Below are positions 1 to 64,000 of a stretch of 64,000 nt of DNA, piece after piece. A program made the translations under genes and the position numbers. The DNA is from Chlorobaculum tepidum TLS (GTDB taxonomy: Bacteria; Bacteroidota; Chlorobiia; Chlorobiales; Chlorobiaceae): NCBI RefSeq assembly GCF_000006985.1, contig NC_002932.3:1041109-1105108 (forward strand). The letters run 5' to 3'. Under the pieces are notes generated by a model that saw only the letters and a program-made list of their open reading frames with translations, ran no database searches and was not told the DNA's origin. Each line of letters starts with the position of its first letter. Position 1 is the stretch's first letter.

Positions 1-147
1 CTCGTCTTCACTGATCTGGTGAAGACGGGAACTCTGGAAAGCACCAAACCAGGCGGTTCCTCCGGCAGCCAGAATCAGCGCCACAATACCGAAAATCATT
101 GTTAACCTGAGGAAGTAATTGCCTGTAGTATCGCTTTCGTTTTTCAT
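1..147 (-). CDS. membrane protein N-terminus, possibly PstC-like permease (partial)
   Basis: Only the first 49 codons are present; the gene runs off the left edge. Its ATG lies 4 bp after the stop of the PstS-like gene, so the two are surely co-transcribed. The peptide has a short polar start (MKNESDTTGNYFLRL) and then one hydrophobic helix (MIFGIVALILAAGGTAWF). PstC permease subunits begin with such a helix and normally follow pstS, so PstC is the best guess. That guess comes from context; no diagnostic motif is visible in this fragment. Confidence 0.5.
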   Translation of the reverse strand, partial: MKNESDTTGNYFLRLTMIFGIVALILAAGGTAWFGAFQSSRLHQISEDE

Positions 148-151
148 TTAG

Positions 152-1090
152 TCACTTGAGAATGATGGTACGCACGAGCTGTTCGTATGGCGCCATGTCG
201 CCGCGCTCAAAGAGCTTCTGCCCCTCTTTGGCAAGCCATGCGCCAAACCCGGTCGCCAGCGGGTTGTACGGATCGTAGAGATAGAAAATATCCGTGGAAA
301 GCGGATACTCGCCAGTATAAATCGTTTCGGGAGAAGCCGCCACCGGCTTGCCGCCCGCATCGGCGCTCACCGGCACCGCTTTGATGCTGCTTCCATAGCC
401 GGAGCGCAAGGACGCCGCATACTCGGGCAGGGTCATAATCGCAGCAGCATACCGGTCTTTGCTGACGCGATCCAGCAGCGTTGGCAGGTCTGGCTCCGCT
501 GAAGCCGAAAGAGCTTCCGTTTTACCGAAGAGCATCTCCGAAAGCAAAGTGCGGGCACGCAGGTTGCTGCCGTCCAGGCAGGCGACGATCGTACCGCGCG
601 AGCCACCGAGAGATTTCCAGTCAGTTAGACGTCCGGAAAAAATCGCTTTCAGGTTGGCAATCGAGACGGAGTAAACGGGATTAGCGCAGTTAACGACAAA
701 CACAAGCGCATTGCGGGCGACCGGCTGACGTCTGACGGGATGCTTCAGCGTGGAAAGCAGCGAATCCTCACGGGCAGAGAGAGCGCCCTCGATGAGCGCT
801 GCATCGACCTTCTTTTCGAGAAGCCGCAAAACCGGGCGGGAAGATTCCTGGGAGAGTTTGATGGCCGCGTTCGGATACTGGTCCGAAAATGCCGCTGCTT
901 GAATTCCGGCAACGGCAGTGAGCGATTGATCAACCGCCACGGCAAGAGTTCCGCTGATGGGCGTGTCACCGGAAATGGCCGAACCAAGAGGGCTTTCCGG
1001 CGAAGGCGCACGCATCCAGAGCCAGACAGGCACAGCAATGCCTGTGGCCAGAATAAGTGCAATCACGACGTCACGGAACCGGTGATTCAT
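152..1090 (-). CDS. PstS-like phosphate-binding protein, membrane-anchored
   Basis: A 312-residue protein of the PstS family (periplasmic substrate-binding component of phosphate ABC transporters). Residues about 8-26 form an N-terminal signal or anchor helix (VVIALILATGIAVPVWLW) with no lipobox cysteine after it, so it may stay tethered to the inner membrane. The stretch SIANLKAIFSGRLTDW matches the conserved hinge of PstS-like proteins, where an Ile-Phe-x-Gly is followed by a Trp. The substrate cannot be fixed from sequence, and PstS-like proteins also serve in other anion systems. It lies 4 bp upstream of a second membrane gene and diverges from argC. Confidence 0.72.
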   Translation of the reverse strand: MNHRFRDVVIALILATGIAVPVWLWMRAPSPESPLGSAISGDTPISGTLAVAVDQSLTAVAGIQAAAFSDQYPNAAIKLSQESSRPVLRLLEKKVDAALIEGALSAREDSLLSTLKHPVRRQPVARNALVFVVNCANPVYSVSIANLKAIFSGRLTDWKSLGGSRGTIVACLDGSNLRARTLLSEMLFGKTEALSASAEPDLPTLLDRVSKDRYAAAIMTLPEYAASLRSGYGSSIKAVPVSADAGGKPVAASPETIYTGEYPLSTDIFYLYDPYNPLATGFGAWLAKEGQKLFERGDMAPYEQLVRTIILK

Positions 1091-1212
1091 GGTATTTTTT
1101 TAAACGTTAGGCTGAAAGATAGGCAAAACGGCAGAACATTGGAATTGTAAACATTTCGGAAATGCCCTGTTTCTTCATGGAAATAAAGCGTGAATTCACT
1201 AACATCCGCTTT

Positions 1213-1230
1213 CCTGAATATTTATTCACT
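1213..1230. promoter_or_regulatory. ARG box (ArgR operator) upstream of argC
   Basis: The palindrome TGAATATTTATTCA at 1215-1228 is a perfect match to the ArgR operator core (TGAAT, four A/T bases, ATTCA). A second, partial site TGAATTCA lies at 1191-1198, in the upstream position expected for paired boxes. It sits 28 bp before the argC start and so probably covers the promoter. Since argR is in the operon, this predicts autoregulated arginine repression. The palindrome is seen; binding is inferred. Confidence 0.75.
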
Positions 1231-1255
1231 CTGGTGCATTCGCATTTAAACCCTG

Positions 1256-2281
1256 ATGAATCATATCCCGATGCAGAATAAGAAGGTTACGGTTTCGGTC
1301 ATCGGCGCTTCAGGATATTCAGGAGCCGAGCTGGTGAAGCTGCTCATGAAGCATCCGGGAATCGTTATCGAAGAGCTTTACGCCCACACCCAGGCGGGCA
1401 AGCGCTTTACGGAGCTGTATCCGTCGATACCCTGCGACAAGACGTTCCAGACCTATGCCGGACAGACCAATAGTGATGTTTACTTGCTCGCTCTCCCGCA
1501 TGGCGAGGCGTTACAGCTGGTGCCGGGCATCGTGGCTGCCGGAAAAAAGGTGATCGACCTGTCGGGCGACTTCAGACTGAAAAACACCGCCGAGCACAAG
1601 CGCTTTTATGGCGGCGACAAGTCGGCGGAGGACGTGCTCCAGTACGGAATGCCAGAGCTGTTCCGCGACGAAATCGCTGGATCGACAGCAATCAGCAATC
1701 CGGGTTGCTACGCCACGAGCATCATCCTCGGCCTTGCGCCCCTCTTCCTTGGCGGCATGGCGGGGCTCGACGTCGAGTCGGTGAACGTGACAGCGGTTTC
1801 CGGCATTTCGGGCGCGGGTCGAAGCGCGAAGCTCGAACTCTCGTTCTCGGAGATGAGCGGAAACATGCGAGCCTACAAGGTGGGCAAGCACCAGCACACG
1901 CCCGAGATCATGCAGACACTCGGCACCTCCGTGACCGATCCGTCGTTCCGCTTCGTCTTCACACCGATGATCGCGCCTTATGTCCGAGGCATCTACTCGG
2001 TGCTGAACGTGCGCCTCGCCTCGCCGGTAGCCATGGAGCCGGTCCGCGAGCTGTATGCGGGATTCTACGCCAACGCTCCGTTCGTCAGGTTGCGCGACGG
2101 CGTAACCGAGGTGAGCCACGTCGCCTACACCAACTTCTGCGACATCAGTCTCGCTTTCGAAAGCGACGGTTCGCTGGTGATCATCACAGCCATCGACAAC
2201 CTCGTGAAGGGCGCGGCGGGTCAGGCGGTGCAGAACATGAACCTGATGCTCGGCTTCGGCGAAACAACTGCTTTGCTTTAA
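1256..2281 (+). CDS. argC: N-acetyl-gamma-glutamyl-phosphate reductase
   Basis: Third step of arginine synthesis: NADPH-dependent reduction of N-acetylglutamyl phosphate to the semialdehyde, in the cytoplasm. The 341-residue length fits the family. It has the N-terminal Rossmann motif [16 protein letters not shown] and the catalytic-cysteine motif SNPGCYAT near residue 150; the downstream GKHQHTPEI contains the active-site histidine. It is first in argC-argJ-argB-argF-argR-argG and has an ARG box just upstream. The ATG has no clear Shine-Dalgarno site; a second ATG five codons later is the only close alternative. Confidence 0.96.
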
Positions 2282-2302
2282 ACATTATCGACTTACACAA
2301 GA

Positions 2303-3586
2303 TTGGAACCATTTGAAAAATCGATTGCCGCCGTCAAGCGCCTCGCCAAGAGAACTGTCTGGCCTGAAGGCGTGAGGCCGGTTGTTGCCGATCCCGCTTC
2401 GGACGCTGTTTTCTGGCCTGAAGGCTTCACGCTCGCAGGCATCAACTGCGGCATCAAGCCGACGAGCAAAGATCTGATGCTGATGCTCTGCGACGAACCG
2501 GCCAGCACCGCCTCGGTCTTCACAACCAACCTTTGCTGCGCGGCTCCGGTCGAGCTGTCAAAGGCCGCATTGTCGGCCTCCGGCGGCAAGATGCGGGCCG
2601 TCATCTGCAACAGCGGCAACGCCAACGCCGCCACCGGCGCGGCAGGAATGCAGAATGCGCGACTGATGGCAGAGTCCACGGCGCAAGCCTTCGACCTCAA
2701 CGCAGGCGAGGTGCTGGTCGCCTCCACCGGTGTGATCGGCCAGCAGCTGCCGGTCGAAAAAATCGCCGGTGCCATGCCCTCGCTGAAGGCGACCTCCGGT
2801 TCGACGCAATGGTGTGATGCCGCCGAGGCGATCATGACTACCGACACCTTCCCGAAGGCGTTCGGGGTTGACGTGAAGCTCTCAGGCGGCACGGCGAGAA
2901 TCGCGGGCATCGCTAAAGGCTCTGGCATGATCTGCCCGAACATGGCCACCATGCTCGCCTTCCTGGGCACCGACGCCACCATCGAACCGGCGCTGTTGCA
3001 GGAGCTGCTCGCGGCAGCGAACGCGGTGAGTTTCAACGCCATCACGGTTGACGGCGACACCAGCACCAACGACATGGCGGCGATCATGGCAAGCGGCAAA
3101 GGGCCTGAAGTACTGCGCGGTTCGGACAACGCACGCCTCTTCGGCGAAGCCTTGCGTTCCGTGATGACCATGCTCGCCCAGCTCATCATCGTCGATGGCG
3201 AAGGGGCAACCAAGTTCGTCGAACTGCGCGTCACCGGCGCAAAAAGCAACGAAGAAGCTCGCATGGCGGCAATGACCGTGGCCAACTCGCCACTCGTCAA
3301 GACGGCCATCCACGGCGAAGACGCCAACTGGGGCCGCATCATTGCTGCGGCGGGGCGCTCCGGCGCATCGTTCGTGCAAGAAGAGCTGTCGGTGTACTTC
3401 GACGACGAGCCAATTCTCAAGCCGGGGCTCGATGCCAATTTCTCCGAAGAACGGGCCAAGGAGGTCATGTCGAAGGAGGAGTTCACCATCACCCTTTCGC
3501 TCGGCAAAGGTGCGGGCAGGGCGACCGTGTGGACCTGCGACCTGAGCCACGGCTACATCGAAATCAACGGCAGCTATCGCAGCTGA
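2303..3586 (+). CDS. argJ: glutamate N-acetyltransferase / amino-acid acetyltransferase
   Basis: ArgJ (ornithine acetyltransferase) moves the acetyl group from N-acetylornithine to glutamate, making the arginine pathway cyclic. It is made as a precursor that cleaves itself into two chains. The cleavage site is visible in KGSGMICPNMATMLAFLG: the Thr of ATML becomes the new N-terminus and nucleophile. The 427-residue length is close to the family norm. The start is TTG, 21 bp after argC; no in-frame ATG lies near the conserved N-terminus. The C-terminus ends in the typical DLSHGYIEINGSYRS. Whether it also uses acetyl-CoA (bifunctional form) cannot be read from the sequence. Confidence 0.95.
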   Translation: MEPFEKSIAAVKRLAKRTVWPEGVRPVVADPASDAVFWPEGFTLAGINCGIKPTSKDLMLMLCDEPASTASVFTTNLCCAAPVELSKAALSASGGKMRAVICNSGNANAATGAAGMQNARLMAESTAQAFDLNAGEVLVASTGVIGQQLPVEKIAGAMPSLKATSGSTQWCDAAEAIMTTDTFPKAFGVDVKLSGGTARIAGIAKGSGMICPNMATMLAFLGTDATIEPALLQELLAAANAVSFNAITVDGDTSTNDMAAIMASGKGPEVLRGSDNARLFGEALRSVMTMLAQLIIVDGEGATKFVELRVTGAKSNEEARMAAMTVANSPLVKTAIHGEDANWGRIIAAAGRSGASFVQEELSVYFDDEPILKPGLDANFSEERAKEVMSKEEFTITLSLGKGAGRATVWTCDLSHGYIEINGSYRS

Positions 3587-3619
3587 CCGGTTTTGCCCAT
3601 CTTTTCACAAGGACTATTC

Positions 3620-4540
3620 ATGGAAAAAATGTGCAGTGAGTTCCGCCCCGAGGGAAAAAGACCTGAGCCGGCCATCGGCTACATGCTCGTCGAGGCGCTG
3701 CCCTACATCAGGAAATTCGAGGGCAAGACCTTCGTCATCAAGTATGGCGGCGCGGCCATGAAGGACGAGGTGCTCAAGAACATCTTCGCAGAAAACGTCA
3801 CACTCCTGCGCAAAGTGGGCATCAAGGTAGTGATCGTCCACGGCGGAGGTGATGCCATCACCAAAACCTCCGCGAAACTTGGACTGGAAACAACCTTTGT
3901 TCACGGCAAGCGTGTGACGGACCGCCAGACCGTCGACGTGATCCAGATGACGCTCGCCGGAAAGGTGAACCAGGACATCGTGCAGCTCATCAACAAGGAT
4001 GGCGGCAACGCCGTTGGCGTCAGCGGTCTCGATGCCGACACGATCCTGGCCAAGCCATCCCCGAACGCCTCGACCCTCGGCCTGGTCGGCGAGGTGGCGG
4101 AGATCAACACCCGCTACATCGACCTGCTCTGCGACGCAGGACTGATTCCGGTCATCGCGCCCATCGGCTACGACATGGAGGGCAACATCTACAACATCAA
4201 CGCCGACGATGCGGCGGCGGCCATCGCCGTGGCGCTCAAGGCTGAAAAACTGATCTACGTCAGCGACGTGGAGGGCGTGCGGGTCGGGAACCGGATTCTG
4301 AAAACGATCTGCAAGGCGGATGCGGCTGAGCTCATCGAAAAAGGAATCATCACTGGCGGCATGATTCCCAAGGTCGTTTCGGCCTACCAGACGCTCGACG
4401 GCGGCGTCGGTAAGGTGCACCTCATCGATGGTCAGATCACCCATTCGCTGCTGCTTGAAGTCTTCACCAACGAAGGCGTCGGCACGCAGTTTGTCAACGA
4501 ACTTGAACAAGAACCAACTGCTGAAGAAGGAGCATCATGA
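3620..4540 (+). CDS. argB: acetylglutamate kinase
   Basis: Second step of arginine synthesis: ATP-dependent phosphorylation of N-acetylglutamate. Amino-acid-kinase motifs are clear: VIKYGGAAM (phosphate-binding), [17 protein letters not shown] and GGMIPKV. An N-terminal helix ([11 protein letters not shown]) before the first motif is the feature of arginine-sensitive, hexameric NAGKs, which fits the cyclic ArgJ pathway. I place the start at the ATG preceded by AAGGA with 7 bp spacing (306 aa). An upstream TTG would add nine residues without a ribosome site. The stop overlaps the argF start as ATGA. Confidence 0.95.
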
Positions 4541-5553
4541 GCCAGGACAACAAAGGCAACGGATCAAAAAAACGCGACTTTCTCGGATTCACCGGCCTCG
4601 ATGCAGCCAAAATCATTGAACTGTTCGACTACTCGCTTTTTATCAAACAGCAGCGCGAAACCAACCGTAACAGTGACGAGTTCCGCCCGATCCGCCACAA
4701 AACCGTGGCCATGATCTTCAACAAGCCCTCGCTGCGCACGCGGGTGTCGTTCGAACTTGGCGTCTATGAACTTGGCGGCCACGCCATCAGCCTCGAAGGC
4801 AAGTCGATCGGCGTTGGCGAACGCGAGTCGATCGAAGACATCGCCCGCCTGCTCTCGCGCTACAACGACGCGATTGTCGCCCGCCTGCACGAGCACGAGA
4901 TCATCGAAACCCTCGCCAAGCACGCAGATATTCCGGTCATCAACGCGCTGACCGACCTGTCGCACCCGTGCCAGGTTCTGGCCGACGCCTTCACGCTCTA
5001 TGAAAAGGGGCTGTGGCGCGACGACATCAAAGTGGTCTTTGTCGGCGACGGCAACAACGTGGCGAACTCGTGGATCGAACTGGCCGGCATCCTGCCGTTC
5101 CACTTCGTACTCGCCTGCCCTGAGGGCTACCTGCCCGATGAAACGCTGTTGAAGCAGGCGCGCAGCAACGCTAAGGGCACGATCGAGATTCTGCACGATC
5201 CGATGGAGGCGGCAAAACAGGCCGATGTGCTCTATACCGACGTCTGGACGAGCATGGGTCAGGAAGAGGAGATGGCCGAGCGCCTGAAGGCGTTCGCACC
5301 GTTCCAAATCAACGCGAAGATGGTGGCCGAAGCCAAACCGTCGGCGGTGATCATGCACTGCATGCCCGCGCATCGCGGCCAGGAGATCAGCGCCGAGGTG
5401 ATGGACGGCCCGCAGTCGATCATCATCGACGAGGCCGAAAATCGCCTGCATGTGCAGAAGGCGCTCATGGTGAAGCTGATGAACCACGACGTTTACCGCA
5501 AGTTCCACCTGACGCACCGCCTGCACCGGGCTGCAAATCGCCTCAAAGCCTGA
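4537..5553 (+). CDS. argF: ornithine carbamoyltransferase
   Basis: Converts ornithine and carbamoyl phosphate to citrulline. The carbamoyl-phosphate motif is present as [10 protein letters not shown] (the SxRTR form with Leu in the variable place), then [21 protein letters not shown] and the ornithine-binding HCMPAHRG. Length 338 aa. The Leu variant also occurs in acetyl- or succinyl-ornithine enzymes, but the presence of ArgJ, which releases free ornithine, makes the standard reaction more likely. The start overlaps the argB stop (ATGA) and has GAAGGAG upstream, suggesting translational coupling. Confidence 0.93.
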
Positions 5554-5563
5554 CGCGAAAACG

Positions 5564-6013
5564 ATGAACAAGGCCAGCAGGCAGAAAAAGATCAGGGAAC
5601 TGATCGAAAACCATGAGGTCTCGGGACAGCAGGAGCTGCTCGGTATGCTCGAAAAGGAGGGCATCGTGGTCGCCCAGGCTACCCTGTCCAGGGATTTCGC
5701 TGAAATGGGGGTCGTCCGGAACCGCACGTCGGACGGCGGCTACCGGCTCGCTGTGCCCGAAGAGCCGCAGGTGGATATCATCAAGGGGCTGGTCGGCATG
5801 GAGGTGCTCTCGGTAGCGTCGAACGAAACTTCGATCATCATTCGCACCCTGCCGGGGCGCGCACATGGCGTCGGCTCGTTCCTCGACCGGCTCACCAACG
5901 ACAACATTCTCGGCACCATCGCCGGAGACGACACGGTGCTGGTGATTCCGTCCACGGTCAGGAAAATTTCGTCCGTCAAATCATATATTCAGAAAATTCT
6001 TTCACAACCATAA
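5564..6013 (+). CDS. argR: arginine repressor ArgR
   Basis: A 149-residue ArgR/AhrC protein. The N-terminal winged helix covers about residues 1-70 ([20 protein letters not shown], then [12 protein letters not shown]). The C-terminal oligomerisation and arginine-binding domain ends with [13 protein letters not shown], whose Asp-Asp pair binds arginine in the family. It lies inside the operon it presumably controls, 10 bp after argF, and the ARG box before argC is its expected target. Confidence 0.93.
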
Positions 6014-6026
6014 CAGGTCCCTACGC

Positions 6027-7232
6027 ATGAGCAAGGAAAAAATTGCGGTCGCCTACTCCGGCGGCCTTGACACGTCAGTCATGATCAAATGGCTGAAGGA
6101 CAAGTATGAAGGGGCGGAAATCGTTGCCGTCACGGGCAACCTCGGCCAGAAGATGGAGGTCGACAACCTCGAACAGAAAGCCATAGCCACCGGCGCAAAG
6201 TCGTTCCACTTCGTCGATCTGCGCAAAACCTTCGTCGAAGAGTACATCTGGAAAGCACTAAAAGCTGGCGCGTTGTACGAGGATGTGTACCCACTGGCCA
6301 CTGCGCTCGGACGCCCGCTGCTCGCCAAGGCGCTCGTCGATGTGGCGCTCGCCGAAGGGTGCACCATGCTCACCCACGGCTGCACCGGTAAGGGCAACGA
6401 CCAGGTGCGCTTCGAGGTCGCCTTCGCCGCGCTCGCCCCGCATATGAAGGTGGTCGCCCCGCTGCGCGAGTGGGAGTTCACCTCACGCGAGCAGGAGATC
6501 GCCTACGCGATGGAGCACAACATCCCGGTTTCGGCGACCAAGAAAAATCCCTACTCGATCGACGAGAACATCTGGGGCATCAGCATCGAGTGCGGCGTGC
6601 TCGAAGATCCGATGGTCGCTCCCCCGGCTGACGCCTACCAGATCACTACGGCTCCCGAACTTGCACCCGACGAGCCGACCGTTGTCGATATCGAGTTTGC
6701 CCAGGGGGTGCCCGTGGCGCTCGACGGCCAGCAGATGGAGGGTCTCGACCTCATCGTCAGACTCAACGAACTCGGCGCGATGAACGGCGTCGGCAGGCTC
6801 GACATGATCGAGAACCGTGTCGTCGGCATCAAGTCTCGCGAAATCTACGAAGCCCCGGCAGCCACCATCCTGCACTTCGCCCACCGCGAGCTCGAACGCC
6901 TCACGCTCGAAAAGTCGGTCTTCCAGTACAAGCGCAATATCGGCCAGGACTACGCCAACCTCATCTACAACGGCACCTGGTTCTCGCCAATGCGCAAAGC
7001 GCTCGACGCCTTTGTGGACGAGACGCAGAAGCCGGTCACCGGCATGGTCAGAATCAAGCTCTACAAAGGCTCGATGACCCTGCTCGGCCGCACCTCGCCC
7101 AACTCGCTCTACAACGAAGCGCTGGCCACCTATACCGAAGCCGATACCTTCGACCACAAATCTGCCGAAGGTTTCATCAAAATCTACGGATTGGGCCTGA
7201 AGACTTTCCACGAGGTAAACAAGAGCGAGTGA
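6027..7232 (+). CDS. argG: argininosuccinate synthase
   Basis: Joins citrulline and aspartate in an ATP-dependent reaction; 401 aa, the usual length. The N-terminal PP-loop is [10 protein letters not shown], and the aspartate/citrulline motif [14 protein letters not shown] follows around residue 113. It is the last gene of the operon, 13 bp after argR, and is followed by a strong hairpin terminator. argH, needed for the final step, is not in this window. Confidence 0.96.
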
Positions 7233-7260
7233 TAATTCAAAATTATCGCAGTTAAAAACA

Positions 7261-7297
7261 AAAAAGCAGGCACAGATTTTCGTAGCCTGCTTTTTTT
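7261..7297 (+). terminator. Rho-independent terminator of the arg operon
   Basis: GCAGGC (7266-7271) pairs with GCCTGC (7285-7290), flanked by an A-run on the left and seven T on the right. Because both runs are present it can also stop transcription of the convergent minus-strand gene. The same six-base stem recurs in the terminator behind tRNA-Cys. Confidence 0.85.
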
Positions 7298-7311
7298 ATA
7301 ACATCGATTAC

Positions 7312-8811
7312 TTACCCGACAAACAAAAATCTCTCGGCATTCTTGTTACACAGCATATCTTTCTCTTCCAGCGTCAGCGCATTGGTTTTGAAGAAAAAGT
7401 CGAGATATTGACTATACGAGTTTATATCCTGCAAGTTAATCATAAAGTCTGATCCGAAGATCAGACGCTCAATCAGTCGCGCTCTTTCTGCTGAATCATA
7501 CCGATCCAACAAGTCTTTTAGTGCATCATAAGATTTTTTATCAACTCCCTGATATGAAATATCGGTATAAAGATTTTCATACTTGTACTTGCTTGAAACA
7601 GTATCCTTTTTGAGAATCATATCAGCAATTTTCTTGCGCCACACCTTGCTATCCGCACCGCCAAAATGAGCCAAATTGAGTCTCAATCTTTCAAATGGCT
7701 TGTTATTTTTTTCGTCAGTATAATCAAGTACCTGCTCCCACTTATATGGACTAGAGAAATTTTTAAAATCATCATCCACAAGAAATCCGCCCGGACTACA
7801 ATGCGCGGTTATCGGAATATTGTGATCTATACAATATTGATACAGGTAACAGACTTTCGCACGCTCAATATCATCTTCAGGCCAGGGATCGAAACCAAGA
7901 GGAGGATAGACTTTGATACCTAAAAAATAGTAAGAACCAATTGACTCAATGTCACCATTGAATTGACGCCAATTGACAGCATCTATTTTTTTACGCCTCA
8001 TCTGAGGTGATGTGTCATATTTAAATTCACTAAAGTTTTTATCCAAAAGCTGTACAAGGCTGACTGAAATACTTTTACCTGTTGTATTGTCTTTTTCAGA
8101 ATAATAATTCTGCGTGTTGATCCCCATGAATGGAATGATCTGAAAAAGCGGTTCTGCGTGCCCGGTGATATATTTATCACGATAAAGGTAATAATCTCTT
8201 ATTCCTATACATAAATCCTCCACCTGCGCAACAATCGGCTTCCATCTGACCTTGTATATAAGATTCGTTTTTCCGGAATCCTTTAATCCAAAATCCATAA
8301 TGAGAGGGGTCAATACTATTTTATCATACTCTTTTTTTTCACCATTTCCAGAAATAACAAGAACATTATTCAATGGTATTTTTTTTCTTAACTCCTCTTC
8401 CATCTGGATAAGACAATCCCCTATATCCGTTTCCATTGCTGCCAGCAAATTCATAACATTGGCAAGCTTCTCCTTTACCTTATCGAGCAAGTTTGACTTT
8501 ATCTTGGAAATTTCTATTTCCCTTTTCTTTTTATCTCCAAATTTAACCACGACAAATACAAACAAGATCACGGCGATCAGGGAAACAGCATAAAGTATCC
8601 ACTTGATAACCACAAAATGACCGGTCAGCAAGAGTGTTATAACAACAACCGGAATAACAAAAAGAAGCAAGAGCAAAGCTGCTTTCAGATACACAGAGTA
8701 CTTCAACAACAGAGGTTTTATGCTGTCATTATAAATCCTTTTGATAATCGCGCTGAGATTGGGATGGCTCAGATTCATCATATGGCAATGTGAATCATAA
8801 AAATATCTCAT
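7312..8811 (-). CDS. amidohydrolase-family protein with inserted transmembrane hairpin
   Basis: A 499-residue protein with metal-dependent amidohydrolase signatures: DSHCHMMNLSHP at residues 6-17 (the HxH metal site), GIKVYPPLGFDPW near 300, ITAHCSPGG near 335, LNLAHFGGAD near 380 and FGSDFM near 455, which together give the expected His/His/His/Asp ligands. After the first barrel strand there is an insertion with two hydrophobic helices (about 43-63 and 70-90) and a charged, probably coiled segment to about 165; the barrel resumes with IVLTPLIMDF. It should sit in the inner membrane with a cytosolic active site. The start is the ATG preceded by AAGGGGG; an upstream TTG adds six codons. The gene is clearly AT-rich against its neighbours, suggesting transfer. 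The substrate is unknown. Confidence 0.75.
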   Translation of the reverse strand: MRYFYDSHCHMMNLSHPNLSAIIKRIYNDSIKPLLLKYSVYLKAALLLLLFVIPVVVITLLLTGHFVVIKWILYAVSLIAVILFVFVVVKFGDKKKREIEISKIKSNLLDKVKEKLANVMNLLAAMETDIGDCLIQMEEELRKKIPLNNVLVISGNGEKKEYDKIVLTPLIMDFGLKDSGKTNLIYKVRWKPIVAQVEDLCIGIRDYYLYRDKYITGHAEPLFQIIPFMGINTQNYYSEKDNTTGKSISVSLVQLLDKNFSEFKYDTSPQMRRKKIDAVNWRQFNGDIESIGSYYFLGIKVYPPLGFDPWPEDDIERAKVCYLYQYCIDHNIPITAHCSPGGFLVDDDFKNFSSPYKWEQVLDYTDEKNNKPFERLRLNLAHFGGADSKVWRKKIADMILKKDTVSSKYKYENLYTDISYQGVDKKSYDALKDLLDRYDSAERARLIERLIFGSDFMINLQDINSYSQYLDFFFKTNALTLEEKDMLCNKNAERFLFVG

Positions 8812-8952
8812 ATCAACCCCCTTTTTCAAATATTGACATTAGAGAAACAGAGGTACAAAGTCATCTTTTGCACCGCTGAACCAGACCAAAGTACTCCCGA
8901 GAACAGCGATCAAAGTGGGCAAGAAAATTTTTAACCGCCAGCGTAATAAACA

Positions 8953-8990
8953 GCAGGTCACCTTGTGACATTCAGCCTTGCATGACCTGC
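8953..8990 (-). terminator. possible hairpin at the end of the NTF2-like pseudogene
   Basis: GCAGGTCA (8953-8960) and TGACCTGC (8983-8990) form a perfect 8-bp stem with a 22-base loop. It overlaps the last codons of the pseudogene, and the T-rich stretch after it is short, so termination is uncertain. Confidence 0.3.
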
Positions 8991-9324
8991 CTTCGTGCCG
9001 TGGCATCGAATACCTGCCGGATTGCAGAAGTTCAATCACCGGTAAGGGTAAAGAATTCTGCGGTGCGAATAACCCCGGCGGGAGAGGCCGTATGGCAATC
9101 ATACAACAACGCCGCGCCGGCTTCATCGTAAAACTGCTGCAATAGTTCCACGCTCTGTACCATCTGCCGAAATCCGGTCAGTGCAGCGATGAAATCGTCG
9201 GCTTTGGTAAACGTATCCACACTTTCTCTGAAATAAAGGTCATCGGCAAGGCAGTTACGAGCCGTGGCAAAATCCCCGCTTGCCCAGGCGAGATGGTAGG
9301 TTTCGATCAGCTTTCAGTATCCAT
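8972..9324 (-). pseudogene. NTF2/SnoaL-like protein remnant with frameshift and internal stop
   Basis: Three pieces of one reading align to a roughly 117-residue NTF2-like (SnoaL-type) protein. ATG at 9324 has a good AGGGGAG ribosome site but runs MDTES and stops at once. One base missing in the GAAAG run puts it in frame with KLIETYHLAWASGDFATARN and DDLYFRESVDTFTKADDF. The frame ends at a TGA (9032-9034) after FFTLTGD, yet the same frame continues with TSAIRQVFDATARRQVMQG up to a natural stop. The span is 353 bp, one short of a multiple of three. The function of the parent gene is unknown; the family contains small ligand-binding and enzyme folds. Confidence 0.6.
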
Positions 9325-9501
9325 GATGACACTCCCCTGTGATGGTTCCTGTGAAACTCTCCGCCAACACTACAAATCTCATACAATTGCAGCTATGAAG
9401 CAACACCGGGCATTTTTCGGCAATGCTACCGTACGACGCATCGAAAAAACCTTTTTCAGCCATCCATTGTTGCACTACACTGAAAAAGAGGGAACAAGAT
9501 C

Positions 9502-10149
9502 ATGAAAACCGTCATGCTGATGCTGACAAGCCTGTTGATGGCCGGATGCTCCGTGCTGGGAAAGCGGGAGGCCGCAGAGCCGCCCTACGAACTGCTGAAA
9601 CACGATGGCGCGTTTGAAGTACGTCGTTATGGGCCTATGGTGATCGCTGAAACCATCCTCGACGAAAAGAGTTACAGTGCCGCAAGCGGCAAGGGATTCA
9701 ACCGGCTTGCCGGATATATTTTCGGCAAGAACAGGTCAAAAACGTCGATCAGCATGACCGCGCCGGTTTTGCAGGAGCGCAGCAGCGAAAAAATATCCAT
9801 GACGGCGCCGGTTCTGCAGCAACCACAAAAAGGCGGATGGAGCATGGCGTTCGTGCTTCCCGAGGGTTTTACCCTCCAGTCTGCCCCCGAACCACTCGAT
9901 CCCGAAGTGAAGCTCCGGGAGCTGCCACCATCAACGATTGCCGTGGTCACCTTCTCGGGCCTGCACTCCGCCGCCAATCTTGAAAAGTACAGCAGGCAAC
10001 TGCAAGCCTGGCTCAAAAAACAGGGATATCGCGCACTTTCGGAACCAAAGCTCGCCTCGTACGATCCGCCATGGACCATTCCCTTCCTGAGGCGTAACGA
10101 AGTGCAGATCAGGATTGAGCCCGATCACGGTGAATCCGGCAAAGAGTGA
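9502..10149 (+). CDS. SOUL-family heme-binding lipoprotein
   Basis: A 215-residue SOUL/HBP-type protein. The N-terminus is a lipoprotein signal with lipobox LMAGC, so the mature protein starts at Cys-15 and is membrane-anchored outside the cytoplasm. SOUL features follow: YELLKHDGAFEVRRYGPMV, then GFNRLAGYIFGKN, and two copies of ISMTAPVL separated by a short loop. SOUL proteins bind heme or related tetrapyrroles in some cases; in a chlorophototroph a tetrapyrrole role is attractive but unproven. GAGGGAAC precedes the ATG. It is a single gene divergent from the NTF2-like remnant. Confidence 0.82.
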   Translation: MKTVMLMLTSLLMAGCSVLGKREAAEPPYELLKHDGAFEVRRYGPMVIAETILDEKSYSAASGKGFNRLAGYIFGKNRSKTSISMTAPVLQERSSEKISMTAPVLQQPQKGGWSMAFVLPEGFTLQSAPEPLDPEVKLRELPPSTIAVVTFSGLHSAANLEKYSRQLQAWLKKQGYRALSEPKLASYDPPWTIPFLRRNEVQIRIEPDHGESGKE

Positions 10150-10349
10150 TCGGAGATTCGCCATCGGCACGCGCGGTATCGTTTCCCGGATAAACGACTT
10201 GGCCGATCAACCGGACGCGAAAGAGACCTTGAAGATTTAAAGCTGCCTGACCTTGGGGATTCGTGAGCAACAGAAATCTAACAACGGATCCCCGATGGAA
10301 AAGTATATTAAGACCGGCAACCACTTGTAACCATCAAAACATCTCAGAC

Positions 10350-10532
10350 ATGGCCATGACCGTCGAAATCAGGGACAACAAGCTCTGCATCGAAATCGAC
10401 CTCGAAAAACCGACCCCCTCGTCATCCGGCAAAACTCTCGTTGTCGCCAGCACTCACGGCAATGCCGTCACCGACGTCATGATCGAAGGAAAACCTGTAA
10501 CGATCGGTCTGAACGCCTACATCAAAAAGTAA
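10350..10532 (+). CDS. small conserved-looking hypothetical protein (60 aa)
   Basis: I do not recognise this gene. From the ATG at 10350 it encodes 60 residues (MAMTVEIRDNKLCIEIDLEK at the N-terminus) with alternating hydrophobic and charged residues typical of beta strands and no signal or membrane segment. The frame is open upstream to a GTG at 10263, but that extension is low in structure and looks non-coding. It may be a small cytosolic beta protein. It stands alone and converges with the next minus-strand gene. Confidence 0.5.
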   Translation: MAMTVEIRDNKLCIEIDLEKPTPSSSGKTLVVASTHGNAVTDVMIEGKPVTIGLNAYIKK

Positions 10533-10626
10533 GACGAACTGGCAAGACGGTGCCGCCATCCCGCGCGGTGCACGTCTGCTTGCCGGACAATTTTTCGCCG
10601 AGCCTGAGCTGTTGTTTTTTCAGGGT

Positions 10627-10875
10627 TTAATTGACTGAGATGTAATCCTTTGCTTTTGTCGCATCTTCAATGACCGTCAGCCCGAAAAACACTTCCACAT
10701 CGCCCAATTGCTTCGGCGATGTCACCTTATCCATGAAACTTTCCCTTATCTTCACCATGAGTTCCGGATGAACGGTCACGGTTGACGGATTCTTGACGTT
10801 GCGGAATCCAAACAACATAGCCGCCAATATTTCTTCACGAAAAAAATCAGCGCCTATCTCATACCTCTTCCCCAT
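10627..10875 (-). CDS. hypothetical protein (82 aa)
   Basis: No recognised family. The 82-residue protein starts MGKRYEIGADFFREEILAAM and is mixed helix/strand, soluble, with no cysteines. A good ribosome site (CAGGGAGTG, 4 bp before the ATG) supports it as a real gene. It lies between the small + strand gene and the distal end of the CRISPR array and is read away from the array; a link to CRISPR cannot be shown. Confidence 0.5.
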   Translation of the reverse strand: MGKRYEIGADFFREEILAAMLFGFRNVKNPSTVTVHPELMVKIRESFMDKVTSPKQLGDVEVFFGLTVIEDATKAKDYISVN

Positions 10876-10999
10876 TTCACTCCCTGTTTTCGTTCAAAAA
10901 ATATATCTGATTCACAATCAAATCAAACGCTCTCTTTCTACAACAAAAGCTCCATCTCCATAGATATGAAAAAAAGACATCCTGTCATTGATCGGTGCC

Positions 11000-13956
<2,957 letters not shown>

Positions 13957-14134
13957 TGTTTGGCTGTATCGCCAGATACTCTACGGCTTCGCAGATGAGT
14001 TTCCGCGAACCGCTTCGTATGCCAAACAACATCTTACGCGAATCTGACGATACAATCAATATCTGCATACAAAAAAACAACTTGTTTCGGACGCGAACCA
14101 GCAGGCACTTCTGGTACAGCTTCAGGTTCGCGAT
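13957..14134 (-). promoter_or_regulatory. CRISPR leader
   Basis: The 178 bp between cas2 and the first repeat has no gene and should hold the leader and array promoter. A perfect 8-bp inverted repeat, TGTTTGGC (13957-13964) and GCCAAACA (14021-14028), begins directly at the repeat. A second one, GCGAACC (14093-14099) and GGTTCGC (14125-14131), lies next to the cas2 stop and may be a hairpin. An A-rich stretch (AAAAAAACAA) lies between them. Confidence 0.7.
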
Positions 14135-14425
14135 TTATAAAATCAGCGTTCCTTCGAGATCACGAGGCTCTTTTGCGCCTTCGTGCTCTACCCTGCCCTG
14201 CCAGTTCGAGCCGAGAAAGTAAAACCGCAAGCTATCGAGTTTCGGGTCCATCTCATTGAGCAGTTTCGACCTCAATTTAACCCACTGGGCCGGATCGACG
14301 TTGCATTCAAACACGGAAAACTGCACGCGCTGGCCGTAATTCTGGCAGGTCTTGGCGATTCTGCGCAGTCGTCTCCGGCCCGCAGGTGTTTCGGTGTTCA
14401 CATCATAGGTAACAAGAACCAGCAT
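14135..14425 (-). CDS. cas2: CRISPR-associated protein Cas2
   Basis: A 96-residue Cas2 with the ferredoxin-like start MLVLVTYDVNTETPAGRRRL, whose Asp is the conserved metal-binding residue, and the central QRVQFSVFEC strand typical of the family. It forms the spacer-integration complex with Cas1. It is last in the cas operon, 3 bp after cas1, and directly precedes the leader. Confidence 0.95.
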   Translation of the reverse strand: MLVLVTYDVNTETPAGRRRLRRIAKTCQNYGQRVQFSVFECNVDPAQWVKLRSKLLNEMDPKLDSLRFYFLGSNWQGRVEHEGAKEPRDLEGTLIL

Positions 14426-14428
14426 GAG

Positions 14429-15460
14429 CTATCTCCAGACAAATGGCGGATACATGTCAATATCTCCCCGGATATACCGGGCGAGCAACATGGCCTGCAT
14501 GTGCCAGAGCAGTCCGACAGCCATTTTTTCCCCGACGAAAGGATGCTCGATCTCTTCCTGTTTCCTTTGCTGATATGCAGTTATGAGCGTCTTTCGGGCA
14601 TCATCTTTCATAGCTACCGCCCCGGTTTCAGAAATATCGAAGTCTTTGGCGTGAATCTGTCCCCGATTGATCAGTGACAACACCAGACGATCACCGATAT
14701 AAGAGCGGAACTCTTCGAGCATATCGAGGGCAAGGCTCGGTCTGCCCGGCCTGTCTTTGTGAAGGAACCCCGCTGCCGGATCAAGACCGCACGATTCAAG
14801 CGCGGAACGAATATCGTGTGTCATCAGGGTGTAAACAAAAGAGAGCAGACAGTTCACCCGGTCGAGCGGTGGCCGCCGGCTACGCCCTTCAAACCTGAAC
14901 GCTGGATCATCGGCGGTAATGCACTCATCAAAAACACTGAAATAGGCTTTTGCCGCTTCCCCTTCTATGCCTCTGATCAACTCCTGATCCGTTGCTTCCT
15001 GCAAACGCCGGATGCATCCTGCCAGTACATGCTGCGCGTTCTTCAACTTCTCCCCGTCCGTTTTTTCGGGATGATCGCGCAATGCCCTGGCCAGCGTTAC
15101 CCGCGCGTTGCCGATTTTACCGATAACGAATAAACGGGCCAGCGTTGCTGTTTGATCATAGTTGTCAGCCATCCGGTACTGCGCTCTTCGCAACAGGATA
15201 TTGCCCTTTACCGGCCCCTGCATCTGGCAAAGAAAGCGCCCGTGCTCGGTCAGAAAGGTAACCGCAACGCCAAGCTGTGCGCAATGGCCAAGCAGAAACG
15301 GACTGCACGACACCTGCCCGAAACAGACAATTCCGTTGAGCATGTGCAGCGGAATCCGGGTCTTCTCGACGCGGTCGATCGATATGAGCACACACTCCCC
15401 CTCTTTGGAGAGATACGAGCCCTGTGTCGTCACGAACAAGGTGTTGAGATGCTTTTTCAA
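14429..15460 (-). CDS. cas1: CRISPR-associated endonuclease Cas1, type I-C
   Basis: A 343-residue Cas1c, the integrase that inserts new spacers. The catalytic set is intact: Glu in GIEGEAAKAYF, His in GFLHKDRPGRPSLALD, and the following acidic DMLEEFR. The start overlaps the cas4 stop by 4 bp (ATGA), indicating coupled translation with Cas4, its partner in choosing PAM-proper prespacers in type I-C. Confidence 0.96.
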   Translation of the reverse strand: MKKHLNTLFVTTQGSYLSKEGECVLISIDRVEKTRIPLHMLNGIVCFGQVSCSPFLLGHCAQLGVAVTFLTEHGRFLCQMQGPVKGNILLRRAQYRMADNYDQTATLARLFVIGKIGNARVTLARALRDHPEKTDGEKLKNAQHVLAGCIRRLQEATDQELIRGIEGEAAKAYFSVFDECITADDPAFRFEGRSRRPPLDRVNCLLSFVYTLMTHDIRSALESCGLDPAAGFLHKDRPGRPSLALDMLEEFRSYIGDRLVLSLINRGQIHAKDFDISETGAVAMKDDARKTLITAYQQRKQEEIEHPFVGEKMAVGLLWHMQAMLLARYIRGDIDMYPPFVWR

Positions 15461-16101
15461 ATTTCCTCCCCGGAGAGTTCACGATATAACTTTTGGACGT
15501 ACCGTTTTGCCGAACCGTGGCGTTCGAGTACCTCGGGCAGACATTCATCGACAAGCGAACACAGTTTGCACTTCGGGCCAAATTCCGGATGAGGCGTCAC
15601 GCCCAACGAAAACAGCCCATGCACACCCGCGGCCGCTGCAACAGTTTTGGAGCGTAACACCTCATCGAAAACTACATCGAGCCGTCGCATTGTCTGGCCG
15701 TAAAACAGCGCCCCTGAAGGAATCGCGCACGAGCGCATCTCTTCGAGACACATTGCCTGCGCGCAAAGCTGCACCTTGTCGGCATCGTGCTTTTTCGGCT
15801 TGCCGCGTTTGTACTCCACCGGAAACGGCTCAAACCCGCCCTCTCTCCGGTGCCACTCCACTACATCGGCCACGCCGGAGACGCCAAGAACAGCGCTTCG
15901 CAACGGCACGCTGCGTGTAACTTTCACGCCCTCGCGGTACGAGGTGACGGCGCTGTCAGCCCGCTCATGCATCTCTCGCCCCTCGGCAGTGTACAGATTC
16001 TCGCTCCAGACCTGTTCGAGGTGAATCAGTGCACACTGCCGCGGACAAAAGACGTAATGCTGCAAAGCGGACAAAGCAATAAAATCGGTTTCGGCGTACA
16101 T
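15457..16101 (-). CDS. cas4: CRISPR-associated exonuclease Cas4
   Basis: A 214-residue RecB-like Cas4. One cysteine of the Fe-S cluster lies in YVFCPRQC near residue 20 and three in CKLCSLVDEC near 180. The nuclease motifs are GVADVVEW and PVEYKRGKPKK. In type I-C, Cas4 joins Cas1-Cas2 to trim and orient prespacers. It lies 2 bp after cas7 and overlaps cas1. Confidence 0.95.
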   Translation of the reverse strand: MYAETDFIALSALQHYVFCPRQCALIHLEQVWSENLYTAEGREMHERADSAVTSYREGVKVTRSVPLRSAVLGVSGVADVVEWHRREGGFEPFPVEYKRGKPKKHDADKVQLCAQAMCLEEMRSCAIPSGALFYGQTMRRLDVVFDEVLRSKTVAAAAGVHGLFSLGVTPHPEFGPKCKLCSLVDECLPEVLERHGSAKRYVQKLYRELSGEEI

Positions 16102-16103
16102 AC

Positions 16104-17003
16104 TTATCCGAGTTTCCGAAGAAGCTTCACCTCGCCAAGGTTGGACTCATCAACCAGCACTTCGTAATCCTTGAACGAACGTGCCGGGCCTTCGGAATCT
16201 TCTTTGCGCTTGACTGTAATCCGCTCGAAAAGCTGGCTTGCCGGAGCATTGCCCAACGCTGAACTGTGCTCGAAAACGTACAGGCCGCGAGTGGACATCA
16301 AGCCGCGAGCTGCTGAACGGTCATGCTCGAACATGTTCAACAGAGCGTCCCAGAACAGGTCGAGGTCTTCTGCGGAAAATCCGGTCTGACTGGCAAGATT
16401 TGCCGAAACGAACCCATGAGCGCGATACAAGCCGTACGGAACGGTGTACTTGCGTCCCATCGTCCGATTATCGCCGCTTTGCTTTTCTGCCTCCGCTTCA
16501 GTGGCAACAGCCATGCGGGTAATGCTGTGCTCCAGCGCCACGACAGGCTCGACCGAACGGGCAAACGTCATCTGAATCGGGCCACGTACTTGACCGGCAT
16601 TAGCCCCGGTTGACATCACGGCCCCGAAGGCGCGAATATCATAGTATTTTGTACACATCTGAACTCGCCCTTTGTCAACCTCTCCGCCCTGAGCCACACC
16701 TGGTTTGTTGCGTTTCGATCCGTCTTTTGAATCTGCTGGCGCAGCATTCAAATCGATATTCAGCGCCTTATAAGCTTCATCAATCTTGTTATTCAGAATC
16801 GCCTTCTCCTTGATGAAAATGTCTTGTCCTAACAACTGTACATAATTTCTAACCTTTCGCTTCAAACAAACATCGGTTACAAGTCCCATGCCGGTTTCAG
16901 CATCGATTCGAGGAAGATTACCCGCATCGGGATCGCCATTCGGGTTGCCGTCCTGAACATCGAAAAGCACAACGAAATCATAGCGTTTATCGACAGTAGT
17001 CAT
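16104..17003 (-). CDS. cas7: Cascade backbone protein Cas7 (Csd2), type I-C
   Basis: A 299-residue Cas7/Csd2 RAMP protein that coats the crRNA spacer. The N-terminus has [20 protein letters not shown], the type I-C hallmark, and [13 protein letters not shown] lies in the middle. The ribosome site AGGAGAATCATT before the ATG is among the best in the operon, in line with the need for several copies per complex. Confidence 0.95.
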
Positions 17004-17020
17004 AATGATTCTCCTGTGGT

Positions 17021-18757
17021 TTAATTGTTATTTTCTGAATCTTTCTTTTTGAAAAAGTCTTGGCGCTGGTGATAATAACCAATCGCAAATCGTGCCTGAT
17101 CTTCCATTGAAAGATGTGATGGCATTTCATTGCCAATCCCCTCAAAAACGCCGGCAAGCATCCGCTCGAAATTGACACGGCGTCCAGCGTTGTCAAGCTT
17201 TGAGAGATGATGATTTTTCAGCTTCAACAATTGCGGAAAAACCGTCACCGGAGTTGATGAGGCCGCTCCATAAAAGCGATCGCGAATCGTTGCGTTAAGG
17301 CCGGGACTTGCCTCTTCCTGAATTTTTTCCAGAACGGCAAAAAGCCGCCCAAGACGATACCCCGGATTGTTGTTGGTTGGATCGAGTGCCACGGTTATCT
17401 CCTTTGCTTTTGTGTTATAAATTCTTGAAAAACGGTTGAGACAGGCTTTCAGAATACTCGCTTGAATCCTCGTCACCTCTTGCGTAGCGCGGATACGGCG
17501 GATTGCCTGTTGAAGCATCGTTGCGGGATACAAGCCACCGGTAATGACCGATTGAAAAATCTGTCCGGAAAGATTGGGTGGAACGTTATCCACCTTCCCC
17601 TCGTGCGCCATTGCTGACAGTAGCCAGAACATCGAAAAATGGCCACTATCTTTCGGGCTTCGGATAATTTCAAGATCATCGAAATGCTGCCGGATATTCC
17701 CGGCAAATTCCGCAATCGTTCCGGTATGCCAGAATCGAACGGAAATACGAGCCGAGTTCGGCGCAAGTCCGAGAACATAAAAACGGGTTTTGGAATCCAT
17801 TTGAGCATGGCCACTCTTTATTCCTTCGTAAAGAGCTTTAACTGCTCTGACGTCTGCATCAGGATCATCTTTCGAGTACCCAAAAAAGGCAGGAAAATCC
17901 TCTTCAAAAACATCCTGTTTTTCAGACCAGAAAACGGTCGTCGCATCTCCAACCTGAACTTTGTTTTTTGAATTCTTGCCCAACAGCATATTCAAGGCAG
18001 TGGTGTAAGCAAACACCGCAGACTCGCTGATCGGAGCGTTGAACGCTTGCTCTTTTCCATAAGAGTCATAACCGGAATTCTTCTGAAATGAGACGAATTT
18101 CTTTGAATCCTTGTTGATCGGAGTGTCGCTGTGAATTCTGGCAATCGCCGCCTTTTTGCCTGTCACAAGACAAAGGCCGACGGCATCATCAGCACTCTCT
18201 CCAATCTGAGTCTCGATATACCTTTTTACGGCATCCCGGCATGGCACAAGATCGACTTCGCCATCGAGCCGGAAGCTCATATTGCATCCAATGATTTTGG
18301 TGCATTCTCCCCAGTTATCAGACTCCTTAACTTTTTTATATTCGCCTTTTTCGTAAAAGCGAATGACGGCCAGAACGCCATCATCGCCTTTGACATTTTC
18401 AGGTAATGAGCGAAGTTTTTCTATAAAACTCGGCATCTGTTTTTCAGCCATCGCCTGATCTTTATCACTTTCACTTCGTGAATGACCAAGCACATAGCCG
18501 TAATGATCCCACAGCAGAAAGCTGGTCTTATAGGAATTTGATCCGGTACGTCCAACAGATTTCGGCAATAGATATGGCTTCGCTTTTTTCTTTTTGCCAT
18601 CCCCTTCTCGAGTATCTTCGAGCGATACGAAATTTCCCTCCCGATCAATGACGATGATGAATGGAATCTCCTTCCATTCAAATCCTTCCGGTGCAATACC
18701 GCTTTCCGGATCGGCAGCTTTTCGCTGGTAATAGTCGTACAGTGCTTGCAGAATCAT
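17021..18757 (-). CDS. cas8c: Cascade large subunit Cas8c (Csd1)
   Basis: A 578-residue Cas8c/Csd1, the subunit that reads the PAM and recruits Cas3. The start [20 protein letters not shown] and the internal segment [18 protein letters not shown] are typical of the family. I chose the ATG just after GGAGGTGAG; an upstream in-frame codon would add 19 residues inside cas5. The start overlaps the cas5 stop as ATGA. Confidence 0.93.
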
Positions 18758-19467
18758 TTTCTCACCTCCTCGCTCTCCCAATCGGGCACTTTGATAACTC
18801 CTTTTTCCAGACACGCCGGGAAAAATGCCGGAGGTGGCTCTTTCAAGTTCTTTTGAAAATCGAGGTCGTAAAGCATAAATCCCAAATTGCGGGTTTCGCT
18901 GATCGGTGGGGGTTCATTTGCCAGATCATCGACCAGCCTGAATTCGCAACTGAACTCGCGGCAGCCGAGATAGGGCTGGTTGAAGCACTGCCCTTTCCGC
19001 GCCCGGCGCTCGAAGATGGCGTAGTATTTTCCCGGATTTTCATCCTTACGCAGCTCTGAGGTTTCCCTGCCGTCCTGCAATGATTCCGGCACCGGGCGCT
19101 TTGCATCTGGCCGCTCCGACGGCGGAACGAACTCAAGCTCGGCGTGAAGCCGGTAGGCCACATCCCGCAGAAACAAGCCAGCTCGTTGCTGACGCGCCGT
19201 TTCAATGAAAATGCCGTCGCTCCGCTCGCTTGCTGTTTGGCCGACCTCGTTGCGCCGCACCGAAATCCACTTGATCGGATTCAATACTTCAATCTTCCGA
19301 ATCCGCCAGCGAATGGCCGGTTTCCAGAAAATCGCCTCGAAAATTCCCCGCGCCGCCGATGGGGTAATGACGTCGTAGCTCACCCGCTCGACCTTCATTT
19401 CGGGCCGGGTGAAGCAGGCGTAATCGCCCTTGACTTCAAGACAGAATGTTTTATTCCAATGCTCCAT
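18754..19467 (-). CDS. cas5c: Cas5, type I-C (crRNA-processing RAMP)
   Basis: A 237-residue Cas5c. Type I-C lacks Cas6; Cas5 cuts the repeat transcript and keeps the 5' handle. Family features: FCLEVKGDYACFTRPEMKVE and YDVITPSAARGIFEAIFW at the N-terminus, then WISVRRNEV. No cas6 is present in the operon, as expected. It follows cas3 by 23 bp and overlaps cas8c. Confidence 0.94.
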   Translation of the reverse strand: MEHWNKTFCLEVKGDYACFTRPEMKVERVSYDVITPSAARGIFEAIFWKPAIRWRIRKIEVLNPIKWISVRRNEVGQTASERSDGIFIETARQQRAGLFLRDVAYRLHAELEFVPPSERPDAKRPVPESLQDGRETSELRKDENPGKYYAIFERRARKGQCFNQPYLGCREFSCEFRLVDDLANEPPPISETRNLGFMLYDLDFQKNLKEPPPAFFPACLEKGVIKVPDWESEEVRK

Positions 19468-19490
19468 AACGTTGTTCTCCCTTGTTGAGC

Positions 19491-21735
19491 TTACCAGTAA
19501 AAATTCAGGTTGGCGTCGATATTCAACCCGAAAACCGGATCGTACGCGCTTTCCGACGTCTGCACCCAGACACCATGAACCTCTTCGATCAAGCCGTTCT
19601 CGATCAGTTTTTTCAAATCCGGATCATAGACATTCACCGAATAGCGCTGAAGTTGCCGCATCAGTTTTCGATTTGGGCCGCCAAAACGCAGTTGATCGAT
19701 CAAGGCGTCGATGTTTGCTTTTCCGTTGCGATATCTGACGATGATGCCGTGTTGCAGCGTATCATCGATGAGTTTGAATTTTCTGGCTGCGGTGCGGAAC
19801 TGGATTTGGAAATATCTGGCCGCGTCGTTGCTCGCCAGCAAATCCATGATTCCCTTCGTGTCGAAGCCATTCAGGCCGCTGAAGTAGTGCATGAAATAAC
19901 GGCGGAACGCTTCCGGCATGAGCGAGGCGGCAAGTTCAGGAACCGTGCGGAACAGCTCCTGGGCGGCCTGTTCGGCTTTGCGCAAGCGGCCCGATGGCGA
20001 GGGATTCGGCGGGTTGAACACCACAACATCGCCATGCTCAAGCTTGCCCTCACGATTGCACCGGCCCGCCGCCTGTGCGATGCTGTCAAGCCCGCTGAAC
20101 GAACGATAGACCGTTGGAAAATCAATGTCAACGCCAGCTTCGAGCAACTGGGTGCTCACCACCCGAACCGGCTCGCCCGCAACGAGCTTCGATTTCAACT
20201 CGGCAATGACGGTACTGCGATGCTCCGGGCACATCAGCGCGGAAAGATGAACCGTGCCGTCCGGCATCAAGTCATGGAGCTCGCGGCAATCCTTGCGGGT
20301 GTTGACGATGCACAACACCTGCTCGGGCTCACAAAGCCGCCTGGCGATCTCAGCCCATTCGTGCCGTTGATCAGCCTGGCCAAGCATCCGCACGCGGACG
20401 CGCTGAAAGATGCCGAACAGCTTTTCCGGATCGGCCATCAACTCGCGCACACGGCCGTCGTCAAACCCTTTAAGAATATCTTTGCCGGTTCCGACCTTGC
20501 CGCTCAAAACCGGCTGGGTGGCCGTGCAGAGCACGACCGACGTTCTGAAATGCGCACTCAGCATTTTAATGACCGAGACTATCGGTTGCAGAAAATCGGT
20601 CGGCAGCATCTGCGCCTCGTCGAGCACAACAACCGAATTGACGATATTGTGCAACTTGCGGCAGGCCGAGCTTCGGGCCGCGAAGAGCGACTCGAAAAAC
20701 TGCACGTTGGTGGTCACGATAATCGGTGCATCCCAGTTTTCAGTCGCCAGCCGGGATGCCGGAGTTTCTCTCGATGGATCGAGGTTGCTGTGGTGCTCCA
20801 ACACTGCGTCATCTCCGAACACTTCGCGATAGACCGCCGCCGTCTGCTCGATGATGCTGGTGTAGGGAATCACCACGATGATCCGCTTTTTATCGTGCTT
20901 CAGAGCGTGTTCGAGCGCGAAGGCCATCGAGGCAAGCGTTTTGCCGCCGCCGGTGGGCACGGTCAGCGAAAACAGTCCCGGCTCCAGCGACACGCCTTTT
21001 TGGCGGCACTCGCGGAGAATCTCTTTTCGCGCCCGGTTGACCGGCGTATCCGAAGCACCGCTCTCTTTGAGCGACATGTGCTGGTCAAAACGCTCTTTCA
21101 GCATTGCCAGATCAACGCCGTTCGGACGAAGTTCAGATGTCTCTGGATTCATGAAGCGCTCTGTATCAAGAAAGTCCGCATCAACGAGGCAGGAGTACAG
21201 CATCCGGATCCAGAGGTGCACCAGCTCCGCGCCGCCATTCTGGGTTTGGCATGGCAACGACGATGGTAAAGGCGTATCCAGAATGTTTTCGGGAGGATTA
21301 CCTTTCAAGGCATGTTGCAGATGTTCGGAATTACTCAAACGCTCGGATAGCGGATCGCCTTTGGTTCCGGCGTCTTTGTCCCAATCCGGCAAGCCGGTAT
21401 GGTGCCCGGCGATCAGGTAGCCAAGAATTCGTCCGATATCTTTGCTTTTGTTGCTGGCCAGTATTGCCCCGGCTGCGGAGTGGTCAATCTTGCCCATCGC
21501 TCTTTTCCAGATAATCGCCGTTGCTCTTGCGCAGATACTTCTGCCAGCGCGGATTGAATTTGCCGAGATCGTGCAGCATACCGGCAGCCATCGCCCAGTC
21601 AGCATTGCCAAACTCGCTGGCAAAATTAGCGGCTTGATGAGCAACTCCGGAAAGATGCTCGATCAATTTGTGTTCAATCCACTGACCCGATTCATCCTGC
21701 CGGAGGTGGGCCGCCGGATTTTTTTCGTCACTCAT
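19491..21735 (-). CDS. cas3: Cas3 helicase-nuclease with apparent one-base frameshift
   Basis: Cas3 degrades targets bound by Cascade. The HD nuclease part starts at ATG 21735 (MSDEKNPAAHL) with EHLSGVAHQAANFA and AMAAGMLHDLGKFNPRWQ, but its frame ends at a TGA at 21484-21486 after YLEKSDGQD. The next frame carries GKIDHSAAGAILA, YLIAGHHTGLPDW and the full helicase: Walker A LTVPTGGGKTLAS, VVLDEAQMLP, STQLLEAGVDIDF. One extra base in the GGG run at 21493-21495 explains both; removing it gives an uninterrupted product of about 748 residues. The cause may be a real mutation, a programmed shift or a sequencing error. As written, only split products are predicted. Confidence 0.9.
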
Positions 21736-22424
21736 GCTCTTCCGATTTGAATTGATATTTCTGAGCACCACACAACCCGTGTCTGCACCAACGAGCTGGA
21801 TATTTGAAATTGAGAAGCTGATGATTGAAAAGGGGAAAGAGTCTTCTTGCTGACACGGTTCTCTTTCCGGCCGAATAAGGAACCGCCCAAGAATTTTTAG
21901 AACTGCGACTCATGAGGGAAATGCTGGTAGCTAAACGAGGGGTTAGGTGAACGTTGACAAGCGTCATGCCACGAACATCAGCATTTTGTCATAATACCGA
22001 ATGGTTACGCCATTTACAAGCAACAAGAAACAGTATGCAACAGGCGTCTGGTTGAAAAAGCAGGCAATTGAAATCGCAAGGAAAATTCAGGCTGGGGAAT
22101 GTTCTCGGGACGGATTTCGTTAAGTGTGTTAATATTTCTCAACTATCCTTGAAAAAAGGCTCTTTTCAGCCTCATCGTGAAAGTGGCTGCGAGGGTTGGT
22201 AACGGTTTGTCAACGAGTTATGAGGAGTTTCGTTATATTAATTGACAAGCTGTTCATTTGTATGACCTTACTGTCAGTTGGAGCCGCCGGATCGTCGGCG
22301 ATGATCGCGCCGGACGAAAGAGCGCAAGAGTCCGGAATCTTTATCGTCTTTACCTACTTGTGGCTTCCTGCCGGACGAGATTCCGAATAAAGCATGAATA
22401 TTTTTTCTCCAGTATTGAATACCT
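21736..22424. other. intergenic region between cas operon and FAD oxidoreductase
   Basis: About 690 bp separate two divergent genes. It should contain the cas promoter on the left and the promoter of the large oxidoreductase on the right. I see no tRNA, no clear terminator and no ORF with a ribosome site. A 40-codon open frame at 22001-22123 has no supporting signal. The DNA is more AT-rich than the flanking genes. Confidence 0.5.
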
Positions 22425-25400
22425 ATGACTGTCAATAAAGAGCCTGTTGCCGCGCGGGCAGTTCCTGCCGTCAAGCGCGAGATACCTTATAACTACACTT
22501 CAGCAAGCGACCGCCAGGCGATTTCGTTCATCCTTGGCGAAGAGGTTGTCCGGCAGATCGAGGAGCTGCGCGATCTCCGGGTGACCGGACGTTCGGCTCG
22601 CCTGCTGATGCAGCTTTTCGGCGATATTCTTATTCATGGCCGCAACCCCTATCTGCTTCAGGAGCTGATCGGTTCGGAGCACCGGCGCAACAGGATTTTC
22701 GAGCACGCCCGGAAGGATATTGAGACCATCCAGTCGTCGGCCAACGGTGAGCCGCGAGTGCTGGCGATTGTCGAGACCCTTCGCGCGAAGCTGGAGAAGT
22801 TCCGTGCGGAGATCGAGCGGCTGCCGGAGTTCCGGCGCAAGCTCAAAAAGGAGCTCGCGCCCATCGTCGGGGCCAAGAACGTCCTGTACGACCCCTTTTC
22901 GATTGTCGCCCACGCAACCGACGCCACCGACTGGCGCTTGTACCTTCCTGTAGCCGTGGTGACGCCGGACGACGAGGCGCAGGTGGCGCCACTGATTGCG
23001 GCGATCGCGAAGCTCGGGCTGCGCGTCATTCCGCGCGGCGCGGGCACCGGCCTCACCGGCGGCGCGGTGCCGCTGCGCTCGGACTGCGTCATAATCAACA
23101 CCGAGAAGCTGAACCATGTGCGCGGCATCACCGAACGAACCTTCCACTTGAAAGATAGCCACACGGTGACCGGCAGCGTTATCGAGGTCGAGGCGGGTGT
23201 CATCACCGAAACAGCCATGCACTACGCCGACGAGCACGGGCTGGTGTTCGCCACCGACCCGACCAGCGAATGGGCCTGCACCATCGGCGGCAACATCGCC
23301 GAGAACGCGGGCGGCAAAATGGCCGTGCGCTGGGGCACCTGCATCGACAATCTGCTCGAATGGAAGATCGCCATGCCGGGCGGCAAGCTCTGGACGGTGC
23401 GACGCACCGACCATCAGCTTCGCAAGATTCTGCCCGAGGACACCGTGACCTACGAGGTGCTGGACCAGCATGGCGCTCCCTTGAAGCGCATCATCCTGCG
23501 CGGCACGGAAATCCGCAAGCAGGGCCTATGGAAGGACATCACCAACAAGGCGCTCGGCGGTGTACCGGGATTGCAGAAGGAGGGCACCGACGGCGTCATC
23601 ACCTCGGCAGTCTTTGTGCTCTATCCGAAGTATGAAGAAAAACGCACGCTCTGCCTGGAGTTCTTCGGCCCTGACATGGACGAGGCAAGCCGCGTAATCG
23701 TCGAGCTGTCGAAGGCGTTTCCATACCAGAATGTCGAGCACGAAACGCTGCTCGCGCTAGAGCACTTCGACGACGAGTACATCCGCGCCATCGACTACAA
23801 GGTGAAGGCCTCCCGCCCGCAGACGCCCAAAGCGGTACTGCTGATCGACATCGCCGGGCATACGGAAGCCGAGGTCGAAGCGGGTGTGGAACGCGTTCGA
23901 GCCCTGCTCGAAAAGCATCCGAACACGCTGATGTTCGTGGCACGAGACCAGGCCGAGAGCATTCTCTTCTGGCAGGATCGCAAGAAGCTCGGCGCGATTG
24001 CCCGGCGCACCAACGCCTTCAAGCTGAACGAGGATATCGTCATTCCCATCGACCAGCTCGCGGTGTTCGCCCGTTTCATTGACGATATGAACGTCGAGGA
24101 GGAGCGCTATTCGCAATTGCAGTATGTTGAACGGATTGACGCGATGCTGCGCGAAAGCAGCAATCCGGAGAGCCTCACGCCATTCGAGGCGAAGATTCCG
24201 GCGGGACTCGGCCTGTGCGATCTGATTCGCAATCGCCTCGAAGCCGCCGATCCCCTGCTGTTGCGCTCGCTGACGCTTTTGCAGGAGTTCCGCACCGAGC
24301 TGAACCAGCTCTTCCGCGGCTATCCGAAAACGCTCGACGCCATCGAAGCGGATTTCAAGTATGTGCGCGACCGGCGCATCGTGCTGGCCACCCACATGCA
24401 CGCCGGCGACGGCAACGTGCACGTGAACGTGCCGGTGCTCTCGAACGACCGCCCGATGCTCGAGCGCGCGGATCACGTCATCGACAAGGTAATGGAAAAG
24501 GTGATTTCGCTTGGCGGCGTCGTTTCCGGCGAACACGGCATCGGCGTCACAAAGCTGAAGTACATGGACAAAGCACGCATCGACGAGCTGACCGCCTATC
24601 GCCGCGAGGTCGATCCGGACGGCATCATGAACCCCGGCAAGCTGGAGGATTACGAGGCGCTGAACCACATCTTCACCCCGTCGTTCAACCTGCTGGAGCT
24701 GGAAGCGCACATCCTCAAGCGCGGCAAGCTCGAAGCGCTCTCGAAGAAGGTGGACTACTGCATTCGCTGCGGCAAGTGCAAGCCGGACTGCTGCGTCTAT
24801 TACCCGGCGCGCGGCATGTTCTACCATCCGCGCAACAAGAACCTCGCCATCGGCTCGCTCATCGAGGCGCTGCTCTACGACGCCCAGCGTGAACGCTCGA
24901 CCGATTTCAAGCTGTTGCAGTGGCTGGAGGAGGTCTCGGATCACTGCACCATCTGCCACAAGTGCCTGAAACCCTGCCCGGTGGACATCGATTCGGGCGA
25001 GGTGTCGATTCTCGAACGGGAGATTCTCTCTGCGCGCGGCTTCAAGAATTCACCCCCCATCACCAAGATGACGCTGAACTACCTGGCCAACCGCTCGCCG
25101 TTCTACAACAAGATGTTCCGCAACGCGGTGCTGAGGTTTGGCGGCGCCGCCCAGCGGGCTGGCACGAAAATAACCGCCCCGTTGCAGGCGTCCAGGGATG
25201 CGCAGAGCGTCATCCCGCCGCTGCGGCTGTTGCGCTCGTCCGTGCCGCCGGTGCCCGAAAAAACACTGCGCGACGTGCTGCCGCCCTGCGACAGCGACCA
25301 GGTGCTCGTTTTTGAACCGACCAGCAAAGAGGCGACCTCGACGGTCTTCTACTTCCCCGGCTGCGGCTCGGAGCGGCTGCACTCGACCATCTCGATGGCC

Positions 25401-26090
25401 GCGATCCACATTCTGCTCGAAACCGGCACGCGCGTGGTGCTGCCGCCACCCTTCCTCTGCTGCGGTTTCCCGCTGAACGTCAACGCCAAAGAGGAGGCGT
25501 ACACCTCGATCGTGCTGCGCAACACAGTGATGTTCAGCCAGATTCGCGAGATGTTCTCCTATCTGGATTTCGACGCCTGTGTGATCTCCTGCGGCACCTG
25601 CATGGAGGGACTTGAAGTCATGGATGCCCCAAAGCTCTTCGGCAACCGGATCGTCGATGTGTCACGGTATGCTTACGAAAAAGGAATGCGGGTAGACGGC
25701 GGTTCGACACAGAGCCTCTACCACGCCCCCTGCCACGACTCGCTGAAAGGCAAGGCCTGCGACCTGTTGCGCGATGTCGGCGGATTCGGCAAGGTGACCA
25801 ATGTACCGCACTGCTGCTCGGAAGCGGGCACGCTGGCGCTCTCACGCCCAGACATCACCGATTCGATGCTGCATCGCAAACGCGAAGCGCTCAAGGAATC
25901 GATGCACGGCGAAGCGACCGCAACGATACTGACCAACTGCCCATCGTGCGTGCAGGGCCTCGGGCGCAACCGCGACATGGGCATCGAGCCCAAGCACATC
26001 GCCGTGGCGCTTGCTGAAAAACACTCCGGCCCCGACTGGATGGAGCGCTTCCTCGTCCAGGCAGCAAAGGCCCAAGCGGTGATGTTCTAA
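22425..26090 (+). CDS. DUF3683-type FAD-linked oxidoreductase with Fe-S and CCG domains
   Basis: A 1221-residue fusion of the glycolate/D-lactate dehydrogenase class. Order: an N-terminal DUF3683-like helical region; a PCMH-type FAD domain with VIPRGAGTGLTGGAVPL near residue 205; the FAD-oxidase C-terminal domain to about 740 (HMHAGDGNVHVNVPV, GEHGIG); two ferredoxin motifs CIRCGKCKPDCC near 780 and CTICHKCLKPCPVD near 840; and two CCG domains (FYFPGCGSERL, FLCCGFPL, ISCGTCMEGL, then YHAPCHDSLKG, CCSEAGT, NCPSCVQGLG), which resemble GlpC/heterodisulfide reductase. It likely oxidises a 2-hydroxy acid and passes electrons to quinone. The substrate is not determined. It stands alone and is followed by a terminator. 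Confidence 0.87.
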   Translation: MTVNKEPVAARAVPAVKREIPYNYTSASDRQAISFILGEEVVRQIEELRDLRVTGRSARLLMQLFGDILIHGRNPYLLQELIGSEHRRNRIFEHARKDIETIQSSANGEPRVLAIVETLRAKLEKFRAEIERLPEFRRKLKKELAPIVGAKNVLYDPFSIVAHATDATDWRLYLPVAVVTPDDEAQVAPLIAAIAKLGLRVIPRGAGTGLTGGAVPLRSDCVIINTEKLNHVRGITERTFHLKDSHTVTGSVIEVEAGVITETAMHYADEHGLVFATDPTSEWACTIGGNIAENAGGKMAVRWGTCIDNLLEWKIAMPGGKLWTVRRTDHQLRKILPEDTVTYEVLDQHGAPLKRIILRGTEIRKQGLWKDITNKALGGVPGLQKEGTDGVITSAVFVLYPKYEEKRTLCLEFFGPDMDEASRVIVELSKAFPYQNVEHETLLALEHFDDEYIRAIDYKVKASRPQTPKAVLLIDIAGHTEAEVEAGVERVRALLEKHPNTLMFVARDQAESILFWQDRKKLGAIARRTNAFKLNEDIVIPIDQLAVFARFIDDMNVEEERYSQLQYVERIDAMLRESSNPESLTPFEAKIPAGLGLCDLIRNRLEAADPLLLRSLTLLQEFRTELNQLFRGYPKTLDAIEADFKYVRDRRIVLATHMHAGDGNVHVNVPVLSNDRPMLERADHVIDKVMEKVISLGGVVSGEHGIGVTKLKYMDKARIDELTAYRREVDPDGIMNPGKLEDYEALNHIFTPSFNLLELEAHILKRGKLEALSKKVDYCIRCGKCKPDCCVYYPARGMFYHPRNKNLAIGSLIEALLYDAQRERSTDFKLLQWLEEVSDHCTICHKCLKPCPVDIDSGEVSILEREILSARGFKNSPPITKMTLNYLANRSPFYNKMFRNAVLRFGGAAQRAGTKITAPLQASRDAQSVIPPLRLLRSSVPPVPEKTLRDVLPPCDSDQVLVFEPTSKEATSTVFYFPGCGSERLHSTISMAAIHILLETGTRVVLPPPFLCCGFPLNVNAKEEAYTSIVLRNTVMFSQIREMFSYLDFDACVISCGTCMEGLEVMDAPKLFGNRIVDVSRYAYEKGMRVDGGSTQSLYHAPCHDSLKGKACDLLRDVGGFGKVTNVPHCCSEAGTLALSRPDITDSMLHRKREALKESMHGEATATILTNCPSCVQGLGRNRDMGIEPKHIAVALAEKHSGPDWMERFLVQAAKAQAVMF

Positions 26091-26591
26091 ATGAACAATG
26101 TCGAATGATGAATTGAAAGGGCGGGCACTCAAGCCCGCCCTTTCTGCTTCCGGCATCACGGGAAGCCCGTTTCTGTCACGGTACGACGCATTCAAACATC
26201 ACCAATTTTCTACAAAAATGAAGAACAAGCAAGATACCACTGAGTTTCAATCAGACGATTATGACCAACGCCAAGTAAAAAAAAGTTAACAGAATCTCTT
26301 CCTGTGGTGGATTGAACTCTCTATTGTTACTGGAATCATAAGCGCCCCTGGAAAGAAAAATTTGTTACATATTTGTAGCTATCGTCATCCTTCTTCTACA
26401 TCGAGTGTCCCGAATCTTTTTCCCTGAAAATTTTCCGAATCCATCCAACATCAAGTAAAGCATTCTATTTTAATAAAATAGATAGCAAAGAGCACAACTA
26501 CACAAGGAGTGTTACATAAAAATCAAAATCATTGGCACACTTATTGAGTATCTTTTTATAAAGATTATCACAAAACGAAAAACCTACGACC
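26091..26591. other. intergenic region with terminator, otherwise empty
   Basis: About 500 bp without a credible gene. Its left end holds the terminator of the FAD oxidoreductase; the rest becomes AT-rich toward the next gene and probably carries that gene's promoter. A 63-codon frame starting at 26098 overlaps the terminator and shows no protein-like composition. Confidence 0.5.
26116..26143 (+). terminator. Rho-independent terminator
   Basis: GGGCGGGC (26119-26126) pairs perfectly with GCCCGCCC (26133-26140) over a six-base loop; AAA before and TTT after extend the stem. The T-tract is short. It lies 26 bp behind the FAD oxidoreductase stop. Confidence 0.75.
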
Positions 26592-26957
26592 ATGTACAGA
26601 ATCACCAATGAATCGAAATACATCGCCGTCACCTTTACCGGCTCGGTCAGTTTTTCGGAACTTCTCGACGCCTTCCTTCGCATCACTGCCCTTCCGGGTT
26701 TCGGCGACAAGAGCCGTATCTGGATTTTCAAGGGAGACGACGAAACCAGCCTGTCACTGGCAACCATCTCTTCGGTCATGCCAATCGTCCAGAAGCTGAA
26801 CCTGAAGAACAGAAAAAACAAGGTTGCCATCGTCTTGCAGAACGGACTCCAAAACGCCGTCACAGGCCTGTTCCATAGCGGCGGCAGCCAGAAGGGAGCT
26901 CCCCGCGTTGATCTGTTCGAAGATGTCGATAGCGCCGTGCAGTGGATTGCGGCGTAA
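26592..26957 (+). CDS. hypothetical protein, possibly SpoIIAA/STAS-like fold
   Basis: A 121-residue soluble protein I cannot assign. It starts MYRITNESKYIAVTFTGSVS, and its strand-helix alternation (KYIAVTFTG, then FSELLDAFLRI, then SRIWIFKGD) recalls small SpoIIAA-like domains where Tyr-x-Ala-V-x-F-x-G opens the sheet. No membrane segment, cysteine cluster or catalytic motif. It is a single gene with a long AT-rich upstream region. Confidence 0.55.
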   Translation: MYRITNESKYIAVTFTGSVSFSELLDAFLRITALPGFGDKSRIWIFKGDDETSLSLATISSVMPIVQKLNLKNRKNKVAIVLQNGLQNAVTGLFHSGGSQKGAPRVDLFEDVDSAVQWIAA

Positions 26958-26974
26958 GGAGGATTTTGAATTTC

Positions 26975-27000
26975 AAGGGCGAATCCGGGTTTCCGCCCTT
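26975..27000 (+). terminator. weak hairpin terminator
   Basis: AAGGGCG (26975-26981) and CGCCCTT (26994-27000) form a 7-bp stem 17 bp after the gene stop. The following CACTCTTTCC is a poor T-tract. It lies between two convergent genes. Confidence 0.45.
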
Positions 27001-27036
27001 CACTCTTTCCGCTTCGACCGATAAGTTCTACAAGAC

Positions 27037-27873
27037 CTATCCCCAGGGTTTCCCTTCGCTGTCAAAAAAGCGCTCCTTGCGATAACCAAACGCCGACGCC
27101 GCCAGCTTTGCAAACATGAAAAGCACCGGCTGGTAGCGCAACGTGCTGCCTCGTCCGGTGATGGCCCTGATTGCTGGCACCAGCGTTGCCGCAACGGTTT
27201 CCGAAGTTTCGGCCATCGCGTTGAAAAAGCGCTTCTGAGCAGGCGTAGCGTCGCGGAGCAACAGATCGGTCAGCACCAGTCCGGGACTCAGCTCGTGAAT
27301 ACCGACTGAACGGATACCTGCGGCTTCGAGCTCCTGGCGAAGCAGTTTGCTCATGATCGCCACCGCCCGTTTGGATGCCCGATGCGGCACGGAGGTAGGC
27401 GATGAACGGAGGCCCGCCGATGAAAATCCCATGTTGAACAGATGATAAAGCGGCTCGTCAGCACTCGCTGGCTGGCGAAGCATAACGCGCAGCGCTTCAG
27501 CGCAAAGCATCATGCTACCGGAAAGATTGGTGCGGCAGGTCTCGTCGATGTCGGAGAGATCAAGTTCCCAGAGCGGTCGGCGCTTCCGCCCCGCCGTACC
27601 TGCATTGTTGATCCAACGGTCGATGATTCCGAGTTTTGCGGCAGCAAAAGCAGCAAAGTCTGCGGCCTGAGCGGGAAGCGATACATCGCAGACCATACCA
27701 TAAACATTACGGTCCGGGACATCACTGCCAAGCATCTGCAAGGCCGATTTCAGATTTGATTCGCGGCGGGAGCAGATCACGACGCGATCACCAGCCCGCA
27801 AAAACTCCCGCGCCATTGCCAGCCCGAGCCCGGCACTCCCGCCAGTAATAACCACGCCCAGAGATTTCCGCAT
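27037..27873 (-). CDS. SDR-family oxidoreductase related to chlorophyll b reductase (NOL/NYC1-like)
   Basis: A 278-residue short-chain dehydrogenase. The NAD(P) motif is VVITGGSAGLGLAMAREF at the N-terminus and WINNAG follows near residue 95. Several stretches recall plant NOL/NYC1 chlorophyll b reductases as I remember them: GDRVVICSRRESNL, IDRWINNAG, HELSPGLVLTDLLL and ETVAATLVPAIRAI. The catalytic YxxxK is changed: the segment reads VPHRASKRAV, so His stands in the Tyr position while Lys is kept. Activity may be altered or lost. Green sulfur bacteria lack chlorophyll b; some make the 7-formyl bacteriochlorophyll e. I start at the ATG; a TTG three codons earlier is possible. Confidence 0.75.
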   Translation of the reverse strand: MRKSLGVVITGGSAGLGLAMAREFLRAGDRVVICSRRESNLKSALQMLGSDVPDRNVYGMVCDVSLPAQAADFAAFAAAKLGIIDRWINNAGTAGRKRRPLWELDLSDIDETCRTNLSGSMMLCAEALRVMLRQPASADEPLYHLFNMGFSSAGLRSSPTSVPHRASKRAVAIMSKLLRQELEAAGIRSVGIHELSPGLVLTDLLLRDATPAQKRFFNAMAETSETVAATLVPAIRAITGRGSTLRYQPVLFMFAKLAASAFGYRKERFFDSEGKPWG

Positions 27874-28062
27874 GCTTTTCAATAGACAATCATGCTGTTC
27901 ACAAGAGATTTTTTAACAATTTAAGCATTCAATCGCTCATTCAGCGAATACCGGGCGATGAAGACTGAAGCGAGAATCCTGAAAGAGTGTCTGGCCGCAG
28001 CAGCGCCAAATTGTTTACATTCTATCCTGCCCCCTGTGGTCAGAGACGACCAAACCAGAAGC

Positions 28063-30312
28063 ATGAACAAGCCTATGGAATCCTATTACCATCAGTTTCT
28101 CGAGGAATTCCGGCTACCGTTGACCAATCCGGTGCTGGTCTTTTCGCTCGTGCTGTTCATTATCCTGCTCGCCCCGATTGTTTCCAAAAGATTCAACATT
28201 CCCGGCACGGTCGGCCTGATTCTCTCTGGCGTGCTTATCGGGCCGCACAGCCTGAATCTTCTTGAAAAAAGCTCGGCAGTCGAGCTTTTCTCGACCATTG
28301 GCCTGCTCTACATTCTCTTAATCGCCGGTCTCGAACTCGATGTCAACGATTTCAGGAAAAACCGGTACAAAAGCGCCCTGTTCGGACTGCTGACCTTCAG
28401 CATTCCCATCGTCCTCGGCTATCCGGTCTGCCGCTACCTGCTGAACTATCCAATGAGCACCAGTCTTCTGACGGCCAGCATGTTCGCGACGCACACATTG
28501 GTAGCCTACCCTGTTGTGAGCCGGATGGGAATCTCGAAAAACCGGACGGTTGCCATCACGGTAGCAGGAACGATCCTGAGCGATACTGCTGTGCTGATCC
28601 TCCTGGCGGTCATTATAGGCTATAGCCGGGGCGACATCAATCATGAGTTCTGGCTGCACCTCGTCATCGCGCTCACACTCTTTTCGGCGATCGTGTTCAT
28701 CGTACTGCCCGCCATCGCCCGCTGGTTTTTCACCAAGCTCGAAAACGAAAAACACGCCCACTACATCTTTGTTCTGGCGGCGCTTTTCTTTTCAGCTTTC
28801 CTCGCAAAAGCTGCAGGACTGGAACCAATTGTGGGAGCTTTTGCGGCTGGCCTCGCGCTCAACCCTCTCATTCCAGGCTCTTCAGCCCTGATGAACCGCA
28901 TCGAGTTCATCGGAAACTCGCTCTTCATACCATTCTTCCTCATAAGCGTGGGAATGCTGGTGGACCTGAGGATCATCCTGAGCAGCCCGATAGCCCTGAT
29001 CATCGCCGCCCTTTTGACCTTCGTGGCACTAGCAGGAAAATGGCTCGCGGCGCTCTCTACCCAGAAAATTTTCGGCTATTCCGCCGCTCACCGGCGGCTT
29101 ATCTTCGGCCTGAGCAGCTCCCGCGCCGCCGCAACCATCGCCATCGCACTGGTTGGCTACCGTGCACGCATCCTCGACCTTAACATCCTCAACGCCATCA
29201 TTATCCTCATTCTCGTCACCTGCATCGTCAGTTCGCTGGTTACGGAAAAGGCAGCCAAGGAGATCGTGCTTGAAGAGAACGACGCCGCACCTGAAAAAGA
29301 GCACGCACAGGGTGACGCCGACGAGCAGATCCTGTTACCGATCGCAGAAAACAAGCCCTCCGAACGGGTGCTGGAGCTGGCCGTAATGATCAGGGAAAAG
29401 CGCTCCCTCAATCCGCTGACCATCCTGACCGTCGTGCCCAATGATCATGAAGCTGAACTGAACGTGAAAAAAGCCAAAAAAGAGCTGGCGCCAACAGTCG
29501 ATTTTGCGGCCTCGTTCGACACCAGCCTCAACATCGTTGCAACTATCGACTACAATATCTGCAGCGGTATCAGCAGAGCAGTCAAGGAATCCCAGTCAAA
29601 CCTGATTATCTTCGACTGGCCAAGTCGCCAGGGCTTCCTCGGCCGGATGATCAACGACGCCACTGAGAGCATCGTGGAGTGTACCTGCAAAACCACCATG
29701 ATCTGTCATCTCACACGCCCCCTGGCCATACATCGGCGAATCGTGGTTATCTGCCCGCCTTTCGCCGAAAAAGAGAAAGGATTCGGGCAATGGCTGCGCA
29801 AAATGAGTCGCCTGTCACAGGAATTAACCATTCCACTGCTTTTCCATTGCGACAGGAAAAGCCGGCTGGCCATCATCGAAACATTGAAAACCAGCCATTC
29901 AACCTCTCCTGTTCTGTACGAAGTGTTCAAAAACTTCCGTGAATGGGAGGATATCGCCAGTCGAAAACTTCACTTCAGGGAAGACGACATTGTCACGTTT
30001 GTCTGCGCCCGCAGGGAGTCCATCTCTTACAAACCCTTTTTCGATCTCGTGCCTGAACAACTTGAAAAGCATGTGAAAGACATCAGCAAAATCATGATCT
30101 ATCCGGAACAGTTCGATTCCGCCATCATCGAAGAGGAGTATGCCGACGTGGTCGCCCCGAAATCCTTCCCGTTCGGAGCATCGACCATCCGAAAAATAAG
30201 AGAAGAAATATCCGGGTTCATGAAAAAGAATCAGTTACAAATCAGAAAAAAAGCTCGGGGAAAAACGGCAGCAACACCAAAAAGATTTGGATTTTCCCGA
30301 AAAGAACCATAA
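28063..30312 (+). CDS. Kef/CPA2-type cation:proton antiporter with cytosolic USP-like tail
   Basis: About 749 residues. The first 400 are membrane helices of the monovalent cation:proton antiporter-2 family, starting NPVLVFSLVLFIILLAPI, then FNIPGTVGLILSGVLIGPHS and LLYILLIAGLELDVNDF, the last with the conserved GLEL turn. The rest is soluble and resembles tandem universal-stress domains, which replace the TrkA/RCK domain of KefB/C here. It probably exchanges Na+ or K+ for protons across the inner membrane. The frame opens at 27958, but the first 35 residues look non-coding, so I prefer the ATG at 28063; neither start has a strong ribosome site. Confidence 0.8.
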   Translation: MNKPMESYYHQFLEEFRLPLTNPVLVFSLVLFIILLAPIVSKRFNIPGTVGLILSGVLIGPHSLNLLEKSSAVELFSTIGLLYILLIAGLELDVNDFRKNRYKSALFGLLTFSIPIVLGYPVCRYLLNYPMSTSLLTASMFATHTLVAYPVVSRMGISKNRTVAITVAGTILSDTAVLILLAVIIGYSRGDINHEFWLHLVIALTLFSAIVFIVLPAIARWFFTKLENEKHAHYIFVLAALFFSAFLAKAAGLEPIVGAFAAGLALNPLIPGSSALMNRIEFIGNSLFIPFFLISVGMLVDLRIILSSPIALIIAALLTFVALAGKWLAALSTQKIFGYSAAHRRLIFGLSSSRAAATIAIALVGYRARILDLNILNAIIILILVTCIVSSLVTEKAAKEIVLEENDAAPEKEHAQGDADEQILLPIAENKPSERVLELAVMIREKRSLNPLTILTVVPNDHEAELNVKKAKKELAPTVDFAASFDTSLNIVATIDYNICSGISRAVKESQSNLIIFDWPSRQGFLGRMINDATESIVECTCKTTMICHLTRPLAIHRRIVVICPPFAEKEKGFGQWLRKMSRLSQELTIPLLFHCDRKSRLAIIETLKTSHSTSPVLYEVFKNFREWEDIASRKLHFREDDIVTFVCARRESISYKPFFDLVPEQLEKHVKDISKIMIYPEQFDSAIIEEEYADVVAPKSFPFGASTIRKIREEISGFMKKNQLQIRKKARGKTAATPKRFGFSRKEP

Positions 30313-30387
30313 ACTGCAAAGTTTTAAAAAACAAAGCGTTACGTTAACACCGTCAAATACCGCTTAACGCGGCGATCCACAGTGCCT

Positions 30388-30999
30388 ATGCGAAAAGAGC
30401 AGCAATCCCGTCCAGACCTTCGGGTTCTGAAAAGTCTCATGGTTTGCGCCACCATTGCGGCCTCTTTGATTCTCCACTCCCCCTCGCTCATGGCTGCCGA
30501 AGAGGCAACCGGAGCAACCAGCACCGCGCCGTCAGCCTGTAGTATCAATCCATCAGAAAAACTCAAGAATCTTTTCACCGAAGTCAAGCAGTACCTTGGC
30601 ATCCGTTACCGTTTCGGCGGAGACACGCCGTCAGGTTTCGATTGTTCGGGCTTTGTCAGGTTCATGTTCAATAAAGAATTCAACGTCAATCTGCCTCGCT
30701 CGTCACGTGAAATGGCAACGATAGGCACAAGAATAGATCGCAACGAACTCCGGCCCGGCGACCTCGTATTTTTCAAGAACGCAGAAGACCGCATCAACCA
30801 CGTAGGCATTTTCGTCGGTAACGACACCTTCGTTCACTCCTCCCTCTCAAAAGGCATCACCCGCGACACCCTTAACGAAAGCTACTACAGCAAACGCTTC
30901 GCCACCGGTGTCCGCATTCTTGACATTCAGGGCAATCGTATTCCTGACGACTTCAACAACCTGTTCGACGAATCAAACAACGGCAACTCCCCCTCCTGA
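30388..30999 (+). CDS. NlpC/P60 family cell-wall hydrolase
   Basis: About 203 residues with an N-terminal signal-like hydrophobic stretch (LMVCATIAASLILHSPSLMA), then a C40 peptidase domain. The catalytic Cys is in GFDCSGFVRFMF and the His in RINHVGIFVGND; the third polar residue is FVHSS. Such enzymes cut peptide links in peptidoglycan. Length and layout fit single-domain Spr-type proteins. The ATG at 30388 is preferred over a GTG two codons earlier. It stands alone, 76 bp after the antiporter. Confidence 0.85.
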   Translation: MRKEQQSRPDLRVLKSLMVCATIAASLILHSPSLMAAEEATGATSTAPSACSINPSEKLKNLFTEVKQYLGIRYRFGGDTPSGFDCSGFVRFMFNKEFNVNLPRSSREMATIGTRIDRNELRPGDLVFFKNAEDRINHVGIFVGNDTFVHSSLSKGITRDTLNESYYSKRFATGVRILDIQGNRIPDDFNNLFDESNNGNSPS

Positions 31000-31308
31000 T
31001 TTCCATCCGCAAAGCACTCCCCAGTCAGGCAAAACGCCTAAGCTGAACGTTTCAGCTCTTGCACAGAGACGTTATGGTTGAACTTGACGCATACGGCATC
31101 TGTCAACCTGAGGCGCTTCATTCTACTGAATTACGTATATTCTCTCCAAACAGTACAGACCGGTGTTGAACCAGCGGAAATGTCGAATGATTCCAGGCAA
31201 AAGAAAATGACTCCCCACTCATTGTAACAACCTGGCACTGTTAAGGCCTCAAGTTTATTCTCTGATAATCGATAACGGCATGAACCCCGAATTCCGCCAG
31301 CCTGTGCC
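31000..31308. other. intergenic region
   Basis: About 310 bp without a gene. It has a small hairpin at its left end (AGCTGAA at 31041-31047 with TTCAGCT at 31051-31057, then CTT), possibly a weak terminator of the NlpC gene. The right part is AT-rich and should hold the promoter of the YdcF-like gene. Confidence 0.45.
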
Positions 31309-31899
31309 ATGAAAATATTTCTGAAAATCTCTCTGCTTTTCTTTCTGATTTCCAGCGCGCTGTGCGCCTCGCTGTATCTTGGCCTCGGGTTTCTCGTGTC
31401 GATGCACTCAACAAAGCCTGAAAAGGCTGACATAATCGTGATTCTTGGGGGCGACGACGGACTGCGGGTCAGCAAAGGAGGCGATCTTTACAAGGCAGGC
31501 TATGCAAAACATGTTCTGCTGACCGGCATTGACAGCCGCTATTACCGCCCGAATCATCCCAACTGGCGTGAACGCAAGCTCATGGCACGTGGCGTACCGA
31601 GAAAACACATCATCGTCGATACCTGGTCGGAAACAAGCTGGGAGGAGGCTGAAAACACCTCTGATCTGATGGATAAAAACGGGTGGAAAAGTGCGCTCGT
31701 GGTCAGCGATCCACCGCATATGCTTCGCCTCAACAAAACATGGAAAAAGGCGTTTGCAGGCACAAACAAGCGTTTCAGACTGGTAGCCACTGAACCCTCG
31801 TGGTGGAATCCTCTCCTCTGGTGGCGCAACCCCATCAGTTATCGCTTCGTCATAAACGAGCTCAAAAAGAACATCTATTATCTGGTGACCTATTACTGA
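31309..31899 (+). CDS. YdcF/ElyC-like DUF218 protein
   Basis: A 196-residue protein with one N-terminal membrane helix (ISLLFFLISSALCASLYLGL) and a DUF218 domain outside the cytoplasm. Family marks: ADIIVILGGDDGLRVSKGGD, YAKHVLLTG, TWSETSWEEAENT and the C-terminal ALVVSDPPHMLRL. ElyC/SanA relatives act in envelope integrity; the exact role is unknown. It converges with sbcC, with 14 bp between the ends. Confidence 0.82.
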   Translation: MKIFLKISLLFFLISSALCASLYLGLGFLVSMHSTKPEKADIIVILGGDDGLRVSKGGDLYKAGYAKHVLLTGIDSRYYRPNHPNWRERKLMARGVPRKHIIVDTWSETSWEEAENTSDLMDKNGWKSALVVSDPPHMLRLNKTWKKAFAGTNKRFRLVATEPSWWNPLLWWRNPISYRFVINELKKNIYYLVTYY

Positions 31900-31913
31900 G
31901 ACCATTACCGGGC

Positions 31914-34900
31914 TCACCTGGGGCCGCTGACACCGGGTCCTTCGATAGCGCTCCGGCCTCCGGTGAGCGGCGTGACTTTGATGTGCGTGGCGATGCGATC
32001 CCGCAGGGCGGGCACGTGCGAAATGATGCCGATCAGCTTGCCAGACTGCTGGAGAGTGCCGAGCGTTTTCAGGGCTGTTTCGAGCGCCTCCTCGTCGAGC
32101 GTGCCGAACCCTTCATCGAGAAAGAGCGAATCGACGCTGACGTTCCGGCTCGACATCTGCGACAGGCCAAGCGCGAGCGCGAGGCTGACGATGAAACTCT
32201 CGCCACCGGAGAGATTGCGCGTGGAGCGCACCTCGCCCGCCTGCCACTGGTCGATCACGCTGAGTTCGAGCGCACCCGACAGGTCGTGCAAGAGCACGTA
32301 GCGATCGGTCATGCGCATGAGCTGCTTGTTGGCGTGAGCGATCATGATCTCAAACGTGATGCCCTGCGCGAAGTTGCGGAACTTTTTGCCATCCGCCGAC
32401 CCGATGAGGCTGTGCAACATTTCCCAGCGACGGCACTCCGCTTTCTGCGCTTCGACCGCCGCCATTTTCGAGCGATGCTCGTCCGCTGCCTGCCGGTGCG
32501 CTTCGAGCCGGCTCGCGATAGCCCCGACGCGGCCTTGCACGTCGCGAAGCTGCGCCTGAAGCTCGCCAATCCGCACCGCAAGCTCGTCAGCGGATAAGGT
32601 CGTAAGGCGGCGTTCAAGTTCGTCGCGCAGCCGCGCCTCGCGGTCGGAGCGCTTGAGGTCGAGGTCGCGCTTGCGATGCTCCAGCGAGGTCGCGGCGCTT
32701 TCGAGCCGCTCCCGCTCGGCCTCCGGCAGACAAGCGGCGACAAACGCCGCCTCGTCGGCAAATCCCTTTCCAGCAAGCGCTGCACCGAACTCCGCCTCGC
32801 GCCGTTCGACCTCCTCGCGCTCCTCTTCGACGGCGCGGCGCAATTCGGCTATCGAGGTGTCGAGCACGGCGAGCGCCTGCCGCGCGGCGTTGAACCTTTC
32901 CGACGAAGCGGCAAGCCGGTCACGCGCCGCCTGCACCAGGCTTTCGAGCCGCTCCTCTTCAGCATCGGGCAACTTCTCGCCGAACAATTCACGCCGCTCT
33001 TTTTTGCTGGTCTCGACACCGGCGAATGCCGCTTCGACCTCCTCGCGCCGCATGGCGAGATCGGCGTCGAGCGCCGCAATCTGCTCGGCGACATTGCGCA
33101 GCGACACCTCGCCAATCCGCAAGGATTCTTCGAGACTCCGGCCCCGCTCCTCCTCGCGCCGCCATGCATCGCGCCGCGCCTCCAGCTCCGCGACGAGCGA
33201 CTCGGCAATTTCGTCGCCAACCGCAACACCGTACGGTTCGACGAGGCGTCGCAAGAGTTGCCGCCGCTCGGCGAGTTCACATTGCGCCGCTTCTCGCTCG
33301 CGTTCGAGACGGTCGAGGTCGAAGCGGTTCACGCGCTGCTGATCGACGGCCTGTTCGAGACGCCGCTTGTCGCTTCGCGCAGCTTCGTTGAGCTGCTGCA
33401 ACCGGGCCTCATCGTCGCGAATCCGCTGTTCGAGCACGTCGAGCTGCTCGATGCGTCCGGCAAGCTCCTCAACCTTGCGCTTGTTCTCCGCGAGATTTTC
33501 GAGCACGACCGGCTCCGCTTCCTTCGCCGGGGCTTCTACACCCGCCTTTTCGAGCAGCGCGAGGCACTGCCGCCCGGAGGTTTCGCGCATGGCGGCGAGG
33601 TCGTCGCGCCACTGCCGCATCTGTTCGATCTCCGTCCGGCGCTCGGCGACGCTGATCTCCAGCTCCCGAACCGAGCGCGAATACTCCTGCACGGCTCGCT
33701 TCGCCACGTCGAGCGCCGCTTCGTCGCTCTCCGGCAGCACCTGTTCTTCAACATAGGGATGGTGCTCCGAGCCGCACAAGGGGCAGGGCTGACCGGCGAC
33801 GAGGCGGCGACGCTCCTCTTCGAGGCTGCGCACCCGGTCGGCCATCCGAGCGAGATTCTCCTGCGCCGCCGCCTCGCGTTCAGCATGAGCCAGCAGTTCA
33901 CGCGCGTGTTCGAGCTTTCGGGTGGCGTCAGCCTCCTCGCTTTCAAGCGTCTCAATATTCGCACCGAGTTCAGTGATTTTCGGCAGCAGCTCCTTGCCGG
34001 ACTTGTAGAGCGCCACAATCTCCTCAAGCAGGTGGCGGCGGTCGCGCAGAAGGTCGAGCTCAACGCGAAGCGCTTTCAGGGTCGAGCCATCGAGCCGCGC
34101 GGTGAACGACGCTTTGCGCTCGTCGAGCGCCTTGCGGGCCTCGTCGAATGCGGCTTGCGACGCTTTCGACTCCAGCTCTATTTTCGCGATCTCGTCCCGC
34201 AACTGACCGATGGCTTGCTGAACGGATGCGATGCCGGACGCAACGGCCCGCTCCCGCTCCGCTGCCGGGTGCAGCTCGTCGAAGGCGTGCCGGATGCCCG
34301 ACAATGCACCGACAAGCGAGGCATCCGCGTGGTGCTCCGTCTGCCAGGCGCGAAGCTTTTGCAACCCGTTCCGCGCCGACTCAACGCTTGCCGAAGCCGC
34401 CGCACGTTCGGCGTCGAGCCGCCCGCGACGCTCTTCGAGCGCCTCCAGCTCCCGTTTCCGCCGCTCGGCCTCCTGCCGCTTGCCCTCGATCACGGCGTCG
34501 AGCTGACGTACTTGCGCGATGAGCGGCCTGGCTGAGGTGACGCTCTCCTGCGCCGAAGCGAGCGCTTTTTCGGTGGCTTCGTGCTGCGCTTCCGCCTCCA
34601 GCCATCTTTGCTCCATCTTCGGTCGCCCCGCCTCTTTCGCGGCAAGTTCCTCGCTGTCGCGCCGCAACTGCGCCCGTTTCAGCTTGAGAACGGCGTACTG
34701 CGGTTCGACGGCGGCGGCGCTGCGGGCGAGCCTGAGCCGCTCCTCGTCCGTACGGAACGCCTCGCGCTCGGCGTCGAGCGCCGCCGCTTCACTGCCGATT
34801 GCCGCGAGCGCCGCTTCAAGACGCGCAATCTCCTGCAACCAGCGCTGAGCCGCCGATTCGGTTTCTACCCCGGCGTTCAGCTCGCGCTCTTTTTCGATGC

Positions 34901-35582
34901 ACTCCGCACGCTCGGTTTCGAGCGCTCGGCGCTCCTCGTCGCCGAGCAGCCGGATGCCCTCGCATTCGAGCTGGAGCCGTTCGAGCCGCGCCAGCTCGTC
35001 GCGCCGCCGCTCGTGCACCTTCATCGAAATCACCGAGTAAATCTTTGTGCCCGTGATCTGTTCAAGCACCGGCGCGCGCTGGTCAGCATCAGCTTGCAGG
35101 AACGCCGTGAACGCGCCCTGCGCGAGCAGCATCGAACGGGTGAAGCGATCGAAGTCCATGCCGGTTCGCGCCTCGACCTCCTGCAACGTCTCCTGCAATT
35201 TTGTCTGGATGAGCGCGCCAGTCACGGCGTCCGAGATTTCGTGCTTCTGGGACTGCAACTCGCCGCCGCGTTTGTGGCGGGAGCGATGCTGGCTCCAGTG
35301 GCAGCGGTACGCGCCGGAGGCGGTCGCGAAGGTCACTTCGGCGAAGCAGTCGCCCGAGTGGCGCGCCATGATTTCGTTGCTGCTTTTGGTGATCCGCCCC
35401 AGGCGCGGCGTCTGGCCATAGAGCCCGAGGCAGATGGCGTCGAGAATGGTGCTCTTGCCCGAACCGGTCGGGCCGGTGATGGCGAAGAGGCCGTCCGAAA
35501 GATATTCGGGCCGGGTGAAATCGATCTCCCACTCCCCTTGCAACGAATTCAGATTGGCGAAACGAAGCTTCTGGATAATCAC
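31914..35582 (-). CDS. sbcC: exonuclease subunit SbcC
   Basis: The 1222-residue ATPase of the SbcCD (Rad50-Mre11) complex, which opens and trims hairpins and blocked DNA ends. Walker A is FAITGPTGSGKSTILDAI near residue 40. Long coiled coils flank a zinc hook CPLCGSEHHP near residue 600. The ABC signature TRNLSGGESFIVSLALA and Walker B SLFLDEGFGTLD lie near the C-terminus. The start is GTG, overlapping the sbcD stop, so translation is coupled. The antisense strand holds long open frames caused by the high-GC, Arg/Glu-rich coding; they are not genes. Confidence 0.96.
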   Translation of the reverse strand: MIIQKLRFANLNSLQGEWEIDFTRPEYLSDGLFAITGPTGSGKSTILDAICLGLYGQTPRLGRITKSSNEIMARHSGDCFAEVTFATASGAYRCHWSQHRSRHKRGGELQSQKHEISDAVTGALIQTKLQETLQEVEARTGMDFDRFTRSMLLAQGAFTAFLQADADQRAPVLEQITGTKIYSVISMKVHERRRDELARLERLQLECEGIRLLGDEERRALETERAECIEKERELNAGVETESAAQRWLQEIARLEAALAAIGSEAAALDAEREAFRTDEERLRLARSAAAVEPQYAVLKLKRAQLRRDSEELAAKEAGRPKMEQRWLEAEAQHEATEKALASAQESVTSARPLIAQVRQLDAVIEGKRQEAERRKRELEALEERRGRLDAERAAASASVESARNGLQKLRAWQTEHHADASLVGALSGIRHAFDELHPAAERERAVASGIASVQQAIGQLRDEIAKIELESKASQAAFDEARKALDERKASFTARLDGSTLKALRVELDLLRDRRHLLEEIVALYKSGKELLPKITELGANIETLESEEADATRKLEHARELLAHAEREAAAQENLARMADRVRSLEEERRRLVAGQPCPLCGSEHHPYVEEQVLPESDEAALDVAKRAVQEYSRSVRELEISVAERRTEIEQMRQWRDDLAAMRETSGRQCLALLEKAGVEAPAKEAEPVVLENLAENKRKVEELAGRIEQLDVLEQRIRDDEARLQQLNEAARSDKRRLEQAVDQQRVNRFDLDRLEREREAAQCELAERRQLLRRLVEPYGVAVGDEIAESLVAELEARRDAWRREEERGRSLEESLRIGEVSLRNVAEQIAALDADLAMRREEVEAAFAGVETSKKERRELFGEKLPDAEEERLESLVQAARDRLAASSERFNAARQALAVLDTSIAELRRAVEEEREEVERREAEFGAALAGKGFADEAAFVAACLPEAERERLESAATSLEHRKRDLDLKRSDREARLRDELERRLTTLSADELAVRIGELQAQLRDVQGRVGAIASRLEAHRQAADEHRSKMAAVEAQKAECRRWEMLHSLIGSADGKKFRNFAQGITFEIMIAHANKQLMRMTDRYVLLHDLSGALELSVIDQWQAGEVRSTRNLSGGESFIVSLALALGLSQMSSRNVSVDSLFLDEGFGTLDEEALETALKTLGTLQQSGKLIGIISHVPALRDRIATHIKVTPLTGGRSAIEGPGVSGPR

Positions 35583-36838
35583 GATTTCCCCTCCTTTTCG
35601 GCCATCACGTCCTCCTCGCGGATTGAGCGCAGCACTTCGCGGTAGCTCTCGACGAGCGCGGGACGGAGCGATTCGTCGGTGCCGTACGCTTCGAGGCAGC
35701 GGTTGAAGACCGCTTCGGGATCGAGCTGCTGGAGCGTCTCGTTCGCTGCGGAGTGTCGCAGCGCCTGCTGGAGCGGGCGGTTGTTGCGGATGCGCCGGAT
35801 TTCGAGCAGCGATCCCGCGACCGCCTGTTCCATCGCCTCCTGCACGGTTGCGGGCGCTTCGTCTCCGCGATAGTCGATCTCCAGCCAGGCGTTGCTGCCC
35901 GCCGACCGCAACGCAGCGATGGCGGCGCTCAGTTCGTCGAGGCTCCCGGCGAGTCGTTCGAGCGGCTGGAAACAGGGAACTTCGATCTCCGTGACGGTTG
36001 GCTCGCGCCCTTCGAAATCAACCTGAAGCACCAGCTTTTGCTGCTTCGCCTCGCCAAATCCCATCGGAATCGGCGAGCCGCAGTAGCGCATATGTTCCGT
36101 TTTATCGACCCGTTGCGGCACGTGCATGTGGCCGAGGGCGACGTAGTCGAAAACAGGCGGAAAGGCGGTCGAGCAGACAATCGAGAGCGCTCCGGCGTAA
36201 ATTTCACGCACGCCATCCTCCTCAACCGTGACACACCCCGCCGTAAAGAGGTGCCCCATCGCGATGACCGGAATATCCGCACCGAGACTCCGACGGCGTT
36301 CAGCGGCGATCCGCGCCACCTCGGCGTAGTGCAGCGACACGCCGTCGGAGAGCTTGCGGATTTTGTCCTCCAGACTCTCCCCCGGCTCGACCGTGCGAAT
36401 GTCGCGATCCCGCAAGAACGGCACCGCGCACACAATCGCCTCGGGACTTCCCTGCCGATCGCGGAGCAGCCGCACCTCGTCCGCCGGATCACCGGTCGTC
36501 GCGCCGAGCACATGCACGTCGAAGGCGCGAAGCAGCTCCTTCGGCGCGTCGAGAAAGGTGGGCGAATCGTGGTTGCCGCTCGTGATGACCACGTGGCGGC
36601 ATGGCGATCCGGGCGTGAGAGCGATGCGGTTCAGGAATTGATAGTAGAGTTTCTGCGTGGCGTTGCCGGGCGTGGTGGTGTCGAAAATATCGCCCGCCAC
36701 GACGAGCAGCTCGATGCCGCGCGACTCGACGGTTCCGGCCAGCCAGTCGAGAAACGCCTCGAACTCATGCAAGCGGCTCCGCCCGAACAGCGACCGCCCG
36801 AGATGCCAGTCGGATGTATGAAGAATGCGTAGGGGCAA
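35579..36838 (-). CDS. sbcD: exonuclease subunit SbcD
   Basis: The Mre11-type phosphoesterase partner of SbcC; about 419 residues. Metal-binding motifs in order: ILHTSDWHLGRSL, VVAGDIFDTTTPGNA, VITSGNHDSPTFLDAP, IAMGHLFTAG and YVALGHMHVPQRV. There is no ATG at the conserved N-terminus; the best start is TTG, giving (M)PLRILHTSDWHLG. The open frame extends 26 codons further but runs through repetitive ATTATCCATTATCAATT-type intergenic DNA, so I exclude it. It is first in the sbcD-sbcC operon. Confidence 0.93.
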   Translation of the reverse strand: MPLRILHTSDWHLGRSLFGRSRLHEFEAFLDWLAGTVESRGIELLVVAGDIFDTTTPGNATQKLYYQFLNRIALTPGSPCRHVVITSGNHDSPTFLDAPKELLRAFDVHVLGATTGDPADEVRLLRDRQGSPEAIVCAVPFLRDRDIRTVEPGESLEDKIRKLSDGVSLHYAEVARIAAERRRSLGADIPVIAMGHLFTAGCVTVEEDGVREIYAGALSIVCSTAFPPVFDYVALGHMHVPQRVDKTEHMRYCGSPIPMGFGEAKQQKLVLQVDFEGREPTVTEIEVPCFQPLERLAGSLDELSAAIAALRSAGSNAWLEIDYRGDEAPATVQEAMEQAVAGSLLEIRRIRNNRPLQQALRHSAANETLQQLDPEAVFNRCLEAYGTDESLRPALVESYREVLRSIREEDVMAEKEGKS

Positions 36839-37067
36839 GAGATAATGGAAAAATTGATAATGGATAATGCACAATGTAGGCAGCGACGCCGGGAGCGCCA
36901 AGCGGCGATAAAACAAAAACTGGTGTCTTTATGACAAATCTTGCAATCAGGTAAATACTTTTCTTTGTAAAGTTCTTTATAACACCCACACCAAAAGAGT
37001 TCGCGTCCGGCAATGTTCGTCCACGCTGTCCATGCCAGCCAGCCACAAACAGGCGCCAGGCATGCTC

Positions 37068-38270
37068 CTACGACTCTTCGTCCTCTTGCTGCGTGGTTAT
37101 TTCCGGCGGCAGCTTTTTAGACACCTTCGCGCCGAGTTTGCGAATCTCTTCGGCGCGTCCGGCAAGGTTGCCGCGGCCTTCGGTGAGGCGTTTCATGGCG
37201 AGCTCGAAGGTGTCGGATACTCCAGCGAGCTTTTTGCGGGCTTCGATCATCGCTTCGGCAACAAGCACCACCTGGTCGTAGATGCGGCCCGCTTTGTCGG
37301 CGATCAGTTCGGCGTTGCGATTTTCGTTTTCGCGCCGCCAGATTTGCGCGATCAGGCGGAGGGTAATCATGAGCGTCGCCGGGCCGGTGACAACGACGTT
37401 CTTTCCGGCGAGCTCGTAAAAGAGCGACGGATCGGCCTGCATCGCCGCCTGGTAGGCCGGCTCGAGCGGGATGCACATGATGACGAAGTCGAGCGTGCGG
37501 TTGCCTCGGAGCGCCGCGTAGTCCTTGCGTTCCAGCTCGGCCACGTGCCGCCGCACCGACTGCACGTGCTCGCGCAACGCCTCGCTGCGGCGCGCCTCGT
37601 GCTCCTCGTTACACCAGCGCTCGTAGGCGGTCAGCGACACCTTCGCATCAACGATCACCGCCTTCTCGCCCGGCAGATGCACCATGAAGTCGGGGCGAAC
37701 GAGCCGCCCGTCGTCGGTGCGGTCGCTCTCCTGCACGGTGTATTCGCGCCCTTTGACGAGACCCGACGCCTCGAAGAGCCGCTCGATAATCAACTCGCCC
37801 CAGTCCCCCTGCTTCTTGCTCTCGCCCTTGATAGCCCGCGCAAGGTTGTTAGCCTCGTCGCTCACCTGATGGTTCAGCTCCTGAAGCTGCCGCACCTGTT
37901 CAAGCAGCCGCGCCGACAACTCCGTATCGCTGCGATGCACCTCATCGATGCGCTGCCGGAACGAGTCGAGCTGCAAGCGGAACGGCTCCAGAAGCCCGTC
38001 GAGCCGCTGCCGGTGCTGCTCCGAAAGCGCCGCCCCCCGCTCCTCCACGATCCGGTTCGCCAGATTCTCAAGCGTCGCCTCCAACCGCGCTTCATCGGAG
38101 CGCCGAGCCTCCAGCGAAGCCGCTGCCCGTTCCCGCTCATGCTCTACCTCCACCTGCAACCGGGCATTCTCGACCGAAAGCGCGTTCGACTCCCGCTGAC
38201 TGCGCAGAAGCAGGAAGCCGAGTACGGCGACAAGAATGATAAGCAGGAGGATGACGAGGGTTGAGATCAT
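37068..38270 (-). CDS. rmuC: DNA recombination protein RmuC
   Basis: A 400-residue RmuC. N-terminal membrane helix (TLVILLLIILVAVLGFLLL), a coiled coil to about 160, then the nuclease-like core with GDWGELIIERLFEASGL, VRPDFMVHLPGEKAVIVDAK and IMCIPLEPAY. RmuC limits DNA inversions in E. coli; its enzymatic role is still poorly defined. I start at the ATG just before the helix; the frame is open 29 codons further upstream without supporting signal. Confidence 0.92.
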   Translation of the reverse strand: MISTLVILLLIILVAVLGFLLLRSQRESNALSVENARLQVEVEHERERAAASLEARRSDEARLEATLENLANRIVEERGAALSEQHRQRLDGLLEPFRLQLDSFRQRIDEVHRSDTELSARLLEQVRQLQELNHQVSDEANNLARAIKGESKKQGDWGELIIERLFEASGLVKGREYTVQESDRTDDGRLVRPDFMVHLPGEKAVIVDAKVSLTAYERWCNEEHEARRSEALREHVQSVRRHVAELERKDYAALRGNRTLDFVIMCIPLEPAYQAAMQADPSLFYELAGKNVVVTGPATLMITLRLIAQIWRRENENRNAELIADKAGRIYDQVVLVAEAMIEARKKLAGVSDTFELAMKRLTEGRGNLAGRAEEIRKLGAKVSKKLPPEITTQQEDEES

Positions 38271-38391
38271 AAAAAAACAGGGTTGAAATTTGCATTGAGA
38301 TACTTCTCTGACGCGGCAAAAAACCTCCACAACAACATAGAACAATGCCTCAAGCACATCGCCGAATCATCATCTTTAGGGACAATCCAGA

Positions 38392-39219
38392 CTATGGCAC
38401 ACGATAAATCTCCGGCGGATGGTGCTGAACCGTGCGGGCGTATCTCACCGCAGGTTTACCGAAAAGCATAGCATAGCCGAACGCATGATCGTCGGGAATG
38501 CCGAGGCGCTGGCGCATTTCAGGTAGCATCTCTTCGATCGCCCAGGTCGCGATACCGTTCCAGAGCGTACCGATGCCGCAAGCCTGCGCGTACAATTCGA
38601 AAGTTGTCAGTGCGATCACGCAATCCTGCCTCGGTGTGGAGAGGCTTTTCGGGGCCGTGGCGATTAGCAGATGGGGCGCGTCCCGGAAAACAAGATCGAT
38701 CTTGTGCTTCTGCCATACCTTTACGAAGCGGGCGTAGTACGCCTTCGATTCCGGCAGGGCCTCCTCTTCGAGCAACCGCACGAGCCTCTCCATCACCTCG
38801 TCACGGAAATGGGCTGTCTTCTCGCGGTCATCGAGCACGGTGAAGCGTACCTTTCTCGCGTTAACGCCGGTCGGCGCGCAGGATGCGACCGTAATCAGCT
38901 TGTCGATCAACTCCGGCGAAAGATTCTCCGGACAGTAGCGCCGCACCGAGCGACGACCGGCGATCAGAGTTTCGAGCTGGTCTGTTTCGGGAAGATTCCC
39001 CTTCAGCGGTGTACTTCCGTCCGGACTGAACCCGAGGATGGAAATGGCCGCCTCCGGACAGACAGCCAGGCAGTGCTCACAGCGCAAACAGGAAAACTCC
39101 TTGCCCGGCGCGATGGAGGGATATTCGCCCGTTGCCATCACGATAATCCGGGATGGGCAGTCCGCCACACATTGCCCGCACCGTGTACAACGCGCGCTGT
39201 CAACGTTAAAATCGATCAT
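38392..39219 (-). CDS. nitroreductase with N-terminal 2x[4Fe-4S] ferredoxin domain
   Basis: A 275-residue fusion. Two ferredoxin motifs lie at the N-terminus: CTRCGQCVADCPS and CLRCEHCLAVCPEAA. A nitroreductase-type FMN domain follows from about residue 80 (IAGRRSVRRYCPENLSPE), with SCAPTGVNARKVRF and YAQACGIGTLWNG. Such proteins pass electrons from low-potential carriers to FMN; physiological substrates are mostly unknown. It is a single gene upstream of tRNA-Cys on the other strand. Confidence 0.88.
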   Translation of the reverse strand: MIDFNVDSARCTRCGQCVADCPSRIIVMATGEYPSIAPGKEFSCLRCEHCLAVCPEAAISILGFSPDGSTPLKGNLPETDQLETLIAGRRSVRRYCPENLSPELIDKLITVASCAPTGVNARKVRFTVLDDREKTAHFRDEVMERLVRLLEEEALPESKAYYARFVKVWQKHKIDLVFRDAPHLLIATAPKSLSTPRQDCVIALTTFELYAQACGIGTLWNGIATWAIEEMLPEMRQRLGIPDDHAFGYAMLFGKPAVRYARTVQHHPPEIYRVP

Positions 39220-39368
39220 AACGTTCGTCGTTCAGTGTTTTTACAAATGACACTATTGTTTAATGATACGGGCTTCAGACTTGTAATGCCAGCCTCGCGA
39301 TTCAAAGAGGCTAAAAAACATGAGCTGTTTTGGGAAAACGATTTTTTTCTTACCTTTAGCTTCGCTTT

Positions 39369-39442
39369 GGTGAAGTGGCCGAGTGGCTAGGCAGAGGTCT
39401 GCAAAACCTCGTACAGCGGTTCGAATCCGCTCTTCACCTCCA
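39369..39442 (+). tRNA. tRNA-Cys (GCA)
   Basis: A complete cloverleaf: acceptor stem GGTGAAG with CTTCACC, anticodon arm GAGGT-CTGCAAA-ACCTC with anticodon GCA, T arm AGCGG-TTCGAAT-CCGCT, discriminator T and an encoded CCA. It is followed at once by a terminator. Confidence 0.97.
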
Positions 39443-39446
39443 ATAG

Positions 39447-39474
39447 AAAAGCCTGCTTTGACGCAGGCTTTTTT
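39447..39474 (+). terminator. terminator behind tRNA-Cys
   Basis: GCCTGC (39451-39456) and GCAGGC (39463-39468) with a six-base loop, preceded by AAAA and followed by six T. It can serve both the tRNA and the convergent aminotransferase operon. Confidence 0.85.
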
Positions 39475-39495
39475 CGTTTACAGAACTTCCCTCTT

Positions 39496-40653
39496 TTACC
39501 CGATCTTCTCGGCACCGGAAATAATGGCGGCAACGAGTTTGTCGATGGTGGCGTCGTCCATCAGCACGGGGATATTCAGGCAGATGCTGCTCTGGAGAAG
39601 CTGGCCGGTTTTCGGCCACAACTCTTCAAGGTTGGCATCGCGGTACCGGTCGTAGGCCTTCAGGAGATGACCCCAGACAGCAGCGTAGTGCCAGTCGATC
39701 GCTTCGGGCAAAATCTTGGTGCCGAAACCGTGCTCCATCAGGTGCGCCTCGAACTCCAACGCAGCCTTGGGATCGCGAACCTTGAAGATCAGCGTATCGC
39801 CCTGCGCTCCAGCTTCGTCGGTGAAGGGGCGCATCGTGAGGTTGCTGAGGTGGCTGATGCGATCTTTAATCTTGTACTTGTTCTCCCGCGCTTTGGAGAG
39901 GATGTAGTCGATTTTGGCGAGCTGGGCGACGCCGATGGCGGCAGTCACTTCGCTGAGTCGGTAGTTCAGACCCTTGGCGCGGCGCGGATCCTTGCCGCGC
40001 AGCAGGCCAGGCAGGTGCATGTGGCCGTGGTCGGAAAATTCGGCCACGCGGTCGTAGATATCCTTGTCGTCGGTGATGACCATGCCGCCCTCACCGACGT
40101 GCAGCGTTTTGCCCGCATCGAAGGAGAAGGAGCCAACCTTGCCGATGGTGCCGAGCTTGCGGCCTTTGTAGGTCGCGCCGAGCGACTGGGCGGCGTCTTC
40201 AATGAGCGTCACGCCGCGGCGCTCGCAGATTTCGGCGATTTCGTCCATTTTCGGTGCGGCCCACATCGGAATCGCCACGACGGCCTTGGTCTTCGGCGTG
40301 ATCGCCTTTTCGACCTCCGCCGGATCAAGGTGGTAGGTCTCGTCGATCTCCACCGGCACCGGCACCGCGCCAAGCGCGGCGGCGGCTTCGACCGGAGCGA
40401 TGAAGGTCCATGCGGTGGTGATCACCTCGTCGCCCGGGCCGACGCCCGCAGCCGCCAGCGCGCAGTGAATCGCCGCCGTGCCCGACGAAACGGCGTGAGC
40501 GTACTTCACGCCCATATATGCGGCGAACTTCTCCTCGAACTCTCTCGCCTTGTAGTTACCCGGCGCATACCGGTACAGCGTGGTTTTCTCCCCGCTGAAT
40601 AACTCCTGTATCTGGGCCAGTTCCTCTTTCCCAATCAGCTCGGCTCCTGCCAT
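39496..40653 (-). CDS. DegT/DnrJ-type sugar aminotransferase, KdnA-like
   Basis: A 385-residue PLP-dependent aminotransferase of the DegT/DnrJ/EryC1 family. Marks: HAVSSGTAAIHCALAAAGVG, GDEVITTAWTFIAPVEA, LIEDAAQSLGA, the lysine loop SFSFDAGKTLHVGEGG and FSDHGHMH. From memory, the N-terminus and the HGH segment recall KdnA of Shewanella, which puts an amine on C8 of Kdo after KdnB oxidises it. The next gene upstream is a KdnB-like iron alcohol dehydrogenase, which strengthens the idea. An amino-ulosonate is the predicted product; the exact sugar is inferred. It is the last gene of a five-gene operon. Confidence 0.82.
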   Translation of the reverse strand: MAGAELIGKEELAQIQELFSGEKTTLYRYAPGNYKAREFEEKFAAYMGVKYAHAVSSGTAAIHCALAAAGVGPGDEVITTAWTFIAPVEAAAALGAVPVPVEIDETYHLDPAEVEKAITPKTKAVVAIPMWAAPKMDEIAEICERRGVTLIEDAAQSLGATYKGRKLGTIGKVGSFSFDAGKTLHVGEGGMVITDDKDIYDRVAEFSDHGHMHLPGLLRGKDPRRAKGLNYRLSEVTAAIGVAQLAKIDYILSKARENKYKIKDRISHLSNLTMRPFTDEAGAQGDTLIFKVRDPKAALEFEAHLMEHGFGTKILPEAIDWHYAAVWGHLLKAYDRYRDANLEELWPKTGQLLQSSICLNIPVLMDDATIDKLVAAIISGAEKIG

Positions 40654-40721
40654 AGTGTTTGATTTTTTTTAATTATTGTTTGTGTCCACGTTATTCATTA
40701 CGTCAACTTCACCACTTTCTT

Positions 40722-41855
40722 TCAAGTCAGCGCGTCGATTACCACCCGGGCCGACTCTTCGTTAAACTCCACAGGGTTGCCACCGAACGATCCCGAAAGC
40801 GCCTGCGAGGCTTTGCTGGCCAGCTCGGCGACGTTGCCTTTGCCGTAGCCGTAGGGTACGAGGTTCGGAATGGCGAGCTGGCAGTAGAGCGCGTCCATCT
40901 GTTCGAGCAGTTCCAGCGCGGACTCCCTTGCCGATGCGCCCTCTTTTCGGGCTGGATTGAGCAGCGCGTATTTGTCATATCCCTTGTTGACGTTGTAACG
41001 CATCACCTCCTTGAGGAAGATCGCACCCGCAAGGCCGTGCGGCACCTGGTGCTTCACGCCGACGTAGTAGGCGAAACCGTTGGTCGGGCCGTCCCCGGAG
41101 TTCATGAGCGCCGTGACGCCGCAAATGCTGCCAAGAGCGAGGTCGAGACGTGATTCGGCGCGGTCGAGCTGTCCCTGCTGCAATGCGTAGAAGGTGCGCT
41201 GGAAACCTTCGATCGAAAAGATGCGGCTCAGCGCGGTGTGCTTGACCGAACCAAAGCTGTCCACGCAGTGCACGAGGCTGTCCATCGCCGAGGCGATGAC
41301 GCTCTCCATCGGAGCGCTCATCGAGAGTTTCGGATCGATGACCGAGCGTTTCGGGAAGTTCTTGCGGCTGTTGATACCGAGCTTGCGTCCTTCATCCTCG
41401 TCGATGAAGACCGCGTTATAGCTCACCTCAGCACCGCTGCCAAGCAGTGAAGGCACGGTCACGAGCGGCACTGGGTCGCTCACATCCTTCGGGAAGCCCT
41501 TGAGCGAAAGCGCCGGAACGTTGTTGGTCAGGAGAAGCGCAACTCCCTTGCCGAGATCGATGGTGCTGCCGCCTCCGATAGCCACCAGACCATCGGGCAG
41601 TTCTCGGCGGAAAAACTCCGCGACATTTTCGAGATGCCGGTAGGTCGGCTCGCCCCTGAACTCGTTGCAATAGACGACCGCATTGGCGTAGCAGGCGTTG
41701 ATGTTGCGCAGTACATCCTGGAAATAGAGGTTTTCTGAAAGGCTTGCATCGTAGATGATACCCGGTTTGGCGATGCCGAGCGACTGAAGATGCTCATGCA
41801 CAGAGAGGGCCTCGTTGACCCCGATACACAGGTCGGTGGAAAGAAAAAAGTTCAT
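40722..41855 (-). CDS. iron-containing alcohol dehydrogenase, KdnB-like
   Basis: A 377-residue group III alcohol dehydrogenase. NAD and metal motifs: DGLVAIGGGSTIDLGKGVAL, VPSLLGSGAEVS, SAMDSLVHCVDSFGSVKH and GVKHQVPHGLAGAIF, the last two giving the iron-binding His residues. The segment GRKLGINSRKNFPKRSVIDP resembles KdnB, the Kdo 8-oxidase. Encoded 68 bp before the KdnA-like gene. It would make the keto group that the aminotransferase uses. Other sugar-alcohol oxidations are possible. Confidence 0.8.
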   Translation of the reverse strand: MNFFLSTDLCIGVNEALSVHEHLQSLGIAKPGIIYDASLSENLYFQDVLRNINACYANAVVYCNEFRGEPTYRHLENVAEFFRRELPDGLVAIGGGSTIDLGKGVALLLTNNVPALSLKGFPKDVSDPVPLVTVPSLLGSGAEVSYNAVFIDEDEGRKLGINSRKNFPKRSVIDPKLSMSAPMESVIASAMDSLVHCVDSFGSVKHTALSRIFSIEGFQRTFYALQQGQLDRAESRLDLALGSICGVTALMNSGDGPTNGFAYYVGVKHQVPHGLAGAIFLKEVMRYNVNKGYDKYALLNPARKEGASARESALELLEQMDALYCQLAIPNLVPYGYGKGNVAELASKASQALSGSFGGNPVEFNEESARVVIDALT

Positions 41856-41886
41856 ATTGTCTTGATTTTGTTGGGTTTGTCGGATT

Positions 41887-42591
41887 TCAGGATCGGAGGA
41901 ACGAACGATCGATGCCTTTCTGCTTCAGGTAAAATTCGACGAGATCGACCTCCTCAATGGTATCGATCTCCCAGGTCTGCCAGAACTCCATCAGATACAC
42001 CGAAAGCTTCTGGCCAATACGATTACCGAACTCGCGCAGCACCGAGGGCGTAAAGAGGTAGATCGAGCCGTTTTCGATGAACTGCGACGGTCGATCCTGC
42101 CGCATTCCGCGATTCCGATAGTCGAAGTTCACACTATTCCAGTCGCCTCCGCGCTGTTCCCATATGGTCAGGTCGTCGGCCCGCGTCACCGAAATGAGCG
42201 AATCGGCCCCTTCGAGCCGAAACAGTTCGATGGCGCGATCGATGTCCCCCGGCTTGCGTAAGGGCGAGGTTGCTTGCAGGAACACGACCGTCTCCGGCTC
42301 CGCGCCGTACCGCTCGGCAATCACTTCGAGCGCGTGCAAGAGCGCCGACTCCGAGGTCGCCTTGTCGCCGCTGATGCGCTCCGGGCGATCGATCACCTCC
42401 GCACCGAACTGCCGTGCCACCTGAGCGATGGCCGCGTCGTCAGTAGTCACGAAAACCTGATCGACGTGTTCGGCATCCAAAGCCTGCAAGACGCTCCATG
42501 CCAGCAGCGGAAGACCAGCTATGGGGTGGATATTCTTGTTTTTCAGGCCCTTCGAGCCGCCGCGCGCCGGAATGATGGCTGCCGTCCGCAT
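41887..42591 (-). CDS. CMP-sugar synthetase (NeuA-like cytidylyltransferase)
   Basis: A 234-residue nucleotidyltransferase. The CTP-binding start [20 protein letters not shown] is the acylneuraminate type (not the RYAST form of KdsB), followed by [20 protein letters not shown] and [13 protein letters not shown]. It should couple CTP to a 2-keto sugar acid, making the CMP-activated donor of the amino-ulosonate built by the two downstream enzymes. Encoded 31 bp before the KdnB-like gene. Confidence 0.85.
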
Positions 42592-42633
42592 TCAGTGATT
42601 TCCGTACGTTTCTTGGTTATTGTCTGTTCCGCA

Positions 42634-43590
42634 TCATTTTTCGATCACCTCCCGGCAGACTTCGGCGATTTTTCGAGCTGCCGAGCGATTCTGCAACGGA
42701 GTAAGACGCTTGAGATAGTCGGGTTCCAGCCCGCAATATACCGGTTTGTTCAGTGCCGATCCTACAAAAATCGTCGAAGAAAACTGCGCGATCATCATCT
42801 GCGAATTGGCAATCATCTCCTCGGTCTTCCCTTCCGCATAGACGATGCTTCCCGGCGCGTACAGCTCGATTTCCCTCGTTGCCCGCACGACGTTCTCGTT
42901 GGGATGGAGCTTGAAGAGCAGCTGCCGCCCGTCGGCCATGTCGAGGTACTTGCGGATGTTGCGCTTGCGGTTCTCGTAGATGAAGGTCTCCCGGTTGTCG
43001 GAGGTACAAACCAGCACGTAGTCGCGATGCTCGAAGTCGTTTTCGAGAAAGCGCTCGCAGTTGTCGAAGTTGGGAATGCTGGTCACCTCGATCTTTTCGG
43101 GCCGGACGCCTTTGCTGATGAACAGGTCGCGGTATCCTTCACTGGCCACGCAAAACTTCTCGTAAGTATCAGAAAGACCAGTCATTGCGGTGCCTGCGAT
43201 CCAGCGAGGCACCCAGCGAAAGTTGCGGGCGAGATGAAAGAGGATCGTTTCAGGCTCGGTCATTCCCTCCTGAACCAGCACAATTTTTGTGCGCTTGATG
43301 TGCTTCGGTACAATGAGATCGGTGCAGGTCACCACCAGATCGTAACGGTGCAGCGTACCGCCAATGTCGAGCTGAAGATTGTGCGAAGTGAGGTAGTCAA
43401 TGGCTTTGCTGGCGCGCTTCTTGCCCATGATCGTGAATTCGAGCATGCCCAGATCGGAAGCCTTGCCAAGCAGGCCGTCGCTGAAAAAAGGGGTGAACCA
43501 CTGATCGTACTCCCGGAGATGCTCCGAAATCTGGTGCATCTGGGTAGTCTGATTCATCGATCCGCAGACAAACAGAATCTTCTTCCTCAT
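42634..43590 (-). CDS. GT-B-like glycosyltransferase candidate
   Basis: A 318-residue protein I cannot place in a named family. It starts with a Rossmann-type strand (KKILFVCGSMNQTTQMHQIS) and has a second half with VLVCTSDNRETFIYENRKRN, LLFKLHPNENV and MMIAQFSSTIFVGSALNKPV. Two Rossmann halves with a late HPxE-like motif recall GT-B transferases and UDP-GlcNAc 2-epimerases. In this operon it most plausibly moves the CMP-linked sugar onto an envelope acceptor. Its start overlaps the stop of the membrane gene upstream by 4 bp. Confidence 0.55.
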   Translation of the reverse strand: MRKKILFVCGSMNQTTQMHQISEHLREYDQWFTPFFSDGLLGKASDLGMLEFTIMGKKRASKAIDYLTSHNLQLDIGGTLHRYDLVVTCTDLIVPKHIKRTKIVLVQEGMTEPETILFHLARNFRWVPRWIAGTAMTGLSDTYEKFCVASEGYRDLFISKGVRPEKIEVTSIPNFDNCERFLENDFEHRDYVLVCTSDNRETFIYENRKRNIRKYLDMADGRQLLFKLHPNENVVRATREIELYAPGSIVYAEGKTEEMIANSQMMIAQFSSTIFVGSALNKPVYCGLEPDYLKRLTPLQNRSAARKIAEVCREVIEK

Positions 43591-44651
43591 TCGCTCTTTT
43601 CACTGACTTGTTCGGCATCCCGGAGATGAATGCCCTCCATAAACATCACGCCGTAACCTATAGAATACCAGATCACCTCCTTCAGGCGGCGCAGCATCAC
43701 GAACGCTCCTCCATAGGCAAGGTAATCGGGCACGCCAAGCGCATGAAAAAAAGCGAGATAGCCCAGATCCTGAATCCCCAGACCCGATGGGATGAAAAAA
43801 AAGATCGCCCTGAGAATGGTCAGCGCCGTGTCGAAAGCAAGCACCTGAAAGAAAGTCACCTTGAGACCAAGAACGTGTAATATAAGATAACTTTCCAACG
43901 CCAGCATCATCCACGCCGCCACATAGATCGCCATCACCGGCAGGATAACACCCATGCCAGAGGCCTTGATGTGCTGAAGCTTCTGGTCGGTTTCGGCAAA
44001 CCCCGCCTCACGCTCGAGCAGCCACGCACGAACCTTTTCAAACGGTATTTTCATCAGCAAGCGATGCAGCTTCTGAACAGCATTACCATTGGTCATCAAA
44101 AAAAGAAAGAGCGAAAACACCACGGCTATGGCAAGACTCACGACAATCATAATCACGCCAAGCCCTTGAAAACCAACCACCTGAACGGAGACAGTCTGGA
44201 GCATCCCGAACCCCGCAATCGCACCGAGCAGCGTATAGACACCCTGGGTGAGCCCAAGCAGCAGCTTGCGCACGGCCACGCTGGCGAAGCCGTCCGGAAG
44301 AGGAATGCCGAGAAATTTCCGGCAGAGCCATGGTCGCAGCGGCTCACCAACCGCCACACCTGCGGGCAAGGTCATGGAGACCGTTTCGGCAACCAGCTGG
44401 ATTTTGAAGAGCCCGAAAAACGGTACCGGACCGCTCTCTTTGGGAAACAGCCGCTGCCAGGCCGCCGTTTCAAGCAAATGCAGCCCGAGATAGGGCAGAA
44501 GAATCAACAGCGATGACGGCCCCAGCGAAGCGATCAGCTTCATCGAACCGGCAAGATCGATCTTGCTGAACAGATACACGATGAGGGCCAGACCGGCCAG
44601 AAGCCCCGCGTAACTTGTCCAGGACTTTTTTCCTTTCTTGCGAGCTTGCAT
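43587..44651 (-). CDS. LPG-synthase-type flippase-like membrane protein (UPF0104)
   Basis: A 354-residue membrane protein with about eight helices, of the lysylphosphatidylglycerol synthase TM-region family. Marks: GLLAGLALIVYLFSKIDLAG at the start, SMTLPAGVAVGEPLRPWLC, and FFIPSGLGIQDLGYLAFF near the C-terminus. The soluble aminoacyl-transfer domain of true MprF is absent, so it is the membrane part only. Relatives are often found with envelope glycan genes and are thought to act in lipid or glycan transfer. It is first in the five-gene operon. Confidence 0.75.
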   Translation of the reverse strand: MQARKKGKKSWTSYAGLLAGLALIVYLFSKIDLAGSMKLIASLGPSSLLILLPYLGLHLLETAAWQRLFPKESGPVPFFGLFKIQLVAETVSMTLPAGVAVGEPLRPWLCRKFLGIPLPDGFASVAVRKLLLGLTQGVYTLLGAIAGFGMLQTVSVQVVGFQGLGVIMIVVSLAIAVVFSLFLFLMTNGNAVQKLHRLLMKIPFEKVRAWLLEREAGFAETDQKLQHIKASGMGVILPVMAIYVAAWMMLALESYLILHVLGLKVTFFQVLAFDTALTILRAIFFFIPSGLGIQDLGYLAFFHALGVPDYLAYGGAFVMLRRLKEVIWYSIGYGVMFMEGIHLRDAEQVSEKSE

Positions 44652-45042
44652 GGAATCGATTGGAGATGAATCAGTTGTGCGTCCGGCGGGGCTACTGCGC
44701 TACTTGCCGTCCGCCCGAAATGGAAGCGCACAAATATATCAAAAATAAGGAATTCCCGTGAACCGGCATTTGCCAAGACTCTCTCCGGATGCGACAGCAA
44801 TTTCAAGAGAGATGTTGAGTCGCCTCATGCGGGATGAATGAGAGCGCGTACCGATAACCAGGCTACCGAAACCGGCAATAAATTGTTGGATAAAAGAACT
44901 CCGATTATTACATACCAGTATATTGATCACATTCAAAGCGTTCCTGTCACGTCGTCCATTGTTGGACATCCTTGTTGACCGTTTGCGTCAGAGCCGATTG
45001 CCTCGATTCTCTTCTCATCATTCCGGAATCAAACACTCATTT
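44652..45042. other. divergent intergenic region
   Basis: About 390 bp between the glycan operon and the acyl-CoA synthetase gene. It should hold two divergent promoters. The reading frame of the synthetase is open upstream to 44923 but shows no family-like sequence there. I see no RNA gene or clear operator. Confidence 0.4.
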
Positions 45043-46872
45043 ATGGGACTCATCAATCCTGATTTCCAGACCTTGCCCGAACTGTTCACCTCGGTGTTCA
45101 GTCATTTCAAAGGACAGCCTGACAAAGCGCCTATCGCCAGGAAAATCAATGGCGCTTACTCGCCGATCAGTTACGACTCGCTGGCGGAAGATTGCCGCCA
45201 CTTTGCCGCTTATCTGAAAGAAAGGGGCATCGAGCCGGGCGACCGGGTGGCCATTTTGTCAGAGAACCGTCCGGGATGGTACCTGGCCGATATAGCGATT
45301 CTTTCGCTCGGGGCAACCGACGTGCCACTCTATCCATCCCTTCCGCCAAACCAGATCGAGTATATCCTGAACAACTGCAGCGCAAAGGGCATCATCGTCT
45401 CAAACATGCTGCAGCTCGGCAAAATCCTCTCCATCTGGCCAAAGCTTCCGGAGCTGAACATGGTGATCGTCATGAACAAGCTCGATGAGCCGGTTGAAGA
45501 TGTGATCGACCTGAGCCAGGCGAAAACCGAGGGGAAAAAAGTGCTGGAGGCAAAACCGTGGCTGCTCGACGGCATCAAAAGCAATCCCGACGATGTAGCG
45601 ACGCTCATCTACACATCAGGAACAACAGGGTTGCCGAAAGGGGTCATGCTCACCCACCGGAACATTTGTGAAAACGTCAAATCGTGCTCAACGGTCATCC
45701 GGATCGACCAAACCGACAGCAGCCTCTCATTCCTTCCACTCTCGCACGCCTACGAGCGCACCGGTGGATACTACCTCATGTTCGCCTGTGGTGCACGGAT
45801 CAATCTCGCCGAAAGCGTCGAAACCATCTCGCTCAACATCTCGGAAGCCAAACCCACCATCATCTTTACGGTGCCAAGACTCTTCGACCGCATGAAGGCA
45901 AGCATTCTCAAGTCGGTGACAAGCGAAGGCGGCGTAAAGGAGAAAATCTTCTTCTGGGCTGTCAGCACCGGTGAAAAATACCACAAGCAGCTCGCCACCG
46001 GAAAGGTGTCGCCGCTGCTCGCCGTGCAGCACAACCTGGCCGACAAGCTGGTTTACAGCAAAATCCGCAAGAAATTCGGTGGAAAGCTGCGCTACTTCGT
46101 CTCCGGCGGCGCAGCGCTGCCCCAGAAAACGGGCGAGTTTTTCCAGTCCATCGGCATTACGATCCTCGAAGGGTTCGGCCTGACCGAAACCTCGCCCGTC
46201 ACCAATGTCAACCGGCCCGAAAAAGTGAAGTTTGGCACAGTCGGCCTACCGGTGAAAAATGTCGAGGTGAAGATCGCACCGGATGGCGAAATCATGCTCA
46301 AGGGTCCCAACATCATGAAGGGCTACTGGAAAGACGAGGCCGCGTCCGCCGAAGTCCTCAGGGATGGCTGGCTCTACACGGGCGACATCGGCGAGGTCGA
46401 TTCTGAAGGATACCTGAAAATCACCGACCGCAAAAAGCATATCATCGTAACCAGCGGCGGCAAGAACATCGCTCCCCTGCAGATCGAGAACCTCATTCTC
46501 GACAGTCCATACGTTGATCAGGCCATGATTGTCGGCGAAAAGCGACCGTTCCTCATCGCGCTCATCGTGCCGGATTTCCTCAAGCTCAGGGATTTCGCGG
46601 CAGAACACCAGATCAAAGCATCAAGCACCAAAGAGCTGATCAACACCAAAGAGGTGATTGAGGTTTACGAGAAGCTGCTGAAGAGCATCTCCCGCCAGCT
46701 TGCCACCCATGAAAAGGTGCGGAAATTCCTGCTTCTCGAGGAGCCATTCTCGATTGAAAACGGCATGATGACCCCGACGCTCAAGCTCAAGCGCAAGGAG
46801 ATCACCACAAAATTCAGCGCCGAAATCGACAACCTTTACAACACGCTGAACATGGTCTATAATACGGAGTGA
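45043..46872 (+). CDS. long-chain acyl-CoA synthetase (AMP-forming)
   Basis: A 609-residue FadD-type ligase that activates fatty acids through an acyl-AMP. Motifs: P-loop [52 protein letters not shown] and [15 protein letters not shown], the last bearing part of the catalytic lysine region. The C-terminal [14 protein letters not shown] is common in the AMP-dependent long-chain group. I start at the ATG giving [15 protein letters not shown]; the 40 upstream codons look non-coding. Just past its end the DNA changes to the candidate cassette block. Confidence 0.9.
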
Positions 46873-47050
46873 AATCAGTGCTCCAGCAATTCGCTCACGA
46901 AATTCAAACTTTTTTTGATTTTACTTGACTTTTGTGGTAGCTTTTAAGGAGTTTCGTTACAGCTCAATGTTGATGAGCGTCACATAAAACGAGATATGAA
47001 GAAACGAACTAATAACTTGTTATCATCAGAACAGATTATAAGGAGGCAAT

Positions 47051-47731
47051 ATGAACAGAATCAAAGTTAGTGGATTATTTCTAATCTTTCTTGTTATAAC
47101 GGCTACGCTACAATTAAGTGGATGTGCAACTGTGCCATCAACACCTACTGATCCGAGAATGTTGGGATATGATGAAAGGGTCGAGGTAACGGTACAGGCG
47201 CTAGCTGCTCCTGATGCCCCATCAAATGATAAGAGTTTTTTCATAGTACCAGGAATGCAGAATCTCAGCGAAAATGATCTTGAATTTATGGAGGTTTCCA
47301 GATACATTACAAACGCGCTATCCAAAAAAGGTTATATCCGCGCTAACAGCGTAAAGTCCGCAGCTATTCTTATCCGTTTGAGCTATGGTATTGGAGATCC
47401 TCAAACAAGCTCCCGGACCGTTGAAATTTCCCCAGGGTATAGCTACCCTGTCGGATGGATGTGGTTTACGCAACCACCCCAAACTCAAACAGTTAAAGAA
47501 ACAACCTACCAAAGAAATTTGATATTAGAAGCGTATGACTTAAAAGATCCAAACAGAAAATCACAACTCTGGAAAACAATCGTGAAAAGCGAAGGTTCCT
47601 ATTCTGATCTAAATCGTATTCTTGCGTATATGATTGCAGCTTCATCTGAATATTTTGGCACAAATACAGGCAGGCAGATAGATTTAACTATTTATGGGCA
47701 CGACCCAAGACTACTGGATATTTGGAAATAA
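47051..47731 (+). CDS. DUF4136-like lipoprotein (cassette 1)
   Basis: A 226-residue lipoprotein: signal helix GLFLIFLVITATLQLSGC with the lipobox LSGC, then a soluble domain resembling DUF4136 (SAAILIRLSYGIGDP and an aromatic GYSYPVGWMWF loop, then LILEAYDLKDPNRKSQLWKT). Likely anchored in the outer or inner membrane; the role is unknown. The ribosome site TAAGGAGG is excellent. The gene is much more AT-rich than its neighbours and fills its cassette almost exactly, starting 31 bp after the left limit and ending 9 bp before the attC-like site. Confidence 0.75.
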   Translation: MNRIKVSGLFLIFLVITATLQLSGCATVPSTPTDPRMLGYDERVEVTVQALAAPDAPSNDKSFFIVPGMQNLSENDLEFMEVSRYITNALSKKGYIRANSVKSAAILIRLSYGIGDPQTSSRTVEISPGYSYPVGWMWFTQPPQTQTVKETTYQRNLILEAYDLKDPNRKSQLWKTIVKSEGSYSDLNRILAYMIAASSEYFGTNTGRQIDLTIYGHDPRLLDIWK

Positions 47732-47739
47732 GGAAATCA

Positions 47740-47794
47740 GATAACAAGATCAATACAGCCGATCGCTACGCTCCGGCTGATTTAATAGTTAGTT
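47740..47794 (+). repeat. attC-like recombination site 1
   Basis: Core GATAAC (47740-47745), inner arms CAGCCG (47756-47761) and CGGCTG (47774-47779) around ATCGCTACGCTC, and end core GTTAGTT (47788-47794). The order and spacing follow R''-L''-loop-L'-R' of integron attC sites. The 9-mer CTTGTTATC at 47016-47024 is the exact inverse of GATAACAAG at 47740-47748, as expected if the cassette inserted at the first GTT. The end core departs from GTTRRRY. Confidence 0.5.
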
Positions 47795-47807
47795 AGCAGA
47801 AAAAAAG

Positions 47808-48038
47808 ATGAGCAAGAAGATGATTTGCTACTGCAGTAGTGTGACGGAGGAGACAATCGTCTCGGCGATCCGCCGAGGCGCAACCACCCTCAAGAAGATT
47901 CAGGACACAACGGGTGCCTGCACCGTCAACCGTTGCAAGGAGTTGAACCCAAGTGGTCGCTGCTGCTCTGGCGACATTCTTGACCTGATCGAGAGAGAAA
48001 CAGGAAGCAGACCATCGTCACCGTGCTGCTGTGAGTGA
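47808..48038 (+). CDS. BFD-like [2Fe-2S]-binding protein (cassette 2)
   Basis: A 76-residue protein of the bacterioferritin-associated-ferredoxin-like (BFD/Fer2_BFD) type: CYC at residues 7-9, VSAIRRGATTLKKIQDTTG, then CTVNRCKELNPSGRCC. Four cysteines (7, 9, 38, 43) would hold a [2Fe-2S] cluster; two more at 52-53 and a CCC near the end are unusual. Free-standing BFD domains mediate electron transfer in iron release or in dehydrogenase assemblies. The gene starts 20 bp after one attC-like site and ends next to another, so it looks like a complete cassette. Its partner is not known. Confidence 0.75.
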   Translation: MSKKMICYCSSVTEETIVSAIRRGATTLKKIQDTTGACTVNRCKELNPSGRCCSGDILDLIERETGSRPSSPCCCE

Positions 48039-48043
48039 TGGGC

Positions 48044-48120
48044 TGCCAACAACCGAATCGATTCGCACGCTGAAAGCCGCGCCAGCTCGCCACCCAGCGA
48101 CGGTCATTCAGGCGTTAGCC
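48044..48120 (+). repeat. attC-like recombination site 2 (weaker)
   Basis: Begins with TGCCAAC just behind the BFD-like gene. AAC and GAAT on the left pair with ATTC and GTT on the right; the inner GCTG pairs with CAGC. It ends with GGCGTTAGCC (GTTAGCC at 48114-48120), which looks like an attC R' end. The stem has many mismatches, as attC sites do, but R'' is not a good match to RYYYAAC. Confidence 0.4.
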
Positions 48121-48162
48121 CGCAGTGACCAAGAGGAAGCATCGACTAAAAAGGATCAGCCC

Positions 48163-48807
48163 GTGAACTACGTCAAGTCCAAGCAACGTGTCGCCGACCA
48201 CGGGGAGGTCTTCACTCCGGCGTGGTTGGTCGAGGCAATGATCGACCTGGTGAAGGACGAGACGGAACGCATCGACGCCCGATTCCTGGAGCCGGCGTGT
48301 GGGAGCGGCAATTTCCTGGTACCCATCCTGCAACGCAAGCTCGCGGCCGTCGAGCGCAAGTTCGGGAAGTCCAACTTTGAGAAACAGCACTACGCGCTTT
48401 TCGCCGTAATGTGCACCTACGGGATTGAGCTCCTGGCGGACAACATTGCCGAGTGCCGCGCGAACATGCTGGAAATCTTCGCCGACTATCTGACGCTCGA
48501 CGAGTCGGACGAACTCTACCGGGCTGCTATCTATGTGTTGTCCCAGAACCTGGTCCACGGCGACGCCCTGAAGATGCGCACCAGCGACGGCCAGCCCATC
48601 GCCTTCGCCGAATGGGGCTACCTCGGCAAGGGCAAGTTCCAACGGCGTGATTTTCGCCTCGACAGTCTCGCGATGTCGTCAACCTTCAGCGTGGAGGGCT
48701 CGCTCTTTGCCCACCTTGGGAAACATGAGATCTTCACGCCAACCAGGACCTACCCGCCAATGACGGTGAGTGAGCTGGCAGCGCGGGCAGCGGAGGCGAA
48801 CCTATGA
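48163..48807 (+). CDS. SAM-dependent DNA methyltransferase-like protein, motif I only (cassette 3)
   Basis: A 214-residue protein with the N6-adenine methyltransferase core: DHGEVFTPAWLVEAMIDLV, then the SAM-binding motif ARFLEPACGSGNFLVPIL and YGIELLADNIAECRANML. The catalytic NPPY/F motif is absent and the protein ends soon after, so it may be a structural or SAM-binding partner of the next gene. I choose the GTG start at (V)NYVKSKQRVADHGEVFTP because AAGGA lies 8 bp upstream; the frame is open 44 codons further, through the attC-like site. It overlaps the next gene by 4 bp (ATGA). Confidence 0.75.
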   Translation: MNYVKSKQRVADHGEVFTPAWLVEAMIDLVKDETERIDARFLEPACGSGNFLVPILQRKLAAVERKFGKSNFEKQHYALFAVMCTYGIELLADNIAECRANMLEIFADYLTLDESDELYRAAIYVLSQNLVHGDALKMRTSDGQPIAFAEWGYLGKGKFQRRDFRLDSLAMSSTFSVEGSLFAHLGKHEIFTPTRTYPPMTVSELAARAAEANL

Positions 48808-50378
48808 CCACCCAAGCCCCCTTTTCCCTGCGCGGCAGGAACCCCGATGTGCTCACCTGCATCGCCAACCTCAGCAACGACGAGGTCTTCACCCCGCCGG
48901 AGCTGGCGAACCGCATGCTGGATACGCTCACTGAAGCGTGGGCGGCGAACCACAACGGCGCGAACCTCTGGGCGGACAAGACGGTGACGTTTCTCGACCC
49001 CTTCACCAAGTCCGGCATCTTCCTGCGCGAAATCACGCGGCGGTTGGTGGAGGGGCTCACGGAGGAAATCCCGGACTTGCAGGAACGGGTGAACCACATC
49101 CTCACCCGGCAGGTCTTCGGCATCGGCATCACCCGCCTCACCGCGATGCTGGCGCGGCGCAGCGTCTATTGTTCCAAGCACGCCAATGGCCCACATTCCG
49201 TTTGCAAGACCTTTACCACGGAAAGCGGCAATATTTGGTTCAAGCGGGTGGAGCACACCTGGAAGGATGGTCGCTGCATCTATTGCGGCGCCAGCCAGAG
49301 CACGCTGGATCGCGGGGAGGAACGGGAAACCCATGCTTATGCGTTCATTCACGCGGACGACATCCGGACGCGGATCAACGAGATTTTTGGAGGCGACATG
49401 CAATTTGACGTGATTATCGGGAATCCACCGTACCAGTTGGATGACGGCGGATTTGGACGAAGTGCCAGTCCGATCTACCAAAACTTCGTCGAGCAAGCAA
49501 AAAAGCTCGAGCCACGCTACCTGGTGATGATCATTCCCTCTCGGTGGATGGGTGGCGGAAAAGGGCTCCGTGAATTTCGCGCTACGATGCTCAAGGACAA
49601 GCGCATTCGCAAACTCGTGGATTACGAAAATGCTCAGGACGCATTCCCCGGTGTCGATTTAGCCGGTGGGGTTTGTTATTTCCTCTGGGATCGTGATTGC
49701 CCCGGTCTGTGTGAGGTCACCAATATTTCTGGGGGCGAGAGCGTGACCACCGTGCGCCAGCTCGATGAATTCTCAACGTTCATCCGTAACAGTGCAGCCA
49801 TTTCGATCATTCGAAAAGTTATGGCAACCAATGAACCGCGAATGAGCGAACAGGTTTCCAATTCAAAACCTTTTGGATTGCGAACCTTTGTCCGCCCGGA
49901 AAAGAAAGGGGATCTGATCCTCCGCTGGGAAAAAGGAGAGGGTCCATATCCTCGAGAAAAAGTTACAGCAGGTCACGACATGATCGACAAATGGAAGGTC
50001 ATCACGTCCTATGTCGGATATGATCACGCTGGTAATCCGGGCAAAGACGGACGTCGGCGGGTTTTTTCCAAAATTGACATTCTCCCGCCGGGAACGATTT
50101 GCACTGAGACCTATCTTGTCGTCGGCAGCTACGGTAGCAAAACGGAAGCAGAGAACTTGGTTGCCTACATGAAGACGAGATTTTTCCGATTTCTTGTCGC
50201 ACAGTTCATGTATTCGCACCATCTTACAAAGTCCGCCTATGAGCTTGTGCCCATTTTGGATATGAACGAAACATGGACCGATGCAAAGCTTGCTGCACGG
50301 TATGGTTTGACCGATGACGAAGTGCAGATCATCGAATCCAAGATACGCCCGTTCGACAATGGCAACGGCGCAGGTTGA
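48804..50378 (+). CDS. Eco57I-type adenine DNA methyltransferase (cassette 3)
   Basis: A 524-residue N6-adenine methyltransferase. It opens with NDEVFTPPELANRMLDTLTE, a motif-I-like TFLDPFTKSGIFLREI near residue 70, and the catalytic FDVIIGNPPYQLDDGGFG near residue 205, then MIIPSRWMGGGKGLREFR. Between them lies a Cys/His-rich insertion (YCSKHANGPHSVC and CIYCG) that may bind zinc. The C-terminal half (about 300-520) probably recognises DNA. It likely marks host DNA for the neighbouring helicase-nuclease. It overlaps the small methyltransferase gene upstream, and the helicase gene starts 19 bp downstream. Confidence 0.85.
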   Translation: MTTQAPFSLRGRNPDVLTCIANLSNDEVFTPPELANRMLDTLTEAWAANHNGANLWADKTVTFLDPFTKSGIFLREITRRLVEGLTEEIPDLQERVNHILTRQVFGIGITRLTAMLARRSVYCSKHANGPHSVCKTFTTESGNIWFKRVEHTWKDGRCIYCGASQSTLDRGEERETHAYAFIHADDIRTRINEIFGGDMQFDVIIGNPPYQLDDGGFGRSASPIYQNFVEQAKKLEPRYLVMIIPSRWMGGGKGLREFRATMLKDKRIRKLVDYENAQDAFPGVDLAGGVCYFLWDRDCPGLCEVTNISGGESVTTVRQLDEFSTFIRNSAAISIIRKVMATNEPRMSEQVSNSKPFGLRTFVRPEKKGDLILRWEKGEGPYPREKVTAGHDMIDKWKVITSYVGYDHAGNPGKDGRRRVFSKIDILPPGTICTETYLVVGSYGSKTEAENLVAYMKTRFFRFLVAQFMYSHHLTKSAYELVPILDMNETWTDAKLAARYGLTDDEVQIIESKIRPFDNGNGAG

Positions 50379-50397
50379 GTAAAGCTGGAATTTGCTC

Positions 50398-52960
<2,563 letters not shown>

Positions 52961-52983
<23 letters not shown>

Positions 52984-53019
52984 CCCGCTACGGCAGGCAG
53001 CTTAGCTCGAACGTTGACC
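52961..53019 (+). repeat. attC-like recombination site 3 (59-bp element)
   Basis: The best of the three. R'' GCCTAAC (52961-52967) matches RYYYAAC exactly. Inner arms AAGCTG (left) and CAGCTT (right), with TCG/CGA and AAC/GTT outside, fold into the imperfect hairpin of an attC site. The end core is GTTGACC (53013-53019). The total is exactly 59 bp, the classical 59-base-element length. It overlaps the helicase stop codon and ends 5 bp before the mutY stop on the other strand. Confidence 0.65.
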
Positions 53020-53024
53020 TGCCT

Positions 53025-53846
53025 CTACGGCGAGTTCTCACCTGCAATCCGCAGCATTCGCTGCTCGCCGTACTCCTCGATCATCGACTCCATGACCAGC
53101 GAATCGACAATCGAGCCGATGCCATGCGGGCAATCCGCATATCGCTCCTCGACCGCCTCGCGTGACAACTCCCCCGCTGCAATCAGCTCGCGCAAGAGTG
53201 CCCCTCGATACCATCGGCGCGAGCCTTTGAAGCTCGACTGCTTCGTCAGCGGCGCGATACCGGTTTTTTTGCCGGTCAGCTCCATCGCGCCGTAATCCAT
53301 CAGCGCATTGTGCCAGTCGCGACTGCGTCCTTTCGGCAACACCACTTCGGCCACGTCGAGCAGCGCTTTCGGAGTGATCGATTCAGAAAGGTTGAGTTCG
53401 TGAATCAGCACGCGCCGGATGTTGGTATCGACGGCGGCGATATCGAGGTTGTCGGCAAAGACGGGAATGGAGCGACTCGTGTAAACGCCAATACCGGGCA
53501 GCTCGATGAGTTGCGCAGGCTCGGCAGGCACCTCACCGCCGTACCGCTCGATGATCATCGCCGCCGCGCGGTGCAGGCGCTGGCCACGTCCGTTGTAGCC
53601 AAGACCACTCCACTCTTCGAGCACTTCACGCAATGAAGCGGAAGCGAGCGAGCGTACATCGGGAAAGCGCTCGAGCCAGCGTGCGAATCGCGACGCGACA
53701 CGGTCAGCCTGGGTCTGTTGCAGCATCACCTCGCTCACCATGACGGCATAGCGGTCAGTGGTCAAACGCCAGGGAAAGCTGCGCCTGTTCTTTTCGTAAA
53801 AATCGAAAATCTTCGCCTGAAAAGCCTCAACGAGAGCGGTATTCAT
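53025..53846 (-). CDS. mutY: MutY-like A/G-specific adenine glycosylase without Fe-S ligands
   Basis: A 273-residue HhH-GPD base-excision enzyme that removes adenine opposite 8-oxoguanine in its family. It keeps [17 protein letters not shown] with the catalytic Glu, [14 protein letters not shown] (helix-hairpin-helix) and [11 protein letters not shown] with the catalytic Asp. The four-cysteine cluster that normally follows is missing: that region reads [16 protein letters not shown]. The C-terminal NUDIX-like domain is also missing. Such short, Fe-S-free forms are known in the family. Its 3' end abuts the cassette block, but the last codons look natural, so truncation by the insertion is not evident. 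Confidence 0.82.
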
Positions 53847-53935
53847 CGTTTCGGGTAAAAATCAGAAGAGGAAAAATAGTCATCACTCTCCGTCCACAGC
53901 GTCCTAAAGGTTCACTGGCGTACACAAAGCAAGAA

Positions 53936-53966
53936 AGCAGCGCAACCTTGATTTGGCGGCGCTGCT
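53936..53966 (-). terminator. terminator of the ffh-rplS operon
   Basis: AGCAGCGC (53936-53943) and GCGCTGCT (53959-53966) form an 8-bp GC-rich stem with a 15-base loop, 28 bp after the rplS stop. On the minus strand it is followed by TTCTTGCTTT, a moderate T-tract. Confidence 0.7.
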
Positions 53967-53993
53967 CTGCGTAAAAGCTTGAAATGCTGAAGC

Positions 53994-54359
53994 TTATGCT
54001 TCGGCGGAAGCTGACTTGCGCTCCTTGACCTTCAGCGCTGCCTTGCCGGTACGCTTGCGGAGGTAGAACAGTTTGGCTCTTCTTGCCTTGCCGCTCCTGA
54101 CGACCGTGACGCTCTCGATGTTTGGCGAGTTGACCGGGATGATCCTCTCGACGCCGACGCCATGCGAAATCTTGCGAACGGTGATGGTCTTCGATGCGCC
54201 CATGCCCTTGTCGCCAATCACGACACCTTCGAAAGCCTGAAGGCGCTCTTTTTCGCCCTCGATAACCTTGAGCTGAATCCTGACGGTATCGCCAGGACGA
54301 ACCTCGGGAATATCGTTCCTCTGCTGGGTTGCTTCGACCAACTGAATTAACTGATCCAT
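53994..54359 (-). CDS. rplS: 50S ribosomal protein L19
   Basis: A 121-residue L19, at the 30S-50S interface. Family marks: [46 protein letters not shown] and the basic end [14 protein letters not shown]. It is last in ffh-rpsP-rimM-trmD-rplS, 27 bp after trmD, and is followed by a hairpin terminator. Confidence 0.97.
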
Positions 54360-54386
54360 GATGACACTGTTATCTTTATGTTGTCT

Positions 54387-55079
54387 TTACTCTTTTTCAC
54401 TCTCTTTGCCGAGCATCTCCGGCCTGCGCTCAAGCGTGCGTTCACGCGCATTCTCCTGCCGCCAAAGCTCGATTTTTTCATGATGGCCTGAAAGAAGCAC
54501 ATCGGGCACCTTCATTCCCCGGAACTCCGCCGGACGGGTGTACCATGCGCAGTCGAGCAGCTCGTTCTGGAACGAATCGGTCAGCGCCGATTCACCATCG
54601 CCAAGCACACCCGGGATGAGCCTGAGCACCGCATCCATGACCATGAGCGCCGGAATTTCACCTCCGGAAAGCACCACATCGCCGACGGAAAGCTCCATGG
54701 TGACCAGCGTCCGGCGAATCCTTTCATCTATGGCCTTGTAGTGTCCACAGAGAATGATCAGATTCCCCTTTCGCGAAAGGCGGTTTGCCCGCTTCTGGTC
54801 GAAAGCCTGCCCGTCAGGCGTCATGAAGATCACCTCGTCATAACTCCTTTCAGCCTGCAACTTCTCGATACACGCGAAAACCGGCTCGGGACGAATCACC
54901 ATTCCGGCGCCACCTCCGAACGGCGCATCATCCACCTGCTGGTACTTGCCCAATCCGTAATCGTGCAGATTGTGCACATGGATCTCAGCGAGACCTTTCC
55001 GTCTTGCGATACCAAGCAATCCCTTTTCGAGAGGTGATGCAAAAAAATCCGGAATGACGGAAATGATCTCTATCCGCAT
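54387..55079 (-). CDS. trmD: tRNA (guanine-37-N1)-methyltransferase
   Basis: A 230-residue SPOUT methyltransferase making m1G37 in tRNAs, which prevents +1 frameshifting. Marks: [20 protein letters not shown] at the start, [33 protein letters not shown] and [15 protein letters not shown] (trefoil-knot SAM site), then [20 protein letters not shown] start at this ATG; the open frame extends 20 codons further without family similarity. Confidence 0.96.
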
Positions 55080-55163
55080 GGCTTCACACCTGAGTCGTTG
55101 CCTGTCAATCTTGTCAAGAACATTGCGCCAAAACTTCAAAAAAGAAGCCGCAACGCAGTGACG

Positions 55164-55667
55164 TTACAAAAATTCTTTGAATCTCTTCAACCTCACCATC
55201 CCTTTTTCGAGATCGGTTTCAGTGATAAAATCCTCTACTGCCGGTATAAGCACTTTCCTGTCACCAGTATCGACTTCGTACACGTCATGCGCAGGCATCT
55301 GCAACACATCGCTGATCTTGCCGACACGCCCCTCCGTTTCGTCGAACACGTCCAGACCGATCAGCTCATGAATGTATGCCCGGTCATCCGGCATAGCCAC
55401 CAAGGCATCCCTGGTCACGTAGAGTCCGCACCCGACGAGCGCTTCGGCACCTTCGCGCGAACCGGCGCCTTCGAACACAAGCCAGGCAAAACCCTGATGA
55501 AACCTGGCTGACTGCACCTTGCGAAGCACGGCATCTTCCGGCGTTTTGCCGATATAATACTCTCGGCGCGTCAGGAAGCTCTCAGGAAAGTCGGTCACCG
55601 GCTTCACCTTGAGTTCGCCTTTTAACCCTTTGGGCTTCAGGACGACGCCTGTCAGAAACAGTTCCAC
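55164..55667 (-). CDS. rimM: ribosome maturation factor RimM
   Basis: A 167-residue RimM that helps mature the 30S head around S19. The N-terminal domain starts [20 protein letters not shown]; the C-terminal PRC-barrel has [39 protein letters not shown]. It lies between rpsP and trmD in the standard order. Confidence 0.95.
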
Positions 55668-55700
55668 TCAGGTTCAGCCGGTTCGGATTCCCTGTTATTC

Positions 55701-56105
55701 TCAGCCTTCGGCTGAACCAGCAGCTTCGGCAGCTTTCTTGGCCTGACGGCGGCGGAGTTTGGCGTTGAGACGCTTCTGACGGCGCTCGGCCTCTTTCTGC
55801 CGCCACGCTTCCATCTGGGCGGCGATATCGCTCTCGCTGAGACCGCGACGTTTCAGGTTCATTTCGTGAAGCAGACCGGTACCACGGATAAGACTGTGGA
55901 CGGTATCGGTCGGCTGAGCGCCAACGTTCAGCCAGTATGCCACGCGATCTTTTTCGATGGTCACGGTATGCGGCTTGGCGGTCGGGTTGTAGTGGCCGAG
56001 CACTTCAAGAAACTTGCCATCTCTCGGCGCGCGCCCGTCGGCAGCAACGATCTGGTAGAACGGCATCTTTTTCCTTCCGGCTCTTTTCAATCTGATCTTA
56101 ACCAA
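55701..56105 (-). CDS. rpsP: 30S ribosomal protein S16
   Basis: A 134-residue S16 with the family start [20 protein letters not shown] and [20 protein letters not shown]. It is longer than the roughly 80-residue E. coli protein because of a charged helical tail ([20 protein letters not shown]), which is also seen in other Chlorobi/Bacteroidetes S16 proteins to my knowledge. Confidence 0.96.
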
Positions 56106-56142
56106 TGCGTAATAAGTTTAATTTATGGGAGAGATTGTTCAT

Positions 56143-57492
56143 TTATCGTTTCAGAAACTTGTCGAGTGCAAGGTTCTCCGTGGTGATCTTGCGGCCTGAC
56201 TTGGCCAGGCGATTCACCGAGCGCATCATTTTCTTCATTTCGGCAAACTGCTTGAGCAGCATATTGACCTCTTGCACCCTCGTGCCGCTGCCAAGCGCGA
56301 TACGCTTGCGGCGGCTGCCGTTGATTATTTCAGGGTGCTTGCGCTCCTGTTTGGTCATCGAGGAGATTATCGCCTCAATGGGCTTGAAGTTGATGTTTTC
56401 GAGATCCTGCTTCGGCACCATCTTGTTCAGACCGGGTACCATTTCGATGAGACCCTGGATCGAACCCATTTTTTTGAGCTGCTGGAGCTGATCGAAAAAG
56501 TCGTCAAGGTCGAACTCGTTCTTCATGAGCTTCGACTGCATCGCCATCGTCTTTTCAAGATCGAGCGCCTCCTGGGCCTTTTCGACAAAGCTGACGATAT
56601 CGCCCATGCCGAGAATCCTCTGGGCCATGCGATCCGGGTAGAACACGTCGAGATCATCGACCTTCTCGCCGACGCTCATGAACTTGATCGGCTTTTCGAC
56701 CACCTGGCGGATCGACAGAGCGGCACCACCACGTGCATCGCCATCAAGCTTGGTGAGCACAACGCCATCGAAATCAAGTCGATCGTTGAACGCCTTGGCG
56801 GTGTTCACCGCCTCCTGGCCCATCATTGAATCGACGACGAATAAAAGCTCGTCAGGACTGAGGCGGTTTTTGAGCGCTTCAGCCTCGGCCATCATCGCTT
56901 CGTCGATCTGCAAACGCCCGGCGGTGTCAACGATCACAACATCTTTCGCCCCGGCTTTGGCAGCTTCAAGACCACCAAGCGCAGCCTTCATGGCGTCTTG
57001 CTCTTCGATGGAAAATACAGGCACATCAATCTGCTCGCCGAGCGTCTTGAGCTGCTCGACCGCTGCCGGACGGTAAACGTCGGCGGCGACAAGGATCGGA
57101 TTCTTGCCGTTCTTTTTGAGGCGCTTGGCCAGCTTGGCGCAGAAGGTGGTTTTGCCGGAACCCTGGAGACCGGCAACCATCACGATGGCAGGAATTTTCT
57201 TGGGAGGGAGATTCAGCGGCTGGTTCTGGCCGCCCATGATTTCGGTTAGCTCATCGTTGACGATCTTGACGATCATCTGCGCCGGAGAGACGCTCTTGAT
57301 GACCGATTCGCCGAGGGACTTCTCGCGAATATCCTCGACCAGCTTTTTGGCAACCTTGTAGTTGACATCGGCGCTCAAGAGGGCACGCTTGATGTCGCGC
57401 ATCGCGATACCGATGTTGACCTCGTTGATCGTCGCCTGACCGGCGAGTTTTTTTAAGGTCAGCTCAAGTTTGTCACTGAGATTGTCGAACAT
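56143..57492 (-). CDS. ffh: signal recognition particle protein Ffh
   Basis: The 449-residue SRP54 homologue, which with 4.5S RNA targets nascent membrane proteins to FtsY. N domain, then GTPase G domain with [34 protein letters not shown] and [17 protein letters not shown], and the methionine-rich M domain near the C-terminus ([17 protein letters not shown], then [19 protein letters not shown]). It is the first gene of the operon with rpsP, rimM, trmD and rplS. Confidence 0.97.
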
Positions 57493-57628
57493 ATTGAACC
57501 TGTCACAGAAATTCTAAAAATGGATAGCTTTAAATATAAAAATATTCTTGTAAAATAAAACCAAACGATGCGACCGTCACCAAACTATTTTCGATTATAT
57601 TAGCTAAACCAATTTCAGAGCATAGCTT

Positions 57629-58612
57629 ATGACCCCGGAAAAGATCGAGCAGATATTTCGATCGTTCAAAGAGAAGAAAATCGCCGTTATCGGTGATGTA
57701 ATGATCGACAAATATATCTTCGGCCACGTTTCGCGAATTTCACCCGAATATCCGGTACCAGTGGTCGATGTCAACCGCGAGAGTAGCCGACTTGGAGGCG
57801 CGGCCAACGTGGCGGTCAACATCCATGCGCTCGGCGCCGAAGCGCTCCTGATTGGCGTCACCGGCGACGACACGGAGCGCAGAAACCTCGAAGCCCTGAT
57901 GACGGAACATGGCCTCAATCCGGCTATGCTGGCCGCCGACAGCACCCGCCCGACAACCTGCAAAACCCGAATCCTGTCACAAAACCATCACATCACGAGG
58001 GTTGACTACGAAAGCCGCACTCCGGTGGATGCGGAGCTGGAAAAACGACTGCTCGGCATGTTCATGGAGATCGCTAACGCGGTCGATGCGGTGGTACTCG
58101 AAGATTACAACAAGGGAGTGCTCACCCCGTCGCTGATCGTGTCACTGATCGCCGCCTGTCGTGAACGCAACAAACCAGTACTGGTCGACCCAAAACTCAA
58201 GGGCTTCTTTTCCTACGGCGGATGTTCAGTGTTCAAACCCAACCTCTCCGAACTCGCCGCCTCGCTTGGCATTCCGGTGGCCAACGACGACCGTGAAGTC
58301 GAACAAGCCTGCCTCCTGCTCGGCGAAAAACTCACTGTCGAAAGCCTCGTAGTGACACGAAGCGAAAAAGGGATGACTGTCTACGACGGCTCGTTCACCC
58401 ACATCCCGGCATTGTCGCTCGATGTCGCGGACGTCTCTGGTGCGGGAGATACCGTGATCGGCACACTGGCTCTAGGGCTGGCTTCAGGCCTCGACCTGGT
58501 GACCAGCACCAGAATCGCCAATCTTGCGGCCAATACTGTCTGCCAGGAGGTCGGTGCCGTGCCGGTCAGACCGGACAAGCTCTTCAGTGCTTGTCTGGCA
58601 CATCTTCAATGA
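57629..58612 (+). CDS. D-glycero-D-manno-heptose-7-phosphate kinase (RfaE1-type)
   Basis: A 327-residue PfkB/ribokinase-fold kinase like the N-terminal half of Hld[60 protein letters not shown] and the anion-hole motif [19 protein letters not shown] with the catalytic Asp. It phosphorylates C1 of heptose-7-P in the ADP-heptose route for LPS core. The adenylyltransferase half is absent and must be encoded elsewhere. Its last 29 bp overlap the 3' end of the convergent START-domain gene. Confidence 0.88.
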
Positions 58613-59222
58613 TGGTGACGTGGTTATCCACCACCGAAGGCCACGCCGGTTTGTAGGAAGGATTCTGTGCAAGATCCCTCATCTTGAGCAATGAGTAAAA
58701 CGGCACCTCGAAGAGGGCTGCATTGCTAAGCGCGGGCGGGATATCGCTGCCGGGATCGAGATGCATCACGAAAGTCACATGTACCTTGCCGCCATCCACA
58801 GGCATCAATATCCAGCCCCCCCTGGCCTCGCGCACACGATGAAAATCAGGCTTCAACGGAACATAATCGGGAATACCGGTCATCGTCAGGGCTAGCGCCC
58901 CCTCTTCGGAAGCGTGCAGGGCGGTGCGCACGATCATCTCCCTTTTAGGAATCGGCCAAGGAGTGTTGAGCACCTGGCGAACGACATAATCAAGCTCATC
59001 GCTCTTGTGCAACACCTCCATCTCAGAAAGCTGATGCACCCATTTCCCGTAATTGCCAAAATCGTGAAAAAGGCTGATCAGCTTTCTGAGAGACGCCTCG
59101 AACACGGCCTCCCCCTTGAAACCCAGCACCTGGGAACCTCTGATCTTCGACGAAAAAATCTTGATGTTCTTGTGATCGACCCGAAATTCCCAGTTGCCCT
59201 CAAGGGCGCTTGCTACATCCAT
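58584..59222 (-). CDS. START-domain lipid-binding protein (copy 1)
   Basis: A 212-residue protein made of one START (SRPBCC) domain: [58 protein letters not shown] and [20 protein letters not shown]. The WP-x-P-x-RE segment is typical of START proteins of this group. It should hold a hydrophobic ligand; which one is unknown. No signal peptide. A paralogue lies 42 bp upstream in the same direction. Confidence 0.8.
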
Positions 59223-59264
59223 TGACTTGGCAGTTATGGTAATGATTGAGCCAGACCCGGCGGA

Positions 59265-59924
59265 TTACTCGGTGATGAAATCGTTGTAGTTCCTGATGAT
59301 GCCCTCCGTCGATTCCTTCAAGGGCGCGCCAACGGGATTTTTATACTTTTCACGCTTGACCATGTCGCGCATGTTGTTCAGCGTATGATACGGCGTATCG
59401 ATCACCGCGATGTTGGCAAGCCATGACGGAATTTCTCCGGCAGGCTCGATGTGCAGCCTGAAAACCACGCGGCACGAATTTTCGGACAGCGGCAGGATAT
59501 TCCAGGCACCTTCGAGTTTGCGCACCCTGACGCAATTGCTGGTTTCCGGAATGAAATCGGGCAGGCTTTCGATCTTGATAAAGACTTCACCTGTTTCAGG
59601 ATCCTTGTAGGCAGTCGATCGGCTGATGATCTCCCTGTCGCTCACCGGCCACGGAGCACTCACGACCTGATAGACCACCCGTCCCTCGTTGTCGTCGGCA
59701 AGCTCCTGGAGCACGCGCATCTCCCGAGTTTTCCAGACCCACTCGGTTGCCGACTCGATGTCGTACAGAAGACTGAGCACGGCGTGCTGGGGCGCATCGA
59801 TGGTGGCAACGCCGACGAACGACAGAAAATCGGATGAAGGCACCGGACAGGTGAATATCTTCAGCCAGTCGTTTTTGAACCTGAGCGTGCAGGTGCTACT
59901 GTTGATTTTTTCAAGTAGTGACAT
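59265..59924 (-). CDS. START-domain lipid-binding protein (copy 2)
   Basis: A 219-residue paralogue of the next gene, with the same layout: [59 protein letters not shown] and [20 protein letters not shown]. The two share a pattern but are clearly diverged, so the duplication is old. They are probably co-transcribed, 42 bp apart; both follow the S41 protease gene in the same direction. Confidence 0.8.
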
Positions 59925-59996
59925 AGTAAACCGGATTGTATGAAAAATTGGTTAAAGGCCTCCGTACTGCCTGAAAAACAGCTTTTTCCTATTGAC

Positions 59997-61613
59997 TCAT
60001 GAAGCGCTCTTTTCGATGAAATGCCGCGCAACCTTCATGACAGGATCACCTTCACTGACTAACACCCTGATCTGTTCTTCAGTTCCGAACAGATGCCTGG
60101 CAACCCTGGCCTTGAGCGCTAGAGCTATATCGGCCCGGTCACGGTCAAACTCGGCTTGGTTGAATTGCACCTTTGCCTCCGCGCACTCTTTTCTGACAAG
60201 CGCTTCGAGGTTCACTGGTACATGGTATCCATCAAGATACGAAGTCGCCGAACTCCGGTATTTCTGGACAGGATCGGAAGGATCGTCGATCAGTTTCAGC
60301 GCGATATCCTCAATGACACCCTTGGCGTAGAGCTCCTGGTACAGATTGGAGTACGGCTTGCCGAAAACCCAGTAATCGGGCATGATGCCACCGGCCTTGG
60401 CAAGCACAGCACGGAGGCTGTCCGCAGCGGTGTTTTTCAGCAAACTTCCGGTACTGTAGACCGAAATGTTCTGCCCCTCCCGGTACATGAGGTCACCGTA
60501 CTTTTTTATAAAACCACCTGGCAGATTCCGGGTAAACATCTCCTTGTAATAGCGCTCACGCCCCTGAAGACCGTCATCATACTCCCGCTGAATCTGACGG
60601 CCCGACGGAGTGAAATATCTCGAAACGGTAAGCCTGACAACCGAATCGTCGGGCAGTTTGAACTGACGCTGAACAAGCCCCTTGCCGAATGTCAGCTCAC
60701 CGATGAGCAATGCGCGCCGGTTATCCTGAAGCGCACCGGCAAGGATTTCCGCCGCCGAAGCACTACCGCGGTCAACCAGAAGGCAGACTTCTCCCTTCTC
60801 GAAAATCCCGCCGGAGGTCGATAAGTACTTCATCTGATCGTCACCACCGTGCCGGCTTTTGGTATAAACAATGAGCTTTCCCGCAGGAAGCAGTTCATCC
60901 GCCACAGCCACGGCCTGATCGAGGTAGCCGCCGGGATTGCCCCGCACATCGATAATGAGCTTCCGCATCCCCTTGTCGCGCAGCTTTTGCACGGCATTGT
61001 GAAACTCGCTTCCCGTGGTCTCTACGAACTGGCTGATGCGGATGTAGCCGGTACGCGCATCGTCGAGAAAAGCTGCGTCGATGCTCGATGTCGAAATCTT
61101 TCCGCGCGTCACCAGAAAATCAATCGTCCGGCGGGTCAGGGGCCGATAAATTCTCAGCCTGACTCTTGTGCCCCGCTCGCCCCTGAGCTTGCCAAGAACA
61201 GCCGAAGGCTTGATGCCGATAACATTCTTCGAGTCGATCCCAATGATCCGATCTCCGGGCATGATGCCAGCAGACTCGCTTGGCCCCCCAGCGAGGGGTG
61301 TCACCACCAAAAGCGTATCGCGTACGACATCGAACTCGACACCAATCCCCTCGAAATTGCCATTGAAGTTGGACTGGGTGATCGCGGCTTTTTCGGGTTC
61401 GAGATAGATGGAGTGGGGATCGAGCGACTGCAACATGCCGCGAACACCCGCGCTTTGAAGGCTGTCGGCATTGACAGGATCGACATAATACGACCTGATC
61501 AAATTGTAGGTATCGACCATTTTTCCCCCAGTCCCACTGTTCATCCGCCATCCGATAAAATAACCGAATCCTCCGATGAGCAACATGATAATAACAGTGA
61601 AAATACGAGACAT
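59997..61613 (-). CDS. S41-family C-terminal processing protease (CtpA-like)
   Basis: A 538-residue protease with an N-terminal membrane helix (FTVIIMLLIGGFGYFIGWRM), a PDZ domain (GGPSESAGIMPGDRIIGIDS) and the S41 core: RKLIIDVRGNPGGYLDQAVA, the catalytic Ser in LVDRGSASAAEILAGALQDN and the Lys in GELTFGKGLVQRQF. The C-terminal part (380-538) is longer than in minimal CtpA proteins. It acts in the periplasm on protein C-termini; the natural substrate is unknown. Confidence 0.9.
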   Translation of the reverse strand: MSRIFTVIIMLLIGGFGYFIGWRMNSGTGGKMVDTYNLIRSYYVDPVNADSLQSAGVRGMLQSLDPHSIYLEPEKAAITQSNFNGNFEGIGVEFDVVRDTLLVVTPLAGGPSESAGIMPGDRIIGIDSKNVIGIKPSAVLGKLRGERGTRVRLRIYRPLTRRTIDFLVTRGKISTSSIDAAFLDDARTGYIRISQFVETTGSEFHNAVQKLRDKGMRKLIIDVRGNPGGYLDQAVAVADELLPAGKLIVYTKSRHGGDDQMKYLSTSGGIFEKGEVCLLVDRGSASAAEILAGALQDNRRALLIGELTFGKGLVQRQFKLPDDSVVRLTVSRYFTPSGRQIQREYDDGLQGRERYYKEMFTRNLPGGFIKKYGDLMYREGQNISVYSTGSLLKNTAADSLRAVLAKAGGIMPDYWVFGKPYSNLYQELYAKGVIEDIALKLIDDPSDPVQKYRSSATSYLDGYHVPVNLEALVRKECAEAKVQFNQAEFDRDRADIALALKARVARHLFGTEEQIRVLVSEGDPVMKVARHFIEKSAS

Positions 61614-62433
61614 AGCGATCGATTCAGATTAACCGTTAGACAGGTGGCAACTGTAGCTCAATACAGCGCAAGTCATGCAAAAAAACTCAAACAGACCGAT
61701 AGCGAGATAGCGGCAGAGCGCGCGAAGTCCGGGACCGGAATGCCTGCAAATAAACACCGCCAAAAAGCACCCGGCAAATTAGCAGATAGCAACGGCAACA
61801 GCATGCCTGTACATGTATTTCTAATTGTACCGAAGAGAAGGGGAATTCGCAACAACAACCCGCACCACCTAAAAATGCAAACAGGCGCAATCCGCCACAG
61901 TTCTCACTTTCACTCCAAAATAGATAAACAAATAAAGAGGGTGTGCCACAATATTATCGGCTCAATAATCAGAAACAAATACTGCAAAATAAATCATAAA
62001 AAAATGAGAGCCTGAAGAAAAACAAACAAATTTAAAAAAAATAAAAAACATAAAATTAAAACCGAAACATTAAAATAAAAACAATAAAAAAACCAATAAA
62101 CAACACAAAATAATAGCAATAATCTACAAATAAAAACAAACACAATGAAAAATATAAACATAATCAAACACAATAATATTATTATTCAATAAATTAATCT
62201 AATTTATTTTAATAAAAGTACTTATAATTTTTCATCAAAAACTCTTATTAATCAGTTATAACAAAAAAAACAAAACAAAATAAAGAAATATCTAACAAAT
62301 AAAAACAAACATAAAGGACAGGTTTATTTTATCAAAACAAAAAAATATTAAAAAATAAATATTTTAAATAAATGGGCTTTGTTCTTGGATTATTAAAATG
62401 TTTTTTATGATCTAAGAACAATTAAAATATGAT
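61614..62433. other. A-rich gene desert
   Basis: About 820 bp without a gene. From about 62000 to 62430 the + strand is made almost only of A and T with strong A excess over T in the first half; C is rare and G very rare, in sharp contrast to the GC-rich surroundings. A 17-mer ACAAATAAAAACAAACA occurs at 62126-62142 and again at 62295-62311. TTATTATTATT- and AATAATATT-like tracts lie at about 62170-62220. I see no DnaA boxes, tRNA or ORF. Confidence 0.6.
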
Positions 62434-62913
62434 TTAATGTCTTATTAAAGGGCAATAAGCAATCATTTCAACTTCAACACTGGCATCAAGAGGAAGAGCA
62501 AGAACTCCAACGGCAACCCTGACATGCCGGCCCGATTCACCAAAAATTTTATAGACAAGTTCCGATGCTCCGTTGGCCACTTTGTGTTGATTCGTAAACC
62601 CGTCAGCGCTCGAAACATAGATCGTTAGCTTCACGATTCTCGCCACGGTGTCGAGATTTCCGGTAACGGATCGAAGTACCGCAACCGCATTAAGCGCGGC
62701 CACTCTGGCAGCCTTCGTCGCCTCCTGTTCGTTCGCTTCGCTCACCCGTCCCCTTCCTCCTGGCTCCATCAGTTTGCCGCCAACCAGTGGCAATTGACCT
62801 GAAGTGTAAATCAGATCGCCAATCCGTACCGCTGGCTGGTAAAGTCCCGCTGCTGAAGGGATTTCCGGGAGAAGAATACCGGCGTTCTTTAGATTTTCTT
62901 CATGAGATATCAT
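62434..62913 (-). CDS. RidA/YjgF-family protein
   Basis: A 159-residue RidA-fold protein: YQPAVRIGDLIYTSGQLPLV, then AALNAVAVLRSVTGNLDTVA, and the C-terminal HVRVAVGVLALPLDASVEVE, where the Arg corresponds to the imine-site arginine of RidA. Members with Arg deaminate reactive enamines/imines formed by PLP enzymes. The protein belongs to the longer (about 150-residue) subgroup, whose substrates are less clear. It diverges from the thiamine genes. Confidence 0.85.
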   Translation of the reverse strand: MISHEENLKNAGILLPEIPSAAGLYQPAVRIGDLIYTSGQLPLVGGKLMEPGGRGRVSEANEQEATKAARVAALNAVAVLRSVTGNLDTVARIVKLTIYVSSADGFTNQHKVANGASELVYKIFGESGRHVRVAVGVLALPLDASVEVEMIAYCPLIRH

Positions 62914-63026
62914 GACCTTTTTGTGTTTTCTGTTTGGGAAAAGAGCGGAAAATCCGAACAGTTAGGGATAGATTTTCCAGATTGCGATTCCTTTGGAAAA
63001 TAGTTATCGTGCCTGAAATTGCATTT

Positions 63027-63665
63027 ATGACTGAAAAACACCCCTCACTCCCCCGGCTGATGATTGTCAGCAGTGGCGGCGAACATTTTTCTCAGAAAGG
63101 CCTTGTACTGGCACAGGCACAAACTCTCGCCCGCTCTGCGCCGGTCATCTTCCAGGTTCGAGAGAAAATGCTCGATTCTGCTTCGATGTGGCGCCTCTGT
63201 AGCCAAATCGCCCCGCTTGTCGATAATTCGGGATCGATTCTGACCATCAACGAACGCTTCGACATCGCACTTGCATCAAAGGCGGGCGGAGTTCATCTTC
63301 CCGAATCTTCATGCCCTGCCGATGTCGTTCGAAAAACTGCACGAAAATTGCTTGTCGGGCAAAGCGTACATAGCGAAACGACAGCATTGAAAGCCGCTTC
63401 GACAGGCCTTGATTACCTCCTTTTCGGACCAGTATTCCATACGCCATCAAAAGCATCTTTCGGCCCGCCTCAGGGGTTGGATCGCCTACGGGAAATCTGC
63501 GAAAAAGTACGCATCCCGGTCTTCGCCGTTGGAGGCATCACGCCTGAAAAAGTCCCGGCCTGCATCGAATGCGGAGCCTGGGGCGTAGCCGCCCTCACAC
63601 CGTTTCTCGATGCCGGATCGCTGCCTGAAACCGTCAACCGCTTCTACTCATTCATGCAATCATGA
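63027..63665 (+). CDS. thiamine-phosphate-synthase-like protein (ThiE/TenI type)
   Basis: A 212-residue TIM barrel of the ThiE/TenI superfamily: [79 protein letters not shown] and [17 protein letters not shown]. The pyrophosphate-binding end (GGIT) is kept, but several residues differ from the true ThiE encoded next. It may be TenI-like (thiazole tautomerase) or a second synthase. I start at the ATG; the frame is open upstream to 62934. The stop overlaps the next start (ATGA). Confidence 0.8.
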
Positions 63666-64000
63666 CGTTACCGCGAAGAGTTCTCTGCGTCATCACCGAT
63701 GAACACTCCAATCCAGTCGAACTTGCCCGCATGGCCCTCCAGGGCGGGGCAGGGATGGTACAGTTACGAAGAAAAACAGCCTCGGGCCAAGAGCTTTACG
63801 AGTGGGCCATCAGAATTCAAGCGCTTTGCAGTGAACAGCAGGCGCTCTTCATCGTCAATGACCGGGTCGATATTGCCATGGCCGTACATGCCGATGGAGT
63901 GCACCTCGGCCAACAGGATCTGCCCGCGTCGGCTGCCCGCGCACTGCTTGCCCCCGATGCGATCATTGGCGTATCGGTCTCCAACGCCACCGAGGCTATC
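63662..64000 (+). CDS. thiE: thiamine-phosphate synthase (partial, cut by window end)
   Basis: The first 113 codons run off the right edge. The visible part is typical Thi[60 protein letters not shown] and [15 protein letters not shown]. ThiE couples the pyrimidine and thiazole moieties to thiamine phosphate. Its ATG overlaps the stop of the ThiE/TenI-like gene, so both are translated together. Confidence 0.9.

Follow-up and report, generated by a model that had tools for sequence, protein, structure and literature searches.

In Shewanella, KdnA and KdnB make 8-amino-Kdo, and KdnB belongs to the FeADH3/cd08184 subgroup of iron-type alcohol dehydrogenases (PMC5125639). A KDN pathway is encoded by BT1713-BT1715 of Bacteroides thetaiotaomicron (PMC6200933). 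For Chlorobaculum tepidum, the structure of the outer-membrane lipid has been stated as unknown (PMC12285230). The window of C. tepidum TLS DNA, that is, the whole stretch of 64,000 nucleotides analysed, contained a minus-strand operon running from 44651 to 39496 with five open reading frames head to tail. The operon and its downstream flank were as follows:

43587..44651, minus strand: LPG_synthase_TM/HpnL/flippase-like membrane protein, 354 aa, gene 1 of the operon
42634..43590, minus strand: GT-B-fold protein, proposed CMP-sugar transferase (GT), 318 aa
41887..42591, minus strand: NeuA/PseF-type CMP-ulosonate synthetase, 234 aa
40722..41855, minus strand: iron-type alcohol dehydrogenase (Fe-ADH), 377 aa
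39496..40653, minus strand: DegT/DnrJ/EryC1 aminotransferase, 385 aa, PLP lysine present
39447..39470, minus strand: GC-rich hairpin followed by TTTT, resembling an intrinsic terminator, read in the sequence AAGCCTGCGTCAAAGCAGGCTTTT
39369-39442, plus strand: tRNA-Cys, convergent with the operon and beyond the hairpin

The flippase-like gene overlapped the GT-B gene by 4 bases, and the hairpin lay directly 3' of the last stop codon. The coordinates were confirmed, and Pfam/NCBIfam and PDB searches agreed with the first-pass annotation on the five families that it had placed in one operon. The order and strand of all five genes were kept in 23/23 Chlorobiaceae loci read (2 of them with roughly 1.1-1.3 kb inserted), indicating that the arrangement is not due to chance. 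We consider it fairly likely that the five genes act in a NeuB-type amino-ulosonate pathway for the envelope, covering its amination, activation, transfer and membrane steps.

The aminotransferase matched PF01041 (E=2.6e-82) and showed a DegT fold, with the PLP lysine in the motif FSFDAGKTLH. Its best PDB match was Shewanella KdnA (5k8b, E=2.7e-76), and the C. tepidum genome encodes Kdo genes; Kdo itself has been measured in the LOS of this organism (PMC12285230). All three observations speak for 8-amino-Kdo as the product, the pair oxidising and aminating free Kdo as in Shewanella and the NeuA-type enzyme activating 8-amino-Kdo for the LOS core. This explanation is nevertheless unlikely, and was demoted on the tree, the gene context and the residues. 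In the aminotransferase tree, the Chlorobiaceae and SAR86 sequences (100/100) stood apart from the KdnA clade of Shewanella, Sulfurivirga and Bacteroidota; the placement of genome G131 was unsure because of long branches. The Fe-ADH matched PF00465 (E=2.5e-34) and also PF25137, with 1,3-propanediol dehydrogenase and lactaldehyde reductase as its best PDB matches (E about 1e-28). KdnB (5k8c) came far down the list (E=1.1e-14), which makes the earlier "KdnB-like" too strong for this Fe-ADH. The clade of the C. tepidum enzyme (100/99) was separate from the KdnB clade (100/99). The metal site consisted of D192, H196, N259 and H273. The third ligand was His in all KdnB-clade members aligned, and the D/H/H/H set of KdnB relatives was not found in the C. 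tepidum enzyme. Asn259 at the position of a ligand His also counts against our own preferred reading, leaving the Fe-ADH activity only putative.

Gene context pointed the same way as the trees. True KdnA/KdnB adjoin KdsB/KdsA/WaaA, whereas the closest relatives of the C. tepidum pair, and of the trio that it forms with the NeuA-type synthetase, adjoin NeuB. Relatives in a SAR86 MAG were 53% (NeuA), 44% (Fe-ADH) and 60% (aminotransferase) identical, with a NeuB fusion as the next gene, and the trio relatives in G131 sat with NeuB, NeuC, NeuD-like and NeuA genes. In a Synergistaceae locus (L113), KdsB was accompanied by a KdnA-like enzyme and an Fe-ADH, showing that pairs of this kind can serve Kdo. 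Grouping of the two enzymes with unrelated sugar pathways, named earlier as an outcome that would speak against the KdnA/KdnB reading, was half borne out: they did not fall with KdnA/KdnB, but they did fall with a NeuB-linked set. Judged by their sequences, the C. tepidum aminotransferase and Fe-ADH are not KdnA/KdnB, and their grouping indicates that the ulosonate is likely NeuB-made rather than Kdo.

The synthetase had a CMP-Neu5Ac synthetase as its best PDB match (6ifd, E=1.6e-36) and scored 106 bits with the NCBIfam PseF model, below the cut-off of 205.7. It matched PseF/NeuA better than KdsB and stood apart from both KdsB and SpsF in the tree, in agreement with its first description as NeuA-type and not KdsB-like. 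A complete and separate Kdo set (KdsB, KdsA with KdsC, and WaaA) was encoded elsewhere in the genome, with KdsB, KdsA and WaaA not beside the aminotransferase, indicating that the NeuA-type enzyme has another job.

Exactly one gene of the NeuB family was present in the genome (PF03102, one match, 262 bits, C1:785049-785759). It was a short form without the SAF domain, about equally distant by sequence from Neu5Ac, Pse and SpsE-type synthases and matching no KDN synthase specifically. It adjoined a second KdsC-like phosphatase, the pair lying at C1:784337-785810, some 300 kb from the operon. The best NCBIfam model for this phosphatase was NF058599, KDN-9-phosphatase (138 bits, under the cut-off of 180); the score was rejected as proof, many other Bacteroidota phosphatases scoring equal or higher. 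The enzyme carried the E56/R64/K67 letters of BT1713, which the KdsA-side KdsC did not, and the same letters were found in phosphatases not adjoining NeuB. Co-occurrence also failed as proof of a link between the trio and NeuB, with NeuB present in 95/98 Chlorobiales and the trio in Chlorobiaceae only; the link therefore rests on the transferase.

The GT-B protein was above no curated Pfam cut-off, and profile searches against PDB sequences returned nothing useful. Its motifs QEG (107-109), HP (229-230) and FSS (270-272) were kept among 30 aligned members. An AlphaFold model from a wide alignment reached a pLDDT of 91.8, superseding an earlier model from a Chlorobiaceae-only alignment (pLDDT 63.7) together with its matches. 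The Foldseek neighbours of the new model were TagF (CDP-glycerol), Bcs3 with CMP and a polysialyltransferase with CDP, as well as UDP-GlcNAc 2-epimerases, which count against our preferred reading. These results backed a fold that had at first been guessed from sequence. We take the EG, HP and SS motifs to be marks of bacterial sialyltransferase-like families, and on the modelled fold and these motifs we propose that the protein is a CMP-sugar transferase. The membrane protein matched PF03706 (E=6.9e-28) and, above cut-off, the NCBIfam model TIGR00374 ("flippase-like"). Its gene was present in all 23 Chlorobiaceae loci, and a homologue adjoined the GT homologue in some clusters of other families.

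The transferase was found in 137/394 Bacteroidota/Chlorobiota genomes sampled (most of them Chlorobiaceae, with 45 or so genomes from other families). Among other Bacteroidota families, 19 fragments carried the GT homologue (45-58% identical to that of C. tepidum) and the short NeuB (63-79%) in one shared, ordered cluster, GT-SpsF-(TktN-TktC)-AT3-SDR-phosphatase-NeuB-hydroxylase, where AT3 is a class III aminotransferase; in one genome the phosphatase and NeuB were fused. It is this sharing that ties NeuB to the genes of the operon, the two not being adjacent in Chlorobiaceae. GT and NeuB were retained by both Chlorobiaceae and the sister families, AT3 and SpsF were absent from the Chlorobiaceae tested, and the NeuA/Fe-ADH/DegT trio was absent from the sister families examined. 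In Chlorobiaceae, the trio has replaced the middle genes of the relatives' cluster (SpsF-type cytidylyltransferase, AT3 and SDR). Within the order Chlorobiales the trio is a Chlorobiaceae speciality; the apparent absence of the aminotransferase from one genome (G153), where NeuA and GT stand at the end of contig C71, is probably due to the contig end. The pathway is not peculiar to green sulfur bacteria, since a cluster found across the Bacteroidota contains the transferase, NeuB and phosphatase. No description of this cluster was found in the literature searched, nor of such a pathway in green sulfur bacteria, for which it had been proposed as new.

The sister clusters also bear on the sugar. 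In most sister families the cluster included TktN/TktC, and the short NeuB has neither the SAF domain nor a specific KDN synthase match. Both points would suit a shorter ulosonate, made by NeuB from another sugar phosphate supplied by the two-subunit transketolase and then aminated by the trio. However, five clusters that were complete in other respects (L295, L297, L298, L299 and L302) had no Tkt genes, and none was found in the Chlorobiaceae operon, making this quite unlikely. Independence of the operon from the distant NeuB, with an NDP-sugar or a scavenged ulosonate as substrate and the likeness in gene order a leftover of the GT-LPG pair only, is very improbable: the distance between the loci, and the retention of NeuB and phosphatase in families lacking the trio (so that neither depends on it), would fit, but a NeuA-type enzyme needs free ulosonate, for which KdsA and this NeuB were the only makers found in the genome, and the transferase has a close homologue in the clusters that hold the same short NeuB.

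For the NeuB-type pathway that we favour, the catalytic roles, the identity of the sugar and that of its acceptor are all inferred. A phosphorylated route through the short NeuB and the phosphatase would yield a free 2-keto-3-deoxy ulosonate; the simplest guess is KDN, derived from mannose-6-phosphate. The Fe-ADH would oxidise its terminal CH2OH to an aldehyde, which the DegT enzyme would convert to an amine, which in the case of a KDN substrate would give 9-amino-9-deoxy-KDN. The NeuA-type enzyme would activate the aminated ulosonate as a CMP-sugar, the GT-B protein would transfer it to an envelope lipid or glycan, and the flippase-like protein may move or help to place the lipid-linked product. 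In sister families, the corresponding steps would fall to SpsF, the SDR and AT3. An amino 2-keto-3-deoxy acid different from 8-amino-Kdo is the probable product, with activation, transfer and membrane steps of its own; the first-pass annotation had suggested another amino 2-keto acid with its own transferase and membrane step. Its location on the cell surface is plausible.

9-Amino-9-deoxy-KDN has the formula C9H17NO8, as does its isomer, free neuraminic acid. An aminoglycosphingolipid was reported from Chlorobium in 1991. Tentatively, the operon may make an undescribed terminal-amino nonulosonic acid such as 9-amino-9-deoxy-KDN on an envelope lipid, possibly the Chlorobium aminoglycosphingolipid, with the rest of the Bacteroidota making the same or a near-identical sugar via unrelated enzymes. 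The analysis leads to a specific prediction, that the outer-membrane lipid of C. tepidum contains an unusual amino sugar, and to a set of genes that can be tested because the organism is open to genetics. A ulosonate cluster that is apparently undescribed also came to light, and with it a case in which a sugar pathway kept its synthase and transferase but took enzymes of other families for three of its steps.

Compared with known systems, the operon resembles Shewanella KdnA/KdnB in combining an Fe-ADH, a DegT aminotransferase and a CMP-ulosonate synthetase, and in the proposed chemistry, by which a terminal carbon would be oxidised and then aminated. It differs in its separate clades, its NeuA-type enzyme instead of KdsB, N259 instead of the ligand His, its substrate-loop motifs (PMWAAP for VHMCGSM; GTKILPEA.DWHY for WYVNNWHY) and a link to NeuB instead of Kdo. 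With BT1713-BT1715, C. tepidum shares a NeuB-family synthase, a KdsC-like phosphatase with E56/R64/K67 and a NeuA-type synthetase. However, the C. tepidum synthase belongs to the short SAF-less clade, the genes occupy two separate loci, there is in addition an oxidation/amination pair together with a transferase and a membrane protein, and use of Man-6-P is only a guess here. The Bacteroidota GT-SpsF cluster has a homologous GT, the same short NeuB and phosphatase and, in some cases, an LPG homologue; it uses unrelated or distant families for CMP activation, oxidation and amination, and its OlsE-type hydroxylase does not adjoin the Chlorobiaceae genes. Neuraminic, legionaminic and pseudaminic acid clusters likewise have NeuB, NeuA and a CMP-sugar transferase, whereas the C. 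tepidum operon lacks UDP/GDP-sugar precursor genes and the amine apparently enters late, at the end carbon.

The window covers bases 1041109-1105108 of a single-contig genome (2,154,946 bp), and its gene content was compatible with a green sulfur bacterium. Reading the sequence confirmed the five genes of the first-pass annotation at their coordinates, all in one direction. The features concerned were:

44651-39496, minus strand: operon of membrane protein, GT-B-like protein (GT), CMP-sugar synthetase (NeuA type), iron alcohol dehydrogenase (Fe-ADH) and aminotransferase (DegT type), in that order
44923-46872, plus strand: long-chain acyl-CoA synthetase-like gene, divergent to the operon
48031-52983, plus strand: N6-methylase (MmeI/N6_Mtase) adjoining an Eco57I-type methylase, then a large helicase-like frame

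The membrane-protein and GT genes overlapped by 4 bases (ATGA), and a hairpin with TTTT followed the aminotransferase stop codon. Gene order and strand were identical in 23/23 Chlorobiaceae loci read, with small gaps except for a 1.1-1.3 kb insert in two. Fe-ADH was found in 43 of 44 Chlorobiaceae genomes in a first survey; in the sole exception (G153), NeuA (82%) and GT sat at a contig end, so the operon is probably present there too. An operon so well kept fits a core role in the envelope better than a variable O-antigen. The acyl-CoA synthetase-like gene was nearby in 22 of the 23 loci and may hint at a lipid product. The methylase and helicase-like genes are likely a restriction-modification island.

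The aminotransferase matched PF01041, with Shewanella KdnA as its best PDB match; for Fe-ADH, lactaldehyde reductase and propanediol dehydrogenase were better PDB matches than KdnB. In trees, both enzymes grouped with a SAR86 MAG (L106) and, less certainly owing to long branches, with a Bacteroidota genome (G131), while KdnA/KdnB of Shewanella, Sulfurivirga and Bacteroidota formed clades of their own. The metal-site residues of Fe-ADH were D192, H196, N259 and H273; the third position was His in every aligned KdnB-clade member. The operon's aminotransferase departed from KdnA at several places that probably line the substrate site, among them PMWAAP instead of VHMCGSM and GTKILPEA.DWHY instead of WYVNNWHY. 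True KdnA/KdnB adjoined KdsB, KdsA or WaaA. The SAR86 order was NeuA, Fe-ADH, aminotransferase and a NeuB fusion (L106:11155-13401, plus strand), with a CBS domain N-terminal to NeuB and a xylose-isomerase-like TIM barrel C-terminal to it; the G131 relatives sat inside a NeuB/NeuC/NeuD-like/NeuA cluster. As a counter-example, KdsB adjoined Fe-ADH and a KdnA-like enzyme in a Synergistaceae locus (L113), where Fe-ADH fell outside the trio clade (NeuA, Fe-ADH, aminotransferase) and kept the histidine ligands. Trees, contexts and residues thus show that the pair is not KdnB/KdnA; that it works like KdnB/KdnA still stands, as we infer. Many Flavobacteriaceae (the family of most of the loci L093, L094, L103-L104 and L107-L132) carried a KdnA-like aminotransferase with no recognisable KdnB or KdsB in the flanks read.

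KdsB, KdsA adjoining KdsC, and WaaA were encoded elsewhere in the genome, indicating that Kdo needs no gene of the operon. In a close relative (G052 C1:2232049-2232812, L045/L047), the KdsA gene was broken into two frames that overlap, through either a frameshift or an error in the assembly. The only NeuB-family gene of C. tepidum lay beside a second KdsC-like phosphatase:

C1:784337-785810: short NeuB (289 aa, no SAF domain) and phosphatase

In Neisseria NeuB, an arginine of the SAF domain contacts the N-acetyl group, so a SAF-less synthase would fit a non-acetylated sugar. The top NCBIfam model for the phosphatase was the B. thetaiotaomicron KDN-9-phosphatase (138 bits against a cut-off of 180), whose E56/R64/K67 it carried; the KdsA-side KdsC had R/M/A. 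E/R/K occurred in 17/17 aligned cluster phosphatases and also in some not beside NeuB, and is therefore support, not proof, for a KDN-9-phosphatase-type role. That a phosphatase would follow the synthase suggests that the substrate is phosphorylated; the KDN pathway, with Man-6-P converted to KDN-9-P (PMC6200933), is of this kind. That KDN is the actual ulosonate is a real possibility, somewhat short of even.

The NeuB/phosphatase pair lay about 300 kb from the operon in Chlorobiaceae. Phylogenetic profiles failed to tie the two, since NeuB occurred in 95 of 98 Chlorobiales genomes, well beyond the one family (Chlorobiaceae) with the aminotransferase orthologue. The link comes from other families, where the transferase shares an ordered cluster with short NeuB:

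L236, L238-L240, L286-L305 (e.g. L236:9731-18400), many Bacteroidota families: (LPG), GT, SpsF-type cytidylyltransferase, (TktN, TktC), class III aminotransferase, SDR, phosphatase, short NeuB, OlsE-type fatty-acid hydroxylase
L305:3814-5238, minus strand: phosphatase-short NeuB fusion, one 475-residue frame (one genome)

GT and short NeuB shared a fragment in 19 of 24 examined, and short NeuB was 63-83% identical across Chlorobiaceae and cluster versions. The cluster had lipid acyltransferase genes and a metallophosphoesterase gene beside it in some of the families. Sister families within the order had the SpsF/class III aminotransferase/SDR version (L286, L287). In the Chlorobiaceae tested, no class III aminotransferase orthologue was found (best 34%), nor SpsF by a cytidylyltransferase-model search, on which the SpsF type scores 43 bits. 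NeuA, Fe-ADH and the DegT aminotransferase thus hold the places of SpsF, SDR and class III aminotransferase, respectively, and this step-for-step correspondence of activation, oxidation and amination is the strongest single argument. The swap was probably one evolutionary event, so genome counts are not independent evidence.

The transferase AlphaFold model was confident and had a GT-B fold (pLDDT 91.8, pTM 0.88; 30-sequence alignment). Its Foldseek matches were mixed, comprising UDP-GlcNAc 2-epimerases and CDP/CMP users (TagF, Bcs3 with CMP, polysialyltransferase with CDP). EG, HP and SS motifs are a hallmark of CMP-sugar transferases, and the alignment showed QEG, HP and SS in Chlorobiaceae and cluster versions alike. 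The LPG/HpnL/flippase-like protein, with the OlsE-type hydroxylase of the sister clusters, may point to a lipid acceptor. C. tepidum makes LOS containing Kdo, and its outer-membrane lipid structure is unknown (PMC12285230). An aminoglycosphingolipid has been reported for Chlorobium limicola, as cited by PMC11762602; that it carries the operon's sugar is a guess.

In the proposed pathway, short NeuB would condense a sugar phosphate with PEP to an ulosonate phosphate, which the phosphatase, given the adjacency and the fusion, would dephosphorylate. Fe-ADH would then oxidize the terminal CH2OH to CHO by KdnB-like chemistry, and the DegT enzyme, like KdnA, would convert CHO to CH2NH2. CMP activation by the NeuA-type enzyme is expected from its family, and sugar transfer by the GT-B protein from fold, motifs and context; membrane placement, the weakest step, might follow. 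No paper was found on the operon pathway, in agreement with its annotation as undescribed, or on the Bacteroidota GT-SpsF-NeuB cluster, in literature mostly outside subscription journals. Compared with known systems, a NeuB-type ulosonate with KdnAB-like terminal amination is a newly combined variant of known parts.
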